DNA from: Trichocoleus sp.
GTDB lineage: Bacteria > Cyanobacteriota > Cyanobacteriia > Elainellales > Elainellaceae
Direction of reading: 5' to 3'
DNA: 38,315 nucleotides
NCBI GenBank assembly: GCA_036702865.1
Contig: DATNQD010000032.1
Location: forward strand, 1-38,315
Position 1 is the stretch's first letter, and every line of letters begins with the position of its first letter. A program made the position numbers and the translations under genes. The notes under the pieces are model-generated. The model was not told where the DNA came from and ran no database searches. It worked only from the letters and a program-made list of their open reading frames with translations. Shown one piece after another: positions 1 through 38,315 of this stretch.

Positions 1-2
1 CC

Positions 3-140
3 CTCACCATCAAAAAGCACGGGCGTAGAGCCAAGAGCATTTTTCGCTATGGTTTTGACCATCTCCGAAACATTACCTTAAATCTGGAACAGAAGATGGA
101 TGAGTTTTTGCATGTTCTACAATTTTTGTCCTGTACTTAG
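3..140 (+). CDS. IS4-type transposase, C-terminal fragment
   Basis: The window opens inside a coding frame that runs 45 codons to a TAG at 138-140. The peptide contains KKHGRRAKSIFRYGFDHLR and ends in QFLSCT. From memory, this basic 'KHGR.aKS.FRYG.dyLR' tail and the FLSCT end are typical of cyanobacterial IS4-family DDE transposases; I could not check this against a database. Only the last ~45 residues are visible, so intactness and the catalytic residues cannot be judged. No inverted repeat or target duplication could be defined after the stop, so the right boundary of the element is unknown. Confidence 0.65.
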   Translation, partial: LTIKKHGRRAKSIFRYGFDHLRNITLNLEQKMDEFLHVLQFLSCT

Positions 141-229
141 GTGGCAGGCAAATCAACCAACGCAGCCTGAATGGGTTTCGATTACAGCCAAGACTGCTCA
201 GATTTTGGCAGGAGAGCCGTTAGATTTTG

Positions 230-367
230 TCACATCTGTTTGCTCTGCTCATCCAATCGGTTAAGCCAATTTTGCCCCATCTGTTTGCTCTCCTCGTCCG
301 ATCGGTTAAGCCAATTTTGCCCTGACTGCTCCAGATCACGCTTTAAAGCCTCCTGGTGCATTGTCAT
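230..367 (-). CDS. possible 45-aa repeat peptide
   Basis: On the minus strand an ATG at 367 (or a second ATG at 361) opens a 45-codon frame ending in TGA at 230-232. The predicted peptide starts MTMHQEALKRDLEQS and is followed by GQNWLNRSDEESKQM and GQNWLNRLDEQSKQM, two near-identical 15-residue units. The composition is charged and amphipathic, suggesting a helical peptide. A purine-rich stretch, GGGCGGA, precedes the first ATG closely and lies about 7 nt before the second, so the second ATG may be the better start. The gene would diverge from glpK with under 50 bp between them. I do not recognise a family. The plus-strand reading of the same DNA is Cys/Ser-rich and looks like a shadow. The repeat could also be a non-coding duplication. 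Confidence 0.4.
   Translation of the reverse strand: MTMHQEALKRDLEQSGQNWLNRSDEESKQMGQNWLNRLDEQSKQM
233..322. repeat. 45-bp tandem duplication
   Basis: Two adjacent 45-bp units, 233-277 and 278-322, differ at only three positions. The unit length is a multiple of three. On the minus strand each unit encodes a 15-residue block, GQNWLNRxDEESKQM-like, and both units stay in frame. See the minus-strand peptide at 230-367. Confidence 0.85.
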
Positions 368-415
368 TCCGCCCAAATTAGTTAAGGATGAACATAATCC
401 TTTTCAACGATCGAG

Positions 416-1936
416 ATGGTTTCTACTGCGGGCTATATCCTGGCATTGGATTTGGGGACAACTGGAAATCGAGCTTTCTTGTTTAATCAGGCAGGGCAGA
501 TCGTCAGTCAGGCATACCAGGAATTGCGGCAGATTTATCCCCAACCCGGCTGGCTGGAACATGACCCGCTCGAAATTTGGCAGGCAACTTGTAAAGTCAT
601 GCAAGCGACGTTGCAGCAGGCGCAGATTCAGCCTCAGCAAGTACGGGCAATCGGGCTAACGGTACAGCGAGAAACCTGTTTGCTCTGGGATAAAACGACA
701 GGCGAGCCACTGCATCATGCGATCGTCTGGCAAGACCGCCGGACTGCTGACCACTGCCAGCAATTGCGCGATCAGGGTAAAGCAGCAGAAATTTTTGAGC
801 GGACGGGTTTAATTATCGATGCCTATTTTTCGGCAACAAAGCTGACCTGGCTGCTCAACCACCTGGCTCCCCTCTCGCTTGACTCAGTGCTGGCAGGCAC
901 GATCGATAGCTGGATTCTCTGGAAACTTACAGGCGGCAAAGTCCATGCAACCGATGATAGCAACGCCAGTCGCACGATGCTCTACAACCTGGAAACGCGC
1001 CAGTGGGACGATTCCCTGCTTCAGATGTTTGATATTCCTGCTCAACTGTTGCCGCAAATTCAGCCCAGCCTCAGCCATTTTGGGGTCACAGATGCTCGCC
1101 TCTTTGGAGCTGAGATCCCCATCACTGCGGTATTAGGTGACCAGCAAGCTTCCTTATTTGGGCATGGCTGCGATCGTCCCGGTCTGGTGAAATGCACTTA
1201 TGGGACGGGCTGTTTTCTAGTTGCTCATACAGGTTCAACGATCGTGCGTGCTCCCAATCAACTGATTGCCACGATCGCCTGGACAGAACAAAGCACTGCT
1301 GGCAAAAATCAGGTGGGATATGCCCTCGAAGGCAGTATGTTCACGACGGGTGCCTGCATTCAATGGCTCCGCGACGGGTTAGGAATCATTGCAACCGCAG
1401 CAGAAACAGAAGACTTGGCACAGCAGGTTGAAGATAGCGGGGGCGTTTACTTTGTGCCAGCGTTGAGTGGATTAGGCGCACCCCACTGGGACATGAGCGC
1501 AAGGGGAGCATTTTTGGGCATCACGGGTGGAGCCAGACGACCCCATCTGGTGCGGGCAGTGCTGGAGTCGATCGTTTATCAAGTGAAGGAGGTTGTTGAA
1601 GCAATTCATGCATCGCAAGCACTGGAAGTCCAGCAGCTTCGAGTGGATGGTGGCGGCTGTGAAAATAATTTTTTAATGCAGCAACAAGCAGATGTTTTGG
1701 GAATTCCAGTTGAACGTCCTCAAATGCGAGAAACCACTGTACAGGGAGTTGCCTTTGCAGCAGGGTTAGTCTGCGGCTTCTGGGATGATTACGACACGCT
1801 AGTCAAACATCAGCCGATCGATCGAGTGTTTGAACCCAGTCCCCGTTCTGAGCGATCGATCGAACAGTTCATGCAATGGCAGAAAGCAGTAGCGCGAACG
1901 AAGCAATGGGTTGATATTGCAGGAAATAAGGGTTAA
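416..1936 (+). CDS. glpK: glycerol kinase
   Basis: FGGY-family carbohydrate kinase of 506 aa, the normal length for GlpK, which makes sn-glycerol 3-phosphate from glycerol and ATP in the cytoplasm. The N-terminal phosphate-binding motif LDLGTTGNRA is at residues 11-20. Glycerol-contact residues known from E. coli GlpK are present: R85-E86 (VQRET), Y137 (AYFSATK) and D242-Q243 (LGDQQ). The first FGGY signature is AYFSATKLTWLLNH. The second lies in GAFLGITGGARRPHLVRAVL. The C-terminal ATP-binding segment DGGGCENNFLMQQQADVLGI is typical of the family. The ATG is preceded by GAG four bases upstream; there is no strong Shine-Dalgarno. The gene stands alone rather than in a glpF/glpD operon. Its stop overlaps the stop of the convergent sensor kinase by 3 bp. 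Glycerol kinase is favoured over xylulokinase by the RET, DQ and C-terminal motifs. Confidence 0.93.
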   Translation: MVSTAGYILALDLGTTGNRAFLFNQAGQIVSQAYQELRQIYPQPGWLEHDPLEIWQATCKVMQATLQQAQIQPQQVRAIGLTVQRETCLLWDKTTGEPLHHAIVWQDRRTADHCQQLRDQGKAAEIFERTGLIIDAYFSATKLTWLLNHLAPLSLDSVLAGTIDSWILWKLTGGKVHATDDSNASRTMLYNLETRQWDDSLLQMFDIPAQLLPQIQPSLSHFGVTDARLFGAEIPITAVLGDQQASLFGHGCDRPGLVKCTYGTGCFLVAHTGSTIVRAPNQLIATIAWTEQSTAGKNQVGYALEGSMFTTGACIQWLRDGLGIIATAAETEDLAQQVEDSGGVYFVPALSGLGAPHWDMSARGAFLGITGGARRPHLVRAVLESIVYQVKEVVEAIHASQALEVQQLRVDGGGCENNFLMQQQADVLGIPVERPQMRETTVQGVAFAAGLVCGFWDDYDTLVKHQPIDRVFEPSPRSERSIEQFMQWQKAVARTKQWVDIAGNKG

Positions 1937-4404
1937 GAGACAGTTCTCTCATTCAGCACTGCCTGATTGGGAATCTCTACAATAAAGGTCGTTTGTCCTG
2001 CACCCGACTCGACTCGAATGGTTCCTGCTAAATGTTGAGCGAGCCGCTGCACCAGAGCTAATCCTAAACCTGTGCCACCTTGCTTCCAGGGGTCAGCATT
2101 GGGGACGCGATAGAACTTGTCGAAGATGCGCGCTAGCTCGGCAGCAGGAATTTCTGCTCCAAAGTTTGTCACAGATAGCTGTAGCAGTTCGCAATTTGTT
2201 TTTGCACTGACCCTGATGGTGCCTTCGGGTGGGGTATATTTGCAGGCGTTGTTCAGCAGTTCTGCCAGAATGCGCTCCAAGGATGCAATGTCGGAGGTCA
2301 GCGGTGGCAAGTTTTGAGTGGGTAAGTCAACCTGTAAGGCAATCTGTCTTGCTTTAGCTCGCTCGTAAAATCCTTGCACCACCTCGGAAACCCATTCTCG
2401 AACCTGCACTGTGTCAAAGATTAGCGCCTGTTTTCCGGCTTCTAGGCGTTGCAGATCAAGCAGATCATTAATTAAGCTAATTTCCCGTTCGCACTCATTC
2501 TTTAGAATTTGCAAATATTGATTTATTTTTTTCGATGAGTCGTTCTGAATGTTTTCTCGCTGTAATGTCATTTCCAGTAAATGCATTGACATTTTCATGT
2601 TTGAGACAGGAGTGCGTAGCTCATGAGAAACCGTACTGAGGAAGTCGTCTTTTAGCCAATTAAGCCGTTCTAATGTTTTGACTTGAGTTTGTGATTCTTC
2701 ATACAGGCGTGCCTGCCGGAGCGCGATCGCACATTGGTTTGCTACTTGCTGGACTAGCCGCAGTTCCGGCTCATGAAAACCATATTCTTTATCCGTAATC
2801 AGCCATAAATCGCCCAGAATATCCTGATCGTCCACAATTGGACAGGCAAGCATGGCAACTCGCCCTCGAACTGGGTTGTTTACAATATTGCAAAACTGGC
2901 GATACTGTCCTTGTAAAAGGAACTCGTAGAACTCAGGGTAGTTATCCATGTGGCTCACTCGCCCCTTCACTGGAAACAGAGAAGTATTGTATTCGTAGCA
3001 GATCGTTGAAATTTTTTGCTCCAAGTCATAAAGCGCCGCATTACAGCAGCTAACGCCCAGTCCCTCTCCCAATTCTTGAACTGCAGTCTGCAAGATTTGA
3101 TGTTCATCCAGGCTATCGCGAACTTTATCTGTAATTCGCTTTAGCGTTGCCTCAAAGTTTAGAGATTGCTGTAGTTGAGCAGTGCGCTCTTTTACCTGTG
3201 ACTCTAAATTATTGTTGAGTTGTTTGAGCCTCGCTTCTACCTGTTTTCGTTCTGTGATTTCAAACCGAATTGCTAAATATTGGAAAGGTTTTCCCGCTTC
3301 GTCCAGAAAGGGAACGATCGTTGTGTCTACCCAGTAGTAGCTGCCATCCTTTGCCCGGTTCTTAATTTCACCCTGCCAGATCTGACCAGCAGTAATCGTA
3401 GACCAGAGATCTTGAAAGAAGGCTTTATCGTGGTAGCCCGAATTGAGAATGCGATGATTCTGCCCAACTAACTCTTCTCGGCTGTATTGGGAAAGCTCAC
3501 AGAACCGATCGTTAATCGTTTGAATCGTTCCTTTTGCATCGGTAACTGCGACGATCGCGACCTGATCAAGCGCAAACTTGACATGAGAAAGCTCCTCTAA
3601 GGATCGCTGTAAACGTTCTTCGGTTTGTCTGCGGCTGGTGATATCCCGAATCACGATGGAAAAGCCCCGTAAGTTCCCTTGTGGGTCATATAGGGCGCTG
3701 ATCCCAATGTCTGCCCAGAAACATGAGCCATTTTTGCGAACTTGCCACCCTTCCGCCTGGTACTTGCCTTGGCGCGCTGCTTGTCTTAGTTCAGCCTCAG
3801 GCTTTCCTTGCTGACGATCGATCGTTGAGTAGAAGCAAGAAGCAGGCTGCCCTAAAATTTCTGCTGCCTGATATCCCTGTAATTGTTCTGCACCAGCGTT
3901 CCAAGTTGCTACATAGCCAGCAGAATCAAGCGCAAAAATGGCGTAGTCTTTGACTGTCTCTACTAATAACCGATAGCGTTCTTCGCTCTGCTCTAAAGAA
4001 ATTGCTGTTGCCTCAGCCCGACGTGCGATCGATTCTGCCCGCCATTTTGCCGAAACCAATTTTCCACTTAAGATGCTAATTTGTCCACCGACCACAGCAA
4101 ACAAAATGAGGCGAACGAGATCGCTGGAATCTGCAATTTCTAGCCGATGAATTGGCTCTATTAGGAAATAAGTTGCTAACAAACAACTCCACCCGGTTGC
4201 CAGAAGTCCAGGTCCTGTGCCGCCATACCAGGCACTAAACATCACTGCGGGGGCAAAGAGCAAAAATGGACCTACCAGCCCCAAAATTGGCACTAGAAGT
4301 AACCGAATCCAGAGTGAGATGGAGGCGGTAACAACAGCAAATCCATATCGAATGCGCCAGGAACAGTCCTCTTGCTCTCTAGCGGCTGCATCTAATAACG
4401 ACAT
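1933..4404 (-). CDS. membrane sensor histidine kinase (TM-PAS-PAS-GAF-HisKA-HATPase)
   Basis: An 823-aa sensor kinase expected at the plasma membrane. Residues ~20-115 form four hydrophobic segments resembling the KdpD-type DUF4118 region (PFLLFAPAVMFSAWYGGTGP). PAS domain 1 is at ~139-260 (EERYRLLVETVKDYAIFALD) and PAS domain 2 at ~268-388, each ending in a DIT/EIT box. A coiled segment follows, then a GAF domain at ~420-570. HisKA carries the phospho-accepting His594 in TVSHELRTPV. The HATPase_c domain has an N box (ELLNNACKYTP, ~715-725) and a G box (GGTGLGLALVQRL). All motifs look intact. There is no receiver domain in the protein and no regulator next to it, so its partner is unknown. 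The start is an ATG at 4404, followed at once by the predicted membrane region. The gene converges on glpK. Confidence 0.9.
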   Translation of the reverse strand: MSLLDAAAREQEDCSWRIRYGFAVVTASISLWIRLLLVPILGLVGPFLLFAPAVMFSAWYGGTGPGLLATGWSCLLATYFLIEPIHRLEIADSSDLVRLILFAVVGGQISILSGKLVSAKWRAESIARRAEATAISLEQSEERYRLLVETVKDYAIFALDSAGYVATWNAGAEQLQGYQAAEILGQPASCFYSTIDRQQGKPEAELRQAARQGKYQAEGWQVRKNGSCFWADIGISALYDPQGNLRGFSIVIRDITSRRQTEERLQRSLEELSHVKFALDQVAIVAVTDAKGTIQTINDRFCELSQYSREELVGQNHRILNSGYHDKAFFQDLWSTITAGQIWQGEIKNRAKDGSYYWVDTTIVPFLDEAGKPFQYLAIRFEITERKQVEARLKQLNNNLESQVKERTAQLQQSLNFEATLKRITDKVRDSLDEHQILQTAVQELGEGLGVSCCNAALYDLEQKISTICYEYNTSLFPVKGRVSHMDNYPEFYEFLLQGQYRQFCNIVNNPVRGRVAMLACPIVDDQDILGDLWLITDKEYGFHEPELRLVQQVANQCAIALRQARLYEESQTQVKTLERLNWLKDDFLSTVSHELRTPVSNMKMSMHLLEMTLQRENIQNDSSKKINQYLQILKNECEREISLINDLLDLQRLEAGKQALIFDTVQVREWVSEVVQGFYERAKARQIALQVDLPTQNLPPLTSDIASLERILAELLNNACKYTPPEGTIRVSAKTNCELLQLSVTNFGAEIPAAELARIFDKFYRVPNADPWKQGGTGLGLALVQRLAQHLAGTIRVESGAGQTTFIVEIPNQAVLNERTVS

Positions 4405-4647
4405 TGTTTATTTAACAGAGGAATTGATGCGAACCTTGTCTATACTCAGCTTATAAAGCTTTCCCCAATCGAGCGGCTAAACAACTGCAATTTTGAAGTT
4501 AATTTCCTAGTTAATTTCCTTGTACGGTAAGGCAATCTAACACTTTAGCAACGAAAAAAGTTCATCTCACTCTGTCGCCAGGAGGAGCTTGAAGGACTGT
4601 TCTATTGTTTTAATGAATCGATCGAACCGATACAGCTATTTCAAACC

Positions 4648-4674
4648 AAAAAACCTTCCCAAGGAGGAAAGGTT
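4648..4674 (-). terminator. Rho-independent terminator of the P-type ATPase gene
   Basis: Read on the minus strand, about 40 bp after the ATPase stop, the sequence forms a hairpin (AACCTTTCC, loop, GGGAAGGTT) followed directly by a run of Ts. The rest of the 4405-4711 intergenic space holds the AT-rich upstream region of the divergently placed sensor kinase. I see no other gene in it. Confidence 0.8.
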
Positions 4675-4711
4675 GATGGAATGAACTAGAGGCTGAATGA
4701 CGAGAAAACTT

Positions 4712-7549
4712 TTAGTCTTTTGTGCTCAAATTTGGGCTCAACTTGTTTCGAGCCGCAGTCCAGCGAATAAACAATTTCTCGAATTCAATCCAGACAAAGA
4801 CTAAGGAACTGAAGCCAACACAGATGAGCAATTCCATACCGCTGAGATAATGCGTATTAAAGAAATTGCGTAAAGGCTCAACGTAAATTAAGAGAATTTG
4901 CAGAATGCTAGTGACAACCACAGCAGCTAGCACATAAGGGTTTGAAAATGGGTTGACCTCAATCATCAAGCGGTTGTTCGATCGCACTGCAAATGCATGT
5001 CCCATTTGCGCTAAACAAAGCGTTGTAAACACCATCGTCTGCCAGCGATCGCGGTCTAGCCCGTTGCCCTGCACCTGCTCCGTGTAGCCATAAGCCCACG
5101 CCATCAACGCGATCGTCACGATTGCCAGAATGATTCCAATTCGCACCATATAGGAGCCTAGTCCTCGTGCAAAGATGCTCTCTTTCGGGTCTTTTGGCGG
5201 CTGTTGCATCACTGAAGGTCTACCCGGTTCAACTGCCAGGGCTAGCGCAGGTAAGCCATCCGTCACGAGATTCATCCAGAGAATTTGCAGCGGCGATAGC
5301 GGAATACCACCCAAGCCCATCACAGGTGCAGCAGCGATCGTTAAAACCTCGCCAATGTTTGATCCCAGAATGTATTTGATAAAGCGACGAATGTTGACAT
5401 AAACCGTTCGACCTTCTTCCACCGCAGAAACGATCGTGGCGAAGTTGTCGTCCAGCAGCACCATATCGCTTGCTTCCTTGCTGACATCCGTTCCGGTGAT
5501 GCCCATTGCGACGCCAATATCAGCTTGTTTCAGGGCAGGTGCATCATTCACACCATCCCCAGTCATGGCAACGATCTGATTTTGCTGCTGCAATGCTCGC
5601 ACAATTCGCAGCTTATGCTCTGGCGATACTCTGGCATAGACGCTAACCTGACCCACGATTTCTTGTAAATCTTGATCAGACAAGGTTTCAAGTTGCCGCC
5701 CAGTGATCGCTTTCTCTTCTTCCGTCGCAATGCCCAGATCTACCGCGATCGCCTGCGCCGTTAGTTGATGATCGCCCGTAATCATAACCGGACGAATTCC
5801 CGCCGCCCGACATTTCGCCACCGCTTCGCGCACTTCAGGACGAGGCGCATCCAGCATTCCCACCAGTCCAAGCCAGATCAAATCCCGCTCAACTTCATCC
5901 TCAGCTGCAGCATCAGGCAGTTCAGCCAGTGGTTTGCAGGCAAAGCCCAGCACTCGTAAGCCACGGCTTGCCAGGTGATCATTTCGCGTCAAAATCTGGC
6001 TACGCTGAGCTGTGGTTAAAGGTTCAACCCGATCGCCCATTTGAATCTGCGTGCATCGCTCTAACGTCAGTTCAGGGGAGCCTTTAGTCGCCATCACCAG
6101 TGACGTTTCCAGTCCGGCTTGTGGTGCTGCGGCTTTCACCATGACACTCATCCGTTTCCGTTCTGAAGAAAAGGGAAACTCTGCCACTCTAGGGGAAGCG
6201 TTGTCTTGCTCATCTTTCCGCAATCCGGCTTTTCCTGCCAGCGCCAGCAGTGCTCCTTCGGTTGGATCACCCAAAATTGCCCATTCGCCATTTTCTTTTT
6301 GCAGCACTGCATCATTGCAGAGAACACAGGCCGTTAACAGGGCTTGCAGGGCAGGGTCTTGTGGGGCAGCGATCGCTTCGCCATTCTGTTCAAATTGACC
6401 CACTGGAGCATAGCCTTCTCCCGTGACTCGCAGCGATCGATCGGCAGTCTCGACAGCTTGCACCACCATTTTATTTTGGGTTAGAGTTCCGGTTTTATCG
6501 GAACAAATCGTTGTGACAGAACCCAGGGTTTCCACAGCAGGCAGTTTCCGAATCAGGGCATGACGACGCACCATCCGCTGTGTTCCGAGTGCGAGTGTCA
6601 CGGTAATGACGGCAGGCAACCCTTCTGGCACAACGGCAACCGCCATACTCAGCGAGACTTTGACCAATTCCTCAAACAAGCTGGGATTGTAGATTGTGCC
6701 GCCAACCACCACGATCGCTACCAACACCAGTGCCCCAATGACCAGAGCATTACCCAGTTGCCCCATGCGTTTTTGCAGGGGTGTTGGCTCTGCCTCAACT
6801 TCCTGAAGCGCAGTTGCAATTTTGCCCAGTTCAGTTCGCATTCCCGTTTCTGTCACCAGAACGGTTGCCCGGCCTTGAGCAACTTCAGTTCCCGAAAAAA
6901 CGAGGTTGACGCGATCGCCCAGCGGTGCGTCTTCTGGCAGAATCATTTCAGCCTGTTTGTTTACCGCATGAGATTCTCCCGTCAGGGCAGCCTCTCTCAC
7001 TTGTAAATTGGCAACCTCCACCACGCGCCCATCTGCAGGGACTTTTACCCCGGCTTCCAGCAGCATCACATCCCCCGGCACCAGGTCTTTAGAATCAACT
7101 TCCAGCGCTTTGCCCTCTCGAATCACCCGAACCCTGGAAGAAGCCAAGTTTTTGAGCGCCGCCAGTGCCTTTTCTGCACCGCTTTCCTGCACATAGCCCA
7201 GGATGCCATTCAATATCACAATGACCAGAATCGCGGTTGCATCCTTGGGAAACACAAACCGATTCAAGCTCATTGCCTCGCGCACGTCCAAAATTGCCGA
7301 AATGACCGCGACAGCAATCAACATGATCAGCATCACGTTCTTAAACTGATCAATCAAGATGGTCAGGGGCGATCGTCCGCCTGTTTCCACCAGTTCATTG
7401 GAGCCATGTTGCACTATTCGATCGGCAACCTGCTGAGTCGTTAACCCAGTTGTCTGATCGCTTTGCAGCAGGCGAGTGGTTTCTGCAACAGAAAAGCTTT
7501 GCCAGGTGACAGGACGAGCGGTCTGCGTAGAGGAGGGTTGAGGAGGCAT
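4712..7549 (-). CDS. PacL-like Ca2+-transporting P-type ATPase
   Basis: A 945-aa P-type (type IIA-like) ATPase of the plasma membrane that would export Ca2+, or possibly Mn2+, at the cost of ATP. In order: the N-terminal cation ATPase domain (~12-85), membrane segments M1-M2, the actuator loop TGES (190-193), M4 with PEGLP (308-312), the phosphorylation motif DKTGTLT with Asp351, and the hinge [21 protein letters not shown]5-M6 follow with SNIGEV and [11 protein letters not shown]. The Asn and Glu of M5, the Asn/Thr/Asp of M6 and the Glu of M4 match the two calcium sites of SERCA, which supports Ca2+ as substrate. Length is close to cyanobacterial PacL. The transcription unit appears monocistronic and ends at a clear terminator. 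Divergent to it lies the degenerate ATPase gene, 109 bp away. Confidence 0.9.
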
Positions 7550-7658
7550 AGGTAAAAGACGATGGAATGAACAAATAAATGTTTAGACGTTTTACAGTCT
7601 GTAGTGCAGGTTTGATTCGTATAGCACTAATTATTAGTGTTACTCAGGATCGTGTCAA

Positions 7659-8840
7659 ATGGGTAGATATACTAAACTTAATGTCCGCTCTGGATTGATG
7701 GTGAATCATCGATTTCTGCCCCAACGTTTAATTGGTCGCACAGCCGAACTGCAAACTCTGCGGCAAATCCTGCTTGAAGATGGGGATTTGTGGCTCGTTG
7801 GTGCGCCCGGAATTGGTCGGCGGACTCTGCTCCATACGGCTGCAACTCAAATTGGCGCGAGAGTTTTGGAGATTGACTGCCTCCGCACCACTAGCACCAG
7901 TCGGTTTTTGCGGCTGCTGGCAGATAGTATTGTGGAAGCCTTTGCCCATCCTGCCGAATTCGCGCTGCTCGAGCAGTGGAGCATTACCCGTCCCTTTGTG
8001 TTAGAGCGCAGCGAAACCCAGCGTCCTCGCTTAGTCTGGTACAGTTCCAGCAGTCAGGAATGGTCACTTTTGCAGAGCCTACTCGAACTGCCGCAATCGA
8101 TCGCGGAGCGGCTTGATTGTCGTGTGGTGACTGTGTTTCTCAACTTTCCACATATTCGTTCCTGGGATCGGACGGGCAAGTGGGAAGGCTATTTGCGGCA
8201 GGAAATTCAGCAGCAGAGCCGGGTGAGCTATGCACTGGTTTCCACGGTTCCAGATGTCGCCTGGGTGCAGGAAAACCATTTGCCCGTCATTGCGCTAGAG
8301 CTATTGGACAACGACACCATGAAATCCTGGCTGATTCCAGCAATGGCAGAAGAAGGCTTAGCGTTTGATGCTGAAAGTCAGGCGATCGATCGGTTCTTGG
8401 GCATTGTCCAGGGGCATCCGGGAGCGGCAATTACCCTCGCCCGTCGGATCTGGCTTGATTTGCACTCATTCCCACAGCCAGATTTGATAGAGCCTGTCGT
8501 TAAAGTGCTATCCCCGTCCGATCGCTTCCCCACCCAGATTGAAGCACACCATGTTTATCGCAGTACGCTGGCGCTGGTCGAAGATTTGTCCATAACCTTT
8601 GAATCGTTGATTTTGCTGCTGCCGCCTAGCCAGGTTCGGGTTTTAGAAAGTCTGGCGCTTGACCCAACAGACAAACCTCAGTCGCGAGAGTATATCCAGA
8701 AACATCAGCTAACCAGGGGGGGCGGACTTCAAGGCGCATTAACCAGTCTGGAACAGAAAGGATTGCTTTATGGGCCGCAGCAGAACTATCAGATTGCGCT
8801 GCCCTTCCTGGGATTCTGGCTCAAACAACGTCTGCAATAG
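7659..8840 (+). CDS. AAA/STAND-like protein with degenerate Walker motifs
   Basis: A 393-aa protein with the layout of an ORC1/STAND-type NTPase: a 'RLIGRTAELQTLRQIL' lead-in (box I/VI type) at ~22-38, a P-loop-like GAPGIGRRTLL at 48-58, then a helical region and a C-terminal helical or winged-helix-like part. The P-loop has Arg where the essential Lys is expected (GIGRRT instead of GIGKT). The segment likely to be Walker B, VVTVFLNFPHI, lacks the usual LDE. It may therefore bind nucleotide weakly or not hydrolyse it. Two starts are possible: ATG 7659, with AGGA ~13 nt upstream, and ATG 7698 (MVNHRFLPQRLIGR), which begins nearer the conserved region. The function is not known to me. It lies between a calcium pump and the zinc operon, but the strand switch and the 250-bp gap argue against co-transcription with either. 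Confidence 0.75.
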   Translation: MGRYTKLNVRSGLMVNHRFLPQRLIGRTAELQTLRQILLEDGDLWLVGAPGIGRRTLLHTAATQIGARVLEIDCLRTTSTSRFLRLLADSIVEAFAHPAEFALLEQWSITRPFVLERSETQRPRLVWYSSSSQEWSLLQSLLELPQSIAERLDCRVVTVFLNFPHIRSWDRTGKWEGYLRQEIQQQSRVSYALVSTVPDVAWVQENHLPVIALELLDNDTMKSWLIPAMAEEGLAFDAESQAIDRFLGIVQGHPGAAITLARRIWLDLHSFPQPDLIEPVVKVLSPSDRFPTQIEAHHVYRSTLALVEDLSITFESLILLLPPSQVRVLESLALDPTDKPQSREYIQKHQLTRGGGLQGALTSLEQKGLLYGPQQNYQIALPFLGFWLKQRLQ

Positions 8841-8916
8841 TTCCAATTGCTAGCGGCAAAATTACCACAGATGAGAGATCTGCATCGTTCCGGCTCTGAC
8901 TGACAATAAGAGTCAG

Positions 8917-8945
8917 TTGACTTCTAGAGTGAAAATCATTATCGT
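8917..8945 (+). promoter_or_regulatory. candidate znu promoter
   Basis: TTGACT at 8917-8922 is followed, after 17 bp, by TATCGT at 8940-8945, a sigma70-like pair with a 4/6 match at -10. The first Zur-like palindrome lies between and over these elements, so bound repressor would block RNA polymerase. The untranslated leader to znuA would be about 140 nt. Inferred from the sequence only. Confidence 0.45.
8930..8944 (+). promoter_or_regulatory. Zur/Fur-type box 1
   Basis: TGAAAATCATTATCG is a 7-1-7 imperfect inverted repeat: the half-sites TGAAAAT and CGATAAT match at 5 of 7 positions. It resembles the TGATAAT-N-ATTATCA form bound by zinc (Zur) or iron (Fur) repressors. Its place upstream of znuACB makes Zur the likelier protein. 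Confidence 0.6.
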
Positions 8946-8961
8946 TAAAGTCTCAGTTAAA

Positions 8962-8976
8962 AGAGAATGGTTATCA
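8962..8976 (+). promoter_or_regulatory. Zur/Fur-type box 2
   Basis: AGAGAATGGTTATCA, read on the other strand as TGATAACCATTCTCT, is a weaker 7-1-7 palindrome (4 of 7 half-site positions match). Its centre lies 32 bp, about three helical turns, from that of box 1, so two repressor dimers could sit on the same face. Confidence 0.45.
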
Positions 8977-9091
8977 TTACTAATATCTACTGCATGAGCG
9001 ATCTGAGATAGAGGCTAATCTATTTCATCCCCTTGCAGTTTGCTCTATAGTCGCTTCCCCCGGCTGAAATCCTCCTGCCCCCGGTCATTTT

Positions 9092-10159
9092 ATGCATTCC
9101 TTAAGCCCTCTTACTGCTCGAACCACTTTATGTAGAATCCTGGGTTGGACTGCTTCTACCCTGTCTGCCACAGTTGGGCTAGTTGGTTGCGCTACAGAAT
9201 CCAATTTAGGCAACAATTCTACTGCTCCTCGCCCCGAAACAGCGTTAGAGATTGTCACAACCACTCTGCCCGTGACGGATTTTACAAAAGCGGTGGTGGG
9301 CAATCGGGCTGAGGTCATTTATCTCATGCCGCCGAATGTCAGCCCGCACGATTTCCAGGCAAGGCCGGAAGATGTCCAAAAGATCGCGCAGGCAGATGTG
9401 TTGGTTGAAAATGGCCTGGGTTTGGAGACTTATTTAGACAGCCTGATTCACAACGCAGGCAACCAGAAGCTAACCGTTATTGATAGCAGCAAGGGGATCG
9501 AGCCGATCGCTCAAGCAGCCGAGGCACATTCTGACACAACAGCTAACGCAACAGACGGACACGCTCATGCCGGTGAGTCCAATCCGCATCTCTGGCTTGA
9601 CCCAACGCGAGCAATTCAGCAGGTAGAAACTATCCGAGATGGGTTAATTGCGATCGATCCACAGGGCAAAGCGAACTATACCGCTAATGCTGCTGTTTAT
9701 ATTGAGAAGCTTAAAGCACTAGATGCTGAAATCGCCAACACGCTTAAACCCTATGTGGGTAAAACGTTTGTCACCTATCACGACTTTGCACCCTATTTTG
9801 CTCAACGCTACAGCCTCAAACCCGAATTTCTAGTCGGCGTCCCAGAAGAAAACCCGGCTCCGGCTGACGTCAAGCGCGTTATGGATGCTGTGAAAGCCTC
9901 AGAATTAAAAACGCTTTTGACCGAACCCCAGGCAGCAGGCAATCCTTTTGATGCGCTGGCAAAAGATTTGAACGTCAACGTCAGCAGTTTTGATCCGATG
10001 GAAACTGCCGGAGCGAATGGGTTAGAGCCAGATTACTACCTAACCACGATGCGCCAGAATGTCAAAAATTTGGAAGCTGCATTTCAAGGAGAACCGGAGC
10101 GATCGGCTTTACCGATCTGGCAGTTTCAACCCAGGATCGCTACAACAAATCGCTTTTAG
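9092..10159 (+). CDS. znuA: zinc ABC transporter, substrate-binding lipoprotein
   Basis: A 355-aa cluster A-I metal-binding protein expected to be anchored at the outer face of the plasma membrane. The N-terminus has a basic start, a hydrophobic stretch and the lipobox LVGC with Cys33 as the lipidation site. Metal ligands of the ZnuA/TroA fold are present: H86 (VSPHDF), H166 (NPHLWLD), H230 (TYHDF) and D301 (SSFDPM). A short His/Asp-rich loop (~146-160, containing DGHAHAG) precedes the second ligand. Such loops are typical of zinc rather than manganese binders. It is the first gene of znuA-znuC-znuB, with only 5 bp between its stop and the first possible start of znuC. Two Zur-like boxes lie upstream, so expression is probably induced by zinc shortage. 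The ATG start gives a complete lipoprotein signal. Mn transport is the alternative, but less likely. Confidence 0.9.
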   Translation: MHSLSPLTARTTLCRILGWTASTLSATVGLVGCATESNLGNNSTAPRPETALEIVTTTLPVTDFTKAVVGNRAEVIYLMPPNVSPHDFQARPEDVQKIAQADVLVENGLGLETYLDSLIHNAGNQKLTVIDSSKGIEPIAQAAEAHSDTTANATDGHAHAGESNPHLWLDPTRAIQQVETIRDGLIAIDPQGKANYTANAAVYIEKLKALDAEIANTLKPYVGKTFVTYHDFAPYFAQRYSLKPEFLVGVPEENPAPADVKRVMDAVKASELKTLLTEPQAAGNPFDALAKDLNVNVSSFDPMETAGANGLEPDYYLTTMRQNVKNLEAAFQGEPERSALPIWQFQPRIATTNRF

Positions 10160-10164
10160 ATGAG

Positions 10165-10938
10165 ATGGGTGAACTGATGGAAAAAGTACTGGAAGTTGAA
10201 CATCTCAGCGTTTATCAAGGCACGTATGAAGCAGTGCAAAACGTGTCTTTTTGCCTGGAAGCCGGAACCGATACCGCAATTATTGGTCCAAATGGTGCTG
10301 GAAAAAGTACGCTTGTTCAGGCTTTGCTGGGCATCATTCCCCGACAATCTGGCACTGTGTCAATTTTAGGAGAAGTGGTTCGCCCTCATGGAGAACTTTC
10401 ACCCCAGATCCGACAGCAAATTGCTTACCTGCCGCAGAGTTTTTTGTTCGATCGCGGCATCCCAATGACGGTTGCAGAATTAGTGGGGCTGGGCTGGGGA
10501 AAAGCAGGCTGGAGCCTACCCTGGAGCGGCAAACATGAGCGAGATCAAGCCGTTGTGCAAGCTTTGGCGAGGGTGAATGCCAGTTATTTAATCGACAAAC
10601 CGATCGGCAATCTTTCAGGCGGTGAAACCAAGCGAGTGCTGCTAGCATACTGTCTGGTTCGCCCTCGGCGGCTGCTGATTCTAGATGAAGCCCCGGCTGG
10701 ATTGGACTACCAAGCGGAAGCCGAATTTTATCAGCTTGTGAATCAACTCAAGCTCGATTTTGGCTGGACGATTTTGCAGATTTCGCATGATCTGGATATG
10801 GTGAACCAGCAGTGTGATCGGGTGATCTGCTTGAACCGATCGATCGTTTGTCAGGGAATTCCTGAGGTTGCTTTATCTTCTGAGAATTTGATGGCAGCTT
10901 ATGGTCCACAGCTAACTCGTTATCACCACAACCATTAA
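10165..10938 (+). CDS. znuC: zinc ABC transporter, ATP-binding subunit
   Basis: A 257-aa ABC ATPase that would power zinc import at the cytoplasmic side of the membrane. Walker A is GPNGAGKST (~residues 41-49), the Q-loop lies around YLPQSF, the signature is NLSGGE, Walker B is RRLLILDEAPAGLD and the H-loop is ISHD. Walker B has DEAPAGLD where DEPFAGVD/GLD is usual in this family, a mild variation that keeps the catalytic Glu. The start is either ATG 10165 (MGELMEKV) or ATG 10177 (MEKVLEVEHL). Both are compatible with the family and neither has a strong ribosome-binding site. It lies between the binding protein and the permease, as in other metal ABC operons. Confidence 0.9.
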   Translation: MGELMEKVLEVEHLSVYQGTYEAVQNVSFCLEAGTDTAIIGPNGAGKSTLVQALLGIIPRQSGTVSILGEVVRPHGELSPQIRQQIAYLPQSFLFDRGIPMTVAELVGLGWGKAGWSLPWSGKHERDQAVVQALARVNASYLIDKPIGNLSGGETKRVLLAYCLVRPRRLLILDEAPAGLDYQAEAEFYQLVNQLKLDFGWTILQISHDLDMVNQQCDRVICLNRSIVCQGIPEVALSSENLMAAYGPQLTRYHHNH

Positions 10939-10972
10939 TTCCATTAATTCGGTCATTCACTGGAGCATTCAT

Positions 10973-11812
10973 TTGGGGCTTATGGCACTTGATACAGAAT
11001 TGATTCGTATCGCTGATCTCATGTCGCTTCCCTTTATGCAGCGTGCTCTGTTAGGTGGTATTTTAACGGGCATTTTGGGGGGACTTTTAGGCAGCTTTGC
11101 AATTTTGCGTCAGTTATCCTTCTTTAGTCATACAGTGGGTCATGCTGCTTTACTCGGTATTGTTCTCGGCATACTGCTCAATCTTGACCCAACCTTGACG
11201 CTGTTGCCATTCACAGTTTTATTTGGTTTAGGCGTCGTTTATTTGATGGCTAAAACCGATCTTTGGAGCGACACCGTTCTCAACATTGTCTTTTCAGCAT
11301 CGCTCGCAATTGCAGTAATTGCATTAGGCTTTGTGAAAAGCTATCGTGGCAACTTAATGAATCTGCTGTTTGGTGATATTCTTGCCATTCAATCCACTGA
11401 TATACTACTTACAGCATTGGTTTTAATCACGAGTATCATCACGTTACTCTTCACCCATCGCGCTCAAGTTCTATTAACGCTGCATGAAGGAATGGCAAAA
11501 GCGCAGGGCGTTGCAGTGGGGATGCATCGTGCCTGGTTTATTGTGTTGCTTTCGTTGGCTGTTGCAGTTGCAATCAAGGCAGTTGGCGTATTGCTGGTGA
11601 ATGCATTTCTGGTGATTCCAGCAGCCACGGCAAAATTAATCAGCCGTCAGTTTGCGCTCTATGTGCTGCTCGCAACGGGCATTGGTGCGCTCAGTGCGAT
11701 ACTTGGAATTGTTGCATCTGCCGCCTTGAATCTCGGATCAGGTCCCAGCATCGTTGTGGCTCAGTTTGTCTTATTTGCCGTAGCGATCGTCGTTTCCAAA
11801 TTCCAGACATAG
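10973..11812 (+). CDS. znuB: zinc ABC transporter, permease subunit
   Basis: A 279-aa ABC-3 family permease with about eight hydrophobic segments, for example ALLGGILTGILGGLLGSFAI and the C-terminal LYVLLATGIGALSAILGIV. The motif SFFSHTVGHAALLGIVLG near residue 45 matches the family's 'fFSdtlaHaallGval' core. A TTG at 10973 has TGGAG 7 nt upstream; an ATG at 10982 follows three codons later and has GGGG too close for good spacing. I keep the TTG but the ATG is a fair alternative. It is the third gene of the zinc operon, 34 bp after znuC. I see no strong terminator after it; the next ~200 bp hold no gene I can support. Confidence 0.88.
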   Translation: MGLMALDTELIRIADLMSLPFMQRALLGGILTGILGGLLGSFAILRQLSFFSHTVGHAALLGIVLGILLNLDPTLTLLPFTVLFGLGVVYLMAKTDLWSDTVLNIVFSASLAIAVIALGFVKSYRGNLMNLLFGDILAIQSTDILLTALVLITSIITLLFTHRAQVLLTLHEGMAKAQGVAVGMHRAWFIVLLSLAVAVAIKAVGVLLVNAFLVIPAATAKLISRQFALYVLLATGIGALSAILGIVASAALNLGSGPSIVVAQFVLFAVAIVVSKFQT

Positions 11813-12019
11813 CAGTCGATCGATTTTGATCTTGTCAGGAACTCGATTACCAAAAGGTGCATTCAGAATTGAGGTGCATCCATTCCTGAAAGATGAATGA
11901 TCCCAATTTGCCAGCTGCATTGCCCTCTAAATGCCCTAATTTTGGAGGACTTGATTTTTCCTCAATTCGGGTGGCGAAGGGGCAAATTATACCTGCATCC
12001 AGTAATGCTTTAAAAGTCG

Positions 12020-12322
12020 CTATACACTGCTGCTCTCGACCTCATATTCTCTCTGTATTAGCGTTTCAGGAGAATGTTGAATTTGGGAAATTAAGGTCAG
12101 GCAAACCCATATTGCATAATGCTCCCTGCAGCAGGTGATGCAGCAAAGGATATTTGATTGCGCGATCGCGTTAGCAAAATCATAAGCCTTGAGGTTCTGC
12201 TCGACGGGATAGCAGCGAACTTTGCCATAAATTCGGTTGCGATAGCGCATTCCATCACGGATGCCGTCATGCCAGTACTTAAAGACTTGAACAACCTCTT
12301 CATTCAATAACAGGGGAAACAT
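12020..12322 (-). CDS. small hypothetical protein
   Basis: A 100-aa frame beginning MFPLLLNEEVVQVFKYWHDG. The central part, KYWHDGIRDGMRYRNRIYGK, is rich in aromatic and basic residues and has a protein-like codon pattern. I have an impression that such short proteins recur in cyanobacteria, but I cannot name a family. Later residues include a Cys cluster (NILCCITCCREHYAIWVCL). There is no signal peptide. It follows the two-component regulator upstream region on the minus strand and converges on the znu operon. The overlapping plus-strand frame at 11893-12138 looks like a shadow. Confidence 0.5.
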   Translation of the reverse strand: MFPLLLNEEVVQVFKYWHDGIRDGMRYRNRIYGKVRCYPVEQNLKAYDFANAIAQSNILCCITCCREHYAIWVCLTLISQIQHSPETLIQREYEVESSSV

Positions 12323-12445
12323 GATGACTTAGGCTTTGCTGGCTTTACGATAGATATTTCGCTGGATCAAATATAGAAAAGAGAATCTGAAAAAGCTGTG
12401 AACGCTCCTGCTAATCTCTCTTAGGGTAGAGAACTGCGGTTGATT

Positions 12446-12462
12446 GGTGCGGCTTCCGCACC
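12446..12462. other. perfect inverted repeat (hairpin)
   Basis: GGTGCGG-CTT-CCGCACC is a perfect 7-bp stem with a 3-nt loop, about 30 bp past the 3' end of the response regulator gene at 12493-14052. There is no T-run on either side, so it may be a weak or factor-assisted terminator or an mRNA 3' stabiliser. Confidence 0.55.
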
Positions 12463-12492
12463 ACGCTCACACTATCTGAGTAGGAAAATTGA

Positions 12493-14052
12493 TCAGGAAA
12501 ATTTTTTAGCCCGTGCTTGAATGCGAACGATGAGTTCTGATGCGATCGCTGCCTTGCTGACAAAATCATCTGCCCCGCTTGTAAAGAGTTCTTGCATCAT
12601 GCTCTGAGCAGGGTGAGCAGTTAAAAACAGAATGGGTTGCTTGTCCCAGCGGGCATCCTCGCGCACCTGCCTGCAAAGCTTAGCTCCATCTAGGTCAGGA
12701 TATCCACCGGGTGCTTCCAGGTCAATCAGTAGCGCATCGGGTACTATCGCTTCCACAGTGTTCCAAAGAGACTGCCATGCCTGGAGGGGAACTAGATGAA
12801 TCCGCTGCGGCTCCAGAACGGATTGAACCAACGTCAGCAACGCTGGATTGTCCGTAATCAAAAACACGGTTAGCGTCCAATGAATCTTTGTCTCATCGCC
12901 TGTCTGAGCTGGGAGAGCCTTTACCGTTGAGGATTTTGGTGGCGTCTTAAGGGCTTTCTGCGGAAGACTGGACGGTGTGAAACTGGTGGAAACCGCATTG
13001 ATCCTGGAGGATGGACTGCTTGCACTGAGTTCGTGACGGAGCGCCGCAAGCCAGGATTGCCCCCGATCGAGTTGTTGAGGAGATGCCCCCGTACTGAGCC
13101 AGCCTTCAATGTGACGGGCAAGCTGAGTCGCCTCAGCCAACCCAAACGTTCCTGCTAAGCCTGCAATCCGGTGAACCTCTAGCACTGCTTGCTGCTGCTG
13201 ATCCTCCGTCTCTTGACCCTGTTGCAGCGCTATCAGAAAAGCTTCAATAGCATCAACTTTTTGCAGTACGCTCGGCTGCATCGTCATCCAAAGATTTGCC
13301 AGCGCTTGTTGTAGATCAGAGGGGGAATTGGGTTCAAGTTCATCGGCACCGTAGCCGATTGCAGAATTGATGGAAGCGTCTTCTCGCTCTCTCAGACGGT
13401 AGCCCAACCCATATACTGTTTCCAGAGCATCAACCGCTCCTGCGGCTTTGAGCCGTTGTCTAAGCCCTTTGATATGCGCTCGCACCGTTTCCTCATTCGG
13501 CGTATCTTCATAAGACCACAACTGTTTAAGAATCGCGCTGCAACTAAAGACCCGTCGGGGACTGCGAAGAAACAATTCCAGCAGACTATACTCCTTGGGT
13601 CGCAATGACAGAGGACGATCGTCCCAGGTCACTTCACAGGTTGCCGGATTCAGGCATAGCTCTCCCCATTGCAAAACCGTTGGCAACAACAGAGAGTCCC
13701 GACGCAGGAGAGCACGAATGCGAGCGAGAAGTTCAGCCCACTCGAAAGGCTTGATTACATAATCATCTGCACCAGCATCCAGCCCCTGAATGCGATCGGT
13801 GAGGGTATGCCGTGCGGTCAGCAGCAGGATGGATCGCTGGTAGCCCTGCTTTCGGAGGCGCTGGCACAAACTCACGCCATCTAGTTTCGGCAGCATGACA
13901 TCCAGAACAATTAGATCATACGGGTCAGCCTGGGCAAGTTCCCACCCGTCTTCTCCATCCATCGCCCGATCGACGGTATAGTACTGCGTTGTCAGAACCT
14001 TAATCAGAGCGATCGCTAGATTCTCGTCATCTTCAATGAGCAGAATTCGCAT
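12493..14052 (-). CDS. response regulator with REC-wHTH-Hpt-REC architecture
   Basis: A 519-aa regulator. REC1 has the phospho-acceptor Asp51 (LIVLDVMLP) and Lys101 (VIKPFE), with the acidic pair IEDDE. An OmpR-type winged helix follows at ~128-222 (LRPKEYSLLELFLRSP ... VRAHIKGLRQRL ... YGLGYRL). An Hpt module lies at ~250-345, with the phosphorylatable His294 in EVHRIAGLAGTFGL. After a Ser/Pro-rich linker, REC2 (~394-515) has Asp444 (LLIDLEAPG) and Lys500, but only one Asp in its acidic pocket (LITDNP). The protein can in principle take a phosphate, relay it through the Hpt, and bind DNA. The N-terminus at ATG 14052 (MRILLIEDDE) is the standard start. No kinase is adjacent on the same strand. 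Two 20-bp repeats lie upstream and may be its own operator. Confidence 0.88.
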   Translation of the reverse strand: MRILLIEDDENLAIALIKVLTTQYYTVDRAMDGEDGWELAQADPYDLIVLDVMLPKLDGVSLCQRLRKQGYQRSILLLTARHTLTDRIQGLDAGADDYVIKPFEWAELLARIRALLRRDSLLLPTVLQWGELCLNPATCEVTWDDRPLSLRPKEYSLLELFLRSPRRVFSCSAILKQLWSYEDTPNEETVRAHIKGLRQRLKAAGAVDALETVYGLGYRLREREDASINSAIGYGADELEPNSPSDLQQALANLWMTMQPSVLQKVDAIEAFLIALQQGQETEDQQQQAVLEVHRIAGLAGTFGLAEATQLARHIEGWLSTGASPQQLDRGQSWLAALRHELSASSPSSRINAVSTSFTPSSLPQKALKTPPKSSTVKALPAQTGDETKIHWTLTVFLITDNPALLTLVQSVLEPQRIHLVPLQAWQSLWNTVEAIVPDALLIDLEAPGGYPDLDGAKLCRQVREDARWDKQPILFLTAHPAQSMMQELFTSGADDFVSKAAIASELIVRIQARAKKFS

Positions 14053-14080
14053 AAGATAACAGTCCAGACAGTTTCGATGT

Positions 14081-14145
14081 ACTAGCGGTAGAATGCAGGG
14101 TTTGGCTTTCTCACTCAGGTCAAATTCTAACGGTAGAATGTAGAG
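14081..14145. repeat. pair of 20-bp imperfect direct repeats
   Basis: ACTAGCGGTAGAATGCAGGG at 14081-14100 and TCTAACGGTAGAATGTAGAG at 14126-14145 match at 16 of 20 positions and are 45 bp apart start to start. They lie 30-95 bp upstream of the REC-wHTH-Hpt-REC regulator. OmpR-type proteins bind direct repeats, so these may be operator sites, possibly for autoregulation (inference). Confidence 0.5.
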
Positions 14146-14395
14146 TTCAGCCTCTGCCTCAAAAACCGTCTAAAGTATTGCTCAGCAATTCAAGACACTC
14201 ATAACCTTACCTTGATCCCTCGATCAGGCATTGGTACCTTGATCTGCTGTAGCACTCCTCTTTAATTCCTGATTAATTCCCGAAATAGCTGGTGTCGTGA
14301 GGAGAACTACTTCGCTCCATGTGGTAAGAATCGCTGTGCCAGCGTAGCGTTCACAAGTTTTTCACGTTCTTTCGGTAACTTAAGGAGCAAGCGTA

Positions 14396-14446
14396 ATGTT
14401 TAGTCGTTCTTCGGAAGTAAACCGTTCCTTAGTAGATGTGGTCTAA
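14396..14446 (+). CDS. possible 16-aa leader or relic peptide
   Basis: AAGGAG lies 8 nt before an ATG that opens MFSRSSEVNRSLVDVV and then meets TAA. The ribosome-binding site is one of the best in this window. After the stop the same frame stays open for about 30 codons. This could be a short leader peptide, the 5' stump of a broken gene, or chance. I recognise no family. Confidence 0.2.
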   Translation: MFSRSSEVNRSLVDVV

Positions 14447-14846
14447 GTGCACCCTTTTGTGGGAATCCTCAAGATCATGGCTCGAATCAGCGCTAAGGCT
14501 TATTCTTTGAAGTGCAACTTCCCCTACTTCCAAAGATAAAAAACTTAGTTCTAATTTGTCCATGCTCTCACATCTTGCACCTCTCACATGAAGCGGGCTT
14601 CAGCAATGCGGAGTGCTCCTACCAATCGACAAGATCTAAGTGATCCTAAGTAAAGTGTGAACATAGAACGTTCATCTTCCCTCTGGATGTTTAGAGTTTG
14701 CGCTCTGGGCGTTGGGCAAAAATGAGGATCGCAGGCTCTCCCTGGCATTACTGAATCCCAGATATTACCCAAGGTTCTCACTCCTTCACCCATTTAGACC
14801 CAATCAGGGATCACGATTCAACGCTCAGGCTGTCAACATTACGAAA

Positions 14847-15221
14847 ATGAACAAACGCATTCTCATCATTGATGATGAACATCTCTCAATTCAAGTTCTA
14901 GAAATGACTCTGAAAATGACTACTCAATGGGCGGTTCTTTCAGCGAATTCTGGATATGATGGCATTGATAAAGCAAAAGCAGAACAACCGGATGCCATTC
15001 TTCTAGACATGATGATGCCTGGTATGAATGGCTTAACAACGTTATCCAAACTGCGATTGCAGCAGGAAACCCAACACATTCCTGTTATTCTGCTCACATC
15101 AATGATCAAGAGCCTCCAGCCTCCGCCAGCAGATACGGCTCAAGCAGCCGCGGTAATGGCAAAACCCTTCAATCCCACTACCCTAGCTCAACAGATAACT
15201 GATATTCTAGGCTGGAGCTAA
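14847..15221 (+). CDS. single-domain response regulator (CheY-like)
   Basis: A 124-aa stand-alone receiver: MNKRILIIDDE with the acidic pair D9-D10, phospho-acceptor Asp54 (AILLDMMMPG), Ser/Thr in ILLTS and Lys106 (VMAKPF). All switch residues are present, so it should accept phosphate. It has no output domain and would act through protein contacts or as a phosphate shuttle. The frame is open further upstream, but the receiver fold begins at this ATG and the extra residues look non-coding. The EAL phosphodiesterase gene follows ~100 bp downstream on the same strand, so the two may act together. Confidence 0.85.
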   Translation: MNKRILIIDDEHLSIQVLEMTLKMTTQWAVLSANSGYDGIDKAKAEQPDAILLDMMMPGMNGLTTLSKLRLQQETQHIPVILLTSMIKSLQPPPADTAQAAAVMAKPFNPTTLAQQITDILGWS

Positions 15222-15317
15222 AGTTCGTTTGAAGTGAATTGCTTAAGATACCGCCCCCTCATCTTGTGTAGAGAACAACAACGGAAATGGTTTCACTATA
15301 CGTAAGGTAGGTTTCGA

Positions 15318-16508
15318 TTGCGCTACACATCTGCTGCTTGCAAGAACTGTGCCTGTGCTCAGGCTTCTCACTGTCCTTCCCAAAGTTCGGGTCAGATGTT
15401 CCTCTGGTTTCCCGTTCATCACAGCATGGGTAAGGTTCTGCAACATCTTAGGAAAAGCGGGTTTGAATATCAGGTTATGGCAGAGCGGCATGGATGCAGC
15501 CTTACCTGCCAGTCGGGGCAAGTTCAACAGGTTGTGCAGCAGATTGCTCCTCTACTGACTGCTCAAGAACTCAGAACGACCCAGGTGCTATTTATCCAGG
15601 GCAACGAGCAGCCACAGCTTCATGACTTCAGTGACATTATGTCTCTGTCTCAATTCATCTCGTTCAGCCAGTCTGACTGGTTAGTGGACATCTTGACTGA
15701 GCAACGGTTGACAAGCCACTTTCAGCCCATCGTCGAGATGCAGGATACCTCTCGGATTTACGGGTATGAAGCCCTGGTGCGAGGCAAGGATCTTCAGGGA
15801 AACTTGGTCATGCCAGGAAGCCTGTTTGAATCTGCAACCAATGCGGGGCTGATCCCCCAACTCGATCGCGCTGCCCGTCTGAGTGCGATTGCGGCTGCTC
15901 ATCAGCACAATGTTCATGCCCGTCTGTTCATCAACTTTATGCCAACCGCAGTCTATGATCCGGTGGCTTGTCTTCGCAGCACCGTTGACGCGATCGACGC
16001 GGCTGGAATCCGGCACGATCGGATCGTTTTTGAGGTAGTGGAATCCAGCCATCCCCAGGAGCTAGAGCATCTAAAATCCGTGCTGCGATTCTACCGGGAA
16101 GCAGGCTTTTCAGTGGCTTTGGACGACCTGGGATCGGGTTTTTCTAGCTTAAATTTGCTGCATCAGCTGCGTCCAGATCTGCTCAAACTCGATCTAGAGC
16201 TGGTGCGAAATGTGCATCTAGACAGCTACAAAGCCTCGATCACGGAAAAGATTTTGGAAATTGCCCAGAAGCTCAACATCGAAACCGTTGCGGAAGGAAT
16301 TGAATCACCTGAAGAGCTGGATTGGCTAAGAGAGCGTGGAGCAACCTATGCTCAAGGATATCTCATTGGCAAACCAGCCGTATCCCCTGCACAAACGACT
16401 CCTCACTTTGTTCGCCGTTCCACGGACAGTCTGCAGGCGCCTCCACTATGTCAACAGTTGCAGCAGTCAAACCCAGACTGCACTAACTATTCCCCTTCAA
16501 TGGCTTGA
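15318..16508 (+). CDS. EAL-domain cyclic-di-GMP phosphodiesterase
   Basis: A 396-aa protein. The EAL domain (~128-360) has the catalytic set known for active phosphodiesterases: E151-A-L (YEALVRG), N206 (LFINFMP), E239 (FEVVES), D269-D270 (ALDDLGSGFSSL), K290 (LLKLD), E326 (VAEGIES) and Q346 (AQGYLIGKP). It should therefore hydrolyse c-di-GMP to pGpG. The N-terminal ~110 residues carry a Cys cluster, CKNCACAQASHC (Cys 8, 11, 13, 19), which may bind metal or sense redox, then an unknown sensory region. No GGDEF domain is present. The start is a TTG with AAGGTAGG about 6 nt upstream; an in-frame stop at 15303-15305 excludes a longer form. An ATG at residue 27 would lose the Cys cluster. Confidence 0.88.
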   Translation: MRYTSAACKNCACAQASHCPSQSSGQMFLWFPVHHSMGKVLQHLRKSGFEYQVMAERHGCSLTCQSGQVQQVVQQIAPLLTAQELRTTQVLFIQGNEQPQLHDFSDIMSLSQFISFSQSDWLVDILTEQRLTSHFQPIVEMQDTSRIYGYEALVRGKDLQGNLVMPGSLFESATNAGLIPQLDRAARLSAIAAAHQHNVHARLFINFMPTAVYDPVACLRSTVDAIDAAGIRHDRIVFEVVESSHPQELEHLKSVLRFYREAGFSVALDDLGSGFSSLNLLHQLRPDLLKLDLELVRNVHLDSYKASITEKILEIAQKLNIETVAEGIESPEELDWLRERGATYAQGYLIGKPAVSPAQTTPHFVRRSTDSLQAPPLCQQLQQSNPDCTNYSPSMA

Positions 16509-16525
16509 CTCAGGTTGCGAATCGT

Positions 16526-16563
16526 CGCTGCTTTGATGAAGTGTTAAGACTGGAGTAGCAGCG
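16526..16563. terminator. weak hairpin between convergent genes
   Basis: CGCTGCT (16526-16532) and AGCAGCG (16557-16563) can pair across a 24-nt loop between the 3' ends of the EAL gene and the large kinase gene. There is no T-run, so a terminator role is only suggested by its position. Confidence 0.25.
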
Positions 16564-16581
16564 ATCGCGAAGGAACTGAGT

Positions 16582-19500
16582 TTACAATTCGGCTGCCATT
16601 TCAGCAACCACTGGCTGTAGCGGTAACGTGACCTGGACTGTAGTTCCTGTTTCAGGATGACTCATTACAGCAATGCTGCCTCCATGAATGTCTATCGATC
16701 GTTTGACGATTGCCAGACCCAAACCACTTCCCGAAATTGCTCCCACATTACTCGCCCGATGAAACGGCTCAAACAAGCGTGCTTGGTCTTTTGGCGGAAT
16801 GCCGATTCCCTGATCTTGCACAGCAAAATGAGCATTATTGTTGTGGCATACCAGGGAAAACCGTACCGTTGTATCGGTAGGAGAATACTTGAGCGCATTC
16901 CCCAGGAGATTGCTGAAGATTTGCCGCAGCAACCGCTCATCCATCTGCGCTTCTCGACCACTATTGGGATTGTCCTCGTGCTGAATGTCTAACGTCAACA
17001 AGTGACTGTTGTGGTCATTGAGGCGCATCTCTTCAACAAGCTCGGCACAAAATTCTTCTAGATCGATCGGAGCCGGGACAAACGGGAGTTTATTCACCTC
17101 TGCTTTCTCCAAAATGAGAATATCATTGAGCAAGTTAGTCATGCTGACGGCAGTCGTTTGGATACGGCGAATATGTTCTGGGATGCGATCGACCGTTCCC
17201 TGTTCCAGATAGAACTCAATTAAATCAGCAGAAGACAAGATCGTGCTGAGGGGCGTGCGAAATTCGTGGGAGGTGTTAGAGACAAAGTGAGATTTGAGCT
17301 CACTCAGTTCCTTTTCCTTCTTGAGTGCCCGATAAACTTCTACTTCTGCCTGCTTGCGATCGGTAATATCTACACAGGAGCCAATATAGCCGTTGAGCTG
17401 TCCATTAGGCATTAGGCAAGGGGCTGCCTGATCAAGCATCCAGCGATATTCTCCATCAGCACGCCGCATCCGATATTCCACTTCAAACGCTTGCTGTTCT
17501 GCCTGAGCCCGCAGATATTCCTCTAGGCAAAACTGCCGATCATCGGGATGAAGATTTTCTGTCCACCCATAGCCAAGCTGCTGATCAAGGGTGCGTCCAA
17601 CAAAATCTAAAAGTGTTTGGTTACAAAAAACGCATTCATGCTGCGGGTTGCTAATCCAGATCAGCACAGAAGTACTGTTTGCCATCGTGCGGAACCGCTC
17701 TTCACTTTCACTGACCGCTTGCAAAAGCTGACTTTGAGCCAGAGCAATTTCGAGCTGATGGGCAATTTGTTGCAGCAGTTCGATCTCAAATTCTGACCAT
17801 TGACGAGGTCCATCACATTGGTGAGCGATGATCAGCCCCCAAAGCGATTCTTGCAACACAATGGGGACAACTAATTTGGCACGCACCCCAATCTCTCGTA
17901 AAAAACGGCTACAGCGAGGAGCAAGCCCATCCCGCTCAACATCCTCAATTGCCCGAACTTTGCCATGACAGTAGGGTAAATGATACTCCAGTGGAAAGGC
18001 ATCGAGAGGATAAAATTGCCCCAGAATTGAAATATCGCATGATTCGGCTGCTTCCGTTGCCACCAACCCGCTGCCATCGGGCAAAATGCGGTAGATCAAC
18101 ACCCGATCGCACTGCAGCATCTCTCTGACTTCATTAACGGTGGTCTGCAAAATGTCCTCTAGTTGAAGCGACTGCCGAATTTTGAGGGCAATTTCAGCGA
18201 AAAGCTCCGATCGCTGGTGTTGCAGCATCAAGGCAGCTTCAGTCTGTTTGCGCTGAGTGATATCTCGTTGGAAAGCAACAAAGTGAGTATATTGTCCGAA
18301 TTGATCCAGTACCGGGAAGATGCTCAGATCAATCCAAGCTTCCAGACCCTCTTTGTTGTAATTGAGAATTTCAACCACAATTGATTCGTAGCGAGACAAA
18401 GACTCTCGAATTTTCTGCGTTGTCGCGCGATCAGTATTTGCCCCTTGCAACAGCCGGGGAGTTTTGCCCAAAACCTCCTCTGAACTGTACCCTGTGATCT
18501 GGGTAAAGGCATGATTGACGTACACAATTTTGGGATCATCCAGGTCTGCGGTCGTAATCAGGACGGCATCATTCGAATTCACCACAACCATTTCCAGCAG
18601 CCGCAGCCGTTCTTCCTGGTGTTTGCGATCGGTAACATCCTCGGTAATTCCGGCAACTCGGTAAAGCCTGCCATTCTCATCGAAAAATGGAAAGGCGCGA
18701 TCGGACATCCACCGGAGTGACCCATCGGGTTGGAGGATACGGTACTGGGCATGGGTCATCTGCCCCTGTTGCTGTTGTTCAAGCAGTGTGTAGATCTGGG
18801 GAAGATCGTCTGGATGAACCCGTGTGAGCCAGAAATCCCCCGGCTCCTCATAAAACCGTTCCGGAGAGTAACCCCAGATTTTGGTGCAGGTAGGGCTGAT
18901 ATACAAAGTTTTTCCGGTATCCAGGGAGGCGATCCAGAAGACTTGGGGAATGTTGTCGGCTAACTGTCGGAAGCGTTCCTCACTGTCGCGCAATTCCTGT
19001 TCCGCTTGCTTCTGATCCGTTACGTCTTCAACAAGTGACAACAAAGAATCCATTTCACCTGCTGAATTAAAGAGTGAGGAGTTATGCCAGACACAATCGA
19101 TAATTGAACCCGCTTTCGTGTAGTTACGGTTCCGACAAACATTACGGGTCACTTCGCCGTTTAAGAGTTGGGCAATGGCCTGCTCAACTATCCTTTGATC
19201 TGCTGGGATGATGTGGTTCCAGGTTTCAGCCGTCTGCCCCAACATTTCCGCCGCCGACCAGCCAAAAATAGACTCTGCACCCTTCGACCAGCGCGTTATC
19301 TGAAACTTCTGATCCCATTCAATGATTCCTAAAGGCGAATTTTCAATGTGAAAATCCAATCGGTGGAGAGTATCTTGCCATGCCTCTTGGGTTTGTTCTA
19401 GCTGTTCGATCGTCGTTTGCAGTGCTGCCGTTTGGACTTCAATCCGGGAACCCAGTTCAATTTTCGTTTGGCAGAGATAGTTTTCAAGCTGCTTCCGCTC

Positions 19501-20586
19501 TGTGATGTCTTCTAGCATGTCGAAGCAGAATTGGGACTGCTTTTCATCTCGCACTAGAGAAACGGTCAAACGACCCCAAAACCATGTGCCACTTTTACGA
19601 ATGAAGCGTTTTTCAATTTCATAGGAGTTAATTTTGCCTTCTGCCAATTCCTGTCGCCGATCGGCATCCAAGGTGAGATCATCGGGATGGGTAAAGGCAG
19701 CGAAGGACAGATGTTGTAGTTCAGCAGCGCTATAGCCCAGCATCCGTTCCAGCGATCGATTATGCTCCAGCACCTTGGCATCAAAGTCCGTCAGAGCAAT
19801 GCCGATCGCCGCCCACTCAAAAATGCTGCGAAACTTCTGTTCATTGCGCCGAACAGCCTCAGTGACCACCTGAAACAGACTGATATCTTGAATCAGCCAG
19901 CGAAAGCTAATTAGCTGCTGCCCTTCGTAAACTGGCGCAATCCGCATCGCGGCGGCAAACGGCTGACCCAAACGAGGATTTAGTGTCAGGGCGATTGGGT
20001 GATGGATGATGCCTGAAGCAGACGGAGGCAAAGCTGCCAAATAATTTAACTGGGCTCGAAAAAGTTTGCGATCGCCTGGTGACACGAACACACCTAACGG
20101 CTTACCGACCAGGCGGGGTTGGCGTATCCCTAACAAGAGGGCTGCCGCCTGATTCGCTTCTTGAATAATGCCCTTCTCATCCGTTACGACATAGCCATCG
20201 GGCGCAAACTCAAACAGCTCCTTGTAGCGGAATTTCTGAAACTCTACCTGCCTTCGAGTGGTGATGAGTTCTGCATTTTGTCGCCGTAATTCTTCTTCCG
20301 CAACCTGTAATTCCTCGATCGCCTGAAGCAATTCATCGTTAATTTGCTGTAATTCTGAAACAACCTGTTCAAACCCATCAGCGGCATCACTGGCGTGAGG
20401 AATGAGTTTAGATGTAGGTGCCGTATCTTGTCCCACAACGAGATCTCTTTCCAAGTCTGACGAGGCAGAGCCGATATCGGTAGCTAAGGTCGTTTGAGTC
20501 TGGAGTTGCGACCTCAAATCCTGAACTAATGCTTCCAGTTCTGCATTGCGCTGTCGCAGCCACTCGGTTTCCTGATTCTCAATCAT
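16582..20586 (-). CDS. giant multi-PAS/GAF sensor histidine kinase
   Basis: A 1334-aa kinase with no evident membrane segment, so probably soluble. After a coiled-coil N-terminus (~1-120) come PAS domains at ~120-235, 245-365, 405-525, 535-655 and 660-780, a phytochrome-type GAF at ~795-955, a sixth PAS at ~960-1080, HisKA with His1107 (NTSHEFRTPL), and HATPase_c with an N box (NLLGNALKYSP) and G boxes (DQGIGIP, GSGLGLAIVKR). The fifth PAS is LOV-like (GKTPRLLQG at ~707) but has no Cys at the flavin-adduct position. The GAF lacks the usual PCH chromophore site: APRCSRF stands there, and a CH pair sits earlier (LPYCHGKV, ~873). There is no receiver. The REC-kinase gene lies 79 bp downstream of its start on the upstream side, same strand, so the two may be co-transcribed. 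Confidence 0.9.
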   Translation of the reverse strand: MIENQETEWLRQRNAELEALVQDLRSQLQTQTTLATDIGSASSDLERDLVVGQDTAPTSKLIPHASDAADGFEQVVSELQQINDELLQAIEELQVAEEELRRQNAELITTRRQVEFQKFRYKELFEFAPDGYVVTDEKGIIQEANQAAALLLGIRQPRLVGKPLGVFVSPGDRKLFRAQLNYLAALPPSASGIIHHPIALTLNPRLGQPFAAAMRIAPVYEGQQLISFRWLIQDISLFQVVTEAVRRNEQKFRSIFEWAAIGIALTDFDAKVLEHNRSLERMLGYSAAELQHLSFAAFTHPDDLTLDADRRQELAEGKINSYEIEKRFIRKSGTWFWGRLTVSLVRDEKQSQFCFDMLEDITERKQLENYLCQTKIELGSRIEVQTAALQTTIEQLEQTQEAWQDTLHRLDFHIENSPLGIIEWDQKFQITRWSKGAESIFGWSAAEMLGQTAETWNHIIPADQRIVEQAIAQLLNGEVTRNVCRNRNYTKAGSIIDCVWHNSSLFNSAGEMDSLLSLVEDVTDQKQAEQELRDSEERFRQLADNIPQVFWIASLDTGKTLYISPTCTKIWGYSPERFYEEPGDFWLTRVHPDDLPQIYTLLEQQQQGQMTHAQYRILQPDGSLRWMSDRAFPFFDENGRLYRVAGITEDVTDRKHQEERLRLLEMVVVNSNDAVLITTADLDDPKIVYVNHAFTQITGYSSEEVLGKTPRLLQGANTDRATTQKIRESLSRYESIVVEILNYNKEGLEAWIDLSIFPVLDQFGQYTHFVAFQRDITQRKQTEAALMLQHQRSELFAEIALKIRQSLQLEDILQTTVNEVREMLQCDRVLIYRILPDGSGLVATEAAESCDISILGQFYPLDAFPLEYHLPYCHGKVRAIEDVERDGLAPRCSRFLREIGVRAKLVVPIVLQESLWGLIIAHQCDGPRQWSEFEIELLQQIAHQLEIALAQSQLLQAVSESEERFRTMANSTSVLIWISNPQHECVFCNQTLLDFVGRTLDQQLGYGWTENLHPDDRQFCLEEYLRAQAEQQAFEVEYRMRRADGEYRWMLDQAAPCLMPNGQLNGYIGSCVDITDRKQAEVEVYRALKKEKELSELKSHFVSNTSHEFRTPLSTILSSADLIEFYLEQGTVDRIPEHIRRIQTTAVSMTNLLNDILILEKAEVNKLPFVPAPIDLEEFCAELVEEMRLNDHNSHLLTLDIQHEDNPNSGREAQMDERLLRQIFSNLLGNALKYSPTDTTVRFSLVCHNNNAHFAVQDQGIGIPPKDQARLFEPFHRASNVGAISGSGLGLAIVKRSIDIHGGSIAVMSHPETGTTVQVTLPLQPVVAEMAAEL

Positions 20587-20665
20587 TGCAATCCTGTCTT
20601 ACAAGCCTCATTTAATATTCGGAGACTTCCGCAAAAATCTACAGCTTTGAAACACAACCCCCCAT

Positions 20666-21766
20666 TCAAGCAACAGACTCTACACTTTGCATCCGATACG
20701 GTAGCTCGACCGCAAAGGTTGTCCATCCTCCCTGACTCGTGACGGTAATCTGTCCATTGAGCTGCTCAACCAGATGTTTGACAAGGGGTAGACCTAACCC
20801 ACTTCCATGCTGCTGAGTACTATTGGGAAGGCGATAAAACTTATCAAACAGCTTAGGCAGTTCGTCTAATGGAATCGCCACTGAATTGCGAACGGAGAAG
20901 ATCACGCGATTGAGATGGGGGCATTCCTGAAACTGCAAACTGATCTCACCATAGTCAGGAGTATATTTACAAGCGTTGTTGAGAAGTTCGCTGAGAACAC
21001 GCTGAAGACAGGTGCCATCGGAAGTGATGAGCGGCAACTCTTCTGGAATATCCAGGGACAATGTTTGATGGCGGTTTTGGGTTCGCACCTGAAACAAATT
21101 GGTCAGATGCATCAGATGGGCGTGCAAATCGATCGCTTCCATTAAAATCCTCGTTTCCCCGGACTCCAACTGATAGAGATACAAAAGATTTTGAATTAAT
21201 TCATCTCCCTGTTCACAAGCTGCCTTTGCCACGTTGATATATTGTTCGTGGTTGTTGGGGGTCATTTCAAGCAGCTGAAGCGCAACCTTGATAGTGGTCA
21301 ACGGTGCTCGCAAATCATGGGTAATCGAACAAACTAACTCATCTTTCTGATGGGCTTGCTCTGCCAGTTCCCGAACGCTGTCTTGCAGGGAGAGTAGGGC
21401 TTGCTGCTTTTTGTGACGGGCGGCGATTGTTTCAAGCAACTCTATCCGTCGAAACGGTTTAGTAAGATAGTCATCGGCACCCAGGTTCATACCGCGCCGA
21501 ATATCCGTTTTGTCTGCCTTGGCTGTCAAAAAAATGAATGGAATTGTTGCAGTTTCTGTATCCTGTCGTAGTTCACTTAGTACTTCATAGCCGTCAATAT
21601 CAGGCATTTTAATGTCGCAGATGATGAGGTCAGGTTGTGTCTCTCTTGCGAGTTTGATTCCTTCTCGCCCATTGCTTGCATGAACGGTGTCAAAGTTACT
21701 AGAACTCAGAATTTCTAGAATGTTTAATCGAACATCCCGTTCATCTTCAATCACCAGAATCTTCAT
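20666..21766 (-). CDS. receiver-histidine kinase fusion (REC-HisKA-HATPase)
   Basis: A 366-aa protein in the layout common in cyanobacteria: an N-terminal receiver followed by a kinase core. REC has Asp51 (LIICDIKMP) and Lys103 (YLTKPF). A short coiled linker leads to HisKA with His150 (SITHDLRAPL). HATPase_c has ELLNNACKYTP and GSGLGLPLVKHL. The start at 21766 (MKILVIEDERD) is chosen because GGAGA lies 6-7 nt upstream. A longer frame begins 48 codons earlier but reads as Cys/Arg-rich non-conserved sequence. Such proteins are usually driven by an upstream kinase phosphorylating REC and pass phosphate on. Its stop lies 79 bp before the giant kinase start on the same strand, which suggests one transcript and a relay. 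Confidence 0.88.
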   Translation of the reverse strand: MKILVIEDERDVRLNILEILSSSNFDTVHASNGREGIKLARETQPDLIICDIKMPDIDGYEVLSELRQDTETATIPFIFLTAKADKTDIRRGMNLGADDYLTKPFRRIELLETIAARHKKQQALLSLQDSVRELAEQAHQKDELVCSITHDLRAPLTTIKVALQLLEMTPNNHEQYINVAKAACEQGDELIQNLLYLYQLESGETRILMEAIDLHAHLMHLTNLFQVRTQNRHQTLSLDIPEELPLITSDGTCLQRVLSELLNNACKYTPDYGEISLQFQECPHLNRVIFSVRNSVAIPLDELPKLFDKFYRLPNSTQQHGSGLGLPLVKHLVEQLNGQITVTSQGGWTTFAVELPYRMQSVESVA

Positions 21767-22562
21767 CAACGTCTCCATTCCAAATTCATGTCCTAGGCTG
21801 TCACGGCAATGTTTCAAACAAGACACCTTAACCTGGGCTATCTCAGCCTGACAGCCGCCCTGTGTAACCCCGCACCCCTTCAGGACAATTCGTCTGGAGC
21901 ACATGGGCAACTATATACAAGAAAATGAAATTAAAAACAGCCTCCCTAGAGGGAAACTAGAATTAAACAGTAAAAGCTGAAATAGACTTTGAAGAAAGAA
22001 TTGAAAATAATAAATTGCAGAAAAATTAAAAAATTAGCGAAATCTCTAATTATTATACGAAATTCGTCTCATACTGTTAGTAAATCTTTATAGATAAATT
22101 GCTGTCCTCTATCTTGAGATGGATGAAGAACGTGATCTAAATCACTAGTAGACCTTAGCTGAAATGGAGCGGTACAGTACAAAACCCCGAGACATTGAGA
22201 CAGGTTCAGGTTATGAAGCAGGTTTATTGATTGCATAATTTCAGACTCTCTGTTGTCTCTATTAGTAAGTTTTTCGTTGGTTTTTGGGCTGAGTCTTATA
22301 ACATTTAAGCTTTTTTCCGTTGGTAGTCCTATCTTGAGAAGATTGCAGAATCATCAGGTATTGTCAGAGGCTTTGCAGCATTCCATTCCCCCTTTCAGGC
22401 TATTTTCCTTATCCTTCCCTAAATGCCCCTAAATGGCACTACCCTATCCTCAATGACATCGATTTGCCACTGAGATAAATAAAAATTTATTGCACAAACT
22501 GTATAGAAGGAAACACAATTTGCTTCGAGTGCTTGCAATTCTAGTAGAGCAATTATTTTGAT

Positions 22563-22600
22563 TTCAACAGGACTGAAAGGAGCAGCCAAGTTGTAAGCAG
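22563..22600 (+). repeat. crRNA-tail-like sequence related to the 38.07-kb guide
   Basis: TGAAAGGAGCAGC (22574-22586) is identical to bases 38075-38087, and both are followed by TTGTAA in the same register (22591-22596 here). Upstream is TTTCAACAGGAC, which recalls the TTTCAAC...TTGAAAG frame of type V-K repeats. The spacer-like part fits tRNA-Thr less well than the copy at 38.08 kb because its anticodon-stem bases would not pair. It may be a decayed guide, or a partly chance similarity. Confidence 0.3.
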
Positions 22601-22778
22601 TAATCACCGATTAAAAAACTGCTCTGAGCTTTAATCAAGGTGACAACAACCTGGAAGATTTGACGAGAGAACAGCAAGCATTCGATCGGTTCACCTTAAA
22701 CGCTACTTCCGTTCAAGTTCTGTAGTGCAGTCGCTCCCAGAGTAAGCCCCGCCTGAACTCCACAACGCTTCAAAGCTA

Positions 22779-22792
22779 CCGTAGATCTACGG
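22779..22792. other. 14-bp perfect palindrome
   Basis: CCGTAGATCTACGG lies 110 bp before the PPC-domain gene and is flanked by AAAGC and CTTTC, which extend the dyad imperfectly. It could be an operator or a transcript hairpin. Confidence 0.35.
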
Positions 22793-22902
22793 CTTTCAGT
22801 ACCGAGTATAAACTTTCCATAAAACCTGAGAGACTGCCCTGAGAATGGCTTAACCTGGGAGAACTAACCAGTAAATTTGCTGTTCATCCTTTGTCACGAT
22901 CT

Positions 22903-24141
22903 ATGCCCGATCGCACCGGAAACACGCTACTCTCTGCCAAACAGTTAACTAGCCTCAATGCCACACCGCTGAGCGTTAAAGATGCTGTTAACCAACAGGA
23001 TAAAAATGACCTCTATCGCTTTCGCCTGAGTGAGCGTAGTAGCTTGAATTTGCAGCTATCAGGTGTACAAAAAGGCGCCAAGCTGCTTGTAGAACTCTTG
23101 ATGCTGAAGGGCAATCCAGACAAAGTACTTCGCAAGATTGGCAAAATTGAGTTCAGCAGTTTAAAGGCCAGTGCTATTCGAAACAACCTTACCTCGATTA
23201 CTCGCGCGATCGTTCCAGGACGAACGAATCAATCAATCACTGCCCTACTGAACACAGGCGAATATTACCTCCGCATTGCTCGCGTTAAAAATCAGAGCCG
23301 ATATCAGCTCCAGATGAGCAGTGTGGCAGACACTCCGATTGCACCGACAACGGGGGGCAGTTTGCCTGTGGGCGGATCTACCGAACAAACTCCTCCTGTA
23401 GTAGTGAACGATTCTGGTTCTGGTGGCTCTACTCCTGGCGATTCTGGTGGCACCAATCCACCACCCCCTAGCTTGACGACCAGGGTGCTATACGATGGGA
23501 ACGGTTTACCCCAAAATGAATCCTGGCTCGCCTATGGGCAGTTGCCCTTTTTTGGGAATCAAGCCAGCCAAACGGCGGGGGCAACAGGCGTAACGCTCAA
23601 CACTCAGGTCAATAGCACTGACCCTACCAAAGGATATGCTGGCTACAGCAACTACGCTGTTAATCTGGCAACTTTCACGCCTCAAGCAGTTAACAGCACG
23701 TTTCCCACGCTTGATCCCACCAAAGGCTTTACTCTTTCTTTTCGTCTGTCAGTGAATTCAGAGCAGAGCAATCCGAATCGAGCGGGCTTTAGTCTTATCC
23801 TGCTTGGCAACAATGCTCAGGGAATTGAACTGGGCTTCAAGTCGAATCGAATTTTTGCCCAGTCTGATACCTTCACTGAAGCGGAAACGGTGACTCCTGG
23901 CTTTGGCCTCAATAGCGCAGTAGATTACAAGCTGGCAATACAGGGCAGCAGCTATCAATTATTTGCTAACAGCTCATCGATTCTGAACGGCTCACTGCGA
24001 AGCTACCAGTTTAATCCAGCAACCAGTGATCCACCGCTGCCTTTCAATCCCTATACTGTGCAAAACTTCCTGTTCTTGGGCGACAACACCGACCAGGGTG
24101 GTGCAAATGTGACGATCGGCAATATTTCGATCGCAGCTTGA
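22903..24141 (+). CDS. PPC-domain and beta-sandwich protein, probably extracellular
   Basis: A 412-aa protein of unknown function. Residues ~1-140 resemble a bacterial pre-peptidase C-terminal (PPC) domain: DRTGNTLLSAKQL at the start, DLYRFRLSERSSLNLQLSG in the middle and GEYYLRIARVK...YQLQM at the end. A Gly/Ser/Pro-rich linker (~145-190) includes a run of prolines. The C-terminal ~220 residues look like a lectin/LamG-type beta sandwich (FTLSFRLSVNSEQ..., FLFLGDNTDQGGANVTIGNI), as found in cyanobacterial surface proteins. No N-terminal signal peptide is visible, but cyanobacterial PPC proteins often lack a classical one. The ATG places the PPC motif right at the N-terminus; a TTG four codons upstream is possible. 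Neither has a clear ribosome-binding site. Confidence 0.7.
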   Translation: MPDRTGNTLLSAKQLTSLNATPLSVKDAVNQQDKNDLYRFRLSERSSLNLQLSGVQKGAKLLVELLMLKGNPDKVLRKIGKIEFSSLKASAIRNNLTSITRAIVPGRTNQSITALLNTGEYYLRIARVKNQSRYQLQMSSVADTPIAPTTGGSLPVGGSTEQTPPVVVNDSGSGGSTPGDSGGTNPPPPSLTTRVLYDGNGLPQNESWLAYGQLPFFGNQASQTAGATGVTLNTQVNSTDPTKGYAGYSNYAVNLATFTPQAVNSTFPTLDPTKGFTLSFRLSVNSEQSNPNRAGFSLILLGNNAQGIELGFKSNRIFAQSDTFTEAETVTPGFGLNSAVDYKLAIQGSSYQLFANSSSILNGSLRSYQFNPATSDPPLPFNPYTVQNFLFLGDNTDQGGANVTIGNISIAA

Positions 24142-24200
24142 GCCTGTCTCTGCCAGTAGGCTAATCGTCTTACCTTGCTACTATCCAAATCGCCCGCCTA

Positions 24201-25958
24201 CTATCTCGGTATTGCTTCTGACTCATCACGATCGGGCTGAATGATATAGAGTAGATTTTTTCCAGAAACGTAGGTGGGTCGATAGGGGTGCAAATCAAGC
24301 CCAATACTCTGTAAGGCAGCATTCGTTGTAATTAACAGAAGGCGCTGCGGTTGCTGAAGTTGAACCAGCAGATCTGCACCCGCCTGTATGCCTTCAAACC
24401 GTTTGATGTAGCTAATCTGACTATAAAAATTCACGCTGGGTGAGCCAATGCCCAATGTTGCAGGAAAGTCTTCTGAGCAAGTATCACAAGTTTCTTGCTG
24501 CAAGGCTGCCGTAATCCCTAAAAGCCGTCCGCCCAAAACCTGTCGATCCAGAATGGGCAGGAGGAGGTGAACGACGATTAGCGCAAAGCTGCTAAAGGTA
24601 ATTAGGCTAATTAGCCAAGCTCGCATCACACCCCTGCTACGGGCACTCATCCAGATTGCGATCGCGGCTACCAGATAAATGCTGCCTAACAACCAGGGAA
24701 TTCCTTGTCCAACAATTTCCCGCACAACCGCCTCTTGAGAGAACAACCGGGGAACCCCAACGAATCCGATCGCACAAAGCCCATAAACAACCGCAATCAG
24801 CCGCAATTCTAGTTTTAGCCAGGAATCAGGAGCCGTAATTTGCTTTTCCCAAGCCTGGGCACATAAATATGCCAGTGCTGGTAGACCGGGGAAGATGTAC
24901 CACGGCAATTTTGTCGCCGCTACACTCATAAAGAGGAAGATAGCCAGGAACCAAATTCCCATAAATAAACTGACCTGCTGATCTGGCGATCGCTGTTGCC
25001 AGTAGGTTCTTCCCAGAAGCGATCGGAGCGGTAGCGGCTGGCGGAATTGAGATGGAATTAGCATAATCCACGGGAATAAACCCACGATCGCTAAAGGGAT
25101 GTAGTAGTACCAGGGACCCGTTTGATTTAAGTTAACCGCAACAAAACGATCGACATTGCTGTACCCAACATAGCCATTAATAAAATTCCAGCCATTTGCC
25201 TGGAGCACTAAGACATGCCACGGTAGCGTGATCGCTGCGAAGATTAAACCGCCCCAGAGCCAGGGTATGGTTTTCACCTGCTCCCAAATCCGTCCCACCC
25301 AAATCAGAAAAACGCCGATCGTTAGACCGACGAGGACGATCGCCAGTGGGCCCTTCGACATGGTTGCTAGACCCAAACAGGCAAAAAAAACCAGGTAGCT
25401 CCAGGTCTTTCCGGAACTGTAGGCAAAATACCAGCAGTAGAGGGCAAGCCCAACAAAACTGGTCAACAACATGTCATGCTGCCCGGTTCGCCCCAAAGTA
25501 AAGGTAAAAGGGTTGGCTGCCACCATCGTTGCGGCAATCAAACCAACCCGACGATTCGCAAAATGGCTTACAAAAGCCCAGGTTCCCAGGACAAGCAGCG
25601 TTGCAGCCACAGCCGACGGTAAACGAACTGCCCATTCATGCAGACCCAGACTGGCAAACCCGATCGCAATCAACCAGTGAAGCAGGACAGGTTTATCAAA
25701 ATAAAGCTCACCGTTATAGACTGGCGTGATCCAATCGCGACGAATCCACATCTGACGAGCAATCTCTGCCTGCTTTGCTTCTGTGTTGTTGAACAGGGTA
25801 TAGCCGTCTAACTGCCAGAAGAACAAAACTCCACAAAACACCAGCAAAAACAGACCCGATCGAAGGGGATGATGCAAGACATTGGCACAGAACGATGAAA
25901 TGGAAATGAAAGAAAAGGGTTGATTGGGCTGGCGAGAATGGGAGGATTTAGAGGACAT
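24201..25958 (-). CDS. ArnT/PMT-like membrane glycosyltransferase
   Basis: A 585-aa integral membrane protein of the GT-C superfamily, which transfers a sugar from a polyprenyl-phosphate donor to lipid or protein at the outer face of the plasma membrane. After a short cytoplasmic N-terminus and the first membrane helix (SGLFLLVFCGVLFFWQL), the first outer loop has NNTEAKQAEIARQMWIRRDW and YNGELYFDKPVLLHW. These match the ArnT/PMT_2 'DE.r.A.iArem...gdW..P..ng..yfeKPpLlyW' pattern, although the usual D-E pair reads T-E. About ten more hydrophobic segments follow, and a soluble C-terminal part (~480-585). The exact substrate cannot be read from the sequence. The ATG start has no close neighbour on the same strand. 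A 16-bp palindrome lies 26 bp upstream. Confidence 0.82.
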   Translation of the reverse strand: MSSKSSHSRQPNQPFSFISISSFCANVLHHPLRSGLFLLVFCGVLFFWQLDGYTLFNNTEAKQAEIARQMWIRRDWITPVYNGELYFDKPVLLHWLIAIGFASLGLHEWAVRLPSAVAATLLVLGTWAFVSHFANRRVGLIAATMVAANPFTFTLGRTGQHDMLLTSFVGLALYCWYFAYSSGKTWSYLVFFACLGLATMSKGPLAIVLVGLTIGVFLIWVGRIWEQVKTIPWLWGGLIFAAITLPWHVLVLQANGWNFINGYVGYSNVDRFVAVNLNQTGPWYYYIPLAIVGLFPWIMLIPSQFRQPLPLRSLLGRTYWQQRSPDQQVSLFMGIWFLAIFLFMSVAATKLPWYIFPGLPALAYLCAQAWEKQITAPDSWLKLELRLIAVVYGLCAIGFVGVPRLFSQEAVVREIVGQGIPWLLGSIYLVAAIAIWMSARSRGVMRAWLISLITFSSFALIVVHLLLPILDRQVLGGRLLGITAALQQETCDTCSEDFPATLGIGSPSVNFYSQISYIKRFEGIQAGADLLVQLQQPQRLLLITTNAALQSIGLDLHPYRPTYVSGKNLLYIIQPDRDESEAIPR

Positions 25959-26325
25959 GCGATGAAACGATCGAGCTTTACTGTAGATCTATAGATCTAT
26001 AAGGAATATTCAATCGCTAAATGACAGGGATTCCAATAGAAATAACCTGATACTGCTTCTGCGACCAATGTGACCGATCTGGAAGATGAGCAGTTAAGAG
26101 GTCTTCTGCATTAATTTTGCTTAGTTTAGAGAAATTGATACACCGATAACCCTAACCATACTTAAATCTCCCCTGAAGTACGGAACTGTACTGACTCCTG
26201 CCCTTGTAGAGAACTATCCTGAATCATGAGGTAGGGATCGTTTGTTTGCTCTCGAAACTTTAGAGAAAGCTTGTCTAAGTTCGTTGCACTGCTCCCTTTT
26301 CTGACCGATAGAAGTGTTTCCTGAT
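25959..26325. other. intergenic region between divergent genes
   Basis: This 367-bp stretch carries the regulatory regions of the minus-strand glycosyltransferase and the plus-strand small receiver gene. Apart from the palindrome at 25984 I see no gene or RNA. Confidence 0.4.
25984..25999. promoter_or_regulatory. 16-bp perfect palindrome upstream of the glycosyltransferase gene
   Basis: TAGATCTATAGATCTA is a perfect palindrome built of two AGATCT hexamers, 26 bp before the glycosyltransferase start codon on the minus strand. The position fits an operator, but no repressor can be named. Confidence 0.4.
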
Positions 26326-26754
26326 ATGTGTTATTCAACCTCATTGAGGAAAGGTCTGAGAGTGCTGGTGGTCGATGGTGATGCTGATTCTAGAGATTTC
26401 CTGATCATGCTGCTTGAAGAATATGAGGTTGAGGCGATCGGGGCAACCTGCGTCAGCGAATCCCTCGAAATCATGCAACAAGATTGTCCTGACCTCCTGA
26501 TTAGCGAGATTGTTTTGCCAGGTGAAGATGGATACTCGCTCATTCGCCAGGTAAAAGCTTTTGAGTTAGCTTATAACGTTCAGATTCCAGCGATCGCTGT
26601 GACAGCATGTGTCAGCAAAGTTAGCCAAATACAGGCTCTCACTGCTGGTTTTTGTAAGTATTTACCAAAGCCACTCGACATCGATCGATTCATTTCAACA
26701 GTGGCTTGCGTGACTGAACAAATTCAAGGAATAGCGCTTAGCGCCTGTCAATAA
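26326..26754 (+). CDS. stand-alone receiver with Glu at the phospho-acceptor site
   Basis: A 142-aa receiver-domain protein. The acidic pocket (VVDGDADS), the switch Thr (AVTACV) and Lys115 (LPKPLD) are present. At the acceptor position the sequence is LLISEIVLPGEDG, with Glu61 where related cyanobacterial proteins read 'SDIGMPGEDG' with Asp. Asp-to-Glu at this site often mimics phosphorylation, so the protein may be fixed in an active-like state. The start is ATG 26326; a GTG four codons upstream (26314) is possible. It has no output domain. A Crp-family regulator and a pseudo-receiver follow on the same strand with short gaps (67 and 45 bp), so the three may form an operon. Confidence 0.82.
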   Translation: MCYSTSLRKGLRVLVVDGDADSRDFLIMLLEEYEVEAIGATCVSESLEIMQQDCPDLLISEIVLPGEDGYSLIRQVKAFELAYNVQIPAIAVTACVSKVSQIQALTAGFCKYLPKPLDIDRFISTVACVTEQIQGIALSACQ

Positions 26755-26821
26755 AAAATGTTAACTTTCGACAGTGAGAGGTGTTCTACGAAGAGCCTCT
26801 CTCCAAACCGTTGGGGCTTCT

Positions 26822-27520
26822 ATGACCGCTGAAAATCAAATATTGGCCGCGCTTTCTGCTGATGTATACGATCGGCTTGCGCCTCACCTCGATTGGGTCA
26901 CATTTGAACAGGGTGCAATGATTCATACTCCTGGCGAGCTATTGTCCCATCTTTATTTCCCGATCGACTGTCTCTTCTCGATTACAATCACGATGCAAAA
27001 TGGGGCAACGGCAGAAGTGGGGATGGTGGGCAATCGGGAAGTGCTGGGCATTAACGCCATTATGGGCAACAGCGAAACGACTCAAACCGAATACGGTATT
27101 CAATGTCCCGGTAGCGCCTTGAAGATTAAGGCTCACGTGGTGCAGCAAGAGTTCGATCGCAATGGTGAATTGCACGATATTCTGCTGCGCTATACTCAAG
27201 CTTTTCTGGCGCAGGTTTCCCAAACGGCAGCTTGCAACTCACTCCACACGCTAGAACAACGCCTGCCGCGCTGGCTCCTCGAAACGCAAGAGCGAATTAA
27301 CGCTGATCGTCTGCCGCTAACGCAGGAGTTCATCGCCACGATGCTGGGTGTGCGGCGAGCCGGGGTGACGCAGATGGCGCAAAAGCTGCAAGAACGACAG
27401 TTGATTCAATATCGTCGGGGAAATGTCCAAATTCTCAATCAGGTTGGGCTAGAAGCCTCTGCTTGCGAATGCTTCAAAAGAATTAAGGCAGAATACGATC
27501 GTTTGCTTGGAAAAAAATAA
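26822..27520 (+). CDS. Crp/Fnr-family transcriptional regulator
   Basis: A 232-aa regulator. A cNMP-binding-type beta barrel spans ~10-130 (FEQGAMIHTPGELLSHLYFPIDCLFSI ... AEVGMVGNREVLGINAIMG), followed by the dimer helix and a Crp-type helix-turn-helix at ~150-215 (LTQEFIATMLGVRRAGVTQMAQKL). The barrel lacks the classical cAMP-binding Arg-Ser pair (GELAL...RSA), so the ligand is probably not cAMP. Several Cys residues occur (CNS, ACECF) but not the Fnr iron-sulphur pattern at the N-terminus. ATG 26822 is preferred: the longer reading from GTG 26774 adds a non-conserved leader. Related short Crp proteins are common in cyanobacteria and usually uncharacterised. Confidence 0.85.
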   Translation: MTAENQILAALSADVYDRLAPHLDWVTFEQGAMIHTPGELLSHLYFPIDCLFSITITMQNGATAEVGMVGNREVLGINAIMGNSETTQTEYGIQCPGSALKIKAHVVQQEFDRNGELHDILLRYTQAFLAQVSQTAACNSLHTLEQRLPRWLLETQERINADRLPLTQEFIATMLGVRRAGVTQMAQKLQERQLIQYRRGNVQILNQVGLEASACECFKRIKAEYDRLLGKK

Positions 27521-27565
27521 TGGTCGATTCATTACTCCTGTAATTTATTGTGATCCTTACCCAAA

Positions 27566-27970
27566 ATGATGAACCCAATAACCACCACGATCCCTCGCAT
27601 TTTCGTCCTTGAACCTGATGACGATACTCGACCTGTGCTGAAGTACAATCTGCAAAACTGGGGCTATCAAGTCATTATTGCAGTCGATGAAGCAGATGCC
27701 ATACAGCGAATTCAGGAAAGACAAGAACAGTTTGACTTGATTTTGCTCAACCAAGCCGAGAAACCGATCGATGAACTGATAGCGATCGGGCATCAAATTC
27801 GTCAAGGCGTCGAGCGAGATGGACACGTCCCCATTCTCATCATGATGGAACAATACGGTCCCGATCTTGAAGGTCAAGACGTGCAGATGAGCGACAATGA
27901 GTATGTGACGTATTTGGAGGATGGGCAACAGCTAAAAGACCTGCTCCAACGTTTGTGCCCTATCCGTTAA
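27566..27970 (+). CDS. pseudo-receiver protein
   Basis: A 134-aa protein with the receiver fold pattern (RIFVLEPDDDTRPVLKYNLQNWGYQV ... FDLILLNQAEK ... YVTYLEDGQQLKDLLQRL). The acceptor Asp is replaced by Asn62 (LILLNQ) and the conserved Lys-Pro is missing (YLEDGQ). The N-terminal acidic residues remain. It cannot be phosphorylated in the usual way and probably works as a binding domain. Similar pseudo-receivers seem to occur in other cyanobacteria (from memory). It follows the Crp regulator by 45 bp. The convergent sensor kinase ends 66 bp downstream. Confidence 0.75.
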   Translation: MMNPITTTIPRIFVLEPDDDTRPVLKYNLQNWGYQVIIAVDEADAIQRIQERQEQFDLILLNQAEKPIDELIAIGHQIRQGVERDGHVPILIMMEQYGPDLEGQDVQMSDNEYVTYLEDGQQLKDLLQRLCPIR

Positions 27971-28036
27971 GGTCTTTCGCTTCACCAACAATTGCGCTTG
28001 CGGCCTGTCTGTTTTGCCTAGTCTTTTATCCCAAGC

Positions 28037-29710
28037 TCACGTGAGTTCATGATCGATTGAGCCAACGCCGAAAGACTCAATTGTTGATGGGAGAGAAAAC
28101 TTGAAGGTTGTACCTACACCAATACAGCTCTCAACGCTAATTTCCCCTGCCATTGCCTCAACGAACTGCTTGACGATCGCTAACCCTAATCCAGTCCCAG
28201 GAATCTTGCCCACATTTTTCGCCCGGTGAAAGGATTCAAATAGACGGGGCTGATCCTCCACAGGAATTCCAATCCCTTCATCCTGAATTTGGAAAAGCAC
28301 TTTTGATTCCTGACAGCTCACCCTAAGCTGAATGGTGCCACCTTCAGGAGAGTACTTCATTGCATTAGAGAGCAGATTGATCAGCACTTGCCGCAGCAGT
28401 TTTTCATCCAGGTAAACACAATTCTCAGCACAGTTGCTTGTAAAGGAGATTGTCTGTCGATTACCCGCATGCAATTGCATTTGAGCCACCACGTTTTGAC
28501 AGAACGTTGGCAGGTCGAGGGCAGCAGGTTTCGGTTGAACCTTACCAATTTCAGCTTGACCAATAATCAAGATATCCTCAAGCATTAATTTCATCTCTGC
28601 CGCTGCCGTTTGAATACACTTGAGCCGTTCTAGTCTCTTTACCTCAGGTAAGTGATGGCTGCAATGTTCCAATAGTTCAGCCGCAAGGATAATCGTACTT
28701 AAGGGCGCACCAAACTCATGAGAAGCCATTGAAATGAATTGAGACTTCAGTTCTCTGAGTTCCCGCTCTCTGACCAGCGCCTGATGCATCTTGCGATCGG
28801 CTTGCTTGCGCTCGGTGATATCTCTCGCCATGCCACGATAGCCCTGAAGCCTGCCTTCTTCGTCCAGAATGGGGGAGCCACTGGTTTCTAGTTCAACGAC
28901 GTGCCCATTTTTGTGAAGCAGTACTTTTTCTAACCTTGAAAAAGGGGCTTGCTGGGCAATGAAAGAACTGAGAAGGCTAGCAAATTGGTTGGCTTCATCT
29001 GAGGGCATAAAGTCGAAAGTCGTCTTTCCCAAGACTTCTTCAGGTCGATAGCCCAAAATGTCAAAAACCTTAGGATTGGCATAGGTAAAATGACCGGAGC
29101 AGTCGATCTCCCAAACCCAATCATTGGTCTGTTCTACCAGGTTGCGAAACTTCTCTTCGCTTTGACGCAGCGCTACTTCAGTCGCCTGGTATTCATATGT
29201 CATCAATGACAAATCCATCAGACTCCGCCGTAGCTCCAGTTGTGTGACAACCTGCTGACCCAAAACTTGCAGGACTTCAATTTGCTGGGCAGTGAGCGTG
29301 CGGGGAACTCGATCAATCACACAGAGCGTTCCCAATGCTTCTCCCGTTGGCGTGATCAGAGGCGCTCCAGCATAAAAGCGGATATTTGGATCAGAGGTTA
29401 CGAGCGGGTTGGCAGCAAATCGTTCATCTTGTAGCGTATCTTGTACGATCAGCATCTCACGCTGAAGAATCGCATGGCTACAGAATGCTACATCTCGTGG
29501 GGTTTCTGTTGCTTCTAGCCCAACCCTTGACTTAAACCACTGGCGATGGGCATCAATGAGACTGACAAGAGCGATCGGTACACCGCACAACTGCGATGCT
29601 AGGCGCGTGAGGTCGTCAAAGGCAGACTCGGGTTCAGTATCTAAAACGCGATACTGCCAGAGGGCGCAAAGCCTTGCTGCTTCATCTTCAGGCAAAGGGG
29701 CTATCTGCAT
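28037..29710 (-). CDS. soluble sensor histidine kinase (GAF-PAS-HisKA-HATPase)
   Basis: A 557-aa kinase with no membrane segment. An N-terminal GAF domain spans ~20-165 (LDTEPESAFDDLTRLASQLC ... GAPLITPTGEALGTLCVID), a form found at the start of many cyanobacterial and proteobacterial kinases. PAS follows at ~183-302 (EEKFRNLVEQTNDWVWEID). HisKA carries His331 in ASHEFGAPLST; the usual R-T after SHEF is replaced by G-A, which may alter the H-box surface. HATPase_c has LLSNAMKYSPEGG, DEGIGIP and GTGLGLAIVKQ and looks intact. The start ATG 29710 (MQIAPLPEDEAARL) fits the conserved beginning of this GAF type. No receiver or cognate regulator is adjacent on its strand; the small receivers converge from the left. 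Confidence 0.88.
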   Translation of the reverse strand: MQIAPLPEDEAARLCALWQYRVLDTEPESAFDDLTRLASQLCGVPIALVSLIDAHRQWFKSRVGLEATETPRDVAFCSHAILQREMLIVQDTLQDERFAANPLVTSDPNIRFYAGAPLITPTGEALGTLCVIDRVPRTLTAQQIEVLQVLGQQVVTQLELRRSLMDLSLMTYEYQATEVALRQSEEKFRNLVEQTNDWVWEIDCSGHFTYANPKVFDILGYRPEEVLGKTTFDFMPSDEANQFASLLSSFIAQQAPFSRLEKVLLHKNGHVVELETSGSPILDEEGRLQGYRGMARDITERKQADRKMHQALVRERELRELKSQFISMASHEFGAPLSTIILAAELLEHCSHHLPEVKRLERLKCIQTAAAEMKLMLEDILIIGQAEIGKVQPKPAALDLPTFCQNVVAQMQLHAGNRQTISFTSNCAENCVYLDEKLLRQVLINLLSNAMKYSPEGGTIQLRVSCQESKVLFQIQDEGIGIPVEDQPRLFESFHRAKNVGKIPGTGLGLAIVKQFVEAMAGEISVESCIGVGTTFKFSLPSTIESFGVGSIDHELT

Positions 29711-30169
29711 GTTCTTTCAACGCTTAGAGTCTAACTAGGACAAGCAAACGATTACGGCACGTTGTATCGTACTGCTATTTCACAGTATTCCTTTGCTAGA
29801 ACTAAGCCTATCAATAAAAACAAAATCCTTAAAAGAAAGATTTTTTATCCATGCTTAATTGTTGCTAAAACGTGACCAGTTTTCTTAAGAAATGTTTCTT
29901 TTGTTTTTTTTGAGGGAACTCTTTTTATAGAGCGTATAGAGCAATTGCTTTAGCAAGGACACTGAATCCAGGTGATTGCTGGGGTAGATGCTCACATCGC
30001 TCAGGCTAACCTGCAGGAGCAAAGATACATGAGTGATCCGAATCTGGAGTGCTGAAGCAGAGGCACGATCGCCTATTACAGGTGAAATGTTGAAAAAAGG
30101 CATAGGCGTGGTCAAGAAATGAGCGAACTGAGACTTGAGATAACAGTGCCCTGAACTTTTCGTTGCTGA
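29711..30169. other. intergenic region upstream of the broken kinase N-terminus
   Basis: About 460 bp, AT-rich near 29800-29930, with a small hairpin AAGAAA-TG-TTTCTT followed by a T-run around 29890. I see no convincing gene. Part of it may be the decayed 5' end of the sensor domain that is still readable from 30170. Confidence 0.4.
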
Positions 30170-30388
30170 GATCTGCTCTTATCCTCATTCAGCCACCCTC
30201 GATCGGTTCAACCTGATATTCAAACACTCCTATCTGTTGTATTTTTCTTTTCCCTACTGGGTTTGCTTAGCGATATCTATGGCATTCAAGAGTTTTATGG
30301 ATTTGGTTCACACACCAGAATGGCATCTCATCCTGCGATCGCGTTCATCATGCTCTGCATTGGTAGTTTGTGCCTCCATTGGGGCTAA
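30170..30388 (+). pseudogene. detached membrane sensor domain of the hybrid kinase
   Basis: From 30170 a 72-codon frame reads ...DIQTLLSVVFFFSLLGLLSD, then IYGIQEFYGFGSHTRMASHP and AIAFIMLCIGSLCLHWG before TAA at 30386-30388. This is two membrane helices joined by a 'YG...FYG....T.MA.H.A.aFi.LC.G' loop, a pattern I know from the N-terminal membrane region of cyanobacterial PAS kinases. The frame is the same as that of the kinase beginning at 30395: only the stop and two codons separate them. A TGA at 30167 limits it upstream and no start codon with a ribosome-binding site is seen. I infer that the ancestral kinase had a larger membrane domain and that nonsense mutation(s) cut it off. Confidence 0.6.
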
Positions 30389-30394
30389 GAAATC

Positions 30395-33300
30395 ATGAGC
30401 ATGATCAGTCGGCACGGGAGCAGTTTTATGGCAAAACATTTACTCCTGATTGTGCTAGCAGCACCACCCATTTTGAGTGGAATCATTCTGGCGGGCTATT
30501 GGGCACAACGCTATCGCGGTGAAGTGGGTTTATCGCTGGTTGCTGGGTTGAACATCATTGTGTTTGCTATCTTGACCTGGATCAATGTGAGTGTATCAGG
30601 CAAAAAAGATAATCAGCGGCAACGGACAGAAGAACAGCACCAGAGTGAGGCACGGTTTTGCTCTCTCACAACTGCAACCTCTCAAATTGTTTGGTCAACC
30701 TGTGCAGATGGGCGAGTCCTAAAAGATTCTCCCAGTTGGAGAGCTTATACGGGGCAAACGTTTGAAGAATACCAGGAATTTGGCTGGTTAAACGCGGTTC
30801 ATCCAGATGACTGGGAAAAGTCTGCTCAACGATGGACAGAGGCAATTGAGACTAAGAGCTTATACGAAGCTGAATACCGCTTGAAATCAGCGCAAGGGCA
30901 TTATCGATATTACTGGGTACGCGGAGTTCCTGTTCTGGCAAAAGATGGCAGTATCTGTGAGTGGATCGGAACCTGCACTGATATTGACGATCGCAAACAA
31001 ACCGAAACAGTCTTACAAGAACAAACAAACTTGTTGCAACTCATCCTTCATTCCATGAGTGATGGCATTATTGTTGCGAATGAACAAGGACAGTTTTTGA
31101 TCTTTAACCCAGCAGCCGAGCACATGTTTGGTAGCGGTGCAACGGACACCAGCGAGCATGAATGGTCACAGCAATATGGTTTATTCCTGCCCGACCAATT
31201 CACTCCCTTTCCGGCGGATGAACTACCGTTGGTACGGGCAATCCGAGGTGAGGAAACAAAAGATGTTGAACTCTTTGTTCGCCATGCTCAGTCACCTGAT
31301 GGCTGCTGGGTGCTGATCAATGGTAGACCCTTGAGAGATGAATCTGGGCACCTGAAAGGTGGGGTAGTGGTTTGCCGCGATATTACCGATCGCAAAAAAG
31401 CAGAAATTGCATTGCAGGAAAATGAAGCCCGTCTGCGGCAGTTTATCGAATATGCACCCATCTCAATTGTGATGTTCGATCAAACGATGCACTACTTGTC
31501 TGCCAGCTACAAATGGTTAGAAGACTATCACTTTACTCAGGATGTTATTGGACGCTCCCACTATGAGGTTTTTCCTGAGATTTCTGATGAGTGGAAGCAA
31601 ATTCATCAACGCTGTTTAGCAGGAGCGATCGAACACCGCGAAGAAGATCCTTTTCCGCGAAGCGATGGTTCATTGGAGTGGGTGCGTTGGTCTTTGCGCC
31701 CCTGGTATACGGCAACGGGTGAGATTGGCGGTGTCATCATGTTCAGCGAAAACATTACGGAACGCAAAGAAGCTGAACTCGCGTTACGTCAGAGTGAAGA
31801 GCGTCTACAAGCCATTCTCGACAATTCGCCTGCGGTTATTTACATGAAGGATACTCAGGGGCAATTCATTACTGTCAATCAGCAATTTGAATCTCTGTTT
31901 CACTTGAGTAAAGCTGAGATCGTGGGAAAACGAAATTGCGATTTGTTTGATCAGGATCTAGCAGACATCTTCGATGCAAACGACCAAAAAGTATTGGAAG
32001 CAGGAACCGCAATGCGATGGGAGGAACTCGCCCCCCACGATGATGGACTGCATACCTATCTCTCTCTCAAGTTTCCCCTTTTGGCTGCTGATGGTTCTCC
32101 TTATGCGCTTTGTGGCATGTCAACTGATATTACCGATCGCAAACAGGCAGAGATTGTGCTTGAACAAGCTAAAGAAGCAGCAGAAGCCGCGAATCGAGCG
32201 AAGAGTGAATTCCTGGCTAATATGAGCCACGAGTTGCGAACTCCACTCAATGGTGTTATCGGCTATGCCCAAATCCTTCAACGAGCAAAAACCTTAAGTG
32301 AGGAAGATCGATCGCGCATTGAGGTGATTCACCAGTGCGGTTCGCATTTGCTGACGTTAATCAATGACATTCTGGATCTATCAAAAATCGAAGCGCGAAA
32401 AGTAGAATTGCTGCCCACTGACTTTCACCTTCCGGCATTTCTGCAAGGAGTCGCTGAAATGTGTCGCATTCGCGCCGAACTGAGGGGAATTCGCTTCCGG
32501 TATCAATCTGCTCCTGAACTGCCGATCGGCATCCGGGCGGATGAGAAGCGGCTGCGACAAGTGCTGATCAACCTTCTGAGCAATGCGATTAAATTTACGG
32601 ATGCAGGGAGCGTTGACTTCACGGTTAGCTTTGCCAGTGAGGGAAAAATCCGGTTTGAAGTACGCGATACGGGGATTGGCATTCCATGGGAAAAATTTCG
32701 ATCGATCTTCCAGCCGTTTGAGCAGGTGAGTGACACAAAGCGGCAAACAGAAGGAACGGGGCTGGGGCTGGCAATCAGCCAGGAAATTGTGGGACTGATG
32801 GGCAGCACCATTCAGGTTCAAAGCGAGCTTGGTGTTGGCAGTATTTTCTGGTTTGATGTGGAGCTAATCCAGGCAGATGAATGGGTCAAAACAGCTCAAG
32901 CCGATCGCCACGGACAAATTGTTGGCATTAGGAATCGTCAACCTAGAATTTTAGTCGTTGATGACAAATGGGAAAACCGATCCATTATTTCCAATCTGCT
33001 TGCTCCAATTGGGTTTGAAGTCGTTGAAGCAGTGGATGGAACCGAAGGCTGGCAGAAAGTTCTAGAATTTCATCCCGATCTCGTCATTACCGACCTGCTC
33101 ATGCCACAGATAGACGGGTTTGAACTCATCAACCGAATTCGAGAAGCAGAAACATTCAAAGACTTGATTGTGATTGTTTCATCTGCCAGTGTGTTTGAGG
33201 CGGATCAATACCGCAGTATCGAAGCAGGAGGAAATGATTTTCTACCCAAACCTGTGCTTGCTGTGGAGTTACTTCAGAAATTGCAGAAGTATTTGCAATT

Positions 33301-33556
33301 AGAATGGGTCTACGAAGAGCAGAAACCACTGATTGCAGCAGCGACAGAAGACGCGGAGCTCGTTGTTCCGCTAGCTGCGGAATTAGAAATTTTGCATGAA
33401 TTGGTGATGAAAGGGAACTTTAAAGGCATCACAAAACGAGCTGCATTGCTTGAGCAAATGGATCAAAAATATAGTTCCTTCGCGAAAAAGCTGCATCAAC
33501 TGGCGAAGACATTTCAAGACCAGGAGATTTTAGCGCTCATTCAGTCTCACAAGTAA
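30395..33556 (+). CDS. hybrid sensor histidine kinase (TM-4xPAS-HisKA-HATPase-REC)
   Basis: A 1053-aa hybrid kinase. Two N-terminal membrane helices (HLLLIVLAAPPILSGIILAG; SLVAGLNIIVFAILTWINV) precede four PAS domains at ~85-200, 210-335, 342-458 and 467-583. HisKA has His612 (NMSHELRTPLNG), HATPase_c has LLSNAIKFTDAG, DTGIGIP and GTGLGLAISQ, and the receiver (~848-965) has Asp900 (LVITDLLMP) and Lys952 (FLPKPV). A helical tail of ~85 residues follows. All phosphorelay residues are intact. The start is ATG 30395; ATG 30428 (MAKHLLLIV) has a better ribosome-binding site (GGGAG, 7 nt). The coding frame continues upstream beyond a stop into a lost membrane domain. The REC-kinase gene follows after 32 bp, so they are probably one operon and one relay. 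Confidence 0.9.
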   Translation: MSMISRHGSSFMAKHLLLIVLAAPPILSGIILAGYWAQRYRGEVGLSLVAGLNIIVFAILTWINVSVSGKKDNQRQRTEEQHQSEARFCSLTTATSQIVWSTCADGRVLKDSPSWRAYTGQTFEEYQEFGWLNAVHPDDWEKSAQRWTEAIETKSLYEAEYRLKSAQGHYRYYWVRGVPVLAKDGSICEWIGTCTDIDDRKQTETVLQEQTNLLQLILHSMSDGIIVANEQGQFLIFNPAAEHMFGSGATDTSEHEWSQQYGLFLPDQFTPFPADELPLVRAIRGEETKDVELFVRHAQSPDGCWVLINGRPLRDESGHLKGGVVVCRDITDRKKAEIALQENEARLRQFIEYAPISIVMFDQTMHYLSASYKWLEDYHFTQDVIGRSHYEVFPEISDEWKQIHQRCLAGAIEHREEDPFPRSDGSLEWVRWSLRPWYTATGEIGGVIMFSENITERKEAELALRQSEERLQAILDNSPAVIYMKDTQGQFITVNQQFESLFHLSKAEIVGKRNCDLFDQDLADIFDANDQKVLEAGTAMRWEELAPHDDGLHTYLSLKFPLLAADGSPYALCGMSTDITDRKQAEIVLEQAKEAAEAANRAKSEFLANMSHELRTPLNGVIGYAQILQRAKTLSEEDRSRIEVIHQCGSHLLTLINDILDLSKIEARKVELLPTDFHLPAFLQGVAEMCRIRAELRGIRFRYQSAPELPIGIRADEKRLRQVLINLLSNAIKFTDAGSVDFTVSFASEGKIRFEVRDTGIGIPWEKFRSIFQPFEQVSDTKRQTEGTGLGLAISQEIVGLMGSTIQVQSELGVGSIFWFDVELIQADEWVKTAQADRHGQIVGIRNRQPRILVVDDKWENRSIISNLLAPIGFEVVEAVDGTEGWQKVLEFHPDLVITDLLMPQIDGFELINRIREAETFKDLIVIVSSASVFEADQYRSIEAGGNDFLPKPVLAVELLQKLQKYLQLEWVYEEQKPLIAAATEDAELVVPLAAELEILHELVMKGNFKGITKRAALLEQMDQKYSSFAKKLHQLAKTFQDQEILALIQSHK

Positions 33557-33588
33557 GGAACGGTTTACCCAAGTTACATGCAAGAACT

Positions 33589-34896
33589 ATGAATTCAGCT
33601 ATTGACCAGAATACAGTCGTTCTCATCGTTGATGATAATTCTGCGAATTTAGGTGTTCTATCTGACACACTCGACCATGCAGGGTTAGAAGTTTGGGTCG
33701 CACAATCAGGGAAGATTGCTCTGGAACGGGTTAAATATGCTTTACCGAATCTGATTCTGCTAGATGTCATGATGCCAGGAATCGATGGATTTGAAACCTG
33801 CCGTCAACTCAAAGCGAATCCAGATACTAAAGATATTCCCGTCATCTTTATGACTGCACTCTCTGACACAACCAATAAGATGGAAGGATTTCAGCTTGGA
33901 GCTGTAGACTACATCACTAAACCGTTTCAACAAGAGGAAGCCTTAGCTCGCATCAAATTGCACTTAAAGCTTTCTGACCTGAGTCAAAAACTGGAAGAAA
34001 AGAATATCCTATTGGAGCAGAAAGTTGCAGAAGCGAGTCAGGCTTATTGTGAATTACAGCAGATGCAACTCCAACTGATTCAGGGTGAAAAAATGTCTAG
34101 CCTGGGCCAGATGACGGCTGGAATTGCTCATGAAATTAACAACCCGGTGAATTTTATCTACGGCAACCTCCCTCATGCCAAAGACTACATTGAGGATGTT
34201 ATGGGGCTTCTAAGGCTTTATCAAGCAGAGTATCCGAATCCAAATCCTCGTATTGAGGCAGAACAGGACGCGATCGATCTGGATTTCATCCAGGATGACT
34301 TGCTAAAGCTCTTTAATTCAATGACCCTTGGGGCACAACGTATTCATGAGATTGTCAAATCAATGCGGGTCTTCTCGCGTGTAGACGAAGTCGGTGCTAA
34401 AGCAGTAGACATTCATGAGGGAATCGATAGTACGCTCACGATTTTGCATCACCGTTTGAAGGCTAGACCAGAACATACTGCGATCGAAGTCATCCGAGAA
34501 TATGGTCAACTACCGCCTGTTGAATGCTATGCAGGACAGCTCAACCAGGTGTTTATGAATATTCTGTCCAATGCGATTGATGCTTTAGAAGAACACAACC
34601 AACAGCAAGCATTTGAAGATGGCACTCAACAACCTGGCAGAATTCAAATTAGCACTGAGGTGATTGACGACAAATGGATCAGCATTCGCATTGCTGACAA
34701 TGGTGCAGGAATTAGTGAACCTGTGAGAGCAAGGCTATTTGACCCTTTTTTCACCACGAAACCTGTGGGCAAAGGAACCGGGTTAGGATTATCGATTAGC
34801 TACGAAATTATCGTGGGGAAGCACGGTGGAAAACTTTACTGCCAGCCAGCAGTGGGAAAGGGCACAGAATTTGTTATTGAGATCCCAATTCAATAA
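33589..34896 (+). CDS. receiver-histidine kinase fusion (REC-coil-HisKA-HATPase)
   Basis: A 435-aa protein. REC (~8-125) has Asp59 (LILLDVMMPG) and Lys111 (YITKPFQ). A coiled coil (~130-168) leads to a kinase core of the type with GEKMSSLGQMTAGIAHEINN, where His181 is the phosphate site, followed by NPVNFIYGNLPHAKDY. HATPase_c has NILSNAIDALEE, DNGAGI and a FFTTKPVGKGTGLGLSISYE G box. This architecture is very common in cyanobacteria, where such proteins often act just after a hybrid kinase. The ATG is 32 bp downstream of the hybrid kinase stop. Phosphate could pass from the hybrid kinase to this receiver. No DNA-binding output is present, so the final target is elsewhere. Confidence 0.88.
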   Translation: MNSAIDQNTVVLIVDDNSANLGVLSDTLDHAGLEVWVAQSGKIALERVKYALPNLILLDVMMPGIDGFETCRQLKANPDTKDIPVIFMTALSDTTNKMEGFQLGAVDYITKPFQQEEALARIKLHLKLSDLSQKLEEKNILLEQKVAEASQAYCELQQMQLQLIQGEKMSSLGQMTAGIAHEINNPVNFIYGNLPHAKDYIEDVMGLLRLYQAEYPNPNPRIEAEQDAIDLDFIQDDLLKLFNSMTLGAQRIHEIVKSMRVFSRVDEVGAKAVDIHEGIDSTLTILHHRLKARPEHTAIEVIREYGQLPPVECYAGQLNQVFMNILSNAIDALEEHNQQQAFEDGTQQPGRIQISTEVIDDKWISIRIADNGAGISEPVRARLFDPFFTTKPVGKGTGLGLSISYEIIVGKHGGKLYCQPAVGKGTEFVIEIPIQ

Positions 34897-34904
34897 CAGA
34901 CACC

Positions 34905-34940
34905 GCTCATCTTGTCAGAAAAGCTCACCTTGTCAGAAAA
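34905..34940. repeat. 18-bp tandem duplication
   Basis: GCTCATCTTGTCAGAAAA and GCTCACCTTGTCAGAAAA are adjacent and differ at one base, just after the REC-kinase stop. Further TTGTCA/CTGTCA motifs follow at ~34945 and ~34993. No function is evident. Confidence 0.7.
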
Positions 34941-35612
34941 GATTCTGTCATATCCTGCTAATTGAAGCGCAGCATCTTGTAGGGCAGAATTTTGTCAGTC
35001 GATGAAGTTCACTCTTACTCCGATCAGCCTAGTAGCAGATTTAACTTACCAGTACTGATCAAAGTGACTCCATCTTTAAATTATTAACTAATAACAAGTT
35101 TATTAACGCTCTAGATAACGTGAAAAGTTCGATCGTCATTCTTTGAGCAAAGTGTAAATTAAACGTACTACTGGGTTAGCAGAGAGATAGAAACGACTTG
35201 CAGCCCTAAGCCATCGTTTATCTGCTGCCCAGCAACTTCTGATTTATCATCCGTTTTACGGATGTGAGATCTCCAATAAGAAATTACGGTCAAATTAGTA
35301 ACGCAATTACTAAGCTTTTCAAGGTTCATCTTTACACGGGTTTACAAATACATGGAGCAGAACGATATTGGAGAATTCCCTGCCCTATCAGGGAGTTGAC
35401 GCTCCGTTCTCGTCTCAACTAATGAATTTTCCAGTCTATTAACGCTGACGTAATTAATATTAAACCCATCTAAAATTTCCTCATTCCAGTTAATAGAGTG
35501 AAATACTGTCATGGCTCTTCTCGTTTACCACTTAAACGGGTAAGCCTCAGTTGAAAAATATTGTTACGTCAAGCTGTATTCACTGAAGAAGCAAATTTAG
35601 GAATTTACAGTA
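34941..35612. other. 670-bp non-coding region upstream of the sugar porter gene
   Basis: AT-rich, without a supportable frame longer than a few dozen codons. It holds a perfect 7-bp hairpin, CATCCGT-TTT-ACGGATG (35248-35264). AGGA precedes the sugar porter ATG. The length suggests a long leader or complex promoter region. I recognised no known riboswitch. Confidence 0.4.
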
Positions 35613-37019
35613 ATGACCTTACAACATCCCGCCCCTGTACGGAGGGCGAAAACTTCTTATGTTCTATTGATTGCCTGTGCTGCAGCATTAGGTGGTTTTT
35701 TATTTGGATTTGATACCGCAGTGATTAATGGCGCAGTAGGGGCAGTTCAAGGTGCCTTTGCAATCAATAGCGTCATGATTGGTATTGCAGTATCTTCTGC
35801 CCTTTTAGGTTCTGCCGCTGGTGCGTTTGTTGCTGGTCCGATCGCCGATCGCCAGGGACGCACCCGCACGATGATCGTTGCTTCAATTCTGTTTACGCTC
35901 AGTGCGATTGGCTCTGGGATTGCCTTTGGCGTCTGGGACTTTATCTTCTGGCGGGCGCTAGGAGGCATTGCAGTGGGGATGGCGAGTGTGATTGCTCCTG
36001 CCTATATTGCAGAAGTAGCTCCAGCTCATCTGCGGGGTCGCCTAGGTTCCTTACAGCAAATGGCGATCGTGGTTGGTATTTCTATCGCCCTTCTGTGTGA
36101 TTTTGGCATTGCGGTGGCTGCCGGGTCTGCTGCATCTCCCTTATTCGGAATTGCTGCCTGGCGATGGATGTTCTGGACAGAGATTCCGCCAGCCGTGTTG
36201 TATGGTGTTGCAGCCCTGATGATTCCTGAATCTCCGCGTTACCTCGTTGCCCAAAAGCGGTATCGGGAGGCAGGCGATGTATTAGGGAAGGTGTTGGGGG
36301 GTGATGTGCAGGCGAAAATTGAAGAAATTCGTTGCACCGTAGATACAGAGCACAAGCCGAAGTTCTCTGATTTATTTAGTCGAAGGGGTGGATTACTACC
36401 GATCGTCTGGATTGGGATGGGCTTGTCGATTCTGCAACAGTTTGTCGGAATCAATGTCATCTTCTACTACAGCAGTGTCTTATGGCAGGCTGTTGGCTTT
36501 TCTGAGCGCGATTCCCTCACCATCACGGTCATTACGGGGGTCGTTAATATTGTCACCACCTTTATTGCCATCGCAACCGTTGACAAGTTTGGGCGAAAAC
36601 CACTCCTGTTGCTGGGTTCGATCGGCATGACCTTGACGCTAGGAACGCTAGCAGCAGTTTTTGCCACTGCATCAATCAATCCGGCAACTGGAACTCCTGC
36701 CCTGACGGGTTCTGCGGGAATAGTCGCGTTACTGGCGGCTAATCTCTATGTTGTGTTCTTTGGGTTCTCCTGGGGACCGATCGTCTGGGTGTTATTAGGT
36801 GAAATCTTCAACAACAGGATTCGAGCTGCTGCTCTTGCCCTGGCTGCTTCCGTTCAGTGGATCGCCAATTTTATTGTTTCCACCACCTTCCCACCGCTGC
36901 TGAACACCTTCGGATTGGGATCTGCATATGGGCTCTATACGATCGCCTCAGCCATCTCGATTTTCTTTGTTCTTCTGTTAGTGAAAGAAACCAAGGGCAA
37001 GGAATTAGAGGAGATGTAA
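35613..37019 (+). CDS. GlcP-like MFS sugar:H+ symporter
   Basis: A 468-aa member of the sugar porter family (MFS), with 12 expected membrane helices in the plasma membrane, importing a hexose such as glucose or fructose with a proton. Family signatures are GGFLFGFDTAVINGA (helix 1), ADRQGRTRT (loop 2-3), an R-G-R near HLRGRLGS, PESPRYLV (end of helix 6), QQFVGINVIFYYSSVLW (helix 7, sugar contacts), FGRKPLLLLGS (loop 8-9), WGPIVWVLLGEIF (helix 10) and VKETKGKELEEM at the C-terminus. It resembles Synechocystis GlcP in length and motifs; the sugar cannot be fixed by sequence. The ATG has AGGA about 9 nt upstream. It is monocistronic as far as can be seen. Confidence 0.88.
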   Translation: MTLQHPAPVRRAKTSYVLLIACAAALGGFLFGFDTAVINGAVGAVQGAFAINSVMIGIAVSSALLGSAAGAFVAGPIADRQGRTRTMIVASILFTLSAIGSGIAFGVWDFIFWRALGGIAVGMASVIAPAYIAEVAPAHLRGRLGSLQQMAIVVGISIALLCDFGIAVAAGSAASPLFGIAAWRWMFWTEIPPAVLYGVAALMIPESPRYLVAQKRYREAGDVLGKVLGGDVQAKIEEIRCTVDTEHKPKFSDLFSRRGGLLPIVWIGMGLSILQQFVGINVIFYYSSVLWQAVGFSERDSLTITVITGVVNIVTTFIAIATVDKFGRKPLLLLGSIGMTLTLGTLAAVFATASINPATGTPALTGSAGIVALLAANLYVVFFGFSWGPIVWVLLGEIFNNRIRAAALALAASVQWIANFIVSTTFPPLLNTFGLGSAYGLYTIASAISIFFVLLLVKETKGKELEEM

Positions 37020-37565
37020 TCCCGGCAGAATTCGATCGCAACCCGTCTTCTTCAGCAACGTCCGCCACGAATCTCACATACCTCTGGCACCCCTGCCGTC
37101 TCCCCCACAAAATGTCCTGAGAAGATCATCGTATCCACCTGTTTCTTCCTGCAAGGGCTACGGGCGATGCGCTTGATTCAGTCTGCCTTCTAGCTTCTCT
37201 GTCACCCTATGGGAGGTTTGGGGTGACTGCGGTTTTAGTGCCCAAGGGGTTACTATTTAGGCTAGTGAAGGCTATTTATAATAAAGCGAGAACCCGCTTG
37301 CATAGGCGAGTAAGCTTGCTTGTTCAGGAGAATTCACCAACAGTTTTCAAAGGATTTGCGCTTTTTCGAGGTTTGGGCTTGAATAAGACCAGGTTTTATT
37401 TTCGTATTTCCAGCGCGTATTTCGTGTTTGCAATATTTAGTAGGTTTGTCCTGTAATGACGGAAAGGCAGGGATTTGCATCGCTTGCCAGGTTGATATCG
37501 TGATTGGGTCAAGTGGTGCTGTGTCTTTCGATCGCCAACCTTATTTAGACAAAGGAGAGATTGGG
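37020..37565. other. non-coding region before the WD40 relic
   Basis: 546 bp with no convincing gene. An inverted repeat GTCACCC (37201-37207) and GGGTGAC (37221-37227) may act in termination of the sugar porter transcript. The 37250-37340 part can fold into several short stems. I looked here for a Cas12k tracrRNA anti-repeat (complement of the repeat's TTGGGGCAG...TTGAAAG) and found none by eye. Confidence 0.4.
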
Positions 37566-37911
37566 ATGGATCCTGTCAGTCTGATTGTTGCGGCGTTGGT
37601 GGCGGGTGCGGCTAGGGCAGCGGGGTTACACGGTGCGGATCTGGGATGCCAAAACGGAAGCGCTGATCGGCAAACCCTTGACAGGGTATGAAAAGACAGT
37701 CAGTTCAGTGGCGTTCAGTCCGGATGGACAACGTATCGTCAGCGGCGGTGCAGACAAAACAGTACGGCTGTGGGATATTTCTTGGGAAGCTTTGCTGTCA
37801 ATGGGCTGCAATCAATTGCGCTATCATCCCAGCCTTAATCAACCGACTACAGATGATGTTGCCCGTGAAGCGAAGCAAATTTGTGAACAACTGTACATTG
37901 GGGCAGGTTGA
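37566..37911 (+). pseudogene. fused relic: N-terminus of one gene joined out of frame to a WD40 C-terminus
   Basis: AAAGGAGA before ATG 37566 starts MDPVSLIVAALVAGAARAAG, an N-terminus I associate with cyanobacterial effector-type proteins of unknown function. After about 20 codons, near 37620, the reading shifts by +1 into a WD40 repeat: YTVRIWDAKTEALIG, then VSSVAFSPDGQRIVSGGADK and TVRLWDISWEALLSMGCN, and then LRYHPSLNQP, the usual C-terminal tail of long cyanobacterial NACHT/WD40 proteins. The stop at 37909-37911 lies inside the first CRISPR-like repeat (…EQLYIGAG). The original frame ends after some 22 further codons. A large deletion, probably within or between linked genes, best explains the junction. 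It may have been cargo of the transposon whose end follows. Confidence 0.75.
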
Positions 37912-38048
37912 AAGAAAGTGATGAGGTCGATCGGAACGAAGCAGCGCCGTTGCAATCAACTGTCCCACTTGGGGCAGCTTGAAAGAACCTGTGGAGGTAC
38001 CTACTCCTGGAGGCGCAATCAACTGTCCCACTTGGGGCAGGTTGAAGC
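37885..38048 (+). CRISPR. degenerate CRISPR mini-array, type V-K-like repeats
   Basis: Three copies of a repeat: R2 (37949-37985) and R3 (38012-38048) are each 37 nt and share CAATCAACTGTCCCACTT followed by GGGGCAG and TTGAA. R1 (37885-37914) is shortened but keeps CAACTGT and TTGGGGCAGGTTGAAAG. The core CTGTCCC-ACTT-GGGGCAG folds into a 7-bp stem with one G-U pair. R2 runs from GTTGCAA to TTGAAAG, the overall form known for Cas12k (type V-K) arrays, whose repeats read GTT..CAAC...GGGG..GGTTGAAAG. Gaps are 34 nt (R1-R2) and 26 nt (R2-R3); the second is short for a working spacer. R1 overlaps the 3' end of the WD40 relic. No cas gene or leader is seen. Confidence 0.72.
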
Positions 38049-38066
38049 AATAGTCCAACTATAAAG

Positions 38067-38098
38067 ATGTGGGTTGAAAGGAGCAGCTGGTTTGTAAC
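38067..38098 (+). ncRNA. delocalised homing crRNA with a tRNA-Thr(UGU)-matching spacer
   Basis: A truncated repeat ending GTGGGTTGAAAG (38069-38080) is followed by GAGCAGCTGGTTTGTAAC (38081-38098). The spacer reads like a tRNA-Thr(UGU) gene segment: GAGC (D-stem 3' strand), A26, anticodon stem GCTGG, loop TTTGTAA with anticodon TGT, then the pairing C. In tRNA genes GAGC commonly follows GGTA, which would supply the GTN PAM of Cas12k. Type V-K CASTs are known to carry such an off-array guide with a short spacer against a tRNA gene, next to the right transposon end. The repeat half matches the array only in its last ~9 bases, as expected for delocalised repeats. Confidence 0.68.
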
Positions 38099-38106
38099 TC
38101 ATTGAA

Positions 38107-38176
38107 CGACATCAATTTGTCACAATGACAGCAAATTGTCATCAACGACAACAATTTGTCCCTGATGACATCTAAT
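38107..38176 (+). repeat. four TnsB-type ~20-bp repeats (Tn7-like transposon right end)
   Basis: Units begin at 38107, 38126, 38146 and 38166 (spacing 19, 20, 20 bp): CGACATCAATTTGTCAC, TGACAGCAAATTGTCATC, CGACAACAATTTGTCC and TGACATCTAAT. The shared form is YGACA-NN-AAWTTGTC in one orientation. As I remember it, the right end of the Scytonema CAST carries nearly the same unit (CGACATTAATCTGTCAC) as TnsB-binding sites, ending in TGTACA. The fourth unit is cut after TGACATCTAAT by another sequence starting GGCTCTTCC, so the true terminus is not in the window. Confidence 0.75.
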
Positions 38177-38315
38177 GGCTCTTCCCAACTTTTGGTGATC
38201 TTGGCAGTCGAAGAGCAGTTAGATTCACTTCTAAACCAGAGCCCAATTGCTTAACCTGCAAGCAAAAAACGGCGACTCAGTAAATCAATACCCGCTCGTC
38301 CATACATTTGACGCT
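38177..38315 (-). mobile_element. end of a probable ISL3-family insertion sequence
   Basis: GGCTCTTCCCAACTTTTGG at 38177 looks like the terminal inverted repeat of ISL3-family elements, which typically start GGCTCTT. The body continues past the window edge. It begins exactly where the fourth TnsB-type repeat stops, so it inserted into the transposon end. ISL3 elements usually duplicate 8 bp; CATCTAAT before the junction is the candidate copy, to be confirmed at the far end. Confidence 0.6.
38251..38315 (-). CDS. ISL3-type transposase, C-terminal fragment
   Basis: On the minus strand the window edge enters a frame reading RQMYGRAGIDLLSRRFLLAG and then TAA at 38251-38253. 'MYGRa..dLLr.Rvl' is a C-terminal motif I associate with ISL3-family transposases. 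Only 20 residues are visible. The stop lies ~75 bp inside the inverted repeat, a normal distance for this family. Confidence 0.55.
   Translation of the reverse strand, partial: RQMYGRAGIDLLSRRFLLAG

What the first reader, a model, noticed from the sequence alone, without database searches (positions are those of the whole stretch)
38067..38098. Delocalised guide whose spacer has the form of tRNA-Thr(UGU)
GAGCAGCTGGTTTGTAAC follows a truncated TTGAAAG repeat and fits the D-stem, anticodon stem and TGT anticodon loop of a threonine tRNA. That is a functional homing target. The following base departs from the tRNA stem, giving an ~18-nt match, close to the short spacers described for CAST homing guides.
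Basis: partly seen in the sequence, partly recalled or inferred. Interest (0 to 1): 0.82.

Follow-up and report, generated by a model that had tools for sequence, protein, structure and literature searches.

The report
Fossil homing guide of CRISPR transposon
The spot is the leftover address label of a CRISPR-guided transposon that very probably once inserted itself beside a threonine tRNA gene in a cyanobacterium; the principle is known, but here the label seems to have outlived its machinery and a second, unrelated transposon of the same kind now sits at that tRNA gene.

Summary
At 38069-38097 lies a truncated repeat (GTGGGTTGAAAG) plus a 17-nt anchor spacer, between a short CRISPR array and the left end of a type V-K CAST. 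The spacer matches this genome's tRNA-Thr(UGU) at 16 of 17 bases, behind a GTA PAM. It is not an ~18-nt match: it breaks at base 10 and ends at base 17. An ISL3-like IS ends the window inside the CAST's terminal repeat. Its 8-bp duplication pairs 8/8 with contig C4, where the CAST terminus lies beside a tRNA-Thr(UGU) 3' half, 62 nt from where the spacer would start. So the guide very probably homed this element to tRNA-Thr(UGU).

It no longer looks like a working system: no cas12k, transposase genes or close tracrRNA of its lineage were found, and its repeat pairs poorly with the tracrRNA of the only CAST with a full gene set, on C67, which sits at the intact tRNA-Thr(UGU) with its own 17/17 guide. 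The lone tRNA half resembles the scar of an integrase-type element, as seen at tRNA-Val on C31. Verdict: decayed member of a known kind; the fresh part is layered reuse of one tRNA site by two CAST lineages.

The parts
37898..37914 (+). 3' part of a first, incomplete CRISPR repeat, overlapping the end of a WD40-gene remnant
   Evidence: direct repeat D3; sequence
37949..37985 (+). CRISPR repeat, 37 nt (GTTGCAATCAACTGTCCCACTTGGGGCAGCTTGAAAG)
   Evidence: direct repeat D1, register read
38012..38048 (+). CRISPR repeat, 37 nt, last bases changed
   Evidence: direct repeat D1, 97% over 32 nt, register read
38069..38080 (+). truncated repeat R* (GTGGGTTGAAAG) of the anchor guide
   Evidence: same layout in five other anchor units
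38081..38097 (+). 17-nt anchor (homing) spacer, 16/17 to tRNA-Thr(UGU)
38105..38176 (-). left end of a V-K CAST with TnsB-site-like repeats; the terminal one is cut by the IS; the rest (TGTACATTGACTAATTAGATG) is on contig C4
   Evidence: direct repeat D2, 83% to G005, duplication pairing and 31/35 identity of the joined end to G005
38169..38176 (.). 8-bp target duplication CATCTAAT of the IS
   Evidence: 8 of 8 with contig C4
38177..38315 (.). end of an ISL3-like insertion sequence; the contig ends here
   Evidence: 100% copies at C1, C31, C34, C48; piece of its transposase weakly matches DDE_Tnp_ISL3, below the curated cut-off
37585..37911 (+). WD40-gene remnant abutting the array where cas12k and tracrRNA would be expected; deletion junction inferred

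Best explanation
It is the anchor (homing) guide of a type V-K CRISPR-associated transposon, left in a decayed copy. Inferred working: the R*-spacer RNA, with tracrRNA and Cas12k, bound the tRNA-Thr(UGU) gene behind its GTA PAM, and TnsB/TnsC/TniQ inserted the element about 62 bp downstream, guide-bearing left end towards the tRNA. Later, by inference from the flanks, cas12k, tracrRNA and transposase genes were lost, an integrase-type element split the tRNA site so that only a 3' half stays beside the CAST, and an ISL3-like IS landed in the terminal TnsB site. Shown: the anatomy, the 16/17 match, the PAM, the spacing across the IS, and that the searches found no such genes. Inferred: past use of the guide, loss by deletion, and the order of events.
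For: R* + 17-nt spacer + left end in the published layout (for the layout; here). 16/17 to tRNA-Thr(UGU) with GTA PAM. IS duplication 8/8 with C4, against 1, 6 and 4 of 8 for the three other contigs with the opposite IS end; the joined end is 31/35 identical to the G005 left end. C4 carries a tRNA-Thr(UGU) 3' half next to the terminus; spacing 62 nt, against 54-61 in five comparison units. Close left-end relatives in G005 and G025 lie at tRNA-Val(GAC) with 17/17 guides.
Against: The spacer is 16/17 while 5 of 5 comparison units with an intact target are 17/17. The C32-C4 join is inferred, not assembled; the control join with C20 also gives 30/35 to G005, because C20 carries a CAST terminus too, so only the duplication (8/8 against 6/8) decides. 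The 5' half of the target is missing at C4, so the 62 nt uses the offset in the intact tRNA on C67. A sequence far diverged from the queries used (cas12k, tnsB, tracrRNA) could have been missed, and the assembly is in 90 contigs.
Confidence: 0.9

Rival explanations
1. The guide is still used in trans: Cas12k and tracrRNA of the CAST on C67 load the window's R*-spacer RNA and direct insertions at tRNA-Thr(UGU).
For: C67 has Cas12k, TnsB, TnsC and TniQ and the target tRNA is intact; the single mismatch would be a G:T wobble in the RNA-DNA hybrid (inference).
Against: Predicted pairing of the window R* with the C67 anti-repeat is -3.4 kcal/mol, against -16.8 for the native C67 pair and -11.4 with the G025 anti-repeat (anti-repeat stretches picked by eye). 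The target is already occupied by a CAST with its own 17/17 guide.
Confidence: 0.05
2. The guide fits a different tRNA-Thr(UGU) variant with a G-C pair where this genome has A-U (bases 10 and 18 of the 18-mer pair with each other in the tRNA), so it is exact for another host.
For: Both departures from the tRNA in the 18-mer fall on the two partners of one anticodon-stem pair.
Against: GAGCAGCTGGTTTGTAA occurs in 1 of 388 genomes of the class, and only at the window. The spacer proper is 17 nt, and the comparison units diverge at base 18 or 19 anyway, so a fitting base 18 has a one-in-four chance. The tRNA half on C4 has the A-U type base.
Confidence: 0.04
3. It is a chance likeness or a piece of a tRNA gene, not a guide.
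For: There is no exact match to any tRNA of the genome.
Against: 0 of 10,858 sampled window 17-mers match the 30 tRNA loci this well. The match starts at the base after R*, ends at base 17 and is followed by CAST end repeats, as in five other units.
Confidence: 0.01

Closest known systems
Anchor spacer with truncated repeat R* of cyanobacterial type V-K CASTs (PMC9938897, section 6 read; delocalised crRNA in PMC11656645, passages; Saito et al. 2021 recalled, not held)
   Same: R* of about 12 nt, 17-nt spacer read towards the left end, protospacer in a tRNA gene, GTN PAM, spacing within the published 46-82 nt
   Different: no cas12k, tracrRNA or tns genes found with it, 16/17 instead of full match, left end cut by an IS, only a tRNA 3' half beside it
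V-K CAST of genome G025, contig C20, at tRNA-Val(GAC), and its gene-poor relative in G005
   Same: left-end sequence family, R* ending GGGTTGAAAG, repeat ending GGGGCAGGTTGAAAG
   Different: G025 has a full-length Cas12k and tracrRNA; both target tRNA-Val(GAC) with 17/17; no Cas12k match in the 20 kb of G005 taken
V-K CAST at tRNA-Thr(UGU) on C67 of the same genome, and that of G388 (L094, MAG of an uncultured cyanobacterium)
   Same: anchor guide to the same 17-nt protospacer of tRNA-Thr(UGU)
   Different: other R* type (GGACTGAAAG on C67, GGGCTGAAAG in G388), other left-end repeats; C67 Cas12k is 48% identical to that of G025

Membership tests
Type V-K CAST | R* (about 12 nt) plus 17-nt anchor spacer beside the left end | tested here: met
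   38069-38097
Type V-K CAST | anchor protospacer in a tRNA gene with GTN PAM | tested here: met
   16/17 to tRNA-Thr(UGU), PAM GTA; one mismatch, and the half of the tRNA that holds the protospacer is missing at C4
Type V-K CAST | left end 46-82 nt from the PAM | tested here: met
   62 nt from inferred spacer start, across the IS and with the offset of the intact tRNA
Type V-K CAST | left end with TGTACA terminus and TnsB-site repeats | tested here: met
   interrupted by an IS
Type V-K CAST | CRISPR array with 37-nt repeats | tested here: met
   two 37-nt copies, one with changed last bases, and one partial copy
Type V-K CAST | cas12k | tested here: not met
   no match in the window; genome matches are C67 and a fragment on C40 only
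Type V-K CAST | tnsB, tnsC, tniQ | tested here: not met
   none among 22 window proteins scanned with Pfam nor by tblastn; TnsB matches of the genome lie on C67, C40, C60 and weakly C23
Type V-K CAST | cognate tracrRNA | tested here: not met
   G025-type tracrRNA: 0 matches in this genome; positive in G025 and, at 87-88%, in G388; a more diverged one could be missed, since the C67 stretch itself was not hit
Type V-K CAST | right end | tested here: inconclusive
   scan for TnsB-like sites gave 4 hits outside the left end at 11 bits or more, against a mean of 2.15 (largest 8) in 20 shuffles
Type V-K CAST | RNA-guided transposition | not testable with these tools
   needs experiment. Because defining genes were not found, it is filed as a remnant derived from a V-K CAST, not as an intact member

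The most novel reading that the evidence does not exclude
Integrase-type elements re-open CAST homing sites. By recombining into the tRNA anticodon region they restore an intact tRNA, push the resident CAST away with only a 3' tRNA half, and so make the same tRNA available to a second, unrelated CAST whose own guide converged on the same 17 bases. In this genome tRNA-Thr(UGU) would have gone the whole way (C4/C32 old, C67 new), while tRNA-Val(GAC) on C31 shows the middle stage.
Probability: 0.4. Interest if true: 0.55.

Novelty: new member of a known kind. Interest (0 to 1): 0.36.

Why it matters
It shows how CRISPR-guided transposons may age: guide and tRNA-side end can remain where effector, tracrRNA and transposase genes are no longer found, and one tRNA site can serve two lineages whose repeat/tracrRNA pairs are predicted to fit each other badly. 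It warns that a tRNA-matching guide in a cyanobacterial genome need not belong to a working system, and it gives a natural case for asking how occupied homing sites become available again.

Tried and rejected
Considered and dropped or left open. (1) The window's last 139 bases as the CAST terminus: they are an IS end shared by five contigs (C32, C34, C48, C31, C1), and the flank on C48 shows no CAST repeats. (2) A compensatory G-C tRNA variant as the true target: 1 of 388 genomes has the sequence, only at the window; my early note had called the two mismatches compensatory. (3) C40's tns genes and cas12k fragment as the missing part of this element: they are a distant lineage (TnsB 33%, Cas12k fragment 38% to C67; fragment 35% to G025). 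Only pieces of C40 were read by eye for an array. (4) A right end inside the window: scan inconclusive. (5) Synteny of window genes with the surroundings of tRNA-Thr(UGU) in relatives: among 19 relative loci only a few matches to window proteins of the kinase/regulator kind, nothing syntenic. (6) A target for the second anchor-like unit at 22580: the best other place, C84 with 1 mismatch, is preceded by ATG, not GTN, and lies in what looks like coding DNA by eye. (7) C1 and C89 as the two sides of one IS: only 6 of 8 bases of the duplication agree; left open. (8) The spacers of the array were not searched against phages or plasmids. (9) My hand counts of the spacing in a note (63 and 58) were replaced by the computed 62 and 57.

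Full report
Observation. The sequence is as reported: 38069-38080 reads GTGGGTTGAAAG and 38081-38097 GAGCAGCTGGTTTGTAA, followed by C. Upstream are two copies of a 37-nt repeat and a partial one; downstream are three 17-nt repeats of the form AACGACATCAATTTGTC (register). The window has no tRNA gene. It is the whole of contig C32 of a 5.93-Mb genome in 90 contigs.

Target. The genome's tRNA-Thr(UGU) is at C67:107981-108053. Against it the spacer matches 16 of 17: nine bases, one mismatch (G for A), seven bases, then departure; the PAM position reads GTA. Within 2 mismatches of the 18-mer the genome holds, apart from the window, only this tRNA and the anchor spacer of the CAST beside it. Seven more places lie at 3 mismatches, one of them inside another tRNA-family match on C68; the reversed-pattern control gave 3 hits at up to 3 mismatches. 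Of 10,858 sampled 17-mers of the window none reached 16/17 to any 17-mer of 30 tRNA loci (30 of 71 matches); 5 reached 15. The version with A, GAGCAGCTGATTTGTAA, is present in 19 of 36 genomes of the family; the 19 loci outside this genome were all called tRNA-Thr(UGU). The window's version with G is in 1 of 388 genomes of the class, only here. So the G is private to this guide and is best read as drift.

Bridging the IS. The last 139 bases, 38177-38315, are an IS end with 100% copies at C1, C31, C34 and C48. A typed piece of its transposase weakly matches DDE_Tnp_ISL3 (E 0.001, below the curated cut-off). Four contigs carry the opposite IS end, and C3 a diverged one. The 8 bases before the IS on C32 (CATCTAAT) agree in 8 of 8 with C4, and in 1, 6 and 4 of 8 with C89, C20 and C13. 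The joined left end, TGTACATTGACTAATTAGATGTCATCAGGGACAAA, is 31/35 identical to the left end of a V-K CAST in G005 and 30/35 to that of G025. The control join with C20 gives 30/35 and 29/35, because C20 carries a CAST terminus too; so the duplication decides, not the likeness. On C4 the terminus is preceded by TTTTTTAATGC and a tRNA-Thr(UGU) 3' half. From that half the terminus is 46 nt away; with the 16-nt offset in the intact tRNA the spacer start would be 62 nt from the terminus. In the comparison units it is 57 (C67), 58 (guide on C1, tRNA and terminus on C89, not shown to be joined), 61 (G005), 61 (G025) and 54 (G388), all five with a 17/17 spacer and GTA or GTT PAM. Published V-K CASTs have R* of about 12 nt, usually a 17-nt anchor spacer, and 46-82 nt from PAM to left end with one exception of 147 (PMC9938897, section 6 read).

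What is missing. Pfam scans of 22 window proteins (of 32 ORFs of 100 aa or more listed) gave no CAST protein. tblastn with Cas12k, TnsB, TnsC and TniQ of C67 and C40 and Cas12k of G025 gave no match in the window at E 1e-4. The genome's Cas12k matches are C67 (full length) and a fragment on C40. TnsB matches lie on C67, C40, C60 (with a stop) and, weakly, C23. PADLOC names the C67 proteins Cas12k, TnsB, TnsC and TniQ of V-K; the right end of that CAST is not reached before the contig ends, so 'complete' means its gene set. The G025 tracrRNA stretch finds nothing in this genome or in G005, and does find G025 (100%) and G388 (87-88%); it also misses the C67 stretch, so it detects only close relatives. 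The array abuts a WD40-gene remnant where cas12k and tracrRNA would be expected, which suggests a deletion. G005, the nearest left-end relative, likewise has one repeat, an anchor unit and a left end, without a match to Cas12k, TnsB, TnsC or TniQ in the 20 kb taken.

Could another CAST use it? R* and the tracrRNA anti-repeat should pair. C67 with C67 gives -16.8 kcal/mol, G025 with G025 -14.7, the window R* with G025 -11.4, but the window R* with C67 only -3.4 (anti-repeat stretches were picked by eye). So the only CAST here with a full gene set is an unlikely user of this guide. By contrast the guide on C1, aimed at tRNA-Thr(GGU), pairs with the C67 anti-repeat at -12.1.

History. On C31 an intact tRNA-Val(GAC) is followed by an integrase gene (Phage_integrase, E 1.3e-17), and about 27 kb on, a 43-bp copy of the tRNA 3' part lies next to a CAST terminus and the IS. 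C67 and C4 share a 42-bp copy of the tRNA-Thr 3' part in the same way. C67 and C4 are not joined in the assembly, and I could not show an integrase beside them: the one candidate gene on C4 had no convincing Pfam match. The simplest history is that an old CAST homed to tRNA-Thr(UGU), an integrase element split it off, a second CAST lineage homed to the restored tRNA, and the old one decayed. The order is inferred.

Known or new. V-K homing by delocalised guides to tRNA genes is published (PMC9938897, section 6; PMC11406308, section 26; PMC11656645, passages). Degenerate Cas12k genes are mentioned (PMC9938897, passages), and att-site use is called dynamic (PMC11406308, section 26). In the listings I saw no title or abstract start on guides outliving their CAST or on two CAST lineages using one tRNA gene in a genome; that library lacks most subscription papers. 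I therefore call it a decayed member of a known kind, of moderate interest for the layered site.

Noticed in passing
window 22567-22596: A second anchor-like unit, ACAGGACTGAAAG + GAGCAGCCAAGTTGTAA. It shares GGACTGAAAGGAGCAGC exactly with the C67 unit, is 14/17 to tRNA-Thr(UGU) and pairs with the C67 anti-repeat at -8.8 kcal/mol; no left end seen downstream. By the looser pattern test two such hits are not rare (13 of 100 shuffles).
   Followed up: partly
C4, C20, C31; C89, C1: The ISL3-like IS sits exactly 21 nt inside a CAST terminus on C4, C20 and C31, 39 nt inside on C89, and next to CAST-type repeats on C1; only C48/C13 look unrelated to CASTs. In G025 one of the copies printed (L136) also follows a CAST-like repeat. 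It may favour TnsB-site sequence.
   Followed up: partly
C34:30174-30373 with C20 (L053, L054): Two CAST-type termini about 213 nt apart once the IS is left out, like a miniature element without genes; no 5-bp flanking duplication seen by eye.
   Followed up: partly
C31:139-27586 (L052, L095): Integrase-type element of about 27 kb in tRNA-Val(GAC), bounded by a 43-bp tRNA 3' copy that abuts a CAST terminus.
   Followed up: partly
C40:75-4155 (L070): A distant V-K set, TnsB, TnsC and TniQ, with Cas12k cut to 209 aa.
   Followed up: partly
L061 (C4), reverse strand, beside the tRNA-Thr half: The anticodon arm appears with its loop inverted, giving the inverted repeat CGACCGGCTGATTACAAATCAGCCGGTCG; integration core or assembly artefact unresolved.
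   Followed up: no
C17:23635-26616: A dense tRNA array: 24 of the genome's 71 tRNA-family matches in 3 kb.
   Followed up: no
window 37139-37222: A dispersed repeat of about 70-80 nt: 96% in G005, 87-88% on C58 and C51 of this genome, seven places in G017.
   Followed up: no
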